Source: Sunxiuqinia dokdonensis (lineage in GTDB: Bacteria; Bacteroidota; Bacteroidia; Bacteroidales; Prolixibacteraceae). Taken from it: DNA of 55,189 bases. Within the stretch, counting starts at the first letter, position 1. The number at the start of each line of letters is the position of its first letter. This document shows positions 1-55,189 of the stretch, piece by piece. The position numbers and the translations under genes were made by a program. Below the pieces are notes generated by a model that saw nothing but the letters and a program-made list of their open reading frames with translations, was not told where the DNA came from and did not search any database. The stretch covers positions 1 through 55,189 of the forward strand of contig NZ_LGIA01000208.1 in assembly GCF_001270965.1 (NCBI RefSeq). The letters run 5' to 3'.

Positions 1-108
1 GCTGATTCGTTTTTCGATAGCCCATTTAGGGGCATCAACCGATGGAGTAACAAAAGGACGAAGGTGGTTTTGTTCCTGTTTGAGCAATTTCTGATTTGAT
101 GATGACAC
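1..108 (-). CDS. possible partial CDS, N-terminal end only
   Basis: The minus strand is open from the window edge to a GTG at 108, giving about 36 residues that include a hydrophilic start and the stretch RPFVTPSVDAPKWAIEKR. The composition looks like real protein and the position, divergent from the DoxX operon, would suit a gene. There is no ATG, and a plus-strand frame is also open for about 32 codons here, so this may be chance. I do not recognise the family. Confidence 0.25.
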   Translation of the reverse strand, partial: MSSSNQKLLKQEQNHLRPFVTPSVDAPKWAIEKRIS

Positions 109-162
109 GGCTCTCCATCGTATATTATTAATCAAAAAAGAAATAGAACAAATTATTTACTG

Positions 163-582
163 ATGAACAAACAACTTGCGGTGAACGGTATTTCCGTTCT
201 CTTATTTCGCATGAGTCTTAGCGGAATTTTCATTTCAGCAGGAGCCACACATCTGCTCAATCCAAGCGGAGTGGCAGAACGCATTCAGGCAGCAGCCATG
301 AGCTCTTTCGCTATGCTGATGGGCGACCCGTACCTGATGGGCATCTTGTCAGGCTATGCGTTGCTGATTGGCGGCATCGCCCTGCTGCTGGGTCTGTTTA
401 CCCGGTGGGCTGCACTCGGATTATTTTTTGTGCTCATCCCCATTACCATCACCATACAGATTGGCAACGGACTCATGCACGGCCCATTGTGGAAGAATGT
501 CGCCCTTTTCGGGGGGCTCCTCTTTTTTATCATCAACAACCCAAAAGTTTACCGTATTTACAACAAAACACAGCAACAATGA
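163..582 (+). CDS. DoxX family membrane protein
   Basis: This 139-residue inner-membrane protein has four predicted membrane spans (about residues 10-30, 58-78, 83-101 and 112-126), the size and layout of the DoxX family. DoxX proteins are small quinone-linked or redox membrane subunits; one branch is the thiosulfate:quinone oxidoreductase subunit. The start at 163 places a charged N-terminus before the first span. Its stop overlaps the next gene's start (ATGA at 579-582), so it is translationally coupled to a DsrE-like protein and followed by a SoxB-like enzyme. That context suggests electron transfer from a reduced sulfur compound to quinone, which is inference. The family call is good; the substrate is unknown. 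Confidence 0.8.
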   Translation: MNKQLAVNGISVLLFRMSLSGIFISAGATHLLNPSGVAERIQAAAMSSFAMLMGDPYLMGILSGYALLIGGIALLLGLFTRWAALGLFFVLIPITITIQIGNGLMHGPLWKNVALFGGLLFFIINNPKVYRIYNKTQQQ

Positions 583-1022
583 AGATATACAGCATCATTC
601 TTTTCATCGCCCTGTCCATTTCAGGAGCGAATATGGTCCATGCACAAACAGCAGAAGAGATCAAAAAAACAGAGCAGTCGATTAAGAAAAATGGCCAGTA
701 TGCCCTCCTGGTGATGAAGGCCCAGCACCTGAAAGCTGCGATCAAAACGGGCGTTGACTTTAAGAGCAAAAGTGCTAAAATTGATTTTCACATGGTAGCC
801 TGCGGCGAACTGGTCAAACAAATTTCGACGGATCAAACACTAAAGCACCTGGTCGGGGAAGCGGTAAACAAGCACGGCTTGAAGATCCTCGTCTGCGGAT
901 TGTCGATTGAACAATTCGAAGTAGACCAAACGCTTCTTCCGGAAGAAACGCCTGTTACCGCCAATGGATTGGTTTACCTGTTCGGGCTACAGGAGCAAGG
1001 ATTTAAAACAGTCATTCTTTAA
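579..1022 (+). CDS. secreted DsrE/DsrF-like protein
   Basis: A 147-residue protein whose first 22 residues form a signal peptide ending near VHAQ, followed by a DsrE-type alpha/beta domain. DsrE-like proteins carry or relay sulfur through cysteine; here Cys75 (in HMVACGELV) and Cys106 (in ILVCGLSI) are the candidate sulfur-carrying residues. The frame is open upstream to 405, but that part overlaps the DoxX gene in another frame, and the ATG at 579 gives both the signal peptide and the ATGA coupling. The metallophosphoesterase begins 12 bases after the stop. A periplasmic sulfur-carrier role between the DoxX protein and the SoxB-like enzyme is inferred from context. Confidence 0.75.
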   Translation: MKIYSIILFIALSISGANMVHAQTAEEIKKTEQSIKKNGQYALLVMKAQHLKAAIKTGVDFKSKSAKIDFHMVACGELVKQISTDQTLKHLVGEAVNKHGLKILVCGLSIEQFEVDQTLLPEETPVTANGLVYLFGLQEQGFKTVIL

Positions 1023-1034
1023 AACAAACATTTC

Positions 1035-2651
1035 ATGAAAAATATTATCATAACAACAGCACTCCTTCTCCTAAGCATCAGCGCTTACCAGAACGGGGTG
1101 GACAAAACCAATGAAGAAACGATAACGATTTTACAAACAGCCGATATTCACGCTTACCTGAATCCACACGATGAGCTTTTTGTTGAAAACGGCCAGATTG
1201 TTTTCAGAAAGGCAGGTGGCATGGCCCAGATTAAAACCCTGACGGACAGCATCAGACGGTTGAATCCGGCAGGGACGCTGCTTATTGATGGGGGAGACCT
1301 GATTCAGGGGAGCGGATCGAGCGTGCGGTCGCAGGGGAAAATCTTTCCTCCAATTGTTCAGGCCATGAACTACGACCTGCTGATCCCTGGAAACTGGGAA
1401 GTGGTTTACGGCAAGCAGGTAATGATGGACCTCCTGAACAACTATCAAACCAAGGTCATTGTGGCCAATATGTATGACGAAGAAACCGGAAAGAACCTAT
1501 TTCCTCCCTACTGGATTACGGAAAAGAAAGGCGTCAGAATCGGATTCATGGCCTACAACGACCCGGAAATCCCGATTCGTCAAAATCCGGGCTACAGCGA
1601 AGGCATGCGGTTTACGCCCGTGGAGGAAAACCTGAAAGCCCTCATTAGCCATCTTAAAACCGAAGAAAAAGTGGACCTCCTGTTTTTGGTGGCTCACCTG
1701 GGCATTTCCAAACAGCTGATGCTGGCCAACAATCCGGCCGTTGAAGGTGTGGACTTTATCTTTGGAAACGATACCCACGAACGCATCCGGAAGCCCATTG
1801 AAGGAAAGTATGCCAAAGTGGTGGAGCCCGGTGCTTTCGGCTCTTTTGTTGGCCGGCTGGACCTGAAGGTCAAGAACAACAAGCTGGTGGATTACAGCTA
1901 CGAACTTCTGGATGTTTCGCCCGAAAAGTACCCCGCAAACCTCGAAGTACAACAAATCATTGATCGGGCAACGGCTCCGTACCAGGAGGAAATGCAGACG
2001 GTGCTGGGTTACACCTCGGCGCCGATGTACCGCTATTTGGTTGTTGAAAATCCGATGGACAATTTTATCACCGATGCCCTGCTCTGGAAAACAGGAGCAG
2101 ATTTTGCCATGTCGAACGGCTTTCGTTTTGGGGTTCCCATTATTCCCGGTGCAGACGGGAAAGCGCCTATCACCAAGGCCGACCTGTGGCGCATGTTGCC
2201 CGTGAATGAACACATGAAGATTGGGAAAGTGACCGGCCGGCAAATCAAAAGCTGGCTGGAACAGGAAATTCACAATGTGTTTGCAGCCAATTACCAGGAG
2301 CGTTTTGGTGGCTGGCTGGTTCGCTTTTCGGGAATGACCCTGCGTTTTAATAGTTCGGAAGGAAAAGGAAACCGCATCGAGTCGATCACCATCCAGGGCC
2401 AACCGCTGGAGCTGGACAAAACCTATACCATGGCTTCGTGTAACCGAACCGGAGAGCCGCTGTCGACCATGTGCCGGCTAAAGAATACGCAGGATGCAGA
2501 AATTCAGGATTATACCATGCACGAAGCCATCGAAGACTATCTGAAAGCAAAAGGCACCATTCATCCAGGACTCGATGGCAGGGCCATGGCCACTGATCTG
2601 GGAACCCAGGCCTTTTCACAAATGAAAGAAGGCAAGTACCAATTTCAATGA
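1035..2651 (+). CDS. SoxB-like 5'-nucleotidase-family metallophosphoesterase
   Basis: This 538-residue exported protein has a signal peptide (about residues 1-18), an N-terminal calcineurin-like metallophosphoesterase domain and a C-terminal 5'-nucleotidase domain. Metal motifs visible are DIH (37-39), DGGD (85-88), GNWE (119-122), AHLG (220-223) and NDTHE (245-249). The tryptophan in GNWE, where 5'-nucleotidases have GNHE, and C-terminal stretches such as NGFRFG and ERFGGWLVRF recall SoxB, the thiosulfohydrolase that releases sulfate from protein-bound cysteine S-thiosulfonate. Asp246 replaces the first His of the usual HTH. It is the third gene of the DoxX/DsrE operon. No SoxYZ, SoxAX or SoxCD genes are nearby, so a nucleotidase role remains possible. 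Confidence 0.75.
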   Translation: MKNIIITTALLLLSISAYQNGVDKTNEETITILQTADIHAYLNPHDELFVENGQIVFRKAGGMAQIKTLTDSIRRLNPAGTLLIDGGDLIQGSGSSVRSQGKIFPPIVQAMNYDLLIPGNWEVVYGKQVMMDLLNNYQTKVIVANMYDEETGKNLFPPYWITEKKGVRIGFMAYNDPEIPIRQNPGYSEGMRFTPVEENLKALISHLKTEEKVDLLFLVAHLGISKQLMLANNPAVEGVDFIFGNDTHERIRKPIEGKYAKVVEPGAFGSFVGRLDLKVKNNKLVDYSYELLDVSPEKYPANLEVQQIIDRATAPYQEEMQTVLGYTSAPMYRYLVVENPMDNFITDALLWKTGADFAMSNGFRFGVPIIPGADGKAPITKADLWRMLPVNEHMKIGKVTGRQIKSWLEQEIHNVFAANYQERFGGWLVRFSGMTLRFNSSEGKGNRIESITIQGQPLELDKTYTMASCNRTGEPLSTMCRLKNTQDAEIQDYTMHEAIEDYLKAKGTIHPGLDGRAMATDLGTQAFSQMKEGKYQFQ

Positions 2652-2685
2652 TGCAGGCTCTCGCCCGCAGCACTGGACTACAAAC

Positions 2686-2719
2686 AAAAAATCCCCGACT
2701 GACTGGCGGGGATTTTTTT
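2686..2719. terminator. bidirectional intrinsic terminator
   Basis: ATCCCCG (2691-2697) pairs with CGGGGAT (2707-2713), with an A run before and a T run after the stem. It sits between two convergent genes, so it can end transcription of both the SoxB-like operon and pfkA. Confidence 0.85.
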
Positions 2720-2741
2720 GTGTTTGGTGATGGGCTATAAA

Positions 2742-3785
2742 TTACATCAAATCATATTCATCGCCAAACGAGACGCCCATTTTCCGGGCTTTCAAAATCA
2801 GCGAGTTGTCTGGTTCAACCAAGCTAAGCTTGCCACCAACTTCAGCCAGCGGAACGGTTGTCAGTTGGTTGGCCCGCATGGCTACCATGCTCCCAAAATT
2901 ACCCTCGGCAATACATTGTGCGGCAAAGGAGCCGTAGTGGGTGGCCAAAATACGGTCCATCGGGCTGGGGCTGCCACCACGTTGCACATAACCCAAGACG
3001 GTTTCGCGGGTTTCAATGCCGGTGTAAGTGCTGATCGCCTCGCCCACATGTGCTGCAGCCGACACTTTTTTGGGATGGTCAATGCCCTCGGCAACCACCA
3101 CAATGGAATAGGGCTTGTTACTTTGGTAGCGCTGTTCAATCTTTTTGCACACTGAGCGGATGTTATAGGGAACTTCAGGAATCAGAATGATGTCGCCGCC
3201 TCCGGCCATTCCGGCGTACAGGGCAATCCAACCGGCATGATGTCCCATCACCTCAATAATCATGACCCGCTGGTGCGAGTTGGCTGTGGTATGCAGCCGG
3301 TCGATGGCTTCAGTGGCAATCTGCACCGCCGAGTCGAAGCCGAACGTGACGTCGGTTCCCCACACGTCATTGTCAATGGTTTTGGGAATCCCCACCACAT
3401 TGAGCCCTTCTTCCTGCAACCGGCACGCTGTTTTCATCGTGCCATTTCCTCCGATACAAACCAACGCATCCAAGCCAAGCTCCTGGTAGTTTTGCTTAAT
3501 GAGTTCCGGCTTGTCGTTCTCGCCTTCCTTAACCACTTTATAGGGTTTTTCCCTTGAAGTGCCCAGGATTGTTCCTCCAAGTGTTAAAATCCCGGAAAGG
3601 TGAGATTCCTTCAAATCAACATAGTCTTTCTCAATCAGGCCCGAAAATCCCGCAGTGAATCCAATGACCTCCATGCCATAATCGACCATGGCGGTTTTAC
3701 CTACTCCCCTGATGGCTGCATTCAGTCCGGGACAATCGCCGCCGGCTGTTAAAATCCCAATTCGCTTTGGTTTCTGAGTACTCAT
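2742..3785 (-). CDS. pfkA: 6-phosphofructokinase
   Basis: PFK phosphorylates fructose 6-phosphate to the 1,6-bisphosphate in glycolysis, in the cytoplasm. This 347-residue protein shows the nucleotide-binding GGDCPGLNAAIRG (residues 15-27), GGNGT (112-116) and the catalytic PKTIDND (134-140), where Asp138 is the expected base. The two residues that separate phosphoryl donors in this family are Gly115 (ATP type) and Lys135 (seen in PPi enzymes and in group III ATP enzymes such as the Streptomyces one). The mixed pattern predicts an ATP-dependent group III enzyme, possibly without the allosteric control of E. coli PfkA. The open frame extends to a GTG at 3809, but the ATG at 3785 starts right before the conserved core. 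Confidence 0.93.
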   Translation of the reverse strand: MSTQKPKRIGILTAGGDCPGLNAAIRGVGKTAMVDYGMEVIGFTAGFSGLIEKDYVDLKESHLSGILTLGGTILGTSREKPYKVVKEGENDKPELIKQNYQELGLDALVCIGGNGTMKTACRLQEEGLNVVGIPKTIDNDVWGTDVTFGFDSAVQIATEAIDRLHTTANSHQRVMIIEVMGHHAGWIALYAGMAGGGDIILIPEVPYNIRSVCKKIEQRYQSNKPYSIVVVAEGIDHPKKVSAAAHVGEAISTYTGIETRETVLGYVQRGGSPSPMDRILATHYGSFAAQCIAEGNFGSMVAMRANQLTTVPLAEVGGKLSLVEPDNSLILKARKMGVSFGDEYDLM

Positions 3786-4009
3786 ATCATTAATTTTTGA
3801 AATTGCCACGATGTGTGACTCGTTTTAAATATCAATCTAAATTAAGAAAAGAATTCCGGTTTTTTCAGAAAAAAACCATGCTGAAGAATATTCGGCGTGT
3901 CTGATTCCATTGAACCACGTGAGCTTCAAGTTTATTGAAAAAATTCTGATTTTTTTGAAAATGCGAGGTGTGGCGGGTTTGCCGCACTGGAAATCCCCGA
4001 GTTTTTTCT

Positions 4010-4017
4010 TAATTTCG
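4010..4017 (+). promoter_or_regulatory. possible -7 box for DUF1080 lipoprotein gene
   Basis: TAATTTCG differs at one position from the Bacteroidota -7 consensus TAnnTTTG and lies 56 bases before the start codon at 4074. No -33 TTTG lies at the normal spacing, so this is weak. Confidence 0.35.
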
Positions 4018-4073
4018 TACCATCATTTCGAGTTCATTTTAATTTAAATCGATAACCTAAAATTTGATTACCT

Positions 4074-4868
4074 ATGAGACGAGTTTATTTGCTACTGTGT
4101 GCCTCGGTTTTACTTTTTGCAACTGCCTGTAACTCCGGCACAAAAAAAGCCGAAGAAACAACGGAAGAAAAGTCAGCCCAGGTTGAAGAACCTGCTGCTG
4201 ACAATACCTTAACAGCTGCTGAAAAAGAAGCCGGTTGGGTGCTTTTGTTTGACGGAGAAACCCCTGAAGGCTGGCGTGGGGTAAACAAAGACCACTTCCC
4301 AACGGGATGGCAAGTTGTTGACGGAACCCTGATGTGTAAAGGTTCGGGCGAAGGTGAAGCCGGTGCTGACGATGGCGGTGACATTTTGTATGACAAGAAG
4401 TTCAGAAACTTTACCTTGAAGCTGGATTGGAAAATTTCAGAAGGCGGAAACTCAGGTATTTTCTACCTGGGCGAAGAAGTTGAAGACTGGCCAATTTACA
4501 AAACGGCTCCTGAAATGCAGGTGCTCGACAACGAGCGCCACCCCGATGCTTTGTTGGGAAAAGATGGTAACCGCATGGCCGGATCGTTGTACGACCTGAT
4601 TCCTGCCAAACCACAAAACGCCAAACCAGCCGGAGAGTGGAACAGCGTAGAAATTATTTGCTACCAAGGCACTGTTGTTCACAAGCAAAATGGTGAAGTG
4701 GTTGTTGAATACCACTTGTGGACGGACGACTGGAACGCCCTGGTTGCCGACAGTAAATTTCCTGGCTTGAATGAAGATTGGGCCAATGTTCCTAAAGAAG
4801 GTTTTATCGCCCTGCAAGACCACGGGAATGATGTTTGGTTCAAAAACATCAAGATTAAAGAGATGTAA
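4074..4868 (+). CDS. DUF1080 (3-keto-disaccharide hydrolase-like) lipoprotein
   Basis: A 264-residue lipoprotein: the N-terminus runs to a lipobox FATAC with Cys19, followed by an acidic, Ala/Glu-rich linker (about 22-55) and then a DUF1080 domain with the typical opening WVLLFDGETPEGWRG. The domain adopts a concanavalin-like jelly-roll fold, and some members hydrolyse 3-keto-glycosides in glycan breakdown. It is expected to be anchored in the outer membrane or periplasm. It is monocistronic, with its own terminator just downstream and a 288-base gap to the divergent pfkA. A second DUF1080 protein lies at 23311-24051. The substrate is unknown. Confidence 0.85.
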   Translation: MRRVYLLLCASVLLFATACNSGTKKAEETTEEKSAQVEEPAADNTLTAAEKEAGWVLLFDGETPEGWRGVNKDHFPTGWQVVDGTLMCKGSGEGEAGADDGGDILYDKKFRNFTLKLDWKISEGGNSGIFYLGEEVEDWPIYKTAPEMQVLDNERHPDALLGKDGNRMAGSLYDLIPAKPQNAKPAGEWNSVEIICYQGTVVHKQNGEVVVEYHLWTDDWNALVADSKFPGLNEDWANVPKEGFIALQDHGNDVWFKNIKIKEM

Positions 4869-4891
4869 TATCCGTCTTTATCAGAGATAAT

Positions 4892-4926
4892 GAAAGGGTT
4901 GCTATTGCAGCCCTTTCTTGTTTTTC
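4892..4926 (+). terminator. intrinsic terminator after DUF1080 gene
   Basis: GAAAGGGTTGC (4892-4902) pairs with GCAGCCCTTTC (4907-4917) through ten Watson-Crick pairs and one G-T pair, with a four-base loop followed by a T-rich run. Confidence 0.8.
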
Positions 4927-5009
4927 ATACTTTCATCAAAAAGTTTTTGGGGCCATGAAATACCGGTCTGCGAGAGCGGCAAAGGACACTTAATCTTACA
5001 GTAATAGAA

Positions 5010-5696
5010 ATGAAAACCATTGGACTTGTGGGAGGAACCGGCTGGGTTTCGACCATGGAATACTATCGCCTGATTAATCTCCTGATGAATGAAAAGAAGG
5101 GTGGCTTGCATGCCGCACGCATCATCATTTATTCACTGAATTTTGGTGAGATAGAAGCGATGCAGCAGAAAAACGACAAACTTTCCATCATGCTGACATT
5201 GAAGCACGCGGCCCTCAAGCTTGAAGCCGCCGGAGCTGACTGTGTGATGCTTGGCGCCAATACGATGCACCAATTTGCCGACGATGTGCAGCAGGCTTTA
5301 CGGGTTCCGCTGCTCCATATTGCTGAAGCCACGGCTAGCACAATCAGTCAAGCCGGCCTGAGAAAAGTGGGGTTGCTTGGAACAAAGTATACGATGGAAT
5401 TGGATTTTTACAAGGAGAAACTTGCAGAACAGTCGGTTGATACGCTTATCCCGGAAGACAATGACCGGACATTTATTCAACATTGTATCATGCATGAATT
5501 GGTGCTCAACCAGTTTTTACCTGAAAGCAAAGCCCGATTTCTGAGCATCATCCAACAACTGCAAGCGCGAGGCGCCGAAGGCATTATTTTGGGTTGCACG
5601 GAAATCCCTTTGCTTATTGAGCAAACCGATTGTGACCTTCCGCTGTTCAATACAACAGAAATCCATGCCCGCGCGGCTGTTGAATTTAGCTATTAA
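5010..5696 (+). CDS. aspartate/glutamate racemase family protein, atypical active site
   Basis: A 228-residue cytoplasmic protein of the Asp/Glu/hydantoin racemase family, recognised by the opening MKTIGLVGGTGWVSTMEYY and the C-terminal GIILGCTEIPLL with Cys196. These enzymes interconvert amino-acid enantiomers with two opposed acid/base residues, usually two cysteines. At the first position this protein has Ala83 (LGANTMH); E. coli YgeA has Thr there and is still an L-Asp/Glu racemase. With Ala the second acid/base is missing, so one-sided chemistry, another substrate or loss of racemase activity are all possible. The dlgD gene follows 11 bases after its stop, so the two are probably co-transcribed. 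Confidence 0.8.
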   Translation: MKTIGLVGGTGWVSTMEYYRLINLLMNEKKGGLHAARIIIYSLNFGEIEAMQQKNDKLSIMLTLKHAALKLEAAGADCVMLGANTMHQFADDVQQALRVPLLHIAEATASTISQAGLRKVGLLGTKYTMELDFYKEKLAEQSVDTLIPEDNDRTFIQHCIMHELVLNQFLPESKARFLSIIQQLQARGAEGIILGCTEIPLLIEQTDCDLPLFNTTEIHARAAVEFSY

Positions 5697-5707
5697 ATCC
5701 AAAACCG

Positions 5708-6727
5708 ATGCCCGACAAAAATACGACCCATGTACCGTTTGAAACAATGAAGCAGCGCTTTTACGACGTGCTGACCCAGTTGAAATTCCCAAATGATAAA
5801 GCGAAAACATGCGCCGCTATTTTTGCCGGCAACAGTTTGGATGGGGTGTATTCGCATGGCGTCAATCGCTTTCCGCGCTTTGTCGACTACGTCAAAAAAG
5901 GTTACATCCACCCAAGGGCCAACCCAAAACGGACCGCTCAAATTGGGGTGATCGAGCAATGGGACGGCCAATTGGCTCCCGGCCCGAGCAATGCCGTGCA
6001 GGCTACCGGGCGGGCTATGGAGCTGGCGAGCGAAAATGGGCTGGGCCTGGTCGCTCTGGCCAATACCAATCACTGGATGCGCGGTGGGGCTTATGGCTGG
6101 CAATGCGCCCAAGAAGGTTTCGCTTTTATTGGCTGGACCAACACCATTGCCAATTTACCGGCTTGGGGAGCTCAAACATGTAAACTAGGAAACAACCCCT
6201 TGGTGTTTGCCATTCCGTACCAGGATGAGGCGATTGTGCTGGACATGGCCATGTCGCAATTCTCGTATGGGAAAATGGAAGATCTGCAAAAAAAAGGCAA
6301 AGAACTGCCCGTGCCCGGTGGATTTGACAGCCGGAACCAGATGAGCACCAATCCCGGTGAGATTTTGCAGTCGGGGCGCCCACTGCCCATTGGTTTCTGG
6401 AAAGGCGCCGGCCTGTCGCTGTTGCTCGATTTGCTGGCAACCCTGCTTTCCGCAGGACTTTCAACTTCGGCGCTGAGCAGGCAGAACAAGGCTGAATATG
6501 GCGTGTCGCAGGTTTTTATTGCCATCGACTTAAAGCAGCTTGACAACTTCCCGGCCATGGAACAAAACATTCAGGCCGTACTCGATGATTTCCAGTCGGC
6601 TGAGAAAGTGAGCCCGGAAAGCTCTTTACGCTATCCCGGACAACGCGTTTTGATTACCCGCGAAATCAATAAAATTAAAGGCATACCGGTTGACAGCGAC
6701 CTTTGGCAGCAAATATTGAAGCTTTAA
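5708..6727 (+). CDS. dlgD: 2,3-diketo-L-gulonate reductase (3-dehydro-L-gulonate 2-dehydrogenase)
   Basis: A 339-residue member of the malate/L-lactate dehydrogenase-like (Ldh2/YlbC) family. It matches what I recall of E. coli DlgD/YiaK along its whole length: SGVYSHGVNRFPRF-like (here residues 51-64), NHWMRGGAYGWQ (about 121-132), NPLVFAIP, SQFSYGKMED and YGVSQVFIAI are all kept. DlgD reduces 2,3-diketo-L-gulonate to 3-keto-L-gulonate with NADH in L-ascorbate/L-gulonate use. No transporter, UlaD or AraD-type gene of that pathway lies nearby, so in this organism the substrate could be a related keto-acid. It is the second gene of the racemase operon. Confidence 0.85.
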   Translation: MPDKNTTHVPFETMKQRFYDVLTQLKFPNDKAKTCAAIFAGNSLDGVYSHGVNRFPRFVDYVKKGYIHPRANPKRTAQIGVIEQWDGQLAPGPSNAVQATGRAMELASENGLGLVALANTNHWMRGGAYGWQCAQEGFAFIGWTNTIANLPAWGAQTCKLGNNPLVFAIPYQDEAIVLDMAMSQFSYGKMEDLQKKGKELPVPGGFDSRNQMSTNPGEILQSGRPLPIGFWKGAGLSLLLDLLATLLSAGLSTSALSRQNKAEYGVSQVFIAIDLKQLDNFPAMEQNIQAVLDDFQSAEKVSPESSLRYPGQRVLITREINKIKGIPVDSDLWQQILKL

Positions 6728-6740
6728 TATGGACTTCGGG

Positions 6741-8030
6741 CTATTCGTGTTGCTGAATAATTGTGCCTATCATGCGAAGCAATGCGGTGTGTGTATCAAT
6801 AAAATTAAAAATCGCCTGCAATTCTTGTAAGGCCGCATTCTGGTAAATCAGCTGCACGTCGCGAAAGTTGAAGGAATTGATGGACCCGTTTTCAAACTTT
6901 TCCTTGGCAATCTGAAAATTCAGGCGGGCAGCTTGCAGGTTTTCGTTAGCCACGCTCAGCAACTCTTTCCGAACCAGGTAAAATTCATACAAGTTTTGCA
7001 GCTTGTTATCCAGGTCGTGCTGCATTTGCTCCAGGGCAACCAACCCGCTTTCTTCTTCCAGCCTGGCAATCTGCAGCGCCCTTTTGCGATTCCCTCCGCT
7101 AAACAGGTTGTAGCTTAAGGTGAAATTGCCATACATGTTGGTTGCATCAGCCCAGGTCATACCGCCATTTTCAAAGTCATTGCCGGTGCGCGAGCGCGTT
7201 GCTCCGCCGGCAAACGAAAGTGTTGGATAGTACGAACTTTTGGCCGCCAGGATGGCATTCTCCAGCAAATTCTGGCTGATGTATTGGTTCTTTAAACTCT
7301 TGTTGTTGGCCATCATTTGCTGCTGCAAATCAGCCAGGCGGTAATCAATTGGAATGGCTTCAAAGGAGTCATTCAGTTCGTAAGAGGGGGCACTTTTGTC
7401 GGCCATCAAAAAAGCCAAATCGCGCAAAGCGTTTTTGTACGCTACTTCCTGCGACAAGTAGCTGGTTTTATCGGTGAGGTAAGCGTTTTGCGCTTGCAGC
7501 ACCTCAAAAGTGACTGCCGAGCCAAAGTCTTTCCGTTGCTCCATTCTGCTGAAACGGTCTTCGGAAAGCAACATCACTTCTTTCAACACGTTGAGCCGTT
7601 CTTTTTCCAGAAGTGCCGAGTAATAAGCCAATACAATCGACTGAATGGTTCCTTCAACCATGATGGCCGTGTTCTGCTTCGACAGTTCTTCCAGCTCGGC
7701 AAACCGTTGTTTGCTGATGTTGACGGCAAAACCATCAAACAAGGTCCAGTTCAGGTTAAGCCCGGCAGACAAACGGGATTGAACGTAGTCCTGGTTGTCG
7801 TTATTGTTGATCGCATTGTCAGCTCCCAGCGAAATACCAATATAAGGGTAGCGTCCAGCTTCACCCCAGCTGTTTCTAATTTCGGCAATTTGCTGATCTT
7901 GTTTTACCAAGGTGATGTCGTAGTTGTTTTCGAGCGCTTTGGTGATGGCGTCTTCCAGGCTCAGTACCGTTTGAGCTTGTGCCACAACCGTTACCAGCAA
8001 ACAGACCACCACTATTTTTATTCGTTTCAT
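6741..8030 (-). CDS. TolC family outer-membrane efflux channel
   Basis: A 429-residue outer-membrane channel of the TolC/OprM type: signal peptide at residues 1-20 ending VAQAQ, then two repeats of long amphipathic coiled-coil helices. The start at 8030 is chosen because it gives a clean signal peptide; the frame is open to an ATG at 8051, adding seven residues. It is the last gene of the minus-strand operon adaptor - RND pump - channel, 32 bases after the pump gene, so the three should form one tripartite pump spanning both membranes. The drug or metabolite exported cannot be read from the sequence. Confidence 0.88.
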   Translation of the reverse strand: MKRIKIVVVCLLVTVVAQAQTVLSLEDAITKALENNYDITLVKQDQQIAEIRNSWGEAGRYPYIGISLGADNAINNNDNQDYVQSRLSAGLNLNWTLFDGFAVNISKQRFAELEELSKQNTAIMVEGTIQSIVLAYYSALLEKERLNVLKEVMLLSEDRFSRMEQRKDFGSAVTFEVLQAQNAYLTDKTSYLSQEVAYKNALRDLAFLMADKSAPSYELNDSFEAIPIDYRLADLQQQMMANNKSLKNQYISQNLLENAILAAKSSYYPTLSFAGGATRSRTGNDFENGGMTWADATNMYGNFTLSYNLFSGGNRKRALQIARLEEESGLVALEQMQHDLDNKLQNLYEFYLVRKELLSVANENLQAARLNFQIAKEKFENGSINSFNFRDVQLIYQNAALQELQAIFNFIDTHTALLRMIGTIIQQHE

Positions 8031-8062
8031 GTGTTTAATTTTCTGCATCAATCTTTTTCAAT

Positions 8063-11000
8063 TTAATCCACCTTTTTTTCAGCATCCTTTTGCCGATCTC
8101 CGTTCTCGAGCTTTCTCAGGCTGTGCAAGTAGGCTATTTCTACTTCTTCGGCTTCAAATTTTCGGCCATGCCACAACTGGTGAGTCACCCGGCGGAAATC
8201 GTTCAGAATCATGATCAGTGCCGGGAAAAACAGCAGGATAAACAAGGTTCCGAAGGCCACGCCATAAACCAGCGAAATAGCCATTGGAATGAGAAACTGG
8301 GCCTGGAAGCTTTTCTCCAGAACCAGCGGAAACAAGCCAAAGGAGGTGGTCAGGGTTGTCAGAATGATGGGCCGCAAACGGTTTTTGCCGGATTCTACGA
8401 TGGCTTCACGCACTTTCATTCCCCCTTCGATCAACAAATTGTATTTGGCCAGAAAAACTACCGCATCGTTTACAATTACGCCCGTGAGCGCAACAATCCC
8501 CCACAAACTCAGGATGGAAACCGGCTTGCCGTGAATGCCATGGCCCCAAATTGAGCCAAGCACGGCCAGCGGAATCATGATTAAAATGAGCAGTGGCTGT
8601 TCGAACGATTTGAAGTTGATCATCAAAATAAAGACAATCACCAAAAAAGCCATGGGGAAATAGATCATCATGTCGCCCATATTTCGTTGGCTTTCTTTTT
8701 GTTGGCCCTGATATTCGATTTGAATGCCGGGATGCAAGGCCGCGAGTTCCGGAATGACTGTTGCTTCAATCTGTTCCAGAATTTCGGTAACCGAAGCATC
8801 CGGGTCAGACAATTCAGCACTCACCCGAATTTCGCGTTTTCCGTTGAATCGCTGAATATTCACCGGGCCCCGTTCCAAATTGTAATCGACCAGCTCGCCC
8901 AGCGGATATTCGCCGGCAGCAGTTTTTATTTTCATGCGTTCCATTTGTCCCAGGGTGGTGCGGTCTTCACTCGGGTAGCGTACCCAAATCCGAAGTTCAT
9001 CGCGTCCTTCCTGAATACGCTGGGCCTGTCCGCCGTAAAACCCTTGTCGCACCTGGTTGGCAATGGTGGCCTCATCCAATCCAAGCATGTAAGCAATGGG
9101 TTTAAGTTTGAGGCGAACTTCCTGTTTGCCGAGCGCATTGTTATCGACCACATCTTTCAACTGGGTCATTTCTTCCAGCTTGCTCATCAGAAAGTCGCGC
9201 CCCAGTTTCAATTCGTCAATATTTCGCGAAAGCAAACTAATGGATACCGGAGCGCCAAAACGCCCCTGCGCACCAATGGTGAACTTTTCGGCTTCGACGA
9301 CAGGCCCAATCTTTTCGGTCACAAGGTTGATAATTTCGTAGGTGCTGATTCCGGTTTCTTCCGAATTTCGGGGAAATACATTGATATTTCCGGCATGTGC
9401 GCCGGTTTCCTGCCCATCGAAAGCCGTTCCCATGTTCACAAACGCGTTGTCGATGATGTCGATGGAATCATTGTACTTCTCTTTCAGCTCATCGTTCACC
9501 TCCCAAACAACTTCTTCAAATCGTTGCAAATACGTCATGGTTTGCTCCTCGCCCTGGCCGGGCGTAAAGGCCAGGTTAATGTTGAAGGAGTCAAACTCCA
9601 TCCGCGGGAAAAAGGTGGTTTTAATGATTTGCCCGCCCAATAAACCGGCCGTAATCAACACCATTGCCAAAGGAACCCCAATGACGATGTAGCGCCATTG
9701 AACAATCAGTTTCAAGACCCGGTCGTATGCATAATCGCGTAACCAGCTAAACATCCGTTCGGAGTACTTTCTGAAGCCTTTTTCTCGCGACTTTATGCTT
9801 TTTTCACTCAGCACACTGGCATTGCCAATGTGGGCCGGCAAAACAAGAAAAGCTTCGAAAAGTGAAAAGAATAAACTGAGTGAAACGATGAAGGCCATTT
9901 CACGCATCATTTCCATTTGGCCGGTAATAAAGAACAAAGGCGAAAAAGCAACAATGGTTGTTGAAATGGAGGTAACAACTGCCGGAATAACCTCGACTGT
10001 TCCATCGATGGCAGCCCGCATGGGGCTTTTTCCCATTTCGAAATGCTGGAAGATGTTTTCGCCAATCACAATCCCATCATCCACCAAAATACCAATGACC
10101 AGAATCATTCCGAAGAGTGAAATCATGTTGATGGTGACACCCATGAGGTTAGCCACAATAAACATGGCTAAAAATGAAGCCGGAATGCCCCAGGCCACCC
10201 ACAGTGCCAGGCGGGTGCTCAGCATAAATGCCAGGGCAATGACAACCAGGATGAGTCCCTGAAAGCCGTTGGTGTATAACAGGTCGAGCCGGCTGTGCAG
10301 CAATTCTAAAAAGGAAAAAGTCACCCCCACTTCTACGCCGGGATGCTCTTCGTTAAACTCTTCGATATAAGCGTGAACGTATTTGTCAATTTCTTCCAAA
10401 TCTTCAACAATCAGCTTTGAAATACTGATGGTGATCACCGGTTTGCCTTTGCGCAAACTTTTGGTGGGCACATCGGCAAATTTCTTTTTCACCTCAGCTA
10501 CATCGCGAATACGGATGAGGCTGCCATCGGTGTTGGCACGCAAAACAATGTCGCCGATTTTGTTGGGATCCGCGCTCCGTGAACGCAGCCGAATGATCAG
10601 CTCTTCCTTCATCGAACGAATTTCGCCGCCCGAAACATCGCGGTTATTCTGCGAAATGGCATTCTGCAAATCGTTAAATGTCAATCCGTAGCGAAGCAGA
10701 TTCTGCTCGCTTGCCTCCACCGAAATTTCTAACTGCGGAAAACCGTAAATATCGACCTGGCTAACTTTTCCAGAGGCCAGCATTTCTTCTTCAACTTGCT
10801 GGGCATATTCTTTCAGGGTCATCAGATCAACATCGCCCGACATGCGCAAAAACAAAGCCCGCGAGGTGGTTCGCTGCTTGAAAACAATGGGCCGCTCGGC
10901 TGCCGATGGGAAGGATGAAATTCCGTCAACCGCGTTTTTCACTTCAATGAGGGTTTCATCGATATTGATGTCGCCCGTAATTTCGATCTGGACACGGGCC

Positions 11001-11266
11001 GAGTTTTCCGAAGACGTGGAGGTGATTTCATAAATGCCCGGAATCCCGCGCACCGCTTCCTCGATCCGGGAGGTTACGCCTTCTTCCATTTCAACCGGCG
11101 AAGCTCCCGGATAAAAAACCGAAACGTAAATATTTTTTGATGGCCTTTCAGGAAAGAAAGACTTTTTCATGGTGTACATGCTTAACCCACCAACAACCAG
11201 CAGAAAGACGATGATCAGGTTAGCATAGAACGGAAATCTGACGAAAGTTTCAACTGCCTTTCTCAT
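8063..11266 (-). CDS. RND efflux pump, inner-membrane permease
   Basis: A 1067-residue AcrB/HAE1-type proton-driven transporter with the usual duplicated layout: one N-terminal span, a large periplasmic domain, a block of spans, then the same again. The fourth span has the paired aspartates (LVDDGIVIGEN) that carry protons. The tenth span reads TGVIVNDAVVFLAK, so the lysine that completes the AcrB proton relay is replaced at the aligned place, as in many Bacteroidota RND pumps. The frame is open to 11320, but the ATG at 11266 begins the conserved MRKAVETFVRFP start and overlaps the adaptor gene's end by 17 bases, suggesting coupling. Substrate unknown. Confidence 0.92.
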   Translation of the reverse strand: MRKAVETFVRFPFYANLIIVFLLVVGGLSMYTMKKSFFPERPSKNIYVSVFYPGASPVEMEEGVTSRIEEAVRGIPGIYEITSTSSENSARVQIEITGDINIDETLIEVKNAVDGISSFPSAAERPIVFKQRTTSRALFLRMSGDVDLMTLKEYAQQVEEEMLASGKVSQVDIYGFPQLEISVEASEQNLLRYGLTFNDLQNAISQNNRDVSGGEIRSMKEELIIRLRSRSADPNKIGDIVLRANTDGSLIRIRDVAEVKKKFADVPTKSLRKGKPVITISISKLIVEDLEEIDKYVHAYIEEFNEEHPGVEVGVTFSFLELLHSRLDLLYTNGFQGLILVVIALAFMLSTRLALWVAWGIPASFLAMFIVANLMGVTINMISLFGMILVIGILVDDGIVIGENIFQHFEMGKSPMRAAIDGTVEVIPAVVTSISTTIVAFSPLFFITGQMEMMREMAFIVSLSLFFSLFEAFLVLPAHIGNASVLSEKSIKSREKGFRKYSERMFSWLRDYAYDRVLKLIVQWRYIVIGVPLAMVLITAGLLGGQIIKTTFFPRMEFDSFNINLAFTPGQGEEQTMTYLQRFEEVVWEVNDELKEKYNDSIDIIDNAFVNMGTAFDGQETGAHAGNINVFPRNSEETGISTYEIINLVTEKIGPVVEAEKFTIGAQGRFGAPVSISLLSRNIDELKLGRDFLMSKLEEMTQLKDVVDNNALGKQEVRLKLKPIAYMLGLDEATIANQVRQGFYGGQAQRIQEGRDELRIWVRYPSEDRTTLGQMERMKIKTAAGEYPLGELVDYNLERGPVNIQRFNGKREIRVSAELSDPDASVTEILEQIEATVIPELAALHPGIQIEYQGQQKESQRNMGDMMIYFPMAFLVIVFILMINFKSFEQPLLILIMIPLAVLGSIWGHGIHGKPVSILSLWGIVALTGVIVNDAVVFLAKYNLLIEGGMKVREAIVESGKNRLRPIILTTLTTSFGLFPLVLEKSFQAQFLIPMAISLVYGVAFGTLFILLFFPALIMILNDFRRVTHQLWHGRKFEAEEVEIAYLHSLRKLENGDRQKDAEKKVD

Positions 11267-12428
11267 CGTGCTGTTTTTGGTTTTGGGTATTGTTATTTGC
11301 CTGGGGGTCCAGGATTTCAACTGGCGTACGTTCCTTCACATTAATCAGCGCTTCGGTCACCACATAAGTGCCTTCTTCCAGACCATCAAAAATTAGGGTT
11401 GACGTATTGACTTTGATGATATTGATTTGCGCTTTCTGGAGATAACCATCGACAACCGTAAAAACGGTGTTGGTATTGAACACCGCACTGCGCGGTATTT
11501 CCATCGCATTCGGGATGGGATATCCCGGAAACTCAACCGACAAATACTCACCGGCCAGCATTTCGGTTCCGGCTTTTGCATCCACCTTCACAAAAATGCT
11601 TCGCGACTGGGTGTTCTGATCCACAAACGCTGCTTTCCGAACTACGGTGCCGTACAAGTTATCCGCTCCAACTTTTTGCACCTTCACCCGGTGGCCCAGC
11701 TTAATCCATTTTGAAAACTCATTTTCCACGGGGACTTCCAGCTCCAGCAAATCGGTACGAATCATGCTGGCTATTTGCCCACCGGTATTCACAAAGGCTC
11801 CCACTTCGTAATTTACCTGGGTAAAGGTGCCGTCGAACGGGGCATACATGGAGTGACGCTCCAGCTTTTTTTCGTTCTGCCGGATGTTGTAATATTCATT
11901 TAAAATGCCTTGACTGGCCAGGAACACTTTTAACTTTTCGTTTTCGTAGTCCGGTAGCTCCGGAAGTTTTTCATTCAGATCAATCTCATTGAAAAACTTC
12001 AGAAACACCTCGTAGCTATCCGGAAAATCAATTCGCAGATCCGGGAGAATGTTGGTGAGGCTGTTTAAAAACACACTTTTCTTGCTTTTCAATTCCAGTT
12101 CCACTTCATCTTTATAAATGGTGGCCAAATGCGCACCCTTTCTAAATGATGCACCCTTTTTCAGACTGACCTGACCGGCCTCAATTTTCCCGGCTGCTTC
12201 TGCAATCAGTGCCACTTCGTTGCCCGAAATAACTCTGCCCTGGGCAGTCACCTCCGAAGTAATATCGCTGTAGGCAACCGGCTGGGCTGCAACATAACGT
12301 TTCACATCAGCCTCGGGACGGGTACCGGTTTCGGGCTTCATCGAAATAAAAAGCTTTGACAAAAGTGCCGATCCACCCAACAAAACAATGAGGGCTACAA
12401 CAACGAAAGTAATTTTTCTCCAATTCAT
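11250..12428 (-). CDS. RND efflux periplasmic adaptor (membrane fusion protein)
   Basis: A 392-residue adaptor of the HlyD/AcrA type: an N-terminal membrane anchor (about residues 8-27), a first lipoyl half-motif near residue 75 (IEAGQVSLKKGASFRKG), a helical hairpin in the middle, the second lipoyl half (MYAPFDGTFTQVNYEVGAFV) and C-terminal beta-barrel domains. It bridges the RND pump and the TolC channel encoded behind it. It is the first gene of the operon and faces away from nadB across a 347-base gap. No TetR/MarR-type regulator gene is adjacent. The C-terminus is polar and Gln/Asn-rich (PQANNNTQNQ). Confidence 0.9.
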   Translation of the reverse strand: MNWRKITFVVVALIVLLGGSALLSKLFISMKPETGTRPEADVKRYVAAQPVAYSDITSEVTAQGRVISGNEVALIAEAAGKIEAGQVSLKKGASFRKGAHLATIYKDEVELELKSKKSVFLNSLTNILPDLRIDFPDSYEVFLKFFNEIDLNEKLPELPDYENEKLKVFLASQGILNEYYNIRQNEKKLERHSMYAPFDGTFTQVNYEVGAFVNTGGQIASMIRTDLLELEVPVENEFSKWIKLGHRVKVQKVGADNLYGTVVRKAAFVDQNTQSRSIFVKVDAKAGTEMLAGEYLSVEFPGYPIPNAMEIPRSAVFNTNTVFTVVDGYLQKAQINIIKVNTSTLIFDGLEEGTYVVTEALINVKERTPVEILDPQANNNTQNQKQHDEKGS

Positions 12429-12548
12429 ACGATATGGTTAATCATTTTTAAGTCGTTCATTTAAACAAAATTCAGGCAAAAATTCCCATTGCAGAAACCT
12501 GTTTTCGTTTTGAGGCTTGCAAACCTATCAAAATTTTAGGAATCATCG

Positions 12549-12564
12549 GTCTTTCAGGAAAGAC
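12549..12564. promoter_or_regulatory. perfect palindrome, candidate operator
   Basis: GTCTTTC (12549-12555) and GAAAGAC (12558-12564) form a perfect inverted repeat with a two-base centre. The centre is too short for an RNA hairpin, so a dimeric repressor or activator site is more likely. It lies 120 bases from the efflux adaptor start and over 200 from nadB. Confidence 0.35.
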
Positions 12565-12735
12565 ATAAAAACAGCCTGCAGTATGAAGTCCGCAATATCT
12601 CACAATCATTACAATTCTTTGTCCGGCAAGTTGTGAATAATTCTAAACAGACGAACGAAAAGGCACGGAACTTGGCTCATCCGGGCAAAAATCAAAAACA
12701 AGGGGAAATTAATCGCCGCATAAAACACTTTTATA

Positions 12736-12743
12736 TACCTTTG
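12736..12743 (+). promoter_or_regulatory. nadB operon promoter -7 box
   Basis: TACCTTTG fits the Bacteroidota -7 consensus TAnnTTTG exactly and lies 32 bases before the nadB ATG, giving a short leader. A clear -33 TTTG is not visible. Confidence 0.6.
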
Positions 12744-12775
12744 CCTTCCTTATTTCACGTGAAGTTTCAAAGCAA

Positions 12776-14347
12776 ATGCAAGTTTTAGATTTCGACACCT
12801 TGGTCATTGGTAGCGGCCTGGCAGGTTTATCTGCTGCCTACCATGCTTCCAAATACGGAACTGTGGCCATCATCACCAAGTCGCAGCTCGACACAAGTAA
12901 CTCCTACTATGCCCAGGGTGGAATTGCTGCCGCGATTGACCCGGAAGACTCGCCTGAATTACATCTGCATGACACGATGGTTGCCGGCCGCGGACTCTGC
13001 GAAGAGGAAGCTGTAAAAGTTCTTGTGACCGAAGGACGACAGCGGATTTTGGAGCTGATTGATATGGGAATGAAGTTCGACCAGATGGACGGCAATTACG
13101 TTTTGGGACTGGAAGGCGGCCACAGCAAGCGCCGGATTTTACATGCCGGCGGAGATGCTACCGGAAAGGAAATTACCTGTTTTATGCTGCAGAAAGTCAA
13201 GGAGCAAAATAATATTCGCTCGTTTGAATACGCAGCCGTCACCGAGCTAATCATTAAAAATGGTCAATGTGTAGGCGTTCAGGCCATCGACTTTCAATCC
13301 GGGGAAAACGTCATATTCAGAAGTAAAGCCAGTATTTTGGCAACCGGCGGCCTCTCGCGGCTCTTCAGCCGGACCACCAACCCGCACACGGCAACCGGCG
13401 ATGGCATTGCTTTGGCGTACGACGCAGGTGCCCAGCTCGCCGACATGGAGTTTATCCAATTTCACCCGTCGGCACTTTTCCTGAAAAACCAGGACGCCTT
13501 TTTAATCAGCGAGGCCGTCAGGGGAGAAGGGGCCTGGCTGCTCAATACCGATGGCGAACGTTTCATGAAGGACATTCACCCCTTGGCAGAACTGGCTCCG
13601 CGCGACATTGTGGCTTTTTCGATTTACAAGCAAATGCAAAAGCAGAACAGCCCGCACATCTACTTGTCCATGAAACACCTGGATGCCGCCAAAACGAAAA
13701 CACGATTTTCAACCATCTACAATAAGTTGAAAGAATTTGGATACGATATGACCAGCGACCTGTTGCCCATTGCCCCGGCAGCCCACTACATGGTTGGCGG
13801 TATTAAAACCGACTTGAATGGGGAAACCAACATTCCAGGGCTTTTTGCCTGCGGCGAAGTGGCTTCGACCGGCGTGATGGGAGCCAACCGCCTGGCCAGC
13901 AATTCGCTGCTCGAATGCCTTGTTTTTGGCAAACGGGCCAGCGAACAAGCCGCCAAACGAAAGCCCAACGACTTGACCCAAACCGTGAAGCAGCCGTTGA
14001 CAAACGACATCACCAATGAGCAGGCTTTTCTGGAAACAAAAAATGACATTGCCGACTTGATGTCGCAAAAGGTGGGGATTGTTCGCACCGGGCAAATGCT
14101 TCGCGAGACTATTGAGCAGCTCGAAGCGATTGGCCGAAAAATTCCGAAAACAATCACGGACTACAACGAGTTGAAAGCCCGGCACATACAGCAAATTTGC
14201 CTGTTGATCGCGCAATCCGCCCTTCTGCGCGAAGAAAGCCGGGGCGGACATATCCGTGAGGATTTTCAGCACGAGTCGCCCGATTTCAGGCTTCATATTA
14301 TTCAACAAAAAAATCAAGAACCTTTTTTTATCCCGATTAAGAAATGA
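12776..14347 (+). CDS. nadB: L-aspartate oxidase
   Basis: NadB oxidises L-aspartate to iminoaspartate with FAD, the first step of de novo NAD synthesis. The 523-residue length fits the family. The FAD-binding fold starts at residue 10 (GSGLAGLSAAY). The succinate-dehydrogenase-like active-site parts are visible in QFHPSALF and EAVRGEGAWL (about residues 226-253), and the C-terminal SRGGHIRED is the family signature. Its stop overlaps the nadC start (ATGA, 14344-14347). Quinolinate synthase nadA, the partner enzyme, is not in this window. It leads an eight-gene run in the same direction. Confidence 0.95.
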   Translation: MQVLDFDTLVIGSGLAGLSAAYHASKYGTVAIITKSQLDTSNSYYAQGGIAAAIDPEDSPELHLHDTMVAGRGLCEEEAVKVLVTEGRQRILELIDMGMKFDQMDGNYVLGLEGGHSKRRILHAGGDATGKEITCFMLQKVKEQNNIRSFEYAAVTELIIKNGQCVGVQAIDFQSGENVIFRSKASILATGGLSRLFSRTTNPHTATGDGIALAYDAGAQLADMEFIQFHPSALFLKNQDAFLISEAVRGEGAWLLNTDGERFMKDIHPLAELAPRDIVAFSIYKQMQKQNSPHIYLSMKHLDAAKTKTRFSTIYNKLKEFGYDMTSDLLPIAPAAHYMVGGIKTDLNGETNIPGLFACGEVASTGVMGANRLASNSLLECLVFGKRASEQAAKRKPNDLTQTVKQPLTNDITNEQAFLETKNDIADLMSQKVGIVRTGQMLRETIEQLEAIGRKIPKTITDYNELKARHIQQICLLIAQSALLREESRGGHIREDFQHESPDFRLHIIQQKNQEPFFIPIKK

Positions 14348-15189
14348 TAACTGCCAACGAACTTGAAGCTGCAAAAAAACTAATCGCCCTGGCTTTGGAA
14401 GAAGATGTTGCCGGCGGTGATATCACGACAGACAATTTGATTCCCTCCGAAACCAGGCGCAAAGCCTACATGGTTGCCAAAGCCGACGGTGTTGTTGCGG
14501 GACTGCCCGTTGCCGAAATGGTTTTTCGCCAGCTCGACCAAAGCCTCGTGTGGAAACCTGAAGTAGCAGAAGGTGACCGGGTAAGTAACGGAACCGTTCT
14601 GGTTCGTTTCGAAGCTTCGTACCGTGCGCTGCTTACAGCCGAACGTACAGCGCTGAATTTTTTGCAGCGCCTGTCGGGCATTGCCACCATATCGGCCAGA
14701 TATGCCGACGAAGTGAAAGGCACCAACACCGTTATTCTCGACACGCGCAAAACGCTGCCCGGATTCCGTATGCTTGACAAATATGCCGTCAGAACCGGAG
14801 GGGCAACTAACCATCGCATCGGTTTATTCGATATGGTGATGATTAAGGACAACCACATTGAAGTGGCCGGGGGAATAACCGCTGCGGTGGAACAAATAAA
14901 GGCCAAAGTTCCTTCACTCATTAAAATAGAAGTGGAAACCACCAATCTGGAACAGGTAGCGGAGGCACTTGCGGCCGGCGCCGACATCATCATGCTCGAC
15001 AATATGGACAATGAGACCATGACCCAAGCCGTTCAACTGATTCAGGGAAAGGCAAAAGTTGAAGCATCAGGCAATATGACCTTAGATCGAATCAGGGGAG
15101 TTGCTTCTACAGGTGTGGACTACATTTCTATTGGAGCGCTGACACATTCGGTTCAGGCCATGGATATTAGCCAACGATTGGAAGAATAA
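14344..15189 (+). CDS. nadC: nicotinate-nucleotide pyrophosphorylase (carboxylating)
   Basis: Quinolinate phosphoribosyltransferase joins quinolinate to PRPP and decarboxylates it to nicotinate mononucleotide. The 281 residues match the family; visible signatures are DTRKTLPGFRMLDKYAV, GGATNHRIGLFD and MIKDNHI (about residues 138-176) and the C-terminal STGVDYISIGALTHS phosphate-binding segment. It is translationally coupled to nadB by ATGA and is followed after one base by coaX, so NAD and CoA precursor enzymes share one transcript. Confidence 0.95.
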   Translation: MITANELEAAKKLIALALEEDVAGGDITTDNLIPSETRRKAYMVAKADGVVAGLPVAEMVFRQLDQSLVWKPEVAEGDRVSNGTVLVRFEASYRALLTAERTALNFLQRLSGIATISARYADEVKGTNTVILDTRKTLPGFRMLDKYAVRTGGATNHRIGLFDMVMIKDNHIEVAGGITAAVEQIKAKVPSLIKIEVETTNLEQVAEALAAGADIIMLDNMDNETMTQAVQLIQGKAKVEASGNMTLDRIRGVASTGVDYISIGALTHSVQAMDISQRLEE

Positions 15190-15190
15190 A

Positions 15191-15925
15191 ATGAATTTAG
15201 TCATCGACATTGGAAACAGCCGGATTAAGCTGGCTTTGTTTAGCGAACGTGACCTCATGTTTAACGTCCCGCTGGACGAAGTGAAACCGGAGCAGGTCAA
15301 GGTTTTGCTGGATGAACACGACGATCTGAAGCATGCCATCGTTTCCTCCGTGCGCGATTATCCGGAAGAACTGAAAAGCTTCCTCGAAAATAATTTTGAG
15401 AACTTTATTGAATTGAACGCCGATACGCCGGTGCCATTAATCAATTGCTATGAAACACCGGAAACCCTGGGCAAAGACCGGCTGGCCGCTGCGGTAGGCG
15501 CTACTGAAATTTTCCCGGGGAGAAACGTACTGGTCATTGATGCCGGCACAGCCATCACCTACGAAATGGTGACGGCTGAAAATAAATACCTTGGGGGCAA
15601 CATTTCTCCGGGCCTGACAACACGTTTCAAGGCCCTTCATCATTTCACCGGAAAACTACCGCTTGTAATGCCAACAGATGATTTTCCGATATTGGGAACA
15701 AATACCCAATCGGCCATACAGGCAGGCGTGCAAATTGGACTGCTGTTCGAGGTTCAACAGTACATCGATTACTTTAACACTAATTACGAAAATTTAGAAA
15801 TCATTATTACCGGGGGCGATGCTAAATTCTTTGATAACAAATTAAAAAATTCCATCTTTGTACACTTTAATTTAACGCTCATCGGTTTAAACAGAATTCT
15901 GGAATATAATGTTAAGAAAACTTAG
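15191..15925 (+). CDS. coaX: type III pantothenate kinase
   Basis: CoaX phosphorylates pantothenate in the first step of CoA synthesis. This 244-residue protein of the ASKHA fold begins with the phosphate-binding LVIDIGNSRIKLALF (residues 3-17) and has the central VIDAGTAITYE and GGNISPGL motifs (about 115-143). Type III kinases are insensitive to CoA feedback. The gene starts one base after the nadC stop, and the following outer-membrane gene starts inside its last 17 bases, so coupling is tight in both directions. Confidence 0.93.
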   Translation: MNLVIDIGNSRIKLALFSERDLMFNVPLDEVKPEQVKVLLDEHDDLKHAIVSSVRDYPEELKSFLENNFENFIELNADTPVPLINCYETPETLGKDRLAAAVGATEIFPGRNVLVIDAGTAITYEMVTAENKYLGGNISPGLTTRFKALHHFTGKLPLVMPTDDFPILGTNTQSAIQAGVQIGLLFEVQQYIDYFNTNYENLEIIITGGDAKFFDNKLKNSIFVHFNLTLIGLNRILEYNVKKT

Positions 15926-17189
15926 AGGAATCTTCATCAGTGGATTATTCATTCTTATTGGAATGACTGCGTCCGCACAAAATAACAACACTTCATCGCC
16001 ATTTTCACGTTTCGGACTAGGAGATCTTCATTCATACTCCTTTGGGCGTTTTGCCGGCATGGGTGGTGCTTCGCTAGGCAGTCGTCACCAAGTGCAAATC
16101 AACTCGGCCAACCCGGCATCATATGGTGCAATTGATAGTTTGTCTTTTATCTTTGAGTTTGGGGCCGATGGCCGGATTTCAGAATACAAATCTGAAAATA
16201 ACAAGTTTACAACCAACGACTTTAATTTTCGGTACTTCTCCTTCAGCTTTCCGGTAACCCGATGGGCAGCAGCAACCATGGGGATTTCGCCTTACGCCGA
16301 CAAAGGCTACGAAATTTATGTCGAAGAGGAACAAGCTGGTGTCGGACGCGTGGGTTACAGTTATTTTGGAACAGGAACCATCTCAAAGGCATACTTTGGT
16401 GCAGGCTTTAATCTGACCGATGCCTTATCGGTTGGAGCAAACGTTTATTATTTGTTTGGCACGCTTAACCAAAACAACTCCATTTATTTTATTGACGACC
16501 CAGAACAATACGGATTTAACGAGACGGAACAAACCCGCATGCGCGATTTTGCCTATCTGCTTGGCGCACAATACGACATCAAATTAAAAAATAATGAATT
16601 TTTAACCCTGGGGGCAACTTTTGAGAAAAAAGCCAATTTCACGGCATTTCACACCTTGAACCAGGAGAAAATTCTGAATTACGGCGGAAGTGTTTTAACC
16701 GACTCGGTAAAAACGATTATCGATGAACCCGGCAAGATCCAGCTGCCAGCAAGCGTTGGTGTCGGGATTTCGTACACCAAGCTTAACAAACTCGAAGTCA
16801 ACGCAGACTATTACTACTCGAAATGGAGCGATGCCCGCTTTTATGGCAGCCCGGTTACTGAATTGACAAACCAAAGCCGGATTAGCCTGGGAGCTGAGTT
16901 CATACCGGAAGAAACTTCCATCCGCAGCTACTTTAAGCGTGTGCGGTATCGTGCAGGATTCCATATCGACAAATCGTACTTAAAAATTAACAATCAGCAA
17001 CTTAACGAAACTGGCATGAGTTTTGGTATAGGATTGCCGGTCACACGTTCTAAGTCAACGATCAATTTGGCAGTAGAATTTGGTAAAAGGGGAACGATCA
17101 AGGACAATCTGATTCGGGAAAATTATACCAAAATTAGCTTATATTTAAATCTGTTTGACCGCTGGTTTGTACAACGTAAATTTGACTAA
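15909..17189 (+). CDS. predicted outer-membrane beta-barrel protein
   Basis: A 426-residue exported protein with a signal peptide (residues 1-23, ending MTASAQ) and alternating aromatic/polar strands ending in phenylalanine-rich segments, typical of a 14-stranded barrel related to FadL/OmpP1-type proteins. A homologue commonly sits between coaX and the TPR/lptC genes in Bacteroidota. The ATG at 15909 overlaps coaX by 17 bases; it is the start that provides the signal peptide. The ligand is unknown. Residues 30-45 (SPFSRFGLGDLHSYSF) recur in this barrel family as I remember it. Confidence 0.7.
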   Translation: MLRKLRGIFISGLFILIGMTASAQNNNTSSPFSRFGLGDLHSYSFGRFAGMGGASLGSRHQVQINSANPASYGAIDSLSFIFEFGADGRISEYKSENNKFTTNDFNFRYFSFSFPVTRWAAATMGISPYADKGYEIYVEEEQAGVGRVGYSYFGTGTISKAYFGAGFNLTDALSVGANVYYLFGTLNQNNSIYFIDDPEQYGFNETEQTRMRDFAYLLGAQYDIKLKNNEFLTLGATFEKKANFTAFHTLNQEKILNYGGSVLTDSVKTIIDEPGKIQLPASVGVGISYTKLNKLEVNADYYYSKWSDARFYGSPVTELTNQSRISLGAEFIPEETSIRSYFKRVRYRAGFHIDKSYLKINNQQLNETGMSFGIGLPVTRSKSTINLAVEFGKRGTIKDNLIRENYTKISLYLNLFDRWFVQRKFD

Positions 17190-17221
17190 TTATAAAAAAG
17201 TGTAACTAAAATATTTTGATC

Positions 17222-18856
17222 ATGAAACCATTATTTTCCAAAAGAATCTTGCTCTCCATCGCACTCATTGCCTTGACAAGTTTTTCTGTCCTGGCACAGC
17301 GAGTGGTTAAGGGCACCGTTTACCGGGGAGGTGAACCTGCTGCGGGGGTGACCGTTGAGGCACACAAATCTTCGGGTACATTTATGACCAGCTTTGATGG
17401 TAAATATGAAATCGAAGTCAGCGATAAGTCGAAATACATCGAATTTACCTTTATTGATGACCGAAGAAAATTAGATATAGAAGGGAACAATAGTAATGTG
17501 ATTGACTTTAGTTTCGATGGAGAAATTCCAGCCAAAGGGCAAGCAGCCGTCATTGAGGGGGGTGTTGATTTGCGGACGAGCCAGGAATTGGTGAAAGCCA
17601 AAGAACGTGATTTCATGACTAACCTATCCATGTACGACCAGTTTTACAAACAAGACGATTATGAGTCAGCTTTGGAGCCATGGAGAAAAGTTTACTATAA
17701 ATATCCCAAGTCAACCCTCAATCTTTATATTCATGGTGCAAAAATGTACGAGACATTTATTGAAAACGCCAGTGATTGGAAAGAGAAGAACGTTCTGATA
17801 GACTCGTTAATGTCTGTTTATGAACGCCGAATCACTTATTTCAACCAGGAGGGATACATTAAGGGCCGCCAGGGAACGGACTTGCTTAAATTTAAACTGG
17901 CCAATGAGAATTTAGATGACGATCAGCTGAAATCAATTTTGAAGGAGGGCTACAGTTTGTTGGAGCAATCCATTGAAATGGAGAAAAAGCAAACAGAAGC
18001 TGCCGTATTGGTTGTGTTTATGCAGGCTACAAAACGCCTTTTCCTGATGGGAGAGCTGCCGAAAGATAAAGTGGCATCAAACTACCAAAAAGTGTCAGAT
18101 ATTATCAACAATTATTTGAAAGAAGAACCGGATAGCGAAAAATATACGACTTCAAAAGAACTGGTTGATGGTTTGTTCCAAACCAGTGGGGCGGCTGATT
18201 GCGAAGCATTGATCGCACTTTACGAACCCCAGTTTGAAGAAATTTCAAAAGATGTAGATGAACTGAAAAAGATGCTACGTATTCTGGAGCGACGCGATTG
18301 TACCGACAGCCAGCTGTTCGCAACAGCGTCAGACAAACTTTATAGTCTGGATCCGTCGGCTGAAGCCGCCTTTAACATGGCCCGCCTGTTTGTAAAACGC
18401 GACCAGTTTGAGCGCGCCAAGGAGTATTACAACAATGCCATCGAGGCTGAAACGGACAAGGAATTGTTGGCCAAGTATTACTACGAATTGGGCTTGTTCA
18501 TTTTTGCCAAGGAACACGACTTCCAGAAATCGCGCAATCTGGCCCGCAAAGCGATTGAGAATAACCCGAGCTTAGGACGTGCCTACATTTTGCTTGGCGA
18601 CATTTATGCACAATACAGCAAGCACTATGGCGAAACCGATACCGAGCACCTGTCACTTTACTGGTTGGCCATTGATTATTACCAAAAGGCCAAACGTGTA
18701 GATCCTGAGGTGTTTACGCAGGCTAATGAAAAGATCAACATCTACAAACAATACTTCCCGAATAAGGAAACCTTGTTCTTCGAAGGGCTCACTGAAGGAG
18801 AGAGCTATAAAATTGGTAGCTGGATTAATGAAACAACCACTGTGCGTGTTAAATAA
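17222..18856 (+). CDS. exported TPR protein with N-terminal carboxypeptidase-regulatory-like domain
   Basis: A 544-residue protein: signal peptide (residues 1-25, ending SVLAQ), a beta-sandwich of the carboxypeptidase-regulatory-like type (about 26-90, with RVVKGTVYRGGEPAAGVTVEA), then helical tetratricopeptide-like repeats to the end, clearest around 390-480 (AAFNMARLFVKRDQFERAKEY). The longer frame starts with TTG at 17216; the ATG at 17222 is preferred. Its last 29 bases overlap lptC. The position next to a barrel protein and lptC suggests a periplasmic scaffold in envelope assembly, which is inference; no specific function is known to me. Confidence 0.75.
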   Translation: MKPLFSKRILLSIALIALTSFSVLAQRVVKGTVYRGGEPAAGVTVEAHKSSGTFMTSFDGKYEIEVSDKSKYIEFTFIDDRRKLDIEGNNSNVIDFSFDGEIPAKGQAAVIEGGVDLRTSQELVKAKERDFMTNLSMYDQFYKQDDYESALEPWRKVYYKYPKSTLNLYIHGAKMYETFIENASDWKEKNVLIDSLMSVYERRITYFNQEGYIKGRQGTDLLKFKLANENLDDDQLKSILKEGYSLLEQSIEMEKKQTEAAVLVVFMQATKRLFLMGELPKDKVASNYQKVSDIINNYLKEEPDSEKYTTSKELVDGLFQTSGAADCEALIALYEPQFEEISKDVDELKKMLRILERRDCTDSQLFATASDKLYSLDPSAEAAFNMARLFVKRDQFERAKEYYNNAIEAETDKELLAKYYYELGLFIFAKEHDFQKSRNLARKAIENNPSLGRAYILLGDIYAQYSKHYGETDTEHLSLYWLAIDYYQKAKRVDPEVFTQANEKINIYKQYFPNKETLFFEGLTEGESYKIGSWINETTTVRVK

Positions 18857-19424
18857 AAGAACACAAGGACGATATGATAAAGGAAGCATTGCAATTCTCA
18901 TCGCGGGGATTGCGATGCTTTTCTTTTCGTGCGCCAACAAGATTGAGAAAATAAAGGAATTCTCTTCGGGAGAAAATATGGCCGGCGTTGAAGCGGAGAA
19001 TTATGAGATGATCCACTCCGATTCCACCATTGTCCGGTTTAAATTGATCACCCCAAAACTCATTCGCTTCGACAAAGCGGAAGATCCTTTCATCGAGTTT
19101 CCCGAGGGTGTCGAGATTGAACGCTACAACGAGCAGATGGAGCAAATTGCGAGCATCACGTCGAACTACGCCCGGTATTTTGAAGCGGAGCGTAAGTGGG
19201 AAGCGAAGAACAACGTGGTGGCCGTCAATCCGCAGGGCGACACTTTGAAAACAGAACACCTGATCTGGGAAGAACAAAAGGCAAAAATCTATTCTGAACA
19301 ATTTGTCAAAATCATACGTAAAGATCAGGTAATAACGGGGATCGGTTTTGAATCCGATCAAAACTTATCCAACTGGAAAATCAAAAATCCCAAAGGACCA
19401 CTCTATATTGAGGTTGAAGAATAA
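18828..19424 (+). CDS. lptC: LPS export ABC transporter periplasmic protein LptC
   Basis: LptC receives lipopolysaccharide from the LptB2FG transporter and passes it to LptA. In this 198-residue version the N-terminus is a lipoprotein-type signal (IAGIAMLFFSC), unlike the plain membrane anchor of E. coli LptC but usual in Bacteroidota. The rest is a repeated beta-strand Lpt fold (SDSTIVRFKL, DTLKTEHLIWEEQKAKIYSE, ITGIGFESDQNLSNWKI). The frame is open to 18726, but the ATG at 18828 leads directly to the signal and overlaps the TPR gene by 29 bases. The CNNM gene follows after 6 bases. Confidence 0.85.
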   Translation: MKQPLCVLNKRTQGRYDKGSIAILIAGIAMLFFSCANKIEKIKEFSSGENMAGVEAENYEMIHSDSTIVRFKLITPKLIRFDKAEDPFIEFPEGVEIERYNEQMEQIASITSNYARYFEAERKWEAKNNVVAVNPQGDTLKTEHLIWEEQKAKIYSEQFVKIIRKDQVITGIGFESDQNLSNWKIKNPKGPLYIEVEE

Positions 19425-19430
19425 CTGCGT

Positions 19431-20714
19431 ATGGAAATCCTGATTATTACGATCGTTGCGACAATCATTTTCTCAGCCTTTTTTTCGGGGATGGAAATCG
19501 CCTTTGTGTCGGCCAATAAGCTACGGCTCGAACTGGACAAACAGCAAAATTTTGTCAGTGCCCGAATTCTTTCACTGTTCACCAAACATCCGGGGCAATA
19601 CATTGCCACCATGCTTGTTGGAAACAACATTGCCCTGGTTATTTATGGTATCGCCTTTGCCAAATTGCTCGGCCCGCTGTTCTATTCGTTTGTGCCTACC
19701 GATAGTGTGGTGCTGCTGCTGCAAACCATCACTTCAACGCTCATCATTTTATTTACGGCGGAGTTTTTGCCGAAAACGCTTTTCCGAATCAATCCGAATA
19801 ACTTTTTACGCTTTTTTTCCGTTCCGCTGGCGTTTTTCTATTTCCTGTTTTTTCCGGTCACGAAACTTTCCATGTGGATTTCCAGGCTGCTGCTGAACAC
19901 CCTGTTTAAATCGAAGTTTGACAAGAATATCAAAAAAACTGTTTTCAACCGGATTGATCTGGACCACTTCGTGAACGAGTCGGACGAAGAGCAGCAGCGC
20001 CGCGAGCATGAGTTGGAGAATGAGGTGAAGCTGTTCCGAAATGCGCTCGACTTTTCAAAAATCAAACTGCGCGAAGTGATGGTTCCCCGGACCGAAATGG
20101 AAATCATGGACATCAATTCGAATATGGAAGACCTGATTCAGAAATTTATTGAAACCGGCTATTCGCGTATTCTCTTCTACCAAGACAACATCGACAACAT
20201 TATTGGGTACATTCACCACTCCACCATTTTTGCCAATCCGGGCTCCATCCGGTCAAACCTGAAGAAGGTGCTGATTGTGCCCGAAACGATGCCCGCCAGC
20301 AAGCTGCTGAGCAAGTTTATTTCGCAACACCGCAGCATCGCCATTGTGGTCGACGAGTTTGGCGGCACCTCGGGCATGGTAACCAGCGAGGACATTTTGG
20401 AAGAGATTTTTGGCGAAATTGAAGATGAACATGATACCACAGATTTCGAGGAACGCAAAATCAGCGACAATGAGTTTGTTTTATCCGCCCGTATCGAACT
20501 CGACGATTTGAATGAGAAGTACCACTTGGGTTTTCCGGTAAAGGAAAACTTTGAAACCTTGGCCGGATTTATCCTTTTTCATCACGAAAGCATCCCAAAA
20601 ATCAACACCATCATTGATATTGATCATTACCGCTTTAAGATACTGAAAGCAAGCAATACCAAGATCGAGCTGGTGAACCTTAAGATATTGGACAACACCC
20701 AAAATAAAAAATGA
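19431..20714 (+). CDS. CNNM/CorC (hemolysin C) family membrane transporter
   Basis: A 427-residue protein with an N-terminal DUF21 transmembrane domain (about residues 1-140), a pair of CBS domains (about 200-325, including [14 protein letters not shown] and [20 protein letters not shown]) and a C-terminal CorC_HlyC domain (about 340-420). The family includes Mg2+ and Na+ transporters regulated by ATP bound to the CBS domains; annotations as hemolysin are historical. It follows lptC by 6 bases in the conserved Bacteroidota order lptC - CNNM - parvulin. The link to gliding protein GldE is possible but not shown by the sequence. Confidence 0.88.
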
Positions 20715-20741
20715 AACTTAAGGTTTAGTTCCTAAAATTGC

Positions 20742-20749
20742 TATCTTCG
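20742..20749 (+). promoter_or_regulatory. possible internal promoter -7 box for the parvulin gene
   Basis: TATCTTCG matches TAnnTTTG except at one position and lies 47 bases before the start codon at 20796, inside the only sizeable gap (81 bases) in this gene run. Confidence 0.35.
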
Positions 20750-20795
20750 TAGCTCGAAAAAAACAAGTAAATCATAATTCAATAATTATTAGTCA

Positions 20796-22910
20796 ATGGC
20801 TACATTACAAAACATAAGAAATCGGGGAGGATTGTTGGTAGCGATCATTATTGGTCTCGCGTTGGTTGCCTTCATATTGGGCGATATTCTTAATTCGGGG
20901 AGTTCTTTATTGCGGCCGAACCAGATGAAGGTTGCCGAAATTGATGGCCAATCGATTCAGTATCCTGACTTCCAACGTCAGGTTGAAGAAATGGCGGAGA
21001 TCTACAAAATGAACACCGGAAGTACGCAGCTTGATGAAAGCACCTGGGTACAAATCCGTGAGCAAGCCTGGCAAAGTTTGGTTCGCGAAATCGTGATGAG
21101 TGATATTTATGAAGACCTGGGTCTGACTGTCACTTCCGACGAATTGTTTGACATGGTTCAGGGAAACAACCTGCACCCCATCATTCAGCAGCTTTTCCGC
21201 AATCCGCAAACCGGACAGGTTGACAAATCGGCAGTTCTTCAGTTCTTGAAGTCGCTTGAGTTGAATGCAACTCCGCAGCAAAAAGCTTACTGGCTTTATA
21301 TCGAGCAGCAAATTAAAGAAGAACGCATTCAAACCAAATACAACAACCTGGTACGCCAGGGGCTGTATACCACAACAGCCGAAGCACAAAATAGCCTGGA
21401 GGCCAAAAATCAGCAGATGAACATTCAGTACATCCGCCTGCCATACATTTCCATGCCCGACAGTGCTGTTTCGGTGAGCGAAAGCGAATTGAAAGACTAC
21501 TACAACAAACATCAGGACAACTACAAGCAAGAAGAAAGCCGCACCATTGAGTACGTCACGTTCGATGTAAAAGCCACCGAGGCCGATGATGCTGCCACCT
21601 TGCAATGGATTGAAGATGTAAAGGATGAGTTCGCATCGATTTCGGAAAGCGAGCAGTATGTTAATGTCAATTCAGACGTGCCGTTCGAAGATGTTTATCA
21701 GAAAAAAGAAGCACTTTCTGATGAGATCGCCGAGTTTGCCTTCAACAACGAAGTGGGATCAGTTTATGGTCCGTTCAAAGAAGGAAACACCTACAAATTG
21801 GTGAAGATTGATGATATGAAAGATTTGCCCGATTCGGTTCAGGCGCGTCACATCCTGATTAATCCCGATGTGGTGGGTGGCTACGAAGCTGCGCTGGCTT
21901 TGGCCGACAGCCTGAAAGGATTGATTGAAAACGGTGCTAGCTTTGCTGCTTTGGCCGAGCAATATTCTGAAGATACCGGATCGGCCCGTCAGGGAGGTGA
22001 TCTTGGCTGGTTTGGAAAAAACCAGATGGTGAAACCTTTTGAAGACGCTGCTTTCAACGGCCAGGTCAACCAGTTGTACACAACAACGACCCAATTTGGC
22101 GTTCACCTGATTCAGCCGACCAGAAAAGGGAAAGAAGTAAAACAGGTTCGTTTGGCAACACTGGCGCGCAACATTGAGCCCAGTACACAAACCTACCAAA
22201 ATGTTTATGCGCAAGCCAGTCGGTTTGTTTCTGAAAATCAAGATTATAAATCATTCACTGAAGCCATTGCGAATGAGAAGCTGACGAAGAAAATGGCGAC
22301 TGTTGGTGAAAACGATCGTTTGGTCGCCGGCTTGGAAGACTCACGTCCACTGATTCGCGCAGCTTACCAAGGCGATGTTAAAGAGATTCTGCATAACAGC
22401 GAAGGTTCCGCCATTTTCGAATTGGGCGAGCAGTTTGTTGTTGCAGCACTCACCAAAGCAACTGAAGAGGGAATTGCTTCTTTTGAAGAAGTTAAACCAC
22501 GGGTTGAATTGGCTGTAAAGAAATTGAACAAAGGAAAAGCCTTGGCTCAAAAAATGAAAGAGGCTGCTACCGGAACTGATCTGGAAACCATTGCTGAAAG
22601 CCTGGATGCGGAAGTCAACGACGCCAATGGGCTGACTTTCAACTCAACGTCAATTCCGGCTGTGGGCATGGAGCCAGCGGTGATCGGAACACTGTCAACC
22701 TTATCTCAGGACGAAGTTTCGTCGCCAATCATTGGTAACAATGGGGTTTACCTGGTTAAAGTCGTTTCAGTCATTAACGGAACCGACCAGGATGTACAGG
22801 CAGAACAAAACCGCTTAAGCCAGGTACTCGGTTCACGCGCCGTCTACCAGGCTTACGAAGCACAAAAGGATGCCGTAGAAATTGAAGACAACCGGGCGAA
22901 GTTTTATTAA
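20796..22910 (+). CDS. membrane-anchored peptidylprolyl isomerase (PpiD/SurA-type)
   Basis: A 704-residue periplasmic foldase anchored by one N-terminal span (about residues 11-31, GGLLVAIIIGLALVAFILGD). A SurA_N-like chaperone domain follows, then a canonical parvulin domain at about 345-445 (ARHILINPDV, YSEDTGSARQGGDLGWFG, VHLIQPT) and a C-terminal helical chaperone part. The architecture resembles E. coli PpiD, which helps newly exported outer-membrane proteins fold. It closes the nadB-to-parvulin run and is followed at once by an intrinsic terminator. The start is the ATG that gives the short cytoplasmic tail before the span. Confidence 0.9.
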   Translation: MATLQNIRNRGGLLVAIIIGLALVAFILGDILNSGSSLLRPNQMKVAEIDGQSIQYPDFQRQVEEMAEIYKMNTGSTQLDESTWVQIREQAWQSLVREIVMSDIYEDLGLTVTSDELFDMVQGNNLHPIIQQLFRNPQTGQVDKSAVLQFLKSLELNATPQQKAYWLYIEQQIKEERIQTKYNNLVRQGLYTTTAEAQNSLEAKNQQMNIQYIRLPYISMPDSAVSVSESELKDYYNKHQDNYKQEESRTIEYVTFDVKATEADDAATLQWIEDVKDEFASISESEQYVNVNSDVPFEDVYQKKEALSDEIAEFAFNNEVGSVYGPFKEGNTYKLVKIDDMKDLPDSVQARHILINPDVVGGYEAALALADSLKGLIENGASFAALAEQYSEDTGSARQGGDLGWFGKNQMVKPFEDAAFNGQVNQLYTTTTQFGVHLIQPTRKGKEVKQVRLATLARNIEPSTQTYQNVYAQASRFVSENQDYKSFTEAIANEKLTKKMATVGENDRLVAGLEDSRPLIRAAYQGDVKEILHNSEGSAIFELGEQFVVAALTKATEEGIASFEEVKPRVELAVKKLNKGKALAQKMKEAATGTDLETIAESLDAEVNDANGLTFNSTSIPAVGMEPAVIGTLSTLSQDEVSSPIIGNNGVYLVKVVSVINGTDQDVQAEQNRLSQVLGSRAVYQAYEAQKDAVEIEDNRAKFY

Positions 22911-22935
22911 TCGATCGTCCATCAATGATATTTGG

Positions 22936-22963
22936 AAAGCAGGCTTTATCGCCTGCTTTTTTA
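22936..22963 (+). terminator. intrinsic terminator of the nadB-parvulin run
   Basis: AAAGCAGGC (22936-22944) pairs perfectly with GCCTGCTTT (22951-22959) around a six-base loop, followed by a T run. It starts 26 bases after the parvulin stop codon. Confidence 0.85.
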
Positions 22964-22982
22964 TTGAAATTTTGAAAAAATC

Positions 22983-23208
22983 GGTGGCCAGCTTTCTTGT
23001 CTTACACCAGATTCATGAAAATCTGCGGCTAGCTTTCTTGTTTTGCACCAAATTCATGAAAATCTGCCGCCAACTTTCTTGTCTTGCACCAAATTCATCA
23101 AAATCTGCGGCCAGTTTTCTTGTCTTAAACCAAATTCATCAAAATCTGCGGCCAGCTTTCTTGTTTTCTACCTGATTCATCAAAATCTGCGGCCAGCTTT
23201 CTTGTTTT
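22983..23208. repeat. 41-bp tandem repeat array, about 5.5 units
   Basis: The hexamer ATTCAT recurs at 23011, 23052, 23093, 23134 and 23175, exactly 41 bases apart each time. The shared unit reads roughly ATTCATSAAAATCTGCGGCC, then AGCTTTCTTGTYTTRCACCA plus one base; a partial unit precedes the first full one. Units differ at several positions, so the array is old. Since 41 is not a multiple of three and two early units hold an in-frame TGA, it is not a coding repeat. It lies between a terminator and the end of a minus-strand gene. Function unknown. Confidence 0.9.
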
Positions 23209-23310
23209 GCGGAACAAACAGAAGCCTTAGCGGGCGGAATTTGCACCTGGCAGCCGAAGTATTCCTTCTCCCTTAAAACATTGAGATGATCCGTCCGCCG
23301 CGCTTAAATC

Positions 23311-24051
23311 CTAAAAAGCCTCGGCGGGTACTTCCAGCTCCTGGATGTAGATTTCCTTGAACTGCAAAATCAGGGCATCTTTTTCATGAATTTGAAAAGC
23401 GATATGCCCCTTCATTCCAACGTTTAAGTTCAGGTGCGTTTCGTCATTCAAAGTTCCGTCGCCTTTATAATTGGTGATTTTCATGCCATTCAGCCACACT
23501 TCAATCGACGTACCCACGCAGCGAATTCGCATCAAGTTCCATTGGTTGGTCTCCTCAGCATAATAAAACAGGGGTGTCTTTCGCTGCATCGATTCGTTAA
23601 CCCAGGCATTTTTAGGAATATTTGGAAAGATCCAACGTTGGTTTCCCCTGGTTTCATCCCAGATCATCCCCGTGCGCCATGGCTCCGGCGGATGAATATC
23701 CACCTGTGGCCCGTTCATCCAGTATTTCTCATCGTCATATCGCGAACGCAATTGTACGCCACTGTTTCCAGCGCTGGTTTTAAATGCCCTAAACTGAAAT
23801 TTCAACTCAAAATCGGCATATTCCTTTTCCGAATAAAGCCAGGCATACTCATGTTCCGGATTGTTCAGCGAGTTGGCCATAATGGTGCCGTCAATGACCC
23901 GAAAAAAGATGTAGTTCCGGTCGCGTGGCGCTTTCTTCTCCACCCAGCCATCCAGGTTAACACCATTAAAAAGCGACACAAAATCATCTTGAGAAAAAGC
24001 AACAGATGAAATTAGAAAAGACAACAAGACAATATTCAATTTCAACTTCAT
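23311..24051 (-). CDS. DUF1080 family exported protein
   Basis: A 246-residue exported protein with a signal peptide (residues 1-20, ending VAFSQ) and one DUF1080 jelly-roll domain starting FVSLFNGVNLDGW. Unlike the protein at 4074-4868 it has no lipobox and should be periplasmic or secreted. Inner motifs include SAGNSGVQLRSRY and GPQVDIHPPEPWRTGMIW, typical of the larger DUF1080 group with putative 3-keto-glycoside hydrolases. Its stop lies about 100 bases beyond the 41-bp repeat array. No sugar dehydrogenase or transporter is next to it; the aldo/keto reductase diverges from it across 215 bases. Confidence 0.82.
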   Translation of the reverse strand: MKLKLNIVLLSFLISSVAFSQDDFVSLFNGVNLDGWVEKKAPRDRNYIFFRVIDGTIMANSLNNPEHEYAWLYSEKEYADFELKFQFRAFKTSAGNSGVQLRSRYDDEKYWMNGPQVDIHPPEPWRTGMIWDETRGNQRWIFPNIPKNAWVNESMQRKTPLFYYAEETNQWNLMRIRCVGTSIEVWLNGMKITNYKGDGTLNDETHLNLNVGMKGHIAFQIHEKDALILQFKEIYIQELEVPAEAF

Positions 24052-24266
24052 ACAGACACGATTTGGCTTGAGTAAGTTCTACTCCAATTTTTTTACAGTT
24101 CGTTAAAGTTCGAATTTTCACAGATCAAATGCAAGCGAATTATTTGACCGACCGGAACCGGCTCAATCAAATTTCGGCGGTAACATTCGCATCACCTCAC
24201 CCGTAAGGAGGATGTAAACAGTTAAATAAAAGCGATTGTTAGTCCAACTAAAAAAGAATCAACACC

Positions 24267-25271
24267 ATGACACACCGACGAGAATTTCTAAAAACCATGG
24301 CAGCCATGACTGCCGGCGTTTCAGTAACACCAACGCTTTATGCCAACACGCCTATCGAAGACAAGCTGGGTGAACTCCTTCCGCTTCGGAAACTGGGTAA
24401 AACCGGCGAAAACATTACCATGCTGGGAGTTGGTGGTTACCACATTGGCTGGACCAGCGAACGCGATGCACAGGAAGTGATTGAAGCCGCACTGCAGGGT
24501 GGCATTCGATTTTTCGACACGGCCGAGCAATATGGCCCCGGCACCAGCGAAGAACGCTACGGCAAGTACCTGACACCAAAATACCGCGAGCTTGTTTTTC
24601 TGATGACCAAAACCCAGGCCCGCAACGCCAAAGATGCTCAACAACATTTGGAAGATTCGCTTCGGAGAATGAAAACCGACTACCTGGACCTTTGGCAAAT
24701 GCATTCGCTGTTCACCCCCGAAGATGTTGACAGCCGGATGCAGGATAAAGTGCTGGATGTGTTGATCAAAGCCAAGGAAAGTGGCAAGGTCAAACACATT
24801 GGCTTTACCGGCCATCAAAATCCGTTTGCCCACAACCGCATGTTGGAACTTACCCGCGAAAGTGATCCGATAGACACCGTACAAATGCCCGTTAATGTGT
24901 TGGATCAATCCTATTTCAGCTTTATCAACCATGTGATGCCAGAACTCATGGAGCGGAATATCGGTGTTTTGGCGATGAAAACACTGGCCGATGGACGCTT
25001 CTTTGCCACCAAGGAGCAAGCCAACTGGAAAACCGACGACCCGATTATCCCCAACTACATCAGCATCGAAGAAGCCATGCATTTTGTGTGGTCGCTGCCG
25101 GTGAGCACCATCATTACAGGTGCCGAAAAAGCGGACTATATTCGCGACAAGGTAGAAATGGCCCGCTCATTTGTGAAACTAAACGAAGCCGACCGGCTTG
25201 CCCTGGTCGAAAAAGTGAAAGACAAAGCTTTGGCTGGAAACATCGAATATTTCAAGCAAAAACCTGCCTGA
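24267..25271 (+). CDS. Tat-exported aldo/keto reductase
   Basis: A 334-residue aldo/keto reductase with a twin-arginine signal at the N-terminus (RREFLKTM, residues 4-11, ending about LYANT at 28). The catalytic tetrad is visible: Asp and Tyr in FFDTAEQYG (about 79-87), Lys in MTKTQAR (about 118) and His in LWQMHSL (about 147). Such enzymes reduce aldehydes or ketones with NADPH. Tat export implies folding, and probably cofactor loading, in the cytoplasm before release into the periplasm. The N-terminal start is fixed by the signal. The substrate is unknown; the gene stands alone. Confidence 0.88.
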   Translation: MTHRREFLKTMAAMTAGVSVTPTLYANTPIEDKLGELLPLRKLGKTGENITMLGVGGYHIGWTSERDAQEVIEAALQGGIRFFDTAEQYGPGTSEERYGKYLTPKYRELVFLMTKTQARNAKDAQQHLEDSLRRMKTDYLDLWQMHSLFTPEDVDSRMQDKVLDVLIKAKESGKVKHIGFTGHQNPFAHNRMLELTRESDPIDTVQMPVNVLDQSYFSFINHVMPELMERNIGVLAMKTLADGRFFATKEQANWKTDDPIIPNYISIEEAMHFVWSLPVSTIITGAEKADYIRDKVEMARSFVKLNEADRLALVEKVKDKALAGNIEYFKQKPA

Positions 25272-25338
25272 TTAATTTAGAAGCATAAATCATCGCGGTG
25301 AGAAATGATTCTTTCGGCCGATTCCTTATTTTTATGGA

Positions 25339-25818
25339 ATGAAGCTTCGAAAGATCGTTAGTGGTGGACAGACTGGTGTTGACCGGGCAGCATTGGATGC
25401 CTGTTTGAAAGTCGGATTTCCCTGCGGTGGTTGGTGTCCGGCCGGACGGCGCGCCGAAGATGGGGCGATATCGGACTGGTATCCTTTGCAGGAAACGGAC
25501 AGCATTTACTACGACGACCGCACCCGGCAAAATATCATCGATTCCCATGCTACTTTGATCATTTATCAACACGATCTAACAGGTGGAACCTTGCTTACTT
25601 TCAGGTTGGCACAGGAACTACACAAACCCGTTTTCCTGTTCAAAGTGTCGCCCTTTTTTATTGATGAAAGTTTGGATGAACTGTTGCAGTTTCTGACAGC
25701 CCATTCGGTAGAAATCCTCAATGTTGCCGGGCCACGGGCCAGCCAATGGGCTAAAGCCTACGAATCGGCTTTACTTGTTACCTCCCGACTCGTCAAGAAC
25801 ATCGGGCTTCCGGAATAG
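25339..25818 (+). CDS. SLOG-superfamily protein (putative molybdenum carrier / circularly permuted YpsA type)
   Basis: A 159-residue Rossmann-like protein opening with KIVSGGQTGVDRAALD (residues 5-20), the nucleotide/ligand loop of the SLOG superfamily, followed by PAGRRAEDGAI and the second glycine-rich segment TGGTLLTFRLAQ. One homologue was crystallised as a molybdenum-cofactor carrier-like protein, hence the database name; other SLOG proteins sense nucleotide derivatives. No molybdenum gene is adjacent. The start is the ATG 67 bases after the aldo/keto reductase stop, and the frame is not extended upstream. Confidence 0.8.
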   Translation: MKLRKIVSGGQTGVDRAALDACLKVGFPCGGWCPAGRRAEDGAISDWYPLQETDSIYYDDRTRQNIIDSHATLIIYQHDLTGGTLLTFRLAQELHKPVFLFKVSPFFIDESLDELLQFLTAHSVEILNVAGPRASQWAKAYESALLVTSRLVKNIGLPE

Positions 25819-25850
25819 ACCGACTTGCCAGCTGGCGTTATGAAATCCGG

Positions 25851-26303
25851 CTAGGCGTTGCGTGCAGCCTTCTGGAACTTCCATTGTTTGCCACAATCAA
25901 AACACTTATAACTCAACCTGAAGATGGGAAAGATAACGCCAAGAATAACGTATAAGATAATCACCACAATATTGGGTTCTTTGTTGATTTTGATATTGTC
26001 AGATTGGCAAAACGGACAGTACTTTTTGTCGGCTTTTGTTGCTACAGGAACTCGAAAAACCTCATCCAAAACAGGATGATTCACCACATAGCCACCCGTT
26101 TCCAAAGAGGCCAGGGCCCGCTCATAGTCGTCTTCCTGAACCATCAGTTTGACACCACCGATGGCGTTGGAATAAAAGCCATAAACCTGCACCGTCATTT
26201 CATCTTTCAATATGGTTTCAATCCCCTCCGAATTCAAGTATAGTTGAGCCAAGTGCGCTTCATGGGGATATGTAAACGATATGATATTTTTCCAGCTTTT
26301 CAT
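25851..26303 (-). CDS. DUF2007 protein with C-terminal zinc ribbon and membrane span
   Basis: A 150-residue protein. Residues 1-75 form a DUF2007 (PII-like ferredoxin-fold) domain, seen in FTYPHEAHLAQLYLNSEGI and KLMVQEDDYERAL. Residues 96-102 (CPFCQSD) and 133-138 (CFDCGK) give two CxxC pairs that can bind one zinc, separated by a hydrophobic segment (VVIILYVILGVIFPIF) long enough to be a membrane span or hairpin. The domain is called a putative signal-transducing protein; its role is unknown. It lies 4 bases behind the membrane gene at 26308-26772, so both are probably one transcript. Confidence 0.7.
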   Translation of the reverse strand: MKSWKNIISFTYPHEAHLAQLYLNSEGIETILKDEMTVQVYGFYSNAIGGVKLMVQEDDYERALASLETGGYVVNHPVLDEVFRVPVATKADKKYCPFCQSDNIKINKEPNIVVIILYVILGVIFPIFRLSYKCFDCGKQWKFQKAARNA

Positions 26304-26307
26304 TTTA

Positions 26308-26772
26308 TCACTCCGCTTCAGGTGTTTGGACTCGTAAAATGGCTTGTAGCAGCAACTTTTTTAATTGTGCATTGCCATTCTTGATTCCCCTAAAAATAAA
26401 AAACGCAGAAACCGGAATCGAAATCTTGAATATCAAAGCGATGTCGAAACCTTGTAGCCAGGAAAACATCAATCCGATGATAGTTCCAAGAAAAATGCTG
26501 ACGATCACTTGCTTCTGATAGTTTGCTTTGCAAACCAACTTCGGATGGGCCTGCCTTTCAATCAAAATCTCGCCTTCGGGAAGCGACTTCAGAAGCTCCG
26601 AGATGATCTGGTATCTATTAACTCTTCGCCTATCGACCTGGCGAGAAAAAAGCAAACGATTGCCAACTTGTTCTGTTTGAAAATACTTTTGATTGAAATC
26701 AGCTTTGATTTGTGCCAGCAGCACGTCTGAAGCTACATCGCTTGGAATACTTTGTTGAATCGTATAGTTCAT
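26308..26772 (-). CDS. hypothetical protein with two membrane spans
   Basis: A 154-residue protein I do not recognise. A soluble N-terminal part of about 85 residues contains FSRQVDRRRVNRYQIIS. Two hydrophobic segments follow (about 90-105, VIVSIFLGTIIGLMFSW, and 111-127, IALIFKISIPVSAFFIF), and the C-terminus is short. It is first in a two-gene minus-strand unit with the DUF2007 zinc-ribbon protein and diverges from the nikR-lar operon across 252 bases. Function unknown. Confidence 0.6.
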   Translation of the reverse strand: MNYTIQQSIPSDVASDVLLAQIKADFNQKYFQTEQVGNRLLFSRQVDRRRVNRYQIISELLKSLPEGEILIERQAHPKLVCKANYQKQVIVSIFLGTIIGLMFSWLQGFDIALIFKISIPVSAFFIFRGIKNGNAQLKKLLLQAILRVQTPEAE

Positions 26773-26958
26773 CGCTTATTTCGGGTAAAAGAAAGGCTGT
26801 AAGCTCAATCATAAAAGTTGACACCAATAGCCCAATGATGAAATCTCGTTCACTAATCACTCGAAGACACTAAGATAACAAATTTCACAAAACAATAAAT
26901 TTTTAAAATTGAAGAACGAAGGTATTTCAAAACACGGCCATTAATAAATGTTAATGCA

Positions 26959-26972
26959 CAGTCAAACAGTCA
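26959..26972. repeat. short direct repeat CAGTCA upstream of the nikR-like gene
   Basis: CAGTCA occurs at 26959-26964 and 26967-26972, eight bases apart, directly upstream of the -7 box at 26982. It could bind an activator, but the evidence is only position and repetition. Confidence 0.3.
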
Positions 26973-26981
26973 TTTTTTTCC

Positions 26982-26989
26982 TATTTTTG
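26982..26989 (+). promoter_or_regulatory. nikR-lar operon promoter -7 box
   Basis: TATTTTTG is an exact match to TAnnTTTG and lies 35 bases before the start codon at 27025. Confidence 0.6.
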
Positions 26990-26994
26990 TTTGT

Positions 26995-27023
26995 GATGTT
27001 ACTTTCTTACTAAAAGATGTTAC
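26995..27023. promoter_or_regulatory. candidate operator: direct repeat GATGTTAC
   Basis: GATGTTAC occurs at 26995-27002 and again at 27016-27023, 21 bases apart (two helical turns), between the -7 box and the start codon of a ribbon-helix-helix regulator. This is where an autorepressor would bind. It does not resemble the E. coli NikR operator GTATGA-N16-TCATAC. Confidence 0.4.
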
Positions 27024-27024
27024 G

Positions 27025-27426
27025 ATGACAGTCTCCCGCTTTGGTGTTTCCCTCGAAAAAGATTTGCTTGATGCATTGGATCAGTATGTGCAGGACAATC
27101 GTTTTTCCAATCGGTCGCAGGCCATCCGGCAGTTGATCAGCCGCAATATTGTTGAACAAAAGTGGCAGTGTAATAACAATGTGGCCGGCTCGGTTACCTT
27201 GGTGTATGATCCAAGCCGGCGGGAAATCCTGAATCAACTGGCTGATGTCCTGGAAAACTTCCACGACGAAATCCTATCAACACAGCGATTGATTCTCGAT
27301 AAATCAAAACATATGGAGATTGTCGCCATCAAAGGTGTTGCCAGCCGGCTGACTGAATTGGCCGATCAATTGATAAGCATTAAAGGCATGCAACACGGCA
27401 AGCTGACCATGAGCCGGGCCGATTAA
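27025..27426 (+). CDS. NikR-family ribbon-helix-helix regulator with altered metal site
   Basis: A 133-residue NikR homologue: an N-terminal ribbon-helix-helix DNA-binding domain (RFGVSLEKDLLDALD, SNRSQAIRQLI) and a C-terminal ACT-like domain (VAGSVTLVYD, MEIVAIKG, GMQHGKLT). E. coli NikR binds Ni2+ through His76, His87, His89 and Cys95. Aligned by eye, these places hold Glu/Leu-region residues, Arg88, Ile90 and His96 here; only the neighbouring His80-Asp81 is kept. High-affinity square-planar nickel binding therefore looks lost. As first gene before larE, larC, larB and a transporter it probably regulates the nickel-pincer cofactor operon, perhaps sensing another metal or ligand (inference). 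Confidence 0.8.
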   Translation: MTVSRFGVSLEKDLLDALDQYVQDNRFSNRSQAIRQLISRNIVEQKWQCNNNVAGSVTLVYDPSRREILNQLADVLENFHDEILSTQRLILDKSKHMEIVAIKGVASRLTELADQLISIKGMQHGKLTMSRAD

Positions 27427-27495
27427 TTGTTGAGCGCGGCATTTTCATTTTATGTGGAGATGCTTCGAACCCGTAATCAAAAAATAGAGTCAAAG

Positions 27496-28332
27496 ATGAA
27501 AAAATTAAGTCCGCAACTTCAAGATAAACTCAACCAGCTGGAAGCTTGGTACACCGAACGCCAAGGCTCGATCGTTGCCTTTTCCGGAGGAATCGACTCC
27601 ACCTTGGTGCTGTTTTTAGCCCGGAAATTTCAGGGGAAGGAGAATGCCATCGGTGTTATCTCCAATTCGGAAAGCCTGAAGACCAAAGATTTTCAGCTGG
27701 CTAAAACCTTCTGCAAGGATTTTGACATCCAACTGGAAATCATTAAAACCGAAGAGCTGACGGACCTGCGGTACAACCAAAACCCCGAAAACCGCTGTTA
27801 TTTTTGCAAGGAACACCTGTTTCACGATTTGCAGGATATCAAGGAAAAGTACCCTGATTTTGATGTGTTGAGTGGTACCAACCAGGATGATCTGGCGGAT
27901 TATCGCCCGGGATTGCAGGCCGCTGCCAAATACAAAATTCTGGCGCCCATGGCCGCATGCAAGCTGAGCAAGGAGGAGCTCCGCCAGATTGCCAAACATT
28001 TCGATTTACCCAACTGGGACAAACCGGCCAGTCCGTGCCTCAGCTCCCGGATTCCATACAACCACCACATTACCCGCGAGAAGCTGCAACAGGTTGAAGA
28101 TGCTGAAAACATCCTCAACGACTTGGGATTTATCGATGTTCGTGTCCGCCACTACGGCAGCTACGGACAGGTGGAAGTGCAAAAAACCGAACTCGAGAAA
28201 TTGTTTTCCATCGAAAATGAAGTGATAGAAAAAATTAAGGCGGTTGGTTTTGAAGATGTTCGGATCGACCGCGAAGGATTGGTTTCGGGAAAACTAAACC
28301 GGGTATTGAAAGTTGCCAATCAACAGAAGTAA
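27496..28332 (+). CDS. larE: ATP-dependent sulfur transferase LarE (nickel-pincer cofactor)
   Basis: LarE adenylates the carboxylates of the LarB product and installs sulfur, forming the thiocarboxylates that hold nickel in the nickel-pincer nucleotide. This 278-residue protein has the PP-loop FSGGIDSTL (residues 29-37) and the conserved PASPCLSSRIPY (177-188) with Cys181, equivalent to the sacrificial cysteine of Lactiplantibacillus LarE. It also has Cys101 and Cys104 (RCYFCK); such three-cysteine LarE proteins bind a [4Fe-4S] cluster and need not sacrifice a cysteine. The frame extends to a TTG at 27427, but the ATG at 27496 gives the normal family N-terminus. It lies 69 bases after the regulator. 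Confidence 0.93.
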   Translation: MKKLSPQLQDKLNQLEAWYTERQGSIVAFSGGIDSTLVLFLARKFQGKENAIGVISNSESLKTKDFQLAKTFCKDFDIQLEIIKTEELTDLRYNQNPENRCYFCKEHLFHDLQDIKEKYPDFDVLSGTNQDDLADYRPGLQAAAKYKILAPMAACKLSKEELRQIAKHFDLPNWDKPASPCLSSRIPYNHHITREKLQQVEDAENILNDLGFIDVRVRHYGSYGQVEVQKTELEKLFSIENEVIEKIKAVGFEDVRIDREGLVSGKLNRVLKVANQQK

Positions 28333-28370
28333 CGGGTGAAGAAATAAGGCAGAAATTGATGCGGGGCACT

Positions 28371-28412
28371 AGATGCTGGATACTGGATACTGGATACTGG
28401 ATACTGGATGAC
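28371..28412. repeat. heptamer tandem repeat, consensus RGATRCT
   Basis: AGATGCT is followed by four GGATACT units and a decayed GGATGAC, all in 7-base register, between larE and larC. The same heptamer family occurs in the opposite orientation at 45018-45052. Directly after it, ACTGCGACTG is repeated at 28411-28420 and 28424-28433. Confidence 0.9.
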
Positions 28413-28469
28413 TGCGACTGGCCACTGCGACTGAATACTGAAAACAGGATATTTGATAATAAAACTGAC

Positions 28470-29639
28470 ATGAAAATATTGTATTACGATTGTTTTGCGG
28501 GAATCAGCGGCGACATGAACCTGGGTGCCCTGATTGATTTGGGCGTGGATGCCGACTACCTGAAAACGGAATTGGAAAAACTGAATATTGAAGGTTTTCA
28601 CCTCGAAATAAAAACCGACCAGCGGCGCGGCATTACCGGCACCAAAGCCGAAGTGGTGATTGAAAACCAGGAAAACGAAAAACACCGTCACCTGCGGCAT
28701 GTGGAGGAGATTGTGAACAACAGCAGCTTGCCCGAGCAGGTTAAAGTCAACGCCTTAAAAATTTTCGACCTGATTGCGGAAGCCGAAGCCAAAGTCCACA
28801 ATATTTCCAAGCAAGCGGTGCACTTTCATGAGGTTGGTGCACTGGATTCCATTGCCGACATTGTGGGTGCGGCCATCTGTCTGGATTACCTGAAGGTGGA
28901 CAAGGTGATGTCCTCGTCCATCCAACTTGGCGGGGGAACAGTGAAATGCGCACACGGCATCATGCCAGTACCTGCACCCGCTACCGCCGAAATCGTCAAA
29001 AATATTCCTGTGAAAGCCGGGCTGGTGAACCATGAAGCTACAACCCCAACCGGAGCCGCCATTTTGGTGGCCACGGTTGATGAGTTCACCGATCAAATCA
29101 CGCAGCCCATCACTAAAACAGCGTACGGCATTGGCAACCGCGACAGCGAAGTGCCCAACGTTTTGCGCGTGCATTTGCTTGAAGATGTGGCAGCTGTAAA
29201 CGATGTGGATACCGAAGAAGCCATCCTGTTGGAAAGTAATATTGATGATATGAACCCGGAGCATTACGACTTCGTTTTGGAACAACTTTTTTTGGCCGGA
29301 GCCAGCGATGCCTGGCTGGTGCCGATCATCATGAAAAAGTCGCGCCCGGCGATCCAGCTTTCGGTCTTGTGTAAGGCCGAATTGGCCGACAAACTAAAAG
29401 CCATCATTTTTACAAACAGCACCTCCATTGGCATTCGGGAATACCGCATTGGGAAAAACATGCTGCGCCGCGAAGAAATCACTGTGGAGACTGATTACGG
29501 ACCGGTGCGCGTCAAAAAAAGTTACTACGATGGTAAGCTTGTCCGCTCGAAACCCGAGTTTGACGACTGTAAAAAGCTGGCCGAAGCCAACGGTGTAAGT
29601 CTTTCAGAAATTGAAGATACAATTCGTAAACAGCTGTAA
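28470..29639 (+). CDS. larC: nickel insertion protein LarC (nickel-pincer cofactor)
   Basis: LarC is the CTP-dependent cyclometallase that inserts nickel into the bis-thiocarboxylated pincer, forming the Ni-C bond. This 389-residue single-frame protein begins with the family signature ILYYDCFAGISGDMNLGAL (residues 3-21). It has a His-containing stretch near 72-78 (KHRHLRH), VHFHEVGALDSIADIVGA (about 117-134), and the C-terminal LLESNIDDMNPEHY and SYYDGKLVRSKPEFDD. In L. plantarum larC is split by a programmed frameshift; here it is one frame. The upstream open stretch to 28356 translates the heptamer repeat and was excluded. LarB follows 2 bases after its stop. Confidence 0.93.
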   Translation: MKILYYDCFAGISGDMNLGALIDLGVDADYLKTELEKLNIEGFHLEIKTDQRRGITGTKAEVVIENQENEKHRHLRHVEEIVNNSSLPEQVKVNALKIFDLIAEAEAKVHNISKQAVHFHEVGALDSIADIVGAAICLDYLKVDKVMSSSIQLGGGTVKCAHGIMPVPAPATAEIVKNIPVKAGLVNHEATTPTGAAILVATVDEFTDQITQPITKTAYGIGNRDSEVPNVLRVHLLEDVAAVNDVDTEEAILLESNIDDMNPEHYDFVLEQLFLAGASDAWLVPIIMKKSRPAIQLSVLCKAELADKLKAIIFTNSTSIGIREYRIGKNMLRREEITVETDYGPVRVKKSYYDGKLVRSKPEFDDCKKLAEANGVSLSEIEDTIRKQL

Positions 29640-29641
29640 AC

Positions 29642-30379
29642 ATGAGTCCAAAAGAAATTCTGGAAAAATATAAGAATGGGGAAATGACCCTCACTGAAGC
29701 GCTGGAACACATCCCTGACCGCGGTATTGAAGAGATGGGTTTTGCTACGATCGACACCGATCGTCACAAACGAACGGGGTTGCCTGAGGTGATTTACTCA
29801 TCCGGGAAAACCGTGGAGCAAGTCAGCCAAATTGCTGAGCGCATGCATCTAAAGGGGATTGATGTGCTGGCCACCCGCGCGACGCCCGAAATGTTTGAAG
29901 CGGTAAAAGAACGTATTCCCGGCGCCCAATACAATGCCCTGGCCAAAACGATTATCTACAAACAAAATACTCAGCCAAGCACAGAAGGTTATATCGTGGT
30001 TGTGGCTGCGGGAACTTCGGATATGCCGGTGGCTGAAGAAGCTGTTGAAACCGCCCAATTTCTGGGTAACCGGGTAGAGAAAGTTTATGACGTTGGAGTT
30101 GCCGGCATTCACCGGTTGTTTCACCGGCTGGAGCTGATTCGTAATGCCAGGGTCATTATTGTGGTGGCCGGAATGGAAGGTGCCCTGGCCAGCGTGGTCG
30201 GCGGATTGGTTGATAAACCGGTGATTGGCGTTCCAACCAGCATTGGCTATGGGGCCAACTTTCAGGGTCTTTCGGCCCTGCTTTCCATGCTGAACAGCTG
30301 TGCCAGCGGTGTTAGCGTGGTTAATATCGACAATGGATTTGGAGCTGCCTGTCAGGCTTCGTTGATTAATAAACTTTAA
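29642..30379 (+). CDS. larB: LarB, NaAD carboxylase/hydrolase (nickel-pincer cofactor)
   Basis: LarB carboxylates the pyridinium ring of nicotinic acid adenine dinucleotide and hydrolyses it, the first step of nickel-pincer nucleotide synthesis. This 245-residue protein has the PurE-like C-terminal domain: VVAAGTSDMPVAEEA (about 121-135), YDVGVAGIHRL (149-159), and GVPTSIGYGANFQGL. Cys220 in LNSCASG matches the place of the catalytic cysteine described for L. plantarum LarB, and NIDNGFGAA follows. It depends on NaAD, an intermediate after the nadB/nadC products encoded in the same window. It lies 2 bases after larC and 10 before the transporter gene. Confidence 0.93.
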   Translation: MSPKEILEKYKNGEMTLTEALEHIPDRGIEEMGFATIDTDRHKRTGLPEVIYSSGKTVEQVSQIAERMHLKGIDVLATRATPEMFEAVKERIPGAQYNALAKTIIYKQNTQPSTEGYIVVVAAGTSDMPVAEEAVETAQFLGNRVEKVYDVGVAGIHRLFHRLELIRNARVIIVVAGMEGALASVVGGLVDKPVIGVPTSIGYGANFQGLSALLSMLNSCASGVSVVNIDNGFGAACQASLINKL

Positions 30380-30389
30380 GAACAGGAAA

Positions 30390-31088
30390 ATGAACGAATT
30401 GTATCTACTCTCACTTTCAGCCGCATCACTCGGATTTATCCACACCATCCTGGGACCGGATCATTACCTGCCGTTTATTGTGTTGAGCAAAGCCCGGCAA
30501 TGGTCGAGCAACAAAACCATGTGGATTACCTTCATTTCCGGCGTGGGACATGTGGGAAGCTCGGTGCTCATTGGCTTTTTGGGTATCGCACTCGGCATCA
30601 GCCTCAACAAGCTGGAATCGATTGAAGCCATCCGCGGCGAGCTGGTGGGCTGGCTTTTGTTCGCCTTTGGCGTGGCCTACACCCTGTACGGTGTGTACAA
30701 ATACGTAAAAAGTATTGACCACAAGCACTTGCCGGCATTTCTGCTTCCCAAAAAAATTCGTGACCTGCATCACTTGCCAACCGACGAAAAAGAAGGCGAC
30801 AACACAAAACTAACTCCATGGATCCTATTTCTGATTTTTGTATTTGGCCCATGCGAAGTGCTGATTCCTGTGCTGATTTTTCCTGCCTACCAACACAGCA
30901 CAGCCGGCATGCTGATGATTGCCCTGATTTTTGGGCTGGCTACCATCGGAACTATGCTGCTTGCCGTGTACCTCGGGCACAAAGGAAGTTCTCTGGTGCG
31001 CTTCAAAAAACACGAACGTTATTTGCACCTCATCGCCGGACTGGTGATTCTGGTTAGTGGAGCCGGCATTGTTTTTATGGGCTGGTAG
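30390..31088 (+). CDS. UreH/NiCoT-like membrane protein, probable nickel transporter
   Basis: A 232-residue protein with about six membrane spans. The first carries HTILGPDH (His18, Asp24, His25), a close variant of the HxxxxDH metal-selective motif of the NiCoT nickel/cobalt permeases; UreH-type proteins of this fold appear beside nickel enzymes. A cytoplasmic loop rich in His and charged residues (SIDHKHLPAF, LHHLPTDEKE; about 108-140) could bind metal. It is the last gene of the lar operon, 10 bases after larB, so nickel supply for LarC is the natural role. Sulfite-exporter-like (TauE/SafE) annotation is the main alternative. Confidence 0.72.
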   Translation: MNELYLLSLSAASLGFIHTILGPDHYLPFIVLSKARQWSSNKTMWITFISGVGHVGSSVLIGFLGIALGISLNKLESIEAIRGELVGWLLFAFGVAYTLYGVYKYVKSIDHKHLPAFLLPKKIRDLHHLPTDEKEGDNTKLTPWILFLIFVFGPCEVLIPVLIFPAYQHSTAGMLMIALIFGLATIGTMLLAVYLGHKGSSLVRFKKHERYLHLIAGLVILVSGAGIVFMGW

Positions 31089-31134
31089 ATGGACGGATTG
31101 AAGGGTTGACGGATTGAGGGATTGAAGGATTAAG
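31087..31134. repeat. octamer tandem repeat, consensus GGATTGAN
   Basis: Starting from a decayed AGATGGAC overlapping the transporter stop, five units follow in perfect 8-base register: GGATTGAA, GGGTTGAC, GGATTGAG, GGATTGAA, GGATTAAG (31095-31134). No terminator hairpin was found after the lar operon, so this tract occupies its 3' end. Confidence 0.85.
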
Positions 31135-31203
31135 GCCAGTGTCATCGACGACTAGCGAGGAAGCTGGTTTTCCCGCGTTTCCGATTCATTGAAGGCCAGT
31201 GTC
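31132..31203. repeat. 12-bp direct repeat AAGGCCAGTGTC, 60 bases apart
   Basis: The same 12 bases occur at 31132-31143 and 31192-31203, between the lar operon and a convergent gene. The spacing of exactly 60 bases and the non-coding setting may mark an old duplication or a site pair. Confidence 0.6.
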
Positions 31204-31217
31204 GCGCATGGATCAAT

Positions 31218-31919
31218 TCACTCTTTTTTCGATCCTCTGAAATTAAAAGGGAGATTGTAATAAATTGAATAGGAAATATCAAAGTTGAACTCCTTTTCAG
31301 CGGGGCCGTAGCCTGGGTTGAAGTAGACGTGTGGCATGTCGAAATCCTTTTGATCCATTTTCAATTTCCCACGAATGCTCCAGCCCATAAAGAAATTGGT
31401 GAAAATTTCACCTTTAATTCCCAAGACAAATTCGGCCCATTGCGCGTTGTAATTCTGCCTTCCCAGCCGCCCGGTAATGTCGCCCCAATAATTGGCAATC
31501 ATGTATTTTTTGACTTGCTGGTTAGCAAAGTTGAACCCATAGCGCAGGCCCACGTACACGATATCCATGTCTTTTTTATGCTCGGCCACCAGCAAATTGT
31601 AGTCGAACCCAAACCGGGTGTACGATCCCGAAGAAGTATATTCCAGATAATCGTGATTGATGCTCAGCCGTTCCCAGCCGGTTTCAATCACCGGATATAA
31701 GTTGGGAGTCAGCTCCATATCGAAACTCAACTCGGTACCATAGCGGTTTCCCTTGTTCCACAAATGCTGCAACGAACGCGAAAGGTCGAGCCCCACGCGA
31801 AGCCCATCCATGTGAATAAACTTATCGGTTCGTTCCGGCTTCTTTTTTAGATCTCGTTCCTGCCCCAGGCTAATTGTCGCCAGCAGGCACAGAAAGAATG
31901 TAAAGCTCAATATTTTCAT
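31218..31919 (-). CDS. DUF6048 family outer-membrane protein
   Basis: A 233-residue exported protein with a signal peptide (residues 1-19, ending ISLGQ) and a beta-strand-rich body (YGTELSFDMELTPNLYPVIETG, VYVGLRYGFNF, SISYSIYYNLPF-like end), which looks like a small outer-membrane barrel. The ATG at 31919 is chosen because it begins the signal peptide; the frame extends to 31964. It overlaps the end of the DUF6452 lipoprotein gene by 50 bases, and this pair is usual in Bacteroidota. Function unknown. Confidence 0.75.
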   Translation of the reverse strand: MKILSFTFFLCLLATISLGQERDLKKKPERTDKFIHMDGLRVGLDLSRSLQHLWNKGNRYGTELSFDMELTPNLYPVIETGWERLSINHDYLEYTSSGSYTRFGFDYNLLVAEHKKDMDIVYVGLRYGFNFANQQVKKYMIANYWGDITGRLGRQNYNAQWAEFVLGIKGEIFTNFFMGWSIRGKLKMDQKDFDMPHVYFNPGYGPAEKEFNFDISYSIYYNLPFNFRGSKKE

Positions 31920-32328
31920 GCCAGTTTTTTGTGACCATACTGTCAGTAACTTCATAATCGTCAATCTGGTTAAAGCTATGCCCGACGTCTAAAATTTTAA
32001 ACTCGTGGTAAAATCCGCTTTCCGCTGATTCAAAAATCAGTTCGTTCGAATGCCGGATGGTCAAGGTATCAGCAATCGAATCGAGCAGCAAGACAAAGCT
32101 GGTTGTTTCTTCCAAACTTAGCGGCAGTCGAAAAGCGTTGGTTTGCACCTGGTAAATCCAAATACTGTCCTGATCGACCCCATAAACCGATACTTTCGGA
32201 ATGCGGTTGCTCAGTGTGTCCACATTCGTGAGTTTCACCTCAAGCAGGGACTGAGGCGGGGCATCATAAAGATCCTGGCATGCAACAATGGCCGCAACCA
32301 AAAACAAGCTGTAAAGGATTTTTCTCAT
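31870..32328 (-). CDS. DUF6452 family lipoprotein
   Basis: A 152-residue lipoprotein: the N-terminus ends in the lipobox AIVAC with Cys17, then a beta-rich domain (LLEVKLTNVDTLSNRI, KVSVYGVDQDSIWIYQ). It is encoded just before, and overlaps, the DUF6048 barrel gene, so the two products probably form a lipoprotein/barrel pair in the outer membrane. No enzymatic motif is visible and the function is unknown. Confidence 0.75.
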   Translation of the reverse strand: MRKILYSLFLVAAIVACQDLYDAPPQSLLEVKLTNVDTLSNRIPKVSVYGVDQDSIWIYQVQTNAFRLPLSLEETTSFVLLLDSIADTLTIRHSNELIFESAESGFYHEFKILDVGHSFNQIDDYEVTDSMVTKNWHENIELYILSVPAGDN

Positions 32329-32449
32329 CTTCTTGAAATAAAAAACGCTAATTTAAGGATATTAAGTATGAATGAAAGTGAAACAGAAAGAACTTTTCAA
32401 CAAACAAAAGCAGCCTGCACCCGCCGCATAACAACCCGGTTTCAGCAAT

Positions 32450-33316
32450 TTAATTCTCCAGTGGCTCCGGATGAATGGTCGTGACCAAGCCAAATTTTTC
32501 CATGATCCGGTTTTCGATGCGGGTACAAATGGCATGCGCCTCATTCAACGGCATATGAGCCGGAAGTTTAATGTGGCAACTCAACTCGTTGTGCTGGCCA
32601 TACTGGTGCAGGTGAAAATGGTGAATAAAAACTTCGCGCTCCAGCAGCTCGTCAATGTCAACTTTGATGGCCTGAATCAGCTCCGGATCAATGCTTTCGC
32701 CAAGCAGGCCTTTAATTTCTTTCGACAGAATTTCGTAGCTGGCATAGGCAATCATCAAAGCGACAATTAACGCCAGCAACGCATCAATCCACCAATAAAA
32801 TTTGCCGATCAAAATACCAACCAAAATGATAACTGAGGACAGCGAGTCTGTCCGGTGATGCCAGGCATCCGCTTTCAATACCGACGAGTTGGTTCTCCGG
32901 TATCCCCAGAAAGCGTACTGGGCAAGTGCCTCTTTGGCCACAATGGAAATAATGGTCACCACAATGGCGATGGTGCCAAAGTTTCCGGCTTCCCGGCTGT
33001 TAAATTTCTCTACCGAACTCAATATAAAATCGAAAGCGACAATAGCCAGCAACACGCCAATAATGATGGCGGCAATGTGTTCGGCGCGGCCATGCCCAAA
33101 CGGATGCTCGTCGTCGGCTGGCTTATTCGATAACTTACCGCCAATAATGACAATGACCGATGACACAGAATCAGTCAGGGTGTGCCAGGCATCGGCAATC
33201 AAAGCGATCGAGCCGGAAACCACTCCAGCCCAATATTTCAGCCCAAACAGCAGCAGGTTGGTCACAATGGAGACCCAACCTTCACGGACAATGTATTGAT
33301 GATTTTTATTACTCAT
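32450..33316 (-). CDS. cation diffusion facilitator (CDF) metal transporter
   Basis: A 288-residue CDF exporter with six spans. The transport-site motifs are the HxxxD in span 2 (DAWHTLTDS, about residues 43-51) and HHxxD in span 5 (DAWHHRTDS, about 150-158), which form the tetrahedral site for Zn2+, Fe2+ or Mn2+. A cytoplasmic C-terminal domain (about 210-285) has HHFHLHQYGQHNE, expected to bind regulatory metal. It moves metal out of the cytoplasm in exchange for protons. It is monocistronic. Although near the lar operon it is 1.4 kb away on the other strand, so a nickel role is not implied. Confidence 0.9.
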   Translation of the reverse strand: MSNKNHQYIVREGWVSIVTNLLLFGLKYWAGVVSGSIALIADAWHTLTDSVSSVIVIIGGKLSNKPADDEHPFGHGRAEHIAAIIIGVLLAIVAFDFILSSVEKFNSREAGNFGTIAIVVTIISIVAKEALAQYAFWGYRRTNSSVLKADAWHHRTDSLSSVIILVGILIGKFYWWIDALLALIVALMIAYASYEILSKEIKGLLGESIDPELIQAIKVDIDELLEREVFIHHFHLHQYGQHNELSCHIKLPAHMPLNEAHAICTRIENRIMEKFGLVTTIHPEPLEN

Positions 33317-33397
33317 AAATGACGCGACACCAACAAATCTAGCTAATTATCTGTCAAAAAACCATTTTTATTGACACAACCAGAAACCAGCAAAAAG

Positions 33398-33436
33398 AAA
33401 AAGCCGGAAACTCAACCTGTGAATTTCCGGCTTTTT
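33398..33436. terminator. intrinsic terminator after the CBM48 gene
   Basis: AAAAAGCCGGAAA (33398-33410) pairs perfectly over 13 bases with TTTCCGGCTTTTT (33424-33436). It is symmetric, but only the minus-strand gene ending at 33448 needs it. Confidence 0.85.
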
Positions 33437-33447
33437 AAAATCAGAGA

Positions 33448-33756
33448 TTAATTCGCTTCGATCACACTATTCTCTTCGCCAAACGAATTAGCAACAAAAC
33501 GGTCAGCGTCAGGTTCATTCAACCATTTCTGCCCGTCAACCAAATAACGGAACTCGTACGCTTTTCCTTTTTCCAGCGTCAGCTGCGAAGTAAATTCGCC
33601 TGTTTTCAGCTTGCTCATTGGTGAGGCTGCCGTGTCCCAACCATTAAAATCGCCAACCAGGCTCACTGACTCGGCTTGGCCAATCAGCCCTTTTGAAACA
33701 CGGAAAGTAACTTTACAAACCGGCTTCGATTTTAAAACTTGCTTCTTTAAACTCAT
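33448..33756 (-). CDS. CBM48/AMPK-beta-like glycogen-binding domain protein
   Basis: A 102-residue protein made of one early-set immunoglobulin-like domain of the CBM48/isoamylase-N type: VTFRVSKG, VSLVGDFNGWD (about residues 28-38), EFRYLVDGQKWLNEPDAD and FGEENSVIE. These domains bind alpha-glucans and usually precede catalytic domains; free-standing short versions are common in Bacteroidota. No enzyme is fused or adjacent. It may tether or regulate a glycogen enzyme, which is inference. The N-terminal 12 residues are basic. Confidence 0.85.
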   Translation of the reverse strand: MSLKKQVLKSKPVCKVTFRVSKGLIGQAESVSLVGDFNGWDTAASPMSKLKTGEFTSQLTLEKGKAYEFRYLVDGQKWLNEPDADRFVANSFGEENSVIEAN

Positions 33757-33797
33757 AACTTCATTTTTTTCAAACTAAACTAAGATCTAACTATTAT

Positions 33798-33805
33798 CAA
33801 AAGTA
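33798..33805 (-). promoter_or_regulatory. promoter -7 box of the CBM48 gene
   Basis: On the minus strand the sequence is TACTTTTG, an exact match to TAnnTTTG, 41 bases before the start codon. No clear -33 element was found. Confidence 0.5.
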
Positions 33806-33997
33806 AAGCTAAAATTGGTTTGGCAGATCGATAGACGAATGTCGAACCAGCTAATTTGCAATAAAATAACACACATATCCGGAACGCGTAGGCAAAGGTA
33901 CTTTCGGAATCAGAAAACTTCTGACTGAATGAACGGCGATCAATGCCGGCTTAAAGTTTTTTAGGTGAATATTCTGGCTATGAGTTGGATGCTGTAG

Positions 33998-34603
33998 TTA
34001 GCCAATGCCAAACAGGTTCTTAATGCCCATCAGGACCATGTTGATGCCAATGGCACCGATGAAAAAGCCGTTCAGCCGCAAAAGAACCTCCATGTTTTTG
34101 TCGAAAGCCGTCTTGAATTTTCTGGTTTCAATGGAATCTCGCAGCTTTTTTAAGAGGAAGATAACCAAAAAATTGAGCCCGAAAATAAGGAATAAGGCCA
34201 ATGATCCCTTCAATATTGCATGATCGTGGGCCAGCAAGATGCTAAGCGAAATCGATCCGGCACCAACCATAAACGGCAACGCAATTTCCGAAGCCAAATC
34301 ATCCAGGTTCTCTTTAATAATGATCAGGGCCTTTTGCCCCTTCACAATGTAGAAATAAGCATATGAAAAGATGATGATGCCCCCGAAAATTCGGAAGGAT
34401 TCAAAATCAATATTGAAAATACGCCGGAAAAACAGGTCGCCGGAAAAAAAGAAAAGCAGGCAGACGGAAAATGAAATTAAGGTGGCCTTAAAGATAACCA
34501 TCATAAAATCGCGATGCGACAAGTCCTTTCGAATGGGTTCCAAATATAGAAACAAGGCAAAAGGATTTAACATGACCAAAAACTCAACAATTGACGACAG
34601 CAT
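33998..34603 (-). CDS. MarC family integral membrane protein
   Basis: A 201-residue protein with six hydrophobic segments, the first containing LVMLNPFALFLYLEPI (about residues 8-23), the hallmark of MarC/YchE proteins. The family was once linked to antibiotic resistance, but no transport substrate is established. The frame is open to 34696 through residues unlike the family; the ATG at 34603 gives the normal N-terminus. It is monocistronic. Confidence 0.82.
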   Translation of the reverse strand: MLSSIVEFLVMLNPFALFLYLEPIRKDLSHRDFMMVIFKATLISFSVCLLFFFSGDLFFRRIFNIDFESFRIFGGIIIFSYAYFYIVKGQKALIIIKENLDDLASEIALPFMVGAGSISLSILLAHDHAILKGSLALFLIFGLNFLVIFLLKKLRDSIETRKFKTAFDKNMEVLLRLNGFFIGAIGINMVLMGIKNLFGIG

Positions 34604-34911
34604 AGTTCTTTTCTTTTTGGGGGATACCACTGACGAGCAGTGCACCTTCATTAAAAAAAATTGACACCGGCTAAACTGAAAACCCCAATGGTTCAACCCG
34701 GCAAAATTTTGATTGGCTAATAACTAAACAATTTTTTAAACGATCAAATAAAAATACAACTTGTGAGGCAATTTGGAACTATTCAGTCAACATGACAATG
34801 ATATTTGACAAGCAGGAGAATTTATTCAACAACTTTTCCTCGAACCAACCGTTTTGTGAATGAAGACAAAAACGAAAACACGCAACAAACACTTTCAGCC
34901 GATGCATACCA
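34604..34911. other. intergenic region, nothing identified
   Basis: This 308-base gap separates divergent genes. It is A/T-rich with no open frame worth calling. A small hairpin-forming stretch (CACTG-ACGAG-CAGTG, about 34626-34640) lies near the MarC start. No clear promoter box was found. Confidence 0.5.
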
Positions 34912-35172
34912 ATGAACAAAAAAAACAGACAAATTAAAGCGGGTATTTTTCTCATGGTTTTTAGTGGCGTATTCTTCGGTTTGATGCTGCTGGTACCATT
35001 CCTGGAACTGGAAACCAAACAAAAAGTATTTTGGTCGTCAGCCAGTTTTATTGCCATGGAAGTTTGCTTTTGGGCCGGAGGTTTGCTGGTTGGAAAAGAG
35101 CTGTTCACCAAATACAAAGCCCAACTCAATCCAGCACGATGGTTTAAGAAAAAAAACGTATCCAATGACTAA
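34912..35172 (+). CDS. small two-span membrane protein (transporter-suffix-like)
   Basis: An 86-residue protein with two membrane spans (about residues 9-29, AGIFLMVFSGVFFGLMLLVPF, shown in part, and 40-61) and a basic C-terminal tail (ARWFKKKN). It resembles the short transporter suffix domain proteins of Bacteroidota, an assignment from memory. A terminator-like hairpin lies 94 bases downstream. Function unknown. Confidence 0.6.
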   Translation: MNKKNRQIKAGIFLMVFSGVFFGLMLLVPFLELETKQKVFWSSASFIAMEVCFWAGGLLVGKELFTKYKAQLNPARWFKKKNVSND

Positions 35173-35265
35173 CCGACCACATTCTCCGGACAAGCAATTT
35201 CATTTGGCACCTAGCTTAATGAACGATGCTAATGCGGAACGAGCTGCGCGTAAAATGGCCAGCTG

Positions 35266-35288
35266 ATAGCCATCGCAGGCTATTTTTT
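35266..35288 (+). terminator. intrinsic terminator after the small membrane gene
   Basis: ATAGCC (35266-35271) pairs with GGCTAT (35278-35283) around a six-base loop and is followed by a run of six T. Confidence 0.65.
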
Positions 35289-35327
35289 GGGTGAAACCGC
35301 TGGTCTTCAAAACTTCAAAAAAAATAC

Positions 35328-35335
35328 TACTTTTG
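35328..35335 (+). promoter_or_regulatory. DEAD-box helicase promoter -7 box
   Basis: TACTTTTG is an exact TAnnTTTG match. It predicts a leader of about 75 bases before the helicase start at 35416. Confidence 0.5.
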
Positions 35336-35415
35336 TAGGAGATAAAATCCGGACAAGCACCTTTCTCAAAAGGTTAGATTCTTTTTCCTGATAGTTAGAA
35401 ATACATTCCATTTTT

Positions 35416-36639
35416 ATGAGATTTGACGATTTTGATTTACATGATGACATTTTAGATGCCGTAAATGATATGGGCTTTGAAGAAGCCACAGCCATTCAGG
35501 AAAGTACGATCCCCATAATTCTCGAAGGCCACGATTTGATTGCCTGTGCACAAACAGGAACCGGAAAAACCGCTGCCTTCATCTTACCTATTTTGGATAA
35601 AATTGCCGATTTTCCCGAAGGAAAAACCCGGGCACTGGTGGTTGCTCCAACCCGCGAGCTGGCCATCCAAATTGAACAGCAAGTACAGGGATTCGCATAC
35701 TATTTGGGTATCAGCTCAATTGCCATGTATGGGGGTGGCGATGGCAGCGAGTGGGAAAATCAACGCCAGGCTTTGGATAAAGGGGTAGATATTATTGTCG
35801 CCACACCCGGCAAACTGATTTCCTTTCTCGACAATGGAATTGCCAAACTCGATAGCGTTGAATTTGTAGTTTTGGACGAAGCCGACCGGATGTTGGATAT
35901 TGGCTTTTACGATGATATTATTAAGATTTTCAGCAACCTGCCCACCAAACGGCAAACGCTGATGTACAGCGCCACCATGCCTCCGAAAATCCGGACGCTG
36001 GCCTCGAAAATCTTAACCAACCCGAAAGAATTTAGCACGGCCATCAGCAAACCGGCCGAAGGGGTGTTGCAAGCCGCCTACCTTTGCTACGAAACACAAA
36101 AAACCCCGCTGATTGAAAGCCTGATTGCTGGCAAAGAAGATACGCCGAGCATCCTGGTGTTCACCTCAACCAAAAAGAAAGTTTCGGTGATTGTGCGGGC
36201 GCTGAAAAAGAAAGGTTTTGTGGCTGAAGGTATTTCGTCGGACCTGGAGCAAAAAGAACGCGAAGATGTGCTGATGCGTTTTAAAGCACGCCAGATTCGT
36301 ATCTTGGTTGCCACCGATGTATTGAGCCGTGGAATCGACATCAAAGATATCAACCTGATTATCAACTATGATGTGCCGGGCGATGCAGAAGATTATGTGC
36401 ACCGGGTGGGGCGGACAGCCCGTGCGAACACCACCGGAATTGCACTGACCTTTATCAATGAGGATGACATGTACAAATTTCAACAGATTGAATCGCTCAT
36501 TGAAACTGAAGTTTTCAAAGCGCCGTTACCTCCCGAAATTGGAGACGGCCCCCAGTGGAAAGTCTCGCAAAAGGGCAAAGGCCGCGGTAAATACGGAAAC
36601 AAGAAAAGTTTCGGTGGAAAATCCGGCAGACGAAGGTAA
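35416..36639 (+). CDS. DEAD-box RNA helicase
   Basis: A 407-residue ATP-dependent RNA helicase with all core motifs: Q motif (ATAIQESTIP, about residues 22-31), I (AQTGTGKTA, 45-53), Ia (PTRELA), II (DEAD, near 156), III (SAT), V (ATDVLSRGID) and VI (HRVGRTARA). The tail after about residue 380 is Lys/Gly/Arg-rich (KGKGRGKYGNKKSFGGKSG) and should bind RNA without a defined domain. Such proteins remodel rRNA and mRNA, often at low temperature. Its 75-base leader would be typical for a cold-induced message, but no cold-shock element was recognised. Confidence 0.93.
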   Translation: MRFDDFDLHDDILDAVNDMGFEEATAIQESTIPIILEGHDLIACAQTGTGKTAAFILPILDKIADFPEGKTRALVVAPTRELAIQIEQQVQGFAYYLGISSIAMYGGGDGSEWENQRQALDKGVDIIVATPGKLISFLDNGIAKLDSVEFVVLDEADRMLDIGFYDDIIKIFSNLPTKRQTLMYSATMPPKIRTLASKILTNPKEFSTAISKPAEGVLQAAYLCYETQKTPLIESLIAGKEDTPSILVFTSTKKKVSVIVRALKKKGFVAEGISSDLEQKEREDVLMRFKARQIRILVATDVLSRGIDIKDINLIINYDVPGDAEDYVHRVGRTARANTTGIALTFINEDDMYKFQQIESLIETEVFKAPLPPEIGDGPQWKVSQKGKGRGKYGNKKSFGGKSGRRR

Positions 36640-36646
36640 AGCAACA

Positions 36647-36677
36647 ATCCTTCAGGAACAAGAAAAGCCTGAAGGAT
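36647..36677. terminator. hairpin between convergent helicase and acyl-CoA ligase genes
   Basis: ATCCTTCAGG (36647-36656) pairs perfectly with CCTGAAGGAT (36668-36677) around an 11-base loop. The T tract on the plus side is interrupted (CTAATTTT), so termination efficiency is uncertain. Confidence 0.55.
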
Positions 36678-36697
36678 CTAATTTTCAAGCCAATCTA

Positions 36698-38350
36698 TTA
36701 CACCACCTCAATGCCCATGTCTTTGAGCAACTGAAGCGCGATTTCCTTCAGCTTATATTTTTGAATCTTGCCACTGGCAGTCATGGGATACTCATTTACA
36801 AAAAAGATGTATTTCGGTATTTTAAAGCGGGCAATTTGTCCGCGGCAAAATTCCTTCACCTCTTCTTCGGTTATGCTTTGCCCATTTTTAAGTTTAATGA
36901 AAGCGCCCACCTGTTCTCCATATTTGGGACTGGGGATGCCGACCACTTCCACCGACTCCACCTGGGGCAACTGAAACAAATAATTTTCAATCTCACGTGG
37001 ATAAATATTCTCTCCTCCGCGAATAATCATGTCTTTAATGCGGCCGGTTATGCGGTAAAAGCCATCAGCAGTTTTTACGGCCAGGTCGCCCGAATGCAGC
37101 CAGCCATCTTCATCAATGGCTTTCCGGGTCGCTTCCTCGTTCTTGTAGTAACCCTTCATCACATTGTAGCCACGACAGCAAATTTCGCCCTGCTCTTCTT
37201 CCGCGCATTCCTCTCCGGTTTCGGGGTTGACGATTTTCACCTCCACATTGGGCAGCTCAAAACCAACGGTTGTGGCACGAACCTCAGGTGAATTATGGGT
37301 GCGGGTGGCGGTCATGCCCGGCGACGTTTCGGTGAGCCCGTAAACAATGATAATGTCTTTGCAGTGCATCTTGGTCATCACCTGGTTCATAGTTTCGATG
37401 GGACATAGCGAACCAGCCATGATTCCTGTGCGCAAGGATGTGAGATCGAACATGTCGAACATGGGGTGGTTCAGTTCCGCAATAAACATGGTTGGAACCC
37501 CATTCACGGCAGTACATTTTTCTTTTTCGATAGAAGCCAGCACCATCAGCGGATCGAAATTTTCGGTCAGCACCATGGTGGCGCCATGACTCACAATGGC
37601 ACAAACCGACAATACCGAACCAAAGCAATGAAACAGCGGAACACACACCAACAAACGGTCTTTGGCGGTGAACTTCATACATTGGCCAGCCGAATAGCCG
37701 TTGTTTAAAATATTGTAATGCGACAACATCACGCCTTTGGGAAAACCCGTGGTTCCCGAGGTGTATTGCATATTCACCACGTCGTGCGGATCCACGCTCA
37801 GCTTGGCGTCTTCCAGCTCCAAATCATCAAGATGTTCGCCCAGCAAAATCAGTTCCGCCGTGTTGAACATGCCGCGGTGTTTTTCCTGTCCAATAAACAC
37901 CACGCTTTGCAGTTTCGGGAATTGGACTGATTTCAGGTTCCCGCGGGCGTGTGTTTTCAACTCGGGAACTAATTCAAAAATCATGTTCACATAGTCGCTG
38001 TCGCGCCAACCGTCAATCAAGCACAGCGTATGAATGTCGGCATCTTTGAGTAAGTACTCCAACTCGGCACGTTTATAATTGGGGTTGATGGTCACCAAAA
38101 CGGCGCCAATCTTGGCCGTGGCAAACATGAAAGTCAGCCAGTCGGGTACGTTGTTTGCCCAAATGCCTACCTTGTCGCCCACGCCCACGCCGGTGTACAT
38201 CAAGCCTTTGGCCAGCTTGTCCACCCGGTCGTTAAACTGGCTGTAGGTAAAACGCAAATCCCGATCGGCATAAACAATAAATTCCTGATCGGGTGTTTCA
38301 TAAGCGTATTTCTCTAAAATTCCGCCGAGCGTGTAATCGAGTAATTGCAT
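36698..38350 (-). CDS. AMP-forming acyl-CoA synthetase
   Basis: A 550-residue enzyme of the ANL superfamily that activates a carboxylic acid to acyl-AMP and then acyl-CoA. Visible motifs are the P-loop [12 protein letters not shown] (about residues 191-202), the aromatic [10 protein letters not shown] (about 340), the hinge [21 protein letters not shown] (shown in part as [13 protein letters not shown]) and the C-terminal catalytic lysine in [12 protein letters not shown]. It resembles medium-chain/short-branched acyl ligases. It is the second gene of a two-gene unit behind an HTH-cupin regulator 30 bases upstream, a common pairing in which the regulator may sense the acid or acyl-CoA. The exact substrate is not readable. 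Confidence 0.88.
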
Positions 38351-38380
38351 GATTTCAATTTTTAGAAAACGAATTGGCTT

Positions 38381-38956
38381 TTAATAGGGGGCGTAAACAA
38401 CGGCCAAGATTTTGGCTGCCTGATTGTTGCCGGCATGTACGTTGTGCGACACAATGGAGTCGAGGTAAATGCTGTCGCCTGCACCCAGCTGATACACTTC
38501 CTTGCCGTAGTTTATTTCAATTTCACCTTCCAAAACATAGATAAACTCTTCGCCCTCGTGCGACGAAAGCATGTAATCCGATTGTTGTCCGGGTTCAATT
38601 TCCACCAAAAAAGGCTCCATGCTTCGGCCCACCTTATCGAAAGCCAGCGACAAAAAGTTCAGGTGCTCGCGCGATCCGTTTTGCTGCGAACTAAACCGAA
38701 CGCCTTCCTCGTGCTCATTTGCCCTGACGATGGCCGGCCCCAGGTTGCTGCTGTCGTCGAGAAAAGTGCCCAGCCGGACACCCAATGCCCGTGCGATTTT
38801 AATGAGCGGAGCCAGCGAAGGAAGAACATCGCCTTTTTCAATTTTTGTAAGCTGATCGGCGTCCAAATGGGTTTTTTCAGCCATTTCCTCAAGGCTTACT
38901 TTTTTGGACTCACGTATTTGTTTGATCTTTTTTCCCAGATCGTGTTTCTTTGCCAT
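38381..38956 (-). CDS. XRE-family HTH regulator with cupin sensor domain
   Basis: A 191-residue regulator: helix-turn-helix of the Cro/CI type at about residues 8-62 (IKQIRESKKVSLEEMAEKT, TKIEKGDVLPSL) and a C-terminal cupin_2 barrel (about 115-190: EPGQQSDYMLSSHEGEEFIYVLEG, GAGDSIYLDSIVSHNV) whose His and Glu residues could bind a metal or small acid. The frame extends to 39067, but the ATG at 38956 begins the HTH. It is encoded just before the acyl-CoA ligase and probably controls it. Confidence 0.87.
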   Translation of the reverse strand: MAKKHDLGKKIKQIRESKKVSLEEMAEKTHLDADQLTKIEKGDVLPSLAPLIKIARALGVRLGTFLDDSSNLGPAIVRANEHEEGVRFSSQQNGSREHLNFLSLAFDKVGRSMEPFLVEIEPGQQSDYMLSSHEGEEFIYVLEGEIEINYGKEVYQLGAGDSIYLDSIVSHNVHAGNNQAAKILAVVYAPY

Positions 38957-39144
38957 GCCTGTCGTCTTTAAGTCTGCCCACAAATTTAATTTTATTTTCA
39001 AGCCAGTCAAACGCGAAAGCAACAGAAACCGCAAGCTTGGATCAATTAACCAGACATTTAGAATCAATATAAATTTGAAGCCACAATAAAATTTGGTTTA
39101 AAAACCGGATCCGGTGGTTATCATCTACTTTTTCTATTTGAGAA

Positions 39145-40965
39145 TCAAAGATCATCAATCAGTAACTTTCGTTTTTCCATCTCAATAATCACGGCATCGA
39201 CAAATTTGGAGGCCATTATCTTCTGCGCCTGACTGATGCCTACTTTGGTTCCAACCTTGGTGACCATTTTCAGCAGGTATTTTTTCAGCTTGCTTTTTTT
39301 TCTGATTCGCCTCACAATGGCGCTCGGATCAGACTGGCTCTCCTTGCTGCGTTCACCATTCATGATATTCTCCAGCACCAGCCCAAAACGATCGGCCATT
39401 TTTTCCTCCAGCGCCAACAGCCTCGCCAGGCTTATTTTAACCGAATTGTAATCGATGCCGGCTTCTTCGGGCACCTGCTCCATAAGCATGGCGCTTCCGT
39501 CGGCCTTTTCAATAACCCGCATGTCGGGAATAATGGGCAAGAAAAATCCCGTCCCCTCTTTGGCCGCAACTCGAAACCGGTCAACACCCTGGTAACCGAA
39601 CTTCAGAATCGGGTTGTTTTTTTCCTCGGGAACGCTGAAATATTTTTGAAGAAACAATTGGCAATTGCGCCGGCCCAGCAAAAAATCATGCTCACGAAAT
39701 TCTTTCTTAAAGAAACCGGCGAAGCCACCCAATCCGCCGCATGCCAAGGCGTAGGGTTGTTTTTCATGATTCTGATAGCGCACCGGCAACACCATAAACC
39801 GGGTATAGTTTTCTTCATCGTAAGCTTTCATCAATTCCTCTTCCTTGAACATGAGTTGCTGACGCATGGCGTTCAGCAGTTCGGGCACGGCAAACTTAAT
39901 GGCATCGAGCGGTTCAGTATCTTCAACCAGTCCTTGATCGCTGGGAAAGGGATCAATCATGATTAAGGTGGAATCGAATGAAGCAGCTGATTTTTCCAGC
40001 TCGTAGTTCCGGGCTTCCACTTTTCTTCCTTCGGCCAGCAACTGGTCCTTTTTTCGCCGCTCCAAAATCTGATCTGTCAGTTCGAACGGTTCATTGTTGA
40101 TCACGCCTCCATCCACATTCACACACAAATAATCGGAGGTCTCATCCAACTGAATTTTATCTTTGGTTTTATTGAGAAGCGGGTTTTCGAGCAAATAACG
40201 CGCCTGGCGGTTCACCTTGTGGGGGCTCAGTCCCACAGGAAATGCACCGGTCGCAATGGCGGCATCTTTCAACAAAGCTTTGTTTAGCCCTTCCATGGTG
40301 GCAAACGAAAGCGGAATTAATCCATTGCCTTCATATTGGCCGGTTTCCGACAGCTTGAAATGAGCCAAATCCTGATGCCGTGTCATATGGTGAACACTTT
40401 CTCCCAACGCTGTGCGAAACTTCAATTGGTAGTTAACGCCGCGCAAGTTGGTTTGTGTGGTCAAAATCTCCAGGTCTTTGGCCACATAAGGCCGGTTAAC
40501 GGCCGGGTCCTTTGCTGTGGTATCGATAATTCGCGAAGCGACTTTCTCAATAAACCCGGAATTGAATATCGACTTCACCTCGTGGGCCGGATGCTGCCTG
40601 ACATCATCATCACTGAGCATCTGATCCATCATATCGGAATATTCGGTTTCAGTAAGATTAACCCAAGCATCGTACAGCGGGTTTTCGCTTGTTACCGACG
40701 ATCGGAAATTGGACGGATTGACGTGTGGGAAAAATTGCTGAACAGCGCAGGAGCTTATGGCAGCAGTCATTCCACCAGCCGAAGCGCCCGTAAGCACTTC
40801 AATCGTCACCTCATGTTTGGGAACACCCGGCAAGTTCAGGTCTTTGGCTTTTTGCCAATGCTCCAGGGCTTCAAACAAATAATCAATAACTCCTGCAGTG
40901 TAGGCTCCAGCCGAAACAGCACCAGCCATGCAAATACCAATTCGAATTGTCTTTGACTCAGTCAT
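39145..40965 (-). CDS. patatin-like phospholipase
   Basis: A 606-residue protein with an N-terminal patatin domain: the oxyanion loop region GICMAGAVSAGAYTAGVIDY (residues 11-30), nucleophile motif GASAGG (about 60-65, Ser62) and the catalytic aspartate in NVDGGVINNEP (about 277-287). Patatins hydrolyse acyl chains from glycerolipids through a Ser-Asp dyad. No signal peptide is present, so it is cytoplasmic or peripheral on the inner membrane. The C-terminal 200 residues are basic and helical and not recognised. It is longer than a minimal patatin domain and stands alone. Confidence 0.85.
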   Translation of the reverse strand: MTESKTIRIGICMAGAVSAGAYTAGVIDYLFEALEHWQKAKDLNLPGVPKHEVTIEVLTGASAGGMTAAISSCAVQQFFPHVNPSNFRSSVTSENPLYDAWVNLTETEYSDMMDQMLSDDDVRQHPAHEVKSIFNSGFIEKVASRIIDTTAKDPAVNRPYVAKDLEILTTQTNLRGVNYQLKFRTALGESVHHMTRHQDLAHFKLSETGQYEGNGLIPLSFATMEGLNKALLKDAAIATGAFPVGLSPHKVNRQARYLLENPLLNKTKDKIQLDETSDYLCVNVDGGVINNEPFELTDQILERRKKDQLLAEGRKVEARNYELEKSAASFDSTLIMIDPFPSDQGLVEDTEPLDAIKFAVPELLNAMRQQLMFKEEELMKAYDEENYTRFMVLPVRYQNHEKQPYALACGGLGGFAGFFKKEFREHDFLLGRRNCQLFLQKYFSVPEEKNNPILKFGYQGVDRFRVAAKEGTGFFLPIIPDMRVIEKADGSAMLMEQVPEEAGIDYNSVKISLARLLALEEKMADRFGLVLENIMNGERSKESQSDPSAIVRRIRKKSKLKKYLLKMVTKVGTKVGISQAQKIMASKFVDAVIIEMEKRKLLIDDL

Positions 40966-41335
40966 ACAATGTTTTTTTAAGGATTAAAACACACCAATTT
41001 CAAGCGTGACTTTTTTTTTAGTAGCTGAGTTTCGCTTCAACAAATGGACAATTTAATTTGCTGAATGGTTTTTGAATAAAGATACAATATAAAATACGGA
41101 CGAGTCAAGTGGTTTGACAGGTTGTCGTTTTGTGGATGGATTTGAAGCAGGGCAGGTGCCTAAAACGAAACGTACGAATCCCGCAGTGTCGTTTAAGCCC
41201 GATGGCCATTGAAACTGGGACGATGTACCGTTCGAAGCCCTGCTTGTTGGGTTTTATTGTCTTTCTTAACCAAAGTCAATGGATTCTGCCATCTGGTCCA
41301 TGTAGCTTTGTGTCAACAATTTTAAAGCTTTGATT
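40966..41335. other. intergenic region with structured element
   Basis: No gene is supported in these 370 bases. The A/T-rich left part belongs to the patatin promoter side. The right part, from about 41140 to 41250, is more G/C-rich and holds a 9-base inverted repeat and an inner hairpin, listed separately. Confidence 0.5.
41145..41245. other. candidate structured DNA/RNA element
   Basis: AAGCAGGGC (41145-41153) and GCCCTGCTT (41237-41245) are a perfect 9-base inverted repeat. Inside, AAACGA (41163-41168) and TCGTTT (41189-41194) form a second one. The whole could fold into a roughly 100-base branched structure. It is not a terminator (no T run) and I match it to no known RNA family. Confidence 0.35.
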
Positions 41336-42049
41336 ATGAAAACAAATGAATTGAATTTATCGACAAAAACATTGGCCAGGACAACAGGATTCTTTTACCT
41401 GCTGATTATTACCGGCGGATTGATGAGTGGTATGTTTGTGAGAGAAACATTGATTGATCCCACTGACGCTGCGGTTACCTTGCGTAATATTGTTCAAAAC
41501 GAATCTTTGTTCAGGTTAGGATTTTTAGGCGATCTGATCATGGTTCTATCTGATGTAATGGTATCCGTGCTTTTCTACTTCCTGCTTGTGAACGTTCACA
41601 GAGGACTTGCCATTCTTGCGGCCGTTTTCAGATTAATACAATCATCCGTGCTTGGTGCAAACTTGATCAACCTGTTTAAGCCTATACTGATGATTCAAGG
41701 CGCAGATAAGATGTCAACCGAGCAATTGACTCAATTGGGTATTGATGTCATGACCCAGCTACAGGTTTTTGACTATGGTTACTTAATCTCAGGCGTATTC
41801 TTTGCGATCAATTGCTTTCTAATGGGAGTCCTTTTGTACAAGTCTGCTGATTTCCCAAAACCAATTGGAATCATGATTTTCATTGCGGGCTTAGGATATT
41901 TATTCAATTGTATGGCAAGTTTTATCGTTCCCTCGCTTATCGATATTAGTGCAGTGGTGATGCTATTTACCGCAGTTATTGCTGAATTAACCTTCTGTGC
42001 ATATCTGTTAATCGTTGGGGTAAGACATAGAAAAAAATTAATAGCCTAA
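41336..42049 (+). CDS. DUF4386 family membrane protein
   Basis: A 237-residue protein with six membrane spans, the first at about residues 18-38 (GFFYLLIITGGLMSGMFV). DUF4386 proteins have no known function. The frame begins with TTG at 41330; the ATG at 41336 is used. It is convergent with a Crp/Fnr regulator gene whose stop is only 5 bases away, a pairing that suggests a small transferable unit. By eye the pair uses more A/T-ending codons than its neighbours. Confidence 0.8.
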   Translation: MKTNELNLSTKTLARTTGFFYLLIITGGLMSGMFVRETLIDPTDAAVTLRNIVQNESLFRLGFLGDLIMVLSDVMVSVLFYFLLVNVHRGLAILAAVFRLIQSSVLGANLINLFKPILMIQGADKMSTEQLTQLGIDVMTQLQVFDYGYLISGVFFAINCFLMGVLLYKSADFPKPIGIMIFIAGLGYLFNCMASFIVPSLIDISAVVMLFTAVIAELTFCAYLLIVGVRHRKKLIA

Positions 42050-42054
42050 GCAGG

Positions 42055-42639
42055 TTAAGACTTGTTCCTTTTGGCAATTCGTTTTCGTATTCTACTCAAG
42101 GATTCAGGCTGTACCCCTAAGAAAGTAGCTAAATGATATTGAGGAACCCGCTGGAGCAATTCTGGTCGGGTTTCTTGTAACATCAAATATCTTTCTTCTG
42201 GATTCTTGGTCAGATAGTTTTGAAGGATTTCTTGTTGTTTGCCAAATTCTTGCTCAATGCTATTTCTGCAGAGGGCTTCAAATTTCGGGTGCTGACTATA
42301 AAGTTTTTGTTCATTGTCGAAACTTAAAACCGCCAAAGTGGAATCTTCAATGCATTCAAAATAATGATTTGCAGGAGTTCTATTGAGATAGCTTAATAGT
42401 GATGCGATTGGATCACCTTCAACAAAGAATTGAGTGGTTCTTTCTTCACCATTTAAAATTTGATAGGAACGAACACATCCTTTGATGGTAAAGTAGCATT
42501 CTTTTGCAATTTTTCCTTCTTCCAGAAGAAGTTGGCCTTTCTGAAATTTTCTGATGGGGATTAAGGTATCAACTACTTCTATTTCTTCAGGAGAAAGCGA
42601 CATTTCATTTGCAATCAGATCAGATATCTTTAATTCCAT
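42055..42639 (-). CDS. Crp/Fnr family transcriptional regulator
   Basis: A 194-residue regulator: an N-terminal cyclic-nucleotide-binding-like barrel (about residues 25-120, with FQKGQLLLEEGKIAKECYF and GDPIASLLSYLNRTPA) and a short C-terminal helix-turn-helix (about 165-192, ATFLGVQPESLSRIRKRIA). The phosphate-binding Arg-Ser/Thr of cAMP receptors is not evident, and no N-terminal cysteine cluster like Fnr is present, so the effector is unknown. The recognition helix is cut short at the C-terminus, as in many Bacteroidota members. Confidence 0.87.
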   Translation of the reverse strand: MELKISDLIANEMSLSPEEIEVVDTLIPIRKFQKGQLLLEEGKIAKECYFTIKGCVRSYQILNGEERTTQFFVEGDPIASLLSYLNRTPANHYFECIEDSTLAVLSFDNEQKLYSQHPKFEALCRNSIEQEFGKQQEILQNYLTKNPEERYLMLQETRPELLQRVPQYHLATFLGVQPESLSRIRKRIAKRNKS

Positions 42640-43063
42640 GATGCTTTGTTTTTATAAAACCCAAGGGGTGCACTTTGACCAGCGGCACAGTGCGGACGAT
42701 GGACCTCCACCCTTACAAAAATTGATGCCGGCCAGACACTTTCAGGCATAGCCTGGACCCGATATGGATAATTCGCGTTTTTAACTGAGCCCGCCTTTGG
42801 CGGAGAGTCGGAACCAAAGTTATTGATTATTGCGAAATTGAGGGGCATGTTTCACATTTCAATATCAATAGGACAAAAAAAGAAATAAACCGACTGCAGT
42901 CTTTCCGGGCAGGAGTTTCTGTTTTTTGAAATGAAAAATGGGATGATTTTCTTATCCATCCGAATATTGAACGGACGGGTGATCATGGCTCACCTTTGGG
43001 CACAAAAAAACCTCTGAAGCACGCTTCAAAGGTTTTTAATATCGATTCGAAATCCCTGATCTA
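42640..43063. other. intergenic region with short hairpins
   Basis: No gene is supported in these 424 bases. Tight hairpin sequences are seen: CAGGC-ATA-GCCTG (about 42746-42758) and CCGCC-TTT-GGCGG (42791-42803). The latter part, near 43003-43038, is the terminator of the zinc-ribbon gene. The stretch could include decayed genes or mobile DNA, but no ends of an element were found. Confidence 0.5.
43003..43038 (-). terminator. intrinsic terminator of the Nif3/zinc-ribbon unit
   Basis: AAAAACCT-CT-GAAGC pairs with GCTTC-AA-AGGTTTTT around the loop ACGC region, with an A run on the left that becomes a U run on the minus strand. It starts 25 bases after the stop of the gene at 43064. Confidence 0.75.
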
Positions 43064-43837
43064 TTATGCTTTGTCGAGTTGATCGGGTTCCAAAATGTCT
43101 TTGTCAACCAGAATTCGGCCGCAGTACTCGCAAACGATGATCTTTTTGCGGTTGGCGATGTCCATTTGGCGCTGTGGCGGAATTTTATTGAAACAACCAC
43201 CGCAGGCGTCACGCTGAACAGTAACCACCGACAAGCCGTTACGGGCATTTTTGCGGATACGTTTGAAAGCGGTGAGCAAACGAGGTTCGATCATGTTTTC
43301 AATTTTCTCCGATTTTGCTTTCAGCTTTTCTTCTTCAATCTTGGTTTCAGCTGTAATCTCTTCCAGTTCCGCTTTCTTGCGTTCCAAATCTTCCTGGCGC
43401 TCAGCTAGCAGTATTTTCGAAGAATCAATGGCTTCCTTTTTTGAGGCCAGCTCAGCCGAGAATTCCTTGATGCGTTTTTCGGAAAGTTCAATCTCCAGGT
43501 GTTGGAATTCAATCTCCTTGTTCAACGAGTCATATTCGCGGTTGTTGCGAACATTGTTTTGTTGTTCGGTGTACTTTGCAATTAAAGCTTCCGATTCTTT
43601 GATGGCAGCTTTCCGGTTGGTAATTGATGTTTCAAGCGTTTTGATATCGTCGCTGTAATTGCTTACGCGCGTAGTCAAGCCGGTGATGTCATCTTCCAGA
43701 TCCTGCACCTCCAGCGGAAGTTCTCCGCGAAGCGTCTTAATTTTGTCAATATCAGAAACAACTGTTTGTAACTCAAAAAGTGCTTTTAGCTTGTCACTAA
43801 TTGGAACTGATTTGTCTTCTTGGTACTGTGTATTCAT
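43064..43837 (-). CDS. coiled-coil protein with C4-type zinc ribbon (DUF164/CdsZ-like)
   Basis: A 257-residue protein consisting of a long coiled coil (about residues 10-190) and a C-terminal zinc ribbon with CGGC (about 212-215) and CEYC (about 236-239), the layout of the DUF164/CdsZ family, which is thought to bind nucleic acid or partner proteins. It lies 24 bases behind the Nif3-like gene, an arrangement often kept in Bacteroidota and beyond, so the two may act together. The cellular role is not settled. Confidence 0.87.
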   Translation of the reverse strand: MNTQYQEDKSVPISDKLKALFELQTVVSDIDKIKTLRGELPLEVQDLEDDITGLTTRVSNYSDDIKTLETSITNRKAAIKESEALIAKYTEQQNNVRNNREYDSLNKEIEFQHLEIELSEKRIKEFSAELASKKEAIDSSKILLAERQEDLERKKAELEEITAETKIEEEKLKAKSEKIENMIEPRLLTAFKRIRKNARNGLSVVTVQRDACGGCFNKIPPQRQMDIANRKKIIVCEYCGRILVDKDILEPDQLDKA

Positions 43838-43861
43838 ATTTGAATGCTCTAATTTTCTTTG

Positions 43862-44959
43862 TTAAACCAGGTAGTTTACCGGGTTGGTATTCACCTCGGA
43901 TAAACGGATTGCAAATTTAGGGAATTTTTTTGTAAGTAATTCATAAAAAACTTCTTTAGTGAATTGCTCACTTTCAAAATGGCCAATATCGGCCAATACA
44001 ATTTTGCCTTCGGCTTCAAAAAACTGGTGGTATTTTAAATCGGCGGTTACAAAAACGTCCGCTTTGGCGCCAATCGCTTGCTGGATTAGTGAACTTCCCG
44101 AGCCTCCGCAAACGGCTACTTTTTTTACTTTTTGACTTCGCAACGAACTGTGTTTAACGACTGCGGCGCCAAAGACTTTCCGGGTCATGCGGAGGAATTT
44201 TTTTTCGTCCATGGCTTTCGGAAGTTCACCCACCATGCCAATTCCCACTTGCGGGTTGACATTGTCGAGTGGGTAGATGTCGTAAGCCACTTCTTCGTAA
44301 GGGTGTGCTTCAATTAAAGCTTGAATCACTTTGTTCTGTAGGTGTTTGGGAAAGATGGTTTCGAATCGAAGTTCGTTTTCGTAATGAATTTGCCCGGGTT
44401 TTCCCACAAAAGGTTGGGTGTTTTCGCTGCCCCGGAAGCTCCCTTTGCCGGGCATGGTGTAAGCGCACGAGTCATAGTTTCCAATGTGTCCGGCGCCGGC
44501 ACTAAAAATTGCCTGCTGTACGTGTCCGGCCTGTTCAAAAGGAATGAAGGTGACCAGTTTTTTTAAATGTCCGGATATTGGCGACAGCACCTGACAATTT
44601 TCAAGCCCCAACTTGTCGCAAATCTTGCTGTTCACCCCGCCATGGATGCTGTCCAGGTTGGTGTGCGACGCGTAAATGGCCAGGTTGTGTTGAATGGCTT
44701 TGATGACGCAGCGCTCTACTTCGTTTTTTCCGGTCAGCTTTTTTAGTCCGCCAAAAATTAAAGGATGGTGCGCAATGATCAGGTTGCTTTTTGTTGCAAT
44801 GGCCTCGTCTATAATGCTTTCGGTGACATCCAAGGTGATGAGTGCCTGTTTGATTTCTTGCTCCGGGTTCCCAACCAGCAAGCCCGCATTGTCATACGAC
44901 TCCTGGTAGGCGAGTGGCGCAACCGATTCGAGGTATTTTGTAATTTCCTTCAGTTTCAT
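43862..44959 (-). CDS. Nif3-like dinuclear metal centre protein
   Basis: A 365-residue Nif3/YqfO-type protein with the metal-binding residues in LIIAHHPLIFGG (about 60-71), ASHTNLDSIHGGVN (about 95-108) and, at the C-terminus, DLKYHQF and DIGHFESEQFTKE (about 320-340). The central insert (about 125-235, with VQQAIFSAGAGHIGNYDSC) is the PII-like domain of the longer YqfO group. Members form hexamers; some are called GTP cyclohydrolase 1 type 2, but the reaction is uncertain. It is followed by the zinc-ribbon gene in the same transcript. Confidence 0.9.
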   Translation of the reverse strand: MKLKEITKYLESVAPLAYQESYDNAGLLVGNPEQEIKQALITLDVTESIIDEAIATKSNLIIAHHPLIFGGLKKLTGKNEVERCVIKAIQHNLAIYASHTNLDSIHGGVNSKICDKLGLENCQVLSPISGHLKKLVTFIPFEQAGHVQQAIFSAGAGHIGNYDSCAYTMPGKGSFRGSENTQPFVGKPGQIHYENELRFETIFPKHLQNKVIQALIEAHPYEEVAYDIYPLDNVNPQVGIGMVGELPKAMDEKKFLRMTRKVFGAAVVKHSSLRSQKVKKVAVCGGSGSSLIQQAIGAKADVFVTADLKYHQFFEAEGKIVLADIGHFESEQFTKEVFYELLTKKFPKFAIRLSEVNTNPVNYLV

Positions 44960-45017
44960 GTCCTGTAATTCCAGTTTTCAATTTTCCGTTCGCAAATCTC
45001 TCAATATCTAACTAACC

Positions 45018-45052
45018 AGTATCTAGCATCTGGCATCCAGCATCCAGTATCT
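45018..45052. repeat. heptamer tandem repeat, inverse orientation of the one at 28371
   Basis: Five 7-base units in register: AGTATCT, AGCATCT, GGCATCC, AGCATCC, AGTATCT. Read on the minus strand they fit RGATRCY, the same consensus as at 28371-28412. The tract ends a few bases before the MerR-type gene's stop codon. Confidence 0.9.
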
Positions 45053-45389
45053 AACCCATCTCCTCTTTCATCTCAACCAGCATTTGTCGGATTGTTTTCA
45101 GCCGGTCAACCAATTCGTGTTTGTCCAGCGTATCTTGTTTATTGTCTTTCAGTTTTTGTTTGGCACCTTTAATGGTCAGTCCGCGTTCTTTTACCAGGTG
45201 GTGAATGAGCTTGAGGTTTTGAATGTCTTCTTTGGTAAACAGGCGGTTGCCTTTTTTATTCTTTTTTGGTTTGAGAATGTCGAATTCATTTTCCCAAAAA
45301 CGAATGTGCGAGGTGTTGACCTGAAACATGTCGGCCACTTCGCCAATCGAATAAAAGACTTTTTCTATTTTGGGTTGTTTGTAAGGCAC
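45051..45389 (-). CDS. MerR family transcriptional regulator, short form
   Basis: A 112-residue protein with a MerR-type winged helix at about residues 10-80 (FYSIGEVADMFQVNTSHIRFWE, shown in part; NRLFTKEDIQNLKLIHHLVKE) followed by a short basic/acidic coiled coil. There is no effector domain or cysteine cluster, so the ligand is unknown or absent. It starts 11 bases after the M23 peptidase stop, and this peptidase-MerR order is common in Bacteroidota. It may control the nearby envelope genes. Confidence 0.87.
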   Translation of the reverse strand: MPYKQPKIEKVFYSIGEVADMFQVNTSHIRFWENEFDILKPKKNKKGNRLFTKEDIQNLKLIHHLVKERGLTIKGAKQKLKDNKQDTLDKHELVDRLKTIRQMLVEMKEEMG

Positions 45390-45400
45390 AGCTTGCCGGC

Positions 45401-46372
45401 TTAGTCGTACGATTGTCCCATGTTCGACGAGATGGCGATCATCTTCTCGTATTCCTGCGGAGTGAGGTCCTTGAAATAGAAGTATTGCGGATTAACGGCT
45501 TTCCCGTTTTTATGTACTTCGTAGTGAAGGTGCGGTCCTGACGAGGTTCCGGCATTGCCCACATAGCCAATTACGTTACCACGTTTTACTTTCTGTCCTT
45601 CTTTTACATTGAATTCGTTCAGGTGTCCGTACAGGGTTTCGTAGCCAAACCCATGGTCAATCACAATCCAGCGGCCAAAGCCGGTGCGTGCACTTTTCAC
45701 TTCCTTTACAATGCCATCGCCTGTTGCATAAATCTCCGTACCAACCGGAGCTGTAAAGTCCATGCCATAGTGGAACCGGCGGATTTTATAAATGGGGTGA
45801 ATCCGAAATCCCCAGCCTGATGCGGTCCGGTTTAAATCTTTGTTTGAAACAGGCATGATCGCCGGAATGCTTGACAGCATTTCCTCTTTGTCAAGCGCCA
45901 GTTTCAACACTTCGTCGTACGATTTGGATTGGATATAAGCTTCTTTGGCCACTACGTCCAGCTTGCGGGCTGTTTTAATGACCAATTCTGAATTCTCCAG
46001 ACTTTCGAGCTGCGAATATTTGTTCACCCCGCCGAAACCTGCTTTCCGAACGGAATTGGGAATGGGGTCGGCTTCAAAAATAATACGGTATAAGTTATCG
46101 TCGCGATGCTGAATGTCCGTCAGCACGTCTTCAATGCTTTCCAGGTTTTGATACATCAACTCGTACTGCGATAACAGCCGACGGTTTTCACGTTTCAAAC
46201 TGCGCATCTTTGGCGTCTCATAAAACTGAAGAAAAACCACAGTCATGATGATACTTGCCAGGATGCTGGTGGTGCTGAACAGTAAAAAACGATGGATCTT
46301 CGATTTTAAGTTGCGTTCAACCTTGTCGTAGCTGAGTGTTTCGGGGTTGAATTTATACTTAACTTTAGCCAT
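45401..46372 (-). CDS. M23 family metallopeptidase (membrane-anchored)
   Basis: A 323-residue protein: short cytoplasmic tail, one membrane span (about residues 30-50, LFSTTSILASIIMTVVFLQF), a coiled-coil stretch (about 58-110) and a C-terminal LytM/M23 domain. The zinc ligands are visible in HYGMDF (about 204-209) and HLHYEV (about 285-290). It probably cuts peptidoglycan peptide cross-links or, like MepM/EnvC, activates amidases. The frame extends to 46405; the ATG at 46372 is preferred because the longer version adds residues not seen in the family. It starts a minus-strand run ending at the zinc-ribbon gene. Confidence 0.9.
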   Translation of the reverse strand: MAKVKYKFNPETLSYDKVERNLKSKIHRFLLFSTTSILASIIMTVVFLQFYETPKMRSLKRENRRLLSQYELMYQNLESIEDVLTDIQHRDDNLYRIIFEADPIPNSVRKAGFGGVNKYSQLESLENSELVIKTARKLDVVAKEAYIQSKSYDEVLKLALDKEEMLSSIPAIMPVSNKDLNRTASGWGFRIHPIYKIRRFHYGMDFTAPVGTEIYATGDGIVKEVKSARTGFGRWIVIDHGFGYETLYGHLNEFNVKEGQKVKRGNVIGYVGNAGTSSGPHLHYEVHKNGKAVNPQYFYFKDLTPQEYEKMIAISSNMGQSYD

Positions 46373-46402
46373 AGAAAACAATTTCTTTTTTTCGAAATGT
46401 AA

Positions 46403-46432
46403 CAAATTTAAGGATTTAATCTAACTTTGCAA
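46403..46432 (-). promoter_or_regulatory. promoter of the M23 peptidase gene
   Basis: On the minus strand TAAATTTG (46410-46403) matches TAnnTTTG exactly and a TTG (46432-46430) lies 19 bases upstream, the usual -33 spacing. It overlaps the divergent alaS promoter box. Confidence 0.55.
46422..46429 (+). promoter_or_regulatory. alaS promoter -7 box
   Basis: TAACTTTG is an exact TAnnTTTG match. The start codon is 224 bases downstream, predicting an unusually long leader. Confidence 0.5.
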
Positions 46433-46473
46433 GACTTAAAAAACCGAGCAAATCGACTACAAAACGCAAAAGT

Positions 46474-46616
46474 AGTTTATTTATTGGGTTGATGGGTTTA
46501 ATAAACTTGCAATCAAGTGTTTTTTAACAAATTTTAAACGTATCTGCAATCGACTTAGCTTCCGTTTTATTGAGAAGGAGTCAGGCGATGTTTCATGTGT
46601 ATGGCACTTGGCCTGA
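46474..46616 (+). other. structured leader of alaS
   Basis: AGTTTATT (46474-46481) pairs with AATAAACT (46500-46507), and TCAGGC (46581-46586) with GCCTGA (46611-46616), inside the predicted 5' untranslated region. No reading frame or known riboswitch was recognised. Control of alaS translation is possible. Confidence 0.3.
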
Positions 46617-46653
46617 GCAACAGTGAAGAGTCTTAAATTGAAAATGTAATTAT

Positions 46654-49272
46654 ATGAATTCCAAAGCAATCAGGAAAGCCTTCCTGGATTTTTTTATTTC
46701 AAAGCAACATACCATAGTCGATTCGGCCCCCATGGTGGTGAAAAATGATCCGACCCTCATGTTTACCAACGCGGGCATGAATCAATTCAAAGATATTTTT
46801 TTGGGAAACCAGCCTGCTAAATCGGTCAGGGTAGCCGATACTCAGAAGTGCTTACGGGTTTCGGGAAAACACAACGATCTGGAAGAAGTGGGGCATGATA
46901 CCTATCACCACACCATGTTCGAAATGCTGGGCAACTGGTCGTTCGACGATTATTTCAAGGAAGACGCCATCAATTGGGCCTGGGAATTTTTGCATGAGAA
47001 AATGGGCATTGCCGCCGACCGGATGTATGCCACGGTGTTTGAAGGAAGCCCTGATGACAAGCTTGAATTGGACGAAGAAGCGAAAGCCATGTGGTTGAAG
47101 CACTTGCCAAAAGAACAGGTGTTGCATGGTAATAAAAAAGATAATTTTTGGGAAATGGGCGATACCGGCCCCTGCGGCCCTTGTTCCGAAATTCATGTGG
47201 ATTTGCGTGATGATGACGAACGGGCGAAAAAGCCAGGCGCCGAACTGGTTAACCAGGATCACCCGCTGGTGATTGAAATCTGGAATCTGGTGTTTATTCA
47301 GTTTAACCGGAAAGCCGATGGCCGTTTGGAAGAACTGCCTGCCAAACATGTCGATACAGGCATGGGCTTCGAACGCTTGTGCATGGTCTTGCAGGGCAAG
47401 AAATCGAACTACGATACGGATGTTTTTCAAACGGTCATTGCCAAATTGGCCAGACTGTGCGGAAAAAAATATGGCGAAAGCGAAAAAGCGGACATCGCCA
47501 TGCGCGTGATTGCCGACCACTTGCGGGCCATCGCGTTTGCCATTGCCGATGGACAATTGCCTTCGAACAATAAGGCGGGTTATGTCATTCGCCGGATTTT
47601 GCGTCGTGCGGTGCGTTATGGCTATACGTTCCTGAATTTCCGCGAAGCATTCATCTACCAGCTGGTGGAAACGCTGAAAGAAAATATGGGCGATGCCTTT
47701 CCCGAACTCAGTTCGCAGCAGGTGCTGATCGAAAAGGTAATCAAAGAAGAGGAAGAGAGCTTTTTGCGGACTTTGGAAACAGGCATTCGCTTGCTGGACG
47801 AGGAAATGAGCCAGGCGAAAAAAACCGGGACAATGGAAGTGTCAGGGAAAAACGCCTTCGAATTATACGACACCTTTGGCTTTCCATTGGATTTGACCGA
47901 GCTGATCCTGCGCGAAAATGGCTTGACCGTGAATCGGGCGGAGTTCGATTCGGAAATGGAAAAACAGAAAAGTCGTTCGCGGAATGCTGCCGCCCAGGAA
48001 ACCAGCGACTGGGTGGAGCTCAAGAAAATTGACGAAGTGGAATTTCTGGGGTACACCACGCTTGAGGCCGACATTGAGATTGCCCGCTACCGCAAAGTCA
48101 AACAAAAAGATAAGGAGTTCTATCACCTGGTTTTCGACCAGACCCCGTTTTATGGCGAGTCGGGCGGACAGGTTGGCGACACGGGCTACATCGAAGCCAA
48201 CGGTGTCAAGACAAGTATCATTGATACGCAAAAGGAAAATAACCTGATTGTGCACATCGCCAAAGAATTGCCTGCCGATCCAACGGCAACTTTCAAAGCG
48301 GTGGTGAGCAATCACAAACGCAAGCTGACTGCCAACAACCACACGGCCACGCACTTGCTCGATCAGGCTTTGCGCGAAATCCTGGGCACGCATGTCGAGC
48401 AAAAAGGCTCGCTGGTGAATGCCGATCATCTGCGGTTCGACTTTGCGCATTTCCAGAAAGTGTCGAAAGAAGAATTGATGCAGATTCAAAATCGGGTGAA
48501 CGAGTTAATCCGGCAGAACTTTCACCAGGAAGAAAAGCAGGATGTGGCTTTTGCCGAAGCACAGGAAATGGGGGCCATCGCCTTGTTTGGCGAGAAGTAT
48601 GGCGATCATGTGCGGGTCATAAAATTTGGCGATTCGGTTGAGCTGTGCGGAGGAACACACGTGCCGGCCACTGGACAAATCGGCCAGTTTATTATCACTT
48701 CCGAAAGTGCTATTTCGGCCGGTGTACGCCGGATCGAAGCGATTACTGCTGATAAAGCTGAAGCGTTCATCAATAAAAATATGGATGAGCTGCACGAAGT
48801 TCGCGGCCTGTTCAACAATACCAAAAACCTGAAAAAGTCGGTTGAAGACTTGCTGGACGAGAACGCCAAGTTGAAAAAGCAATTGGAGGCTTTTGAAAAG
48901 CAAGCTGCAGCCGGCGTGAAAGACGAGTTGAAAAAGCAAGTTTCATCAATCAACGGCATCAATGTGATTGCCGAGAAAGTAGCGTTGGATTCGCCCCAAG
49001 CCATTAAGGACTTGGCTTTTCAACTGAAAGGCGAAGTGGATAACTTGTTCCTGGTACTGGGCGCCGAAATTGATGGCAAACCCAGCCTGAGCATCATGAT
49101 TGCCGACAAGCTGGTGAAGGAAAAAGGTCTGAATGCCGGACAGATTGTTCGCGAAGCAGCCAAAGAAATGAAAGGCGGCGGCGGTGGTCAACCTTTTTAC
49201 GCGACCGCCGGTGGCAAAGATGTCTCGGGTATCGACGCGGCAATTGCCAAGGCCAAATCGTTTGTCAATTAA
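46654..49272 (+). CDS. alaS: alanine--tRNA ligase
   Basis: AlaRS charges tRNA-Ala. The 872-residue protein has the full bacterial layout: class II catalytic domain (about residues 1-250, [10 protein letters not shown]-like [32 protein letters not shown]-like [15 protein letters not shown]), tRNA-recognition domain, editing domain with [12 protein letters not shown] (about 562-573) and CGGTHV (about 667-672, zinc ligands) and the C-terminal C-Ala domain with a coiled coil (about 715-755) and [14 protein letters not shown] near the end. Standard start. A terminator follows 30 bases after the stop. Confidence 0.97.
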
Positions 49273-49299
49273 AAAGGAGGTCGAAACAAACAACATATA

Positions 49300-49340
49300 A
49301 AACGGTTCCATCGGTTCATTCCGGTGGAACCTTTTTTATT
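49300..49340 (+). terminator. alaS intrinsic terminator
   Basis: GGTTCCA-T-CGG (49304-49314) pairs with CCG-G-TGGAACC (49321-49331), then a run of six T. It overlaps the stop codon of the convergent small gene. Confidence 0.8.
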
Positions 49341-49551
49341 CTGCTTCGTGAAAAGCGGCAATCAGCTCGCGTGCTTTTTGTTGATCTTCTTTGTTGATGA
49401 TCACTTCAACGGGCTCAAAGCCACCAGCCGAAACCTGCCAGGGTGCAATACTACCCATGAGTTTGTTGCTGATGAGCGTAACAATGCCCTGATCGTTTAA
49501 TAATTGGTTGATCATCTCGGCATCAATGGGTTTACCACTAAAAATGACCAT
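49336..49551 (-). CDS. DUF2007 family protein
   Basis: A 71-residue single-domain DUF2007 protein (PII-like fold): IFSGKPIDAEMINQLL at the start, VEVIINKEDQQKARELI at the end. It has no zinc ribbon or membrane span, in contrast to the DUF2007 protein at 25851-26303. It is convergent with alaS. The family is called a putative signal-transducing protein; the role is unknown. Confidence 0.75.
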   Translation of the reverse strand: MVIFSGKPIDAEMINQLLNDQGIVTLISNKLMGSIAPWQVSAGGFEPVEVIINKEDQQKARELIAAFHEAE

Positions 49552-49632
49552 GGTCTCCGAATCGGGTGTTTTTTATCATGATGGGCTATTTGATGATTAC
49601 TACTGTCGAACAAGCTTGCTCTTCCGGCATGC

Positions 49633-49848
49633 TTACTTCCGGGCTTCCGGGTTTTTGCAGGTGCTTAGGCCAAAAGGCGCATAGAGCGGACAAAAACTGA
49701 CCATGCTGGTGAGCAAAAACACACAGGCAAGAATCAGCAGGATTAATCCCAATGTGCCGGCGATAACATTGGTGAGGTAGAGGACTGCGATCAAAACTGC
49801 TACAATTGCGCGGATCACACGATCCGCCATTCCCATATTTTTTCTCAT
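49633..49848 (-). CDS. DUF2892 (YgaP-like) membrane protein
   Basis: A 71-residue protein with two close membrane spans (about residues 10-28 and 30-48), opening MRKNMGMADRVIRAIVAVL as typical for DUF2892, and a C-terminal CPLYAPFGLSTCK with two cysteines (about 53 and 64) found in many members. In E. coli YgaP the domain is fused to a rhodanese. No rhodanese gene is next to it. Function unknown, possibly redox- or sulfur-related. Confidence 0.82.
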   Translation of the reverse strand: MRKNMGMADRVIRAIVAVLIAVLYLTNVIAGTLGLILLILACVFLLTSMVSFCPLYAPFGLSTCKNPEARK

Positions 49849-50064
49849 CTTTTTTATTTTTGTGAGTTATGCTTTTCTACTCACAGAATCGGGTTTGGGT
49901 TTCAACCTGCAAGGTCAACTTCTACCGGACCTTGATCCGGTTTCAGTGAATCTGATAAACCAAAAATCTCAATAAGTGTTAATGTGGTAGTTATTTTGAG
50001 AGAAGGATTTTTTTACTCCGGTCATTAAGTCTATTTTCACTTTTTTTTAATAAAGACGCGCTCG

Positions 50065-53000
50065 ATGAAAAGAATATATCAATTTCTGGTTTCCACATCT
50101 TTTATGGGATTTTTGTTGCTGGTCATGGCTTTTTCCATGGCGATTGCCACGTTTGTTGAAAGCAGTTACGGCACGCCCGCGGCCAAGGCGCTGGTTTACA
50201 ATACCCACTGGTTCGAATTGGTTTTTTTACTGCTCGGAATAAGTTTAATCCACAATTTTTTGAAATATCGTCAGTACACCATGAAGAAGCTGACAGTCGG
50301 CATTTTTCACTTATCATTTATTGTGATTGTGATTGGTGCGGGCATTACCCGCTACATCAGTTTTGAAGGGATGATGCATATTCGCGAGGGCGAAAGCGCC
50401 GACCACATTGTGTCGAGCGATTCCTATTTTACGGTGGAGGCCAACGGGCAGGAAGTCACGGAGCGGGTTCTGTTTTCGGAGTTGAGTCCCAAAGAATTCA
50501 GCGAAAAAATGGAGATTGATGGCCAGTCAGTTCGAATCAAGTCTGTTGGTTTTGTGAAAGACGCGGTGCGAACACCTGTTGAAAGCCACTCGGGCGACCC
50601 GGTCGTCGATTTTGTGATTTCAGCAGGCGAGGGCATGGAGAACTTTACCTTTGGCAAAGGCCAGCTGGTGAATCTTGGGCCAGCTACCGTGGGTTTCGAA
50701 GGACAGGCTGACGTTCGTTTTGAACAGGAAGGTTCGCAGTTGTTTATTGTGGCCGACCGCGACATGGAAATTCGTTCCATGGCAGGTGGCGAACCTGAAT
50801 TGGTGCCTGCCGGAACGCGTTCGGAAGTGAAGTTGATGCACCTCTACGCTTTTGATGGCTACTTGGTTTTGGTTAAGAAATTCTTCGAAAAAGCGGCTTT
50901 GCGTGTAGCCAAAGGCAGCCCGGAAAGTTCGAATGAAGATGCGGTGATTGTGGAAATTTCTGACGGAGAGCGTCAGGCCATCGTCAATGTTTTTGGACGT
51001 GCCGGACAGATTGGCGATCCGGTGACTTACCTGGTAGGCAATACTCCGGTCAAACTCACCTACGGCTCCAAACCGGTTCATCTGCCTTTCAGTTTGAAGT
51101 TACATGATTTTCAATTGGAGCGTTATATCGGTTCCGAAAGTCCGTCGTCATTTGCCAGCGAAATACAATTGCTGGATCCGGAGCGCGATGTCAAGCGCGA
51201 TGTGCGAATTTTCATGAATAACACCTTGCAATACCGCGGCTATCGTTTCTACCAGTCGTCGTACGATCAGGACGAGGGGGGAACGATTTTATCAGTAAAC
51301 AAAGATTTTTGGGGCACGATGGTCACCTATCTGGGATACTTGCTTTTGACCGTGGGCATGATTCTGTCTCTGTTCAATAAAAACTCCTATTTCCAATTTT
51401 TGGTGCGTCACCTGAAAATGTCAGGAAAGGCAAAAATGGCTGTTGTCATGCTGGGCTTGTTGTTTGCCGGCAATCAGAGTATGGCACAAAGTCCGAGTAC
51501 AGCGGGAATTCCTCGTTTGGATGAGCAGCTGGTTGAAGATTTTTCGCAGTTGTGGGTGCATGGCCGCGATGGACGGATTGAGCCCATGTCAACCTTGTCG
51601 AGCGAAATTCTGCGTAAGTTGAGCCGTAAGTCAACGCTCAATGGCATGTCATCGGATGAAGTGGTGCTGAGCATGCACCTTTTTCCTGAGCTTTGGCGGT
51701 CGGTTCAGTTTATTAAAATTGATAAGGAAATTGCCGCGTCCATTGGGCTTCAGGATAAATATGCCCGGGTAATTGATTTATTTGATTTGGATGGAAACTA
51801 CCGGATTACAGAGCAGGTTCGTGCTGCTTTTGCCAAAGCACCGGCTTTTCGGAGTAAGCTGGACAAGGAATACATCTTTTTAGACGAACGGATTAACATC
51901 AGTTTTATGGTTTTTAAAGGCGATTTGCTGACTTTCTTTCCTCCGGAAAACCAAACCGATGCCTGGTGGGCGGTGGGTAGCAACCCGACCGGCTATCCGG
52001 CCGCCGACTCCCTGTTCGTGAATCGAAGCTTTAACCTGTTGGCCGATGGCGTTAAATCGGACAGCGACATCCAGCCCAGGCAGATTATTTCTACGGTAGC
52101 TGCTTTTCAGGAAAAATTTGGCGCTGGAATCTTGCCTTCGGAACAACAAAAATCTGCGGAAATGCTGTATAACAAATACCAGCCTTTCAAGCGGGTTTTC
52201 CCTTGGTATCTGCTGGTTGGTTTTGTTTTGCTGATCATTCTTTTCGTGAATATTTTCCGCCAAAAACCCATGCATAAAATAACCCGATACAGTTTTAGCG
52301 GATTGATTTATTTGGGCTTTTTGATACACACCGTGGGATTGATCGTTCGGTGGTACATTTCAGGCCGAGCACCTTGGAGCAACGGTTACGAGTCGATGAT
52401 TTATGTGGCTTGGGCCGCGATGCTGTCGGGTATTATTTTCGGAAGAAAGTACCCGATGGTTTTAGGCACCGCTGCAATCTTATCGGGAATCACCTTGTTT
52501 GTGGCTCATCTTAACTGGATGAACCCGGAGATTACGCCGCTGGTTCCGGTGCTGAAATCGTACTGGCTCATGATTCACGTCTCCATTATTACGGCCAGCT
52601 ATGGCTTTCTTGGCTTGAGCGCTTTTCTGGGTATTTTGGTGCTGGTGTTGTATGCCATCATGAAAAAAAGTAACCAGAAAAATGTGGACCACTTCATCGA
52701 TCAGTTGACCACCATCAGTGAGCTTTCGGCCACGATTGGGCTGTATATGTTGACGATCGGAACTTTTCTTGGCGGCATCTGGGCCAACGAAAGTTGGGGC
52801 CGCTACTGGGGCTGGGATCCCAAGGAAACCTGGGCTTTGATTACGGCCGTGATTTATGCGTTTATCGTTCACATGCGTTTGATTCCCTCGCTTCGGGGCC
52901 GGTACAACTATAACCTGGCCACGGTGATAGCCTTTACTTCGGTGCTCATGACCTATTTTGGAGTCAACTACTTTTTATCGGGTCTGCATTCCTACGGCAA

Positions 53001-53112
53001 GGGTTCCGCAGATGGAATTCACTGGGCTGTTTATGCGTCCGTAGGCGCGATCACCCTCTTGGCGATCTGGTCATACATCAATTACAAGAAGTTTGAGGAA
53101 ATCGCAGAATAG
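50065..53112 (+). CDS. ccsBA: fused cytochrome c synthase CcsBA (ResB-CcsA)
   Basis: System II cytochrome c synthase exports heme and attaches it to CxxCH motifs of apocytochromes. This 1015-residue fusion has a ResB/CcsB half (about 1-450: spans near the N-terminus, a large periplasmic domain, and a span around 415-440) and a CcsA half (about 710-1010) with the tryptophan-rich heme motif WGRYWGWDPKETWALI (about 913-928). Between them, residues about 460-478 (MAVVMLGLLFAGNQSMAQS) look like an embedded signal peptide before a second periplasmic stretch. Fusions of this kind are normal in Bacteroidota and Epsilonproteobacteria. No cytochrome gene such as nrfHA is in the window. Confidence 0.93.
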   Translation: MKRIYQFLVSTSFMGFLLLVMAFSMAIATFVESSYGTPAAKALVYNTHWFELVFLLLGISLIHNFLKYRQYTMKKLTVGIFHLSFIVIVIGAGITRYISFEGMMHIREGESADHIVSSDSYFTVEANGQEVTERVLFSELSPKEFSEKMEIDGQSVRIKSVGFVKDAVRTPVESHSGDPVVDFVISAGEGMENFTFGKGQLVNLGPATVGFEGQADVRFEQEGSQLFIVADRDMEIRSMAGGEPELVPAGTRSEVKLMHLYAFDGYLVLVKKFFEKAALRVAKGSPESSNEDAVIVEISDGERQAIVNVFGRAGQIGDPVTYLVGNTPVKLTYGSKPVHLPFSLKLHDFQLERYIGSESPSSFASEIQLLDPERDVKRDVRIFMNNTLQYRGYRFYQSSYDQDEGGTILSVNKDFWGTMVTYLGYLLLTVGMILSLFNKNSYFQFLVRHLKMSGKAKMAVVMLGLLFAGNQSMAQSPSTAGIPRLDEQLVEDFSQLWVHGRDGRIEPMSTLSSEILRKLSRKSTLNGMSSDEVVLSMHLFPELWRSVQFIKIDKEIAASIGLQDKYARVIDLFDLDGNYRITEQVRAAFAKAPAFRSKLDKEYIFLDERINISFMVFKGDLLTFFPPENQTDAWWAVGSNPTGYPAADSLFVNRSFNLLADGVKSDSDIQPRQIISTVAAFQEKFGAGILPSEQQKSAEMLYNKYQPFKRVFPWYLLVGFVLLIILFVNIFRQKPMHKITRYSFSGLIYLGFLIHTVGLIVRWYISGRAPWSNGYESMIYVAWAAMLSGIIFGRKYPMVLGTAAILSGITLFVAHLNWMNPEITPLVPVLKSYWLMIHVSIITASYGFLGLSAFLGILVLVLYAIMKKSNQKNVDHFIDQLTTISELSATIGLYMLTIGTFLGGIWANESWGRYWGWDPKETWALITAVIYAFIVHMRLIPSLRGRYNYNLATVIAFTSVLMTYFGVNYFLSGLHSYGKGSADGIHWAVYASVGAITLLAIWSYINYKKFEEIAE

Positions 53113-53251
53113 AATGTCGAATTCAAATAGTCAATTTTTGCTTTGCCAACATGAAGGTATTGAAGGAATTGCTGTTATTTTAAATGATTCTAAATAAGTT
53201 TGTTCTTTCGTGGAATAGATTAATGTCAATAGGTCTAGATGCTTGAAATGT

Positions 53252-53259
53252 TAACTTTG
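53252..53259 (+). promoter_or_regulatory. promoter -7 box of the acyl-CoA ligase gene
   Basis: TAACTTTG matches TAnnTTTG exactly and lies 34 bases before the start codon at 53294, in a 181-base gap after ccsBA. Confidence 0.55.
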
Positions 53260-53293
53260 CCCGGTTCACAAGGTTTTAACTAAATCAATAAAC

Positions 53294-55165
53294 ATGGGAA
53301 AAGATGTGAAGCGGACCTTCGACATTCTTGATTTATGTGCAAAGAACTACCCCCGCGAAGATGCCCTGGGCGGAAAAGCCAATGGCAAATGGTACACGTA
53401 CTCCACTGCTGAATACAAGGAAAAGTCTCACGAGTTTGCGATGGGCATGTTGGCGCTTGGGCTTCAGCCAGGCGACAAGGTTGCCACGGTAACGACCAAC
53501 CGGCCGGAATGGAACTTCGTCGATATGGGCCTGGCGATGGCCGGACTGGTGCATGTGCCCATTTATCCAACCATTGGCGAAGAGGAATACAGCTACATTT
53601 TGGAGCACGCCGAAGTGAAGTACGTGATTGTTGGCGATAAAAAGCTGTTCGAAAAAATCAATCCGGTAGCGCAGGCCATCGCATCAATTCAAGCCATGTA
53701 TGCTTTTGACGATTTCGACGGGTGCAAACACTTTCGCGAAATCATGGAACTGGGGAAAGCAAATGAGGGCGAGTGGGCGGCAAAGCTGGAAGAGATCAAG
53801 AACGCGGTGGGACCGGACGATTTGGCTACCATTATTTATACTTCGGGAACAACGGGTGTTCCGAAAGGAGTGATGCTCACCCAGGAAAATCTGGTTTCCA
53901 ACTTCACCACCCATGCCAAGATGCACGATCTGGGCGTGGGACACCGGGTCATCAGTTTCCTGCCGCTTTGCCATGTGTACGAACGAAGCGTGAATTATCA
54001 CTTCCAATACAAGGGCATGGGGGTTTATTACGTTGGGAATCTGGGACAGATTGTAGCTGCCATTAAAGAGATTAAGCCGCACATGTTTAACTCGGTTCCA
54101 CGTTTGTTGGAGCGGGTGTATGATGGTTTTGTGTCGAAAGGGAACGAGCTAACCGGAATAAAAAAGGTCATCTATTTTTGGGCGTTGAGCCTGACCCGCC
54201 ACTTCGAATACAATAAGAAATACAACCTTTTTGTAAGGATTCAGATTCGATTGGCCGATAAACTGATTTATTCAAAATGGCGCGAAGCTTTGGGCAACAA
54301 CATTGTGTATGTGGTGTCGGGTGGTGCGGCGCTTCAACCCCGGATTGCGCGTGTTTTGGGCATGGCGGGCATGCTCACCTTGGAAGGTTACGGACTCACC
54401 GAAACCTCGCCGGTTATCGCCGTGAATAATCCGGCTTTGAAAGAAATGAAAATTGGTACCGTTGGACCGGTGTTGGATGGAGTTGAAGTGAAAATTGCTG
54501 ATGATGGCGAAATTTTGTGCAAGGGCCCTTCGGTAATGAAAGGCTACTACAAGGCACCGGATCTAACCGCGGAGGTGATTGACGAAGACGGTTGGTTTCA
54601 TACCGGAGATATTGGCGTACTTGAGGCGGGGAAATACCTGAAAATTACCGATCGGAAGAAGGAGATGTTTAAAATGTCGGGCGGAAAGTACATCGCCCCG
54701 CAAATGATTGAGAATAAGCTGAAGGAATCTTTTTTCATTGAGCAGGCCATGGTCATTGGCGAAAATGAAAAGTTTGCCAGCGCACTGATTTCTCCCAATT
54801 TTGAGTACCTGCATGACTGGTGTTCGCAGCATAAAATTCATTTCCGCGACAACGAAGATTTGGTTCAAAAGAAAGAAGTGGTCGCACAACTTTTTAAAGA
54901 AGTGGCGGTCATTAATAAAACGCTGGGACAGCATGAAGAGATCAAGCGTTTTCGGCTGGTTTGTGAAGAATGGACCCCGCAAAGCGGTGAGTTGTCGCCA
55001 ACCTTGAAACTGAAACGCAATGTGGTCAGCAAAAAATACCAGCACATTATCGACGAAATCTACTCTTCGAAGCTCAACAATGGGGGCAACGGGCTGAAGT
55101 TTCCACGAGTCAAGGTGAACCTTCGTTTCGACATGAATGAATTGCTCAAAAAACTGAAAATATGA
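53294..55165 (+). CDS. long-chain fatty acid--CoA ligase
   Basis: A 623-residue AMP-forming ligase of the long-chain FadD15/FAA type. Motifs are YTSGTTGVPKGVMLTQ (about residues 182-197), the long-chain LPLCHVYERSV segment (about 222-232), YGLTETSPV (about 366-374), the hinge KITDRKKEMFKMSGGKYI (about 453-470) and the C-terminal SPTLKLKRNVV, which carries the catalytic lysine region. It activates long-chain fatty acids for membrane lipid use or breakdown, at the inner membrane. It is longer than the ligase at 36698-38350 and of a different branch. The gene ends 24 bases before the window edge, complete. Confidence 0.92.
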   Translation: MGKDVKRTFDILDLCAKNYPREDALGGKANGKWYTYSTAEYKEKSHEFAMGMLALGLQPGDKVATVTTNRPEWNFVDMGLAMAGLVHVPIYPTIGEEEYSYILEHAEVKYVIVGDKKLFEKINPVAQAIASIQAMYAFDDFDGCKHFREIMELGKANEGEWAAKLEEIKNAVGPDDLATIIYTSGTTGVPKGVMLTQENLVSNFTTHAKMHDLGVGHRVISFLPLCHVYERSVNYHFQYKGMGVYYVGNLGQIVAAIKEIKPHMFNSVPRLLERVYDGFVSKGNELTGIKKVIYFWALSLTRHFEYNKKYNLFVRIQIRLADKLIYSKWREALGNNIVYVVSGGAALQPRIARVLGMAGMLTLEGYGLTETSPVIAVNNPALKEMKIGTVGPVLDGVEVKIADDGEILCKGPSVMKGYYKAPDLTAEVIDEDGWFHTGDIGVLEAGKYLKITDRKKEMFKMSGGKYIAPQMIENKLKESFFIEQAMVIGENEKFASALISPNFEYLHDWCSQHKIHFRDNEDLVQKKEVVAQLFKEVAVINKTLGQHEEIKRFRLVCEEWTPQSGELSPTLKLKRNVVSKKYQHIIDEIYSSKLNNGGNGLKFPRVKVNLRFDMNELLKKLKI

Positions 55166-55189
55166 TTTGAAAAAATAAAAGGCCATCGA

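Follow-up and report, generated by a model that had tools for sequence, protein, structure and literature searches.

A probable nickel-pincer nucleotide operon with a NikR-like regulator in Sunxiuqinia dokdonensis and a candidate LarA-family client encoded elsewhere in the genome

The lar operon of Lactiplantibacillus plantarum carries its own regulator and nickel transporter and involves a split reading of LarC. The locus described here is similar in that homologues of LarB, LarC and LarE are grouped with a regulator and a putative transporter, but it has no adjacent larA, its regulator is NikR-like, its membrane protein belongs to another family and its LarC is encoded in one frame. In addition, its LarE possesses CXXC-C cysteines, whereas the L. 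plantarum LarE is described in the available text of PMC9283937 as being without them. The larB-larC-larE sets without larA reported in PMC11796402 likewise have no larA adjoining the biosynthesis genes; in contrast to these, the genome studied here (G000) encodes a LarA-family protein elsewhere. This putative hexonate epimerase, LarAH18, is comparable to GntE2 (LarAH20) of T. maritima, an enzyme dependent on the nickel-pincer nucleotide (NPN) and identified by assay as a D-gluconate 2-epimerase (PMC7583248), in that each lies amid uronate genes and has the same catalytic and NPN-binding residues. However, LarAH18 is a separate group, known here from sequence. A uronate-to-gluconate route has been proposed in T. 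maritima (Rodionova 2012, quoted in PMC6978723); in comparison, a search of G000 for mannonate dehydratase (UxuA) found none, Gnd belongs to the cluster and the NPN genes form an operon of their own. The regulator shares a ribbon-helix-helix and a NikR_C domain with NikR of E. coli, H. pylori and P. horikoshii (PMC7055735), but it has lost the three nickel-ligand histidines and its predicted half-sites are tandem rather than inverted. The predicted half-site is similar to GTGTTAC, which was reported for delta-proteobacterial NikR (PMC545781).

In the window, which is the whole stretch of 55,189 bases of DNA that was analysed, five genes with open reading frames follow one another on one strand in the order nikR-like, larE, larC, larB and a small membrane protein gene, and a predicted operator precedes them (Table 1). 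The start of larE was set in our analysis at the ATG at 27496, while the list of open reading frames gives a TTG at 27427. LarE matched TIGR00268 with 280.7 bits (cut-off 150) and possesses both SGGXDS, in the form of its P-loop, and CXXC-C (C101, C104 and C181), residues that mark it as a predicted [4Fe-4S]-type LarE. LarB matched NF033503 with 306 bits (cut-off 175), and LarC matched LarC1 with 215 bits (cut-off 90) and LarC2 with 151 bits (cut-off 50). Thus, LarB, LarC and LarE are all unbroken and above curated cut-offs, as expected of an NPN biosynthesis set, and NPN would be produced and loaded into a client. The preliminary description had recognised a complete set accompanied by a regulator and a membrane protein on one strand, and the five open genes bear this out; a broken larC, which it had named as a potential objection, is ruled out by the single open frame spanning both LarC domains. 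It was also right that no larA lies beside the operon, and the LarA profile had no match among the window open reading frames of at least 150 aa. Its suggestion that this absence is unusual was not borne out: 16 LarB places exceeded the cut-off in a phylum sample of 247 genomes and, judging by coordinates, none had a Lar_N match as its neighbour; two of the 16 (in G200 and G128) lie close to contig ends.

Table 1. Positions of the operon genes and associated elements in the window (the operon with its predicted operator spans 26996-31088)
Feature	Position	Strand	Basis or remark
Predicted operator, two direct ATGTTAC half-sites	26996-27023	+	Pattern match
nikR-like, ribbon-helix-helix regulator with NikR_C	27025-27426	+	Profile matches
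larE, ATP-dependent sulfur transferase	27496-28332	+	TIGR00268; SGGIDS P-loop; CXXC-C cysteines
Tandem repeat, 7-base unit ACTGGAT, 6.6 copies	28368-28414		larE-larC gap
larC, nickel insertion protein	28470-29639	+	Single unbroken frame covering both LarC1 and LarC2
larB, carboxylase/hydrolase of the NPN pathway	29642-30379	+	NF033503
Membrane protein, Pfam DsbD_2 family	30390-31088	+	HTxxGPDHY and GPCE motifs

All five genes were found in the same order at two other loci (L100 and L101), and part of the order was found at L099, the contig of which starts within larC, and at L103, where the nikR-like gene lies approximately 2.6 kb off on the opposite strand. The full order was found in two Paludibacter-type genomes, and a partial order was found in one Prolixibacteraceae and one Tannerellaceae genome. 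The remaining window open reading frames of at least 100 aa had no match at these four loci at E 1e-8. Because the gene order recurs at four loci while the other window open reading frames do not, the grouping exceeds chance. The nearest larE-larC-larB of the phylum sample (G243) is without nikR and the permease beside it, so that these two genes are not essential parts. The gaps calculated from the coordinates were 69 bases (nikR-larE), 137 (larE-larC), 2 (larC-larB) and 10 (larB-permease), and the five genes are presumably co-transcribed; a promoter and terminator scan returned sites that were no more frequent than in shuffles.

The NikR-like protein possesses both expected domains (NikR_C, 73.7 bits against 22) and matched NF003381 with 121.9 bits (cut-off 105), and its score fell short of the thresholds set by four further NikR models. 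In the window protein, E, R, I and H stand where E. coli NikR has His76, His87, His89 and Cys95, so that the canonical NikR nickel site is absent, and the idea that the switch is a nickel sensor of the ordinary type is unsupported. It is a serious possibility, although we lean away from it, that the protein still senses nickel via other ligands, such as Cys49 or the residue in alignment column 96 (a Cys in three operon-associated copies and a His in the window), and that the operon is plainly nickel-regulated. The NikR_C fold is above its cut-off, the WQCN cysteine is kept in all four operon-associated proteins (that of the window and three others) and missing from two canonical NikR, the half-sites are similar to those of delta-proteobacterial NikR, and TonB receptors are neighbours of the operon at L100 and L103, which would be in line with metal uptake; against this, none of the three ligand histidines survives in any of the four proteins. 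A literature search of incomplete coverage gave, among the matches listed, nothing on point on NikR with lar genes or on ligand-less NikR homologues.

The half-sites of the predicted operator are direct, lie 14 bases apart and occupy positions -29 to -2 relative to the nikR start codon. At no more than one mismatch, the pattern had a single match in the window, with 0.05 expected and one match in 5 of 100 shuffles. L101 has an exact match at the same place, while the 2-mismatch match 86 bases upstream in L100 is of chance-level quality (4 matches at no more than two mismatches against 3.2 expected). At gap 14, the tandem half-sites scored 12, 12 and 13 of 14 in the window, L100 and L101, a sum of 37 of 42 that was reached by none of 2000 shuffle sets even with the best of 13 gaps, for a pattern partly shaped by the same sequences that were scored. 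The inverted NikR palindrome, with 9, 12 and 12 of 14 at the same gap, was unsupported in the window and possible at both other loci. The search for a wider regulon with this pattern yielded nothing convincing: G000 has 2 exact matches, neither of them near the client gene, against 4 for a reversed control pattern. The second match lies on contig C161, where no nickel gene was recognised, downstream of both of its neighbours, which inspection by eye suggests to encode a glycoside hydrolase and a catalase-peroxidase. The corresponding exact matches in other genomes numbered 5 against 3 (G247), 1, not at nikR, against 0 (G248), 1, at nikR, against 0 (G249) and 0 against 0 (G250).

The membrane protein matched DsbD_2 with 36.5 bits (cut-off 24.9), and searches found no NCBIfam family at E 0.001 and no relative among PDB sequences. 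A fold search with a predicted model of moderate confidence (pLDDT 73.7, built from 6 sequences) had a best E of 0.26, and no structure match was meaningful. It is a reasonable guess that this protein supplies nickel.

The search of G000, which is rated 99.97% complete, found one LarA-family protein, on a contig other than that of the operon (G000:C27:4581-5870). It belongs to LarAH18, annotated as "putative hexonate epimerase" (NF052594, 661 bits against a cut-off of 500), and T. maritima GntE2 (4nar) is a homologue at E 8.7e-37. It is 84% identical to the protein of G247 and 83% to that of G248, both of these being among the further genomes that carry the operon or part of it, and the three form one clade with support of 100/100. 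The catalytic and NPN-binding residues D41, R44, H74, H151, K161, H177 and K282, matched to those of GntE2 by a sequence alignment and the residue list of PMC7583248, are identical in all 20 aligned LarAH18 proteins, as are the GntE-type E-V and A-H residues. The authors of PMC7583248 hypothesised that group 18 is also a hexonate epimerase, and the LarA-family assay tables in the available parts of the literature list no group 18 member. LarAH18 is most likely a hexonate 2-epimerase. The proposal of a client encoded elsewhere, in the form of a LarA homologue acting on a different substrate, agrees with the genome, while the other option offered in the preliminary description, an unknown client, gives way to a LarAH18 in the same genome.

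LarAH18 lies on C27 in a cluster for the catabolism of uronates, which are plant sugar acids. Beside it are genes for Gnd (766 bits, cut-off 427), for a mannonate oxidoreductase (373 bits, cut-off 281) and for a sugar kinase, for which all model matches were below cut-offs and which could be a 2-keto-3-deoxygluconate kinase; the cluster also includes UxaE, as no more than a fragment near the contig end. Within the regions fetched around 21 LarAH loci, SDR was found at 18, Gnd at 17, UxaE at 13, PfkB at 13 and UxaC at 10. We consider it probable that this is a self-regulated NPN operon whose cofactor serves LarAH18, most likely for the conversion of D-mannonate to D-gluconate. LarB, LarE and LarC would make NPN by the known route, with nickel probably imported by the membrane protein, and the NikR-like protein would probably repress the operon by binding the pair of half-sites immediately preceding nikR. 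NPN would go to LarAH18; fructuronate would be converted to D-mannonate by the neighbouring mannonate oxidoreductase, and D-mannonate most likely epimerised to D-gluconate. A putative kinase step would then phosphorylate D-gluconate for 6-phosphogluconate dehydrogenase, and mannonate dehydratase would be bypassed. UxuA was undetected in 16 of the 20 LarAH18 genomes tested, G000 included; its presence in the other 4, in one of them in two pieces, counts against this best reading, as does the lack of linkage between the client gene and the operon.

That LarAH18 acts instead on another or a phosphorylated hexonate, for example converting 6-phosphomannonate to 6-phosphogluconate, appears unlikely. 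Extracts of Lactobacillus suebicus phosphorylate mannonate first and epimerise it after (PMC6978723), and the LarAH19 enzyme has a high KM for D-mannonate, from which its authors infer a different natural substrate; however, GntE2 and LarAH15 act on free D-mannonate, and LarAH18 has the E-V and A-H residues described for GntEs. Least probable is a non-LarA client, of the kind already proposed for genomes that have larB, larC and larE without larA, with LarAH18 as an incidental presence. This view is favoured by the phylum sample, where 6 of the 16 genomes with LarB had no match to Lar_N or to a 12-row LarA profile, by the approximately 15% of genomes reported with larB, larE and larC but without larA (PMC11796402) and by the many LarAH18 genomes without NPN genes. 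It was rejected as first choice because G000 encodes a LarA-family protein with the known, conserved cofactor residues, and it is further disfavoured by the occurrence of LarAH18 in 3 of the 4 other genomes that carry all or some of the operon. No LarA match came from the Tannerellaceae genome that has larE-larC-larB-permease, an assembly of 2.0 Mb whose completeness is not stated.

In the phylum sample, 9 of 14 LarAH18 genomes are without known cofactor synthesis genes, and in one family LarC is missing from 25 of 27; the cofactor residues are nonetheless intact in the 20 aligned proteins. The many LarAH18 genomes without NPN genes weaken a strict pairing of operon and LarAH18. It is conceivable, if rather doubtful, that NPN is shared in the phylum, with non-makers taking NPN or a late precursor from makers and the NikR-derived regulator retuned to the cofactor or precursor; a literature search of incomplete coverage gave nothing on point on NPN uptake or salvage among the matches listed. 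We would place the novelty of this system in the ligand-less NikR, in LarAH18 without NPN genes and in the putative role of the permease, more than in the missing larA.

These findings provide a seemingly clientless NPN operon with a concrete candidate client and pathway, and they raise two puzzles. The first is a NikR without a nickel site beside a nickel-cofactor operon. The second is that LarB, LarC and LarE were undetected in near-complete genomes that encode NPN enzymes with the known cofactor residues. If the second is true, then NPN moves between cells, or there is another synthesis route, or the enzymes work without NPN, and each of these three outcomes would alter assumptions about NPN.

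The preliminary description had reported a complete pathway for the nickel-pincer nucleotide (NPN) together with a regulator and a transporter. The five genes are indeed all present, ordered and on one strand. The three Lar proteins far exceeded the curated cut-offs of their profiles, and larC, which might have been broken, is a single unbroken frame including both the LarC1 and LarC2 domains. LarE possesses the SGGIDS P-loop, and its cysteines 101, 104 and 181 form the CXXC-C arrangement that a T. maritima paper ties to a [4Fe-4S] cluster (PMC9283937).

Coordinates of the operon, the probable client gene and associated features (C27, contig of the same genome; L numbers, fetched loci)
Sequence	Position	Strand	Feature	Remark
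Window	22977-23205		41-base tandem repeat	5.6 copies, intergenic
Window	26996-27023		Predicted operator, ATGTTAC-N14-ATGTTAC	Directly before nikR start codon
Window	27025-31088	+	NikR-like regulator, LarE, LarC, LarB, small membrane protein	Five genes in order, by profile searches
Window	28368-28414		7-base tandem repeat, ACTGGAT	Inside larE-larC gap
C27			UxaE fragment, LacI regulator, D-mannonate oxidoreductase, PfkB kinase, LarAH18, Gfo/Idh and PdxB-like proteins, 6-phosphogluconate dehydrogenase	Cluster
C27	4581-5870		LarAH18	Probable client gene
L002	35-868		UxaE-like gene	Near contig end
L100	1177-7339		TonB receptor, nucleoside-hydrolase/FmdE fusion, metallophosphoesterase, class-I glutamine amidotransferase	Paludibacteraceae; divergent from nikR

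We scanned genome_contigs with a LarB alignment and used the best 80 loci of a longer list of matches. Among these, L100 (Paludibacteraceae) and L101 (Paludibacter jiangxiensis) showed the identical order nikR-larE-larC-larB-permease. L099 (Prolixibacteraceae), whose contig starts within larC, showed larC-larB-permease, and L103 (Tannerellaceae) showed larE-larC-larB-permease, plus a nikR-like gene on the opposite strand at a distance of approximately 2.6 kb. In searches with the window ORFs of at least 100 aa, the operon genes were the only ones matching these four loci. The operon is a conserved unit. In L123 (Syntrophaceae), a permease relative and a canonical NikR adjoin larC-larE-larB, while genome G243 possesses larE-larC-larB with neither nikR nor the permease alongside. 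TonB receptors adjoin the operon divergently in L100 and downstream in L103, and relatives of some of the divergent L100 genes were recognised by eye in L101. Solitary LarB genes were observed in L064, L067-L070, L073 and L074, where tblastn with the window queries (E 1e-3) found no larC or larE in the fetched 9.8 to 19.5 kb; their genomes do hold LarC and LarE elsewhere. Among the 212 fetched loci, a 24-base pattern of the ACTGGAT repeat occurred in 3, each of which spans the window's own repeat.

The absence of larA beside the operon had been regarded as an oddity. Among 247 genomes of the phylum, LarB exceeded its cut-off in 16 and the LarA-family profile Lar_N matched in 25, with both present in 10, LarB alone in 6 and Lar_N alone in 15. 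By coordinates, none of the 10 genomes possessing both had them adjacent, with the caveat that some of them lie on short contigs (LarB at 681 of 9,788 in G200); in G120 alone did the two share a contig, approximately 240 kb apart. When a LarA profile was applied to ORFs of at least 150 aa in the fetched flanks of 96 sequences (15 regions around LarB from the phylum genomes, the best 80 genome_contigs loci and the window), LarA neighbours were found in 4, from two Liquorilactobacillus, one Paenibacillus and one Peptococcaceae, and in no Bacteroidota. A larB without an adjoining larA is normal in this phylum.

The genome holding the window (G000; 4.96 Mb, 225 contigs, 99.97% complete) yielded a single Lar_N match, on C27, and searches with this protein or with a 12-row LarA profile returned the same protein only. 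It scored 661 bits against NF052594, "nickel-dependent putative hexonate epimerase" (cut-off 500), and matched the T. maritima D-gluconate 2-epimerase GntE2 (4nar, E 8.7e-37). GntE1 and GntE2 interconvert D-mannonate and D-gluconate in an NPN-dependent manner, and their authors hypothesised a hexonate as the substrate of LarA homologue group 18, LarAH18 (PMC7583248). The usual GntE residues are E, V, A and H (PMC11770544), of which we take E152, V153 and A346-H347 of LarAH18 to be the putative counterparts. These residues and D41, R44, H74, H151, K161, H177 and K282 were identical in all 20 aligned LarAH18 proteins. The genome-wide search proposed beforehand solved the problem of the missing client in an ordinary way, by a LarAH18 of the putative hexonate-epimerase type on another contig. 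Four other genomes carry all or part of the operon, and LarAH18 was present in three of them (G247, G248 and G249); the fourth, G250, which has part of the operon in a 2.0 Mb assembly, gave no LarA-family match. The LarAH18 proteins of G000, G247 and G248 formed one clade with 100/100 support, the G249 copy falling outside.

In the C27 cluster, the D-mannonate oxidoreductase scored 373 bits (cut-off 281) and the 6-phosphogluconate dehydrogenase (Gnd) 766 bits (cut-off 427). The UxaE-like gene of L002 matched only profile positions 79-325 of 475, which a contig end, a frame error or decay may explain. Clustering the ORFs of 21 LarAH loci, of which 20 are LarAH18 and one is the second, more distant copy of G248, gave an SDR in 18, Gnd in 17, UxaE and PfkB in 13 each and uronate isomerase in 10, counted at any position within the fetched regions; these counts rest on annotation of cluster representatives alone, paralogues may be mixed at the 28% identity threshold, contig ends cut some regions, and the LarAH of L080 itself is omitted. 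A search for mannonate dehydratase in the 20 LarAH18 genomes found it in G039, G051, G188 and G255 (two pieces in the last) and gave none in the other 16, including G000. Given these neighbours and the mannonate dehydratase result, the simplest reading is a route via gluconate, in which uronate would be converted through fructuronate, mannonate, gluconate and 6-phosphogluconate to ribulose 5-phosphate. The PfkB kinase would be the putative gluconate kinase. A gluconate route was proposed for T. maritima by Rodionova 2012, as quoted in PMC6978723, which also describes phosphorylation preceding epimerisation in L. suebicus.

The membrane protein matched only the Pfam profile DsbD_2; HTxxGPDHY and GPCE motifs are common to six relatives. 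An AlphaFold model built on these six rows (pLDDT 73.7) had no significant PDB match, and a PDB sequence search at E 1 gave one match, to a ribosomal protein (E 0.46), which is surely due to chance. Gene association is the basis for suggesting nickel transport.

In E. coli NikR, the nickel ligands are His87, His89 and Cys95 with His76 of the neighbour (PMC7055735); the window protein has R, I, H and E, respectively. The three ligand histidines were lost in all four operon-associated proteins (window, L100, L101 and L103, the L103 gene lying nearby), and the cysteine was retained in the latter three and not in the window's copy. The full ligand set was kept in L123 and L124 and, by eye, in the NikRs of G014 and G039. 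No second NikR_C match was found in G000. R5, G7 and S9, which we take to be DNA-contacting residues, were invariant in six aligned NikR-type proteins; an Arg-Gly-Ser sheet has been described in a Geobacter NikR. L101 carries GTGTTAC-N14-GTATTAC at the same place as the predicted operator, and L100 carries GTGTTAC-N14-GTGGCAC 86 bases upstream. The half-site corresponds to the GTGTTAC described for delta-proteobacterial NikR, where it occurs in inverted arrangement (PMC545781). The summed score of 37/42 was reached in none of 2000 shuffle sets, the pattern and spacing being derived in part from the very sequences scored. In L100, four such matches occurred vs 3.2 expected, and a reversed control pattern was commoner than the operator pattern in G000. 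The evidence is therefore support for the predicted operator, short of proof. L103 had no clear match 5' of larE by eye, and its genome had no exact match. The altered regulator is one of two surprises remaining.

All 15 phylum genomes with Lar_N and without LarB also lacked a LarC match and a LarE over the cut-off. The phylum sample gave 30 Lar_N matches, of which 14, in 14 genomes, were LarAH18, with at least 58% identity to the G000 copy over nearly the full length; the remaining 16 showed at most 32% identity or no match. Nine of these LarAH18 genomes lacked the NPN route (G031, G035, G051, G062, G093, G124, G176, G188 and G224), G124 and G188 being single-contig assemblies, and their LarAH18 proteins were 64-69% identical to the G000 copy with the known NPN residues kept. 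The other six Lar_N-only genomes have LarA types other than LarAH18. Within the family of G188, sampled as 57 genomes with a completeness of 90% or more and overlapping the phylum sample, NF052594 exceeded its cut-off in 27, LarC in 3 and both in 2, leaving 25 of the 27 LarAH18 genomes without a LarC match; three further genomes with short NF052594 fragments below the cut-off were left out of the count. On the LarAH18 tree, the presence and absence of NPN genes requires three changes, at least two of them by well-supported branches. In the reverse case, G119, G066, G128, G141, G145 and G172 possess LarB, LarC and LarE and had no LarA-family match to Lar_N or the 12-row LarA profile; NPN genes without larA have already been published (PMC11796402). 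A limited literature search found no report of LarA-family genes without NPN genes. The many genomes that have LarAH18 without NPN genes are the other surprise that remains.

Follow-up and report, generated by a model that had tools for sequence, protein, structure and literature searches.

A signal-peptide-like segment within the fused cytochrome c synthase CcsBA and its probable cleavage by signal peptidase I

Fused synthases recovered in two pieces

CcsBA serves as the model for how heme is transported and attached, and its occurrence in two pieces has been published without a named protease. When produced as recombinant proteins, the CcsBA of H. hepaticus, H. pylori and C. jejuni are each recovered as two polypeptides on purification, and W. 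succinogenes CcsBA undergoes a similar cut. The two H. hepaticus pieces, CcsB′ and ′CcsA, co-purify, and what is called their ‘natural proteolysis’ occurs at residue 368, near the fifth transmembrane segment (TM5), and affects over 90% of the preparation. The cut persists in protease-deficient E. coli strains and in a protein from which residues 358–377 have been deleted, and splitting the gene at 368 leaves at least 15% of function. The authors' account is of an accessible linker, and the available text names no protease (PMC6299221, PMC11322641). In the available portions of the literature on CcsBA and signal peptidase, no link of the cut to signal peptidase I was found.

In the Bacteroidota most substrates of signal peptidase I bear Gln at the first position after the cut (+1), where it is cyclised; Q at +1 is lower in the Chlamydiae and Spirochaetes, with exceptions in a few Cyanobacteria (PMC5837995, PMC10653852). 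The reports of this Q-rule, as far as their available text goes, concern signal peptides generally, unlike the internal site considered here; in their main texts ‘cytochrome’ is absent and ‘internal’ appears once, of tryptic peptides.

The ccsBA gene and its product

The window, that is the whole stretch of DNA analysed, is 55,189 nucleotides of a Sunxiuqinia dokdonensis contig (NZ_LGIA01000208.1, positions 1 to 55,189). Its relevant features, all on the plus strand, are given below; a slash marks a predicted cut.

50065..53112, plus strand: ccsBA, fused System II cytochrome c synthase, 1015 aa (Pfam ResB and Cytochrom_C_asm; TIGR03144; Foldseek to 7s9y)
50065..51486, plus strand: predicted CcsB product, residues 1–474 (TM1–TM4, periplasmic domain 1, TM5/signal segment), about 52.9 kDa (from model and mass)
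51307..51375, plus strand: TM4 of the ResB half, residues 415–437 (AlphaFold helix)
51388..51426, plus strand: basic helix, residues 442–454, presumed cytoplasmic, its end overlapped by the n-region of the signal segment (AlphaFold model and sequence)
51418..51486, plus strand: TM5, an internal signal-peptide-like segment, residues 452–474, ending S-M-A (alignments, site scores, low pLDDT at 455–478)
51484..51489, plus strand: predicted signal peptidase I site A474/Q475, of Q-rule type (+1 tests, sequence)
51487..53109, plus strand: predicted CcsA product, residues 475–1015 (PD2, TM6, CcsA), about 61.3 kDa (from mass)
51514..52179, plus strand: periplasmic domain 2 (PD2), residues 484–705 (AlphaFold model; without Pfam match in the window copy)
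52183..52260, plus strand: TM6, residues 707–732, the separate-gene junction of relatives lying at about 706–745 (model and comparison with unfused and split copies)
52375..52989, plus strand: CcsA core with WWD motif, residues 771–975 (Pfam; invariant W906–E921 region and histidines)

The two Pfam matches lie in one ORF, ResB with its best stretch at 330–404 and Cytochrom_C_asm at 771–975, and the product scores above the family cut-off of NCBIfam TIGR03144. Foldseek places its AlphaFold model on the fold of a solved CcsBA, 7s9y (E 3.1e-54, TM-score 0.75/0.84, 33% identity); by sequence, too, the closest solved structures are 7s9y/7s9z, the H. hepaticus CcsBA, and 25vk. H82, H838, H936 and H975 are invariant in 52 sequences, as are columns in W906–E921 (WWD), and the four histidines, by alignment, are presumably the TM-His and P-His residues. 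The Pfam halves, the TIGR03144 score, the 7s9y fold, the invariant histidines and the WWD region thus identify the protein as a System II synthase of the naturally fused type. The H. hepaticus and window proteins have domain order and fold in common, with TM5 at the same place. The 828-aa CcsA/CcsBA of 25vk reads A-S-Y-A/Q-E at the place equivalent to the window site, and differs from the window CcsBA in its shorter periplasmic domain 1.

A segment that resembles a signal peptide

Around TM5 the ORF reads R448-H-L-K-M-S-G-K-A-K-M-A-V-V-M-L-G-L-L-F-A-G-N-Q-S-M-A474/Q475-S-P. Residues 452–474 comprise a basic stretch, then a short hydrophobic stretch, then S-M-A/Q-S, so that TM5 has the basic n-region, short h-region and small −3 and −1 residues of a signal peptidase I substrate. 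The preliminary description had reported such a segment, ending in SMAQS, at 51350–51520 and had put it between the ResB half and a second periplasmic stretch. The letters are exactly those, the segment at 51418–51486 lies inside that interval, and it follows TM4 (415–437) and precedes the domain that starts at about 484.

The AlphaFold model, made from the 52 sequences, has a mean pLDDT of 85.2 and a pTM of 0.80. Its sole long stretch with pLDDT below 50 is 455–478, where no helix is assigned; the other low stretch is 821–826. Among eight helices measured TM5 is also the lowest in conservation, with a mean pairwise identity of 0.23 against 0.32–0.64 for the others (up to 1500 sampled pairs from 80 representatives), keeping in mind that misalignment of a drifting segment may depress the TM5 figure.

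Relatives were aligned in three rounds: 76 fused proteins, after 7 of 83 loci were dropped as unfused, partial or duplicate hits; 154 sequences including Campylobacterota, one Aquificota MAG and two PDB fragments (156 loci plus the two, minus four truncated duplicates); and 205 sequences, the window included, after 51 of 68 further loci were added. These 205 belong to the Bacteroidota, Campylobacterota and Aquificota. Alignment of the junction in related fusions, which had been suggested as a check, brings out a comparable segment throughout the 205: its letters drift while the signature of the cut site is kept. All 205 have a hydrophobic TM5 core, and 200 have a net charge of at least 2 over the 14 residues before it, though the median for TM3 is equal and a basic flank alone is not special. 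By eye, nearly all rows show the basic stretch and the short hydrophobic stretch followed by a small residue, usually Ala, with L080 and L215 among the weakest examples.

How far TM5 stands apart from other helices

TM5 might be a plain uncleaved span that just places PD2 outside and whose signal-like look is incidental. The topology demands an in-to-out span at this place, and small residues are common at helix ends: a permissive site rule, blind to +1, also passes TM1 in 182/183, TM3 in 176/196 and TM11 in 201/201 sequences, and does not by itself separate TM5. One would expect a packed span to show more conservation and a more confident model than TM5 does.

Scoring for likeness to signal peptides sets TM5 apart in part. 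With a position weight matrix (PWM) trained on 141 unrelated N-terminal signal candidates from the same loci, the median is 5.1 for TM5, 2.8 for the candidates themselves on cross-validation, −1.0 for the first helix of polytopic proteins and between −2.7 and 3.0 for the other in-to-out helices; at a lax threshold the pass rates are 0.90 for TM5, 0.93 for TM8, 0.87 for TM1 and 0.77 for TM9. TM5 exceeds the maximum over six other helices in 89 of 153 sequences and in 31 of 56 representatives (p 0.057), and shuffling each sequence gives a median p of 0.08, with p<0.05 in just 41% of 154. A larger training set (250 candidates and 69 negatives from 1573 genes) gave a TM5 median of 7.6, above every other in-to-out helix except TM11 at 8.2, and a weak classifier (cross-validated AUC 0.71) that assigns a probability above 0.5 to TM5 in 91% of the 205 sequences, to TM1, TM3, TM7, TM9 and TM13 in 2–19% and to TM11 in 86%. 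By the same weak classifier H. hepaticus TM5 scores 0.42, and 19 of the 205 TM5 segments are at or below 0.5. TM11 scores high because its conserved WANES motif mimics a site. The motif [AVSTGLI]xA[QDESN] occurs at TM5 in 114/154 sequences against 48 expected by shuffling, at TM11 in 118/151 and at other helices in 0–20. Two other matrices were set aside, one from free expectation-maximisation whose register drifted, and a von Heijne matrix whose chosen sites, when the search window was wide, lay far downstream in some rows.

The residue after the predicted cut

The +1 residue provides a test separate from these scores, with each cut site chosen from −3, −1, nearby charge and distance and blind to +1. 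For these counts L113, labelled Flavobacteriales, was placed with the Aquificota because its sequence matches that group, and 25vk was counted, by assumption, with the Bacteroidota; the grouping for the larger-set classifier differs slightly. Q stands at +1 in 82/121 Bacteroidota TM5 segments and in 77/145 N-terminal signals of that phylum; the counts for Campylobacterota are 6/60 and 2/61. TM5 thus goes with the signal peptides of its own lineage, and Fisher's test on the +1 Q contrast gives p 3e-14, a statistic that ignores phylogeny. The +1-blind rule gave no site in 8 of the 205 TM5 segments, seven of which, on inspection, have Q preceded by A, G or S.

The enrichment is confined to one position: among Bacteroidota representatives below 65% identity Q occurs at +1 in 28/49 and nowhere else between −8 and +9 in more than 6/49. 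At the chosen Bacteroidota site [AGS]/Q is found in 86/128 sequences, 11.3 being expected from local shuffling. Near the TM5 end [AGS]Q is present in 104/128, while other in-to-out helices have it in 0–20 of 116–127, and for other polytopic proteins of the Bacteroidota it appears at 39/527 internal helix ends, one of the 39 being a CcsBA that had passed the filter. Substrates of the Q-rule have A/Q at the site at a frequency similar to that of CcsBA TM5 (PMC5837995, PMC10653852). The Campylobacterota signal is modest: −1 is Ala in 60/61 TM5 segments against 50.4 in shuffles, and the site score is at least 3.5 in 35/61 against 28.0.

We know of no reason why a span that is never cut should carry its phylum's signal-peptidase signature, Q at +1. 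The preliminary description had named full-length protein alone as the finding that would speak against cleavage; the published recombinant relatives show the opposite, being recovered cut (PMC6299221, PMC11322641). A plain span is for these reasons improbable, and cleavage at the end of TM5 is the reading followed below.

A predicted route to two chains

The segment at 452–474 very probably functions as an internal signal peptide that signal peptidase I cuts. Splitting of the protein by internal cleavage, raised in the preliminary description as something that could happen, is strongly supported by the conservation, the Q-rule test and the proteolysis published for recombinant relatives at the corresponding position (PMC6299221, PMC11322641), while for S. 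dokdonensis itself we infer the cut. The signal features, the conservation and the lineage-matched +1 residue come from the present analysis and the two co-purifying polypeptides from published work on three recombinant relatives. The genome encodes signal peptidase I. TM4 would return the chain to the cytoplasm, and the basic loop and the short hydrophobic TM5 would then re-insert it N-in/C-out via Sec, like a normal signal. Signal peptidase I, the presumed protease, would cut on the periplasmic side after A474. TM5 would remain as the last helix of a CcsB piece of about 53 kDa, and PD2, TM6 and CcsA would become a second chain of about 61 kDa with Q475 as its new N-terminus, probably pyroglutamate in Bacteroidota; both chains would stay together as one heme-handling complex.

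In H. hepaticus CcsBA the residues aligned with the window site are A363-Y-A365/S366, two to three residues before the reported 368, a distance that follows from the match of W828, E843 and H761 to the numbering of 7s9y. The site is of Campylobacterota type, with S at +1 where the window protein has Q. The deletion of 358–377 removes A-Y-A and leaves C-Y-A (354–356), a possible replacement site, though this is a reading made after the fact. Continued cutting of the deletion protein, along with the reported position of 368, favours instead what the CcsBA authors propose, that another protease cuts a flexible periplasmic linker, and the linker is indeed variable in the alignment; against such a protease, the protease-deficient E. 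coli strains still cut (PMC6299221, PMC11322641). It would also give no account of the basic n-region or of why Ala is frequent and Gln, in a lineage-specific way, stands at one position, and must be judged quite improbable. The gene for signal peptidase I, lepB, is essential and would be missing from a panel of protease-deficient strains.

A further possibility is that the second half is also made from an internal translation start at M452 or M458, which would give CcsA an N-terminal signal of its own. In-frame ATGs exist at 51418 and 51436; across the 205 sequences just 65 have a Met within 15 residues before the core, and the GST-tagged N-terminal fragment reported for relatives could not arise from an internal start (PMC6299221, PMC11322641), so this is very improbable indeed.

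Cleavage of CcsBA by signal peptidase would account for the purified relatives being in two pieces. It seems fairly likely that all naturally fused CcsBA are membrane polyproteins matured by signal peptidase I at a selected internal signal peptide, that this maturation is what has been called ‘natural proteolysis’ in the synthases of Helicobacter, Wolinella and Campylobacter, that the Q-rule extends to internal signals and that the working enzyme includes the new CcsA N-terminus, which in Bacteroidota would be pyroglutamate. Such polyproteins are a known kind: the Bradyrhizobium cytochrome b/c1 precursor FbcH is a membrane polyprotein from which signal peptidase, acting at an internal signal peptide, yields two subunits. 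FbcH and CcsBA are each a single membrane ORF with an internal signal, the signal-peptidase cut of CcsBA being the predicted one; the proteins are unrelated, one belonging to a cytochrome complex and the other being a synthase. What would be new is that CcsBA joins this kind across three phyla, with an explanation of its natural proteolysis. Naming the enzyme and the exact bond makes the cut testable, the native enzyme may be two chains, which is relevant to structural work, and the lineage-specific +1 rule is a way to spot internal signal peptides in sequence.

Origin of the TM5-PD2-TM6 cassette

System II is present three times in this genome, as two fused CcsBA and as an unfused ResB/CcsA pair (G000 C69:10324-13374, C45:23090-24335). 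The second fused copy has 39% identity to that of the window, and its TM5 ends L-I-A/Q. The unfused ResB stops just past TM4 and the unfused CcsA begins near TM7, so that the fused family has TM5-PD2-TM6 as an additional cassette. TM5 opens this cassette; the junction of the ccsB and ccsA genes is elsewhere, about 230–270 residues further on. The preliminary description saw in the segment a sign that separate genes, one of them bearing its own signal, had given rise to the fusion. The cassette does begin like an exported protein, and an exported ancestor of PD2 is possible; to that extent separate genes are suggested, whereas no free-standing PD2 gene with a signal is among the matches listed, and one natural split lies after PD2.

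PD2 (484–705) is conserved across three phyla. The window copy is without a Pfam match at E 0.1, and in a scan of 24 members ten families each match one member, weakly. PD2 is present in 200/200 genomes of the phylum of L086 (Epsilonproteobacteria), 17/121 of the phylum of L088 (Aquificota) and 40/295 of the window's class, and among the matches listed for these 200, 121 and 295 genomes there were no free-standing PD2 genes or splits at TM5. Among these listed matches it lies solely in long fused ORFs, in frames at contig ends or in one interrupted copy. Short PD2 frames considered as TM5 splits proved to be at contig ends; for a 503-aa frame that was checked, the contig ends at 31615. The interrupted copy, a third CcsBA in a genome of the phylum of L086 (G322, L198 556-3465), has a 556-aa remaining frame that restarts within TM5; a transposase-like ORF (by eye, 556-1668, minus strand) lies just upstream, and the copy was rejected as a natural TM5 split.

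Other variants deserve mention. In another genome of that phylum (G443, L199 1387-5631) a 1414-aa ORF has the N-terminal part of CcsBA, to about TM7 and without the WWD motif, in frame with a module that by eye is hybrid histidine-kinase/receiver-like, and is either a real fusion or an assembly chimera. In the window's family a CcsBA copy (G030, L201 1134-3397) is split after PD2 into ORFs of 484 and 264 aa; if its TM5 were cut, PD2 would be a free periplasmic protein. Many Flavobacteria-type rows (for example L047, L050 and L162) have a variable His-rich stretch (HVHSHDHDHNHT-like) right after the predicted site, and in these it would form the N-terminus of the new CcsA chain.
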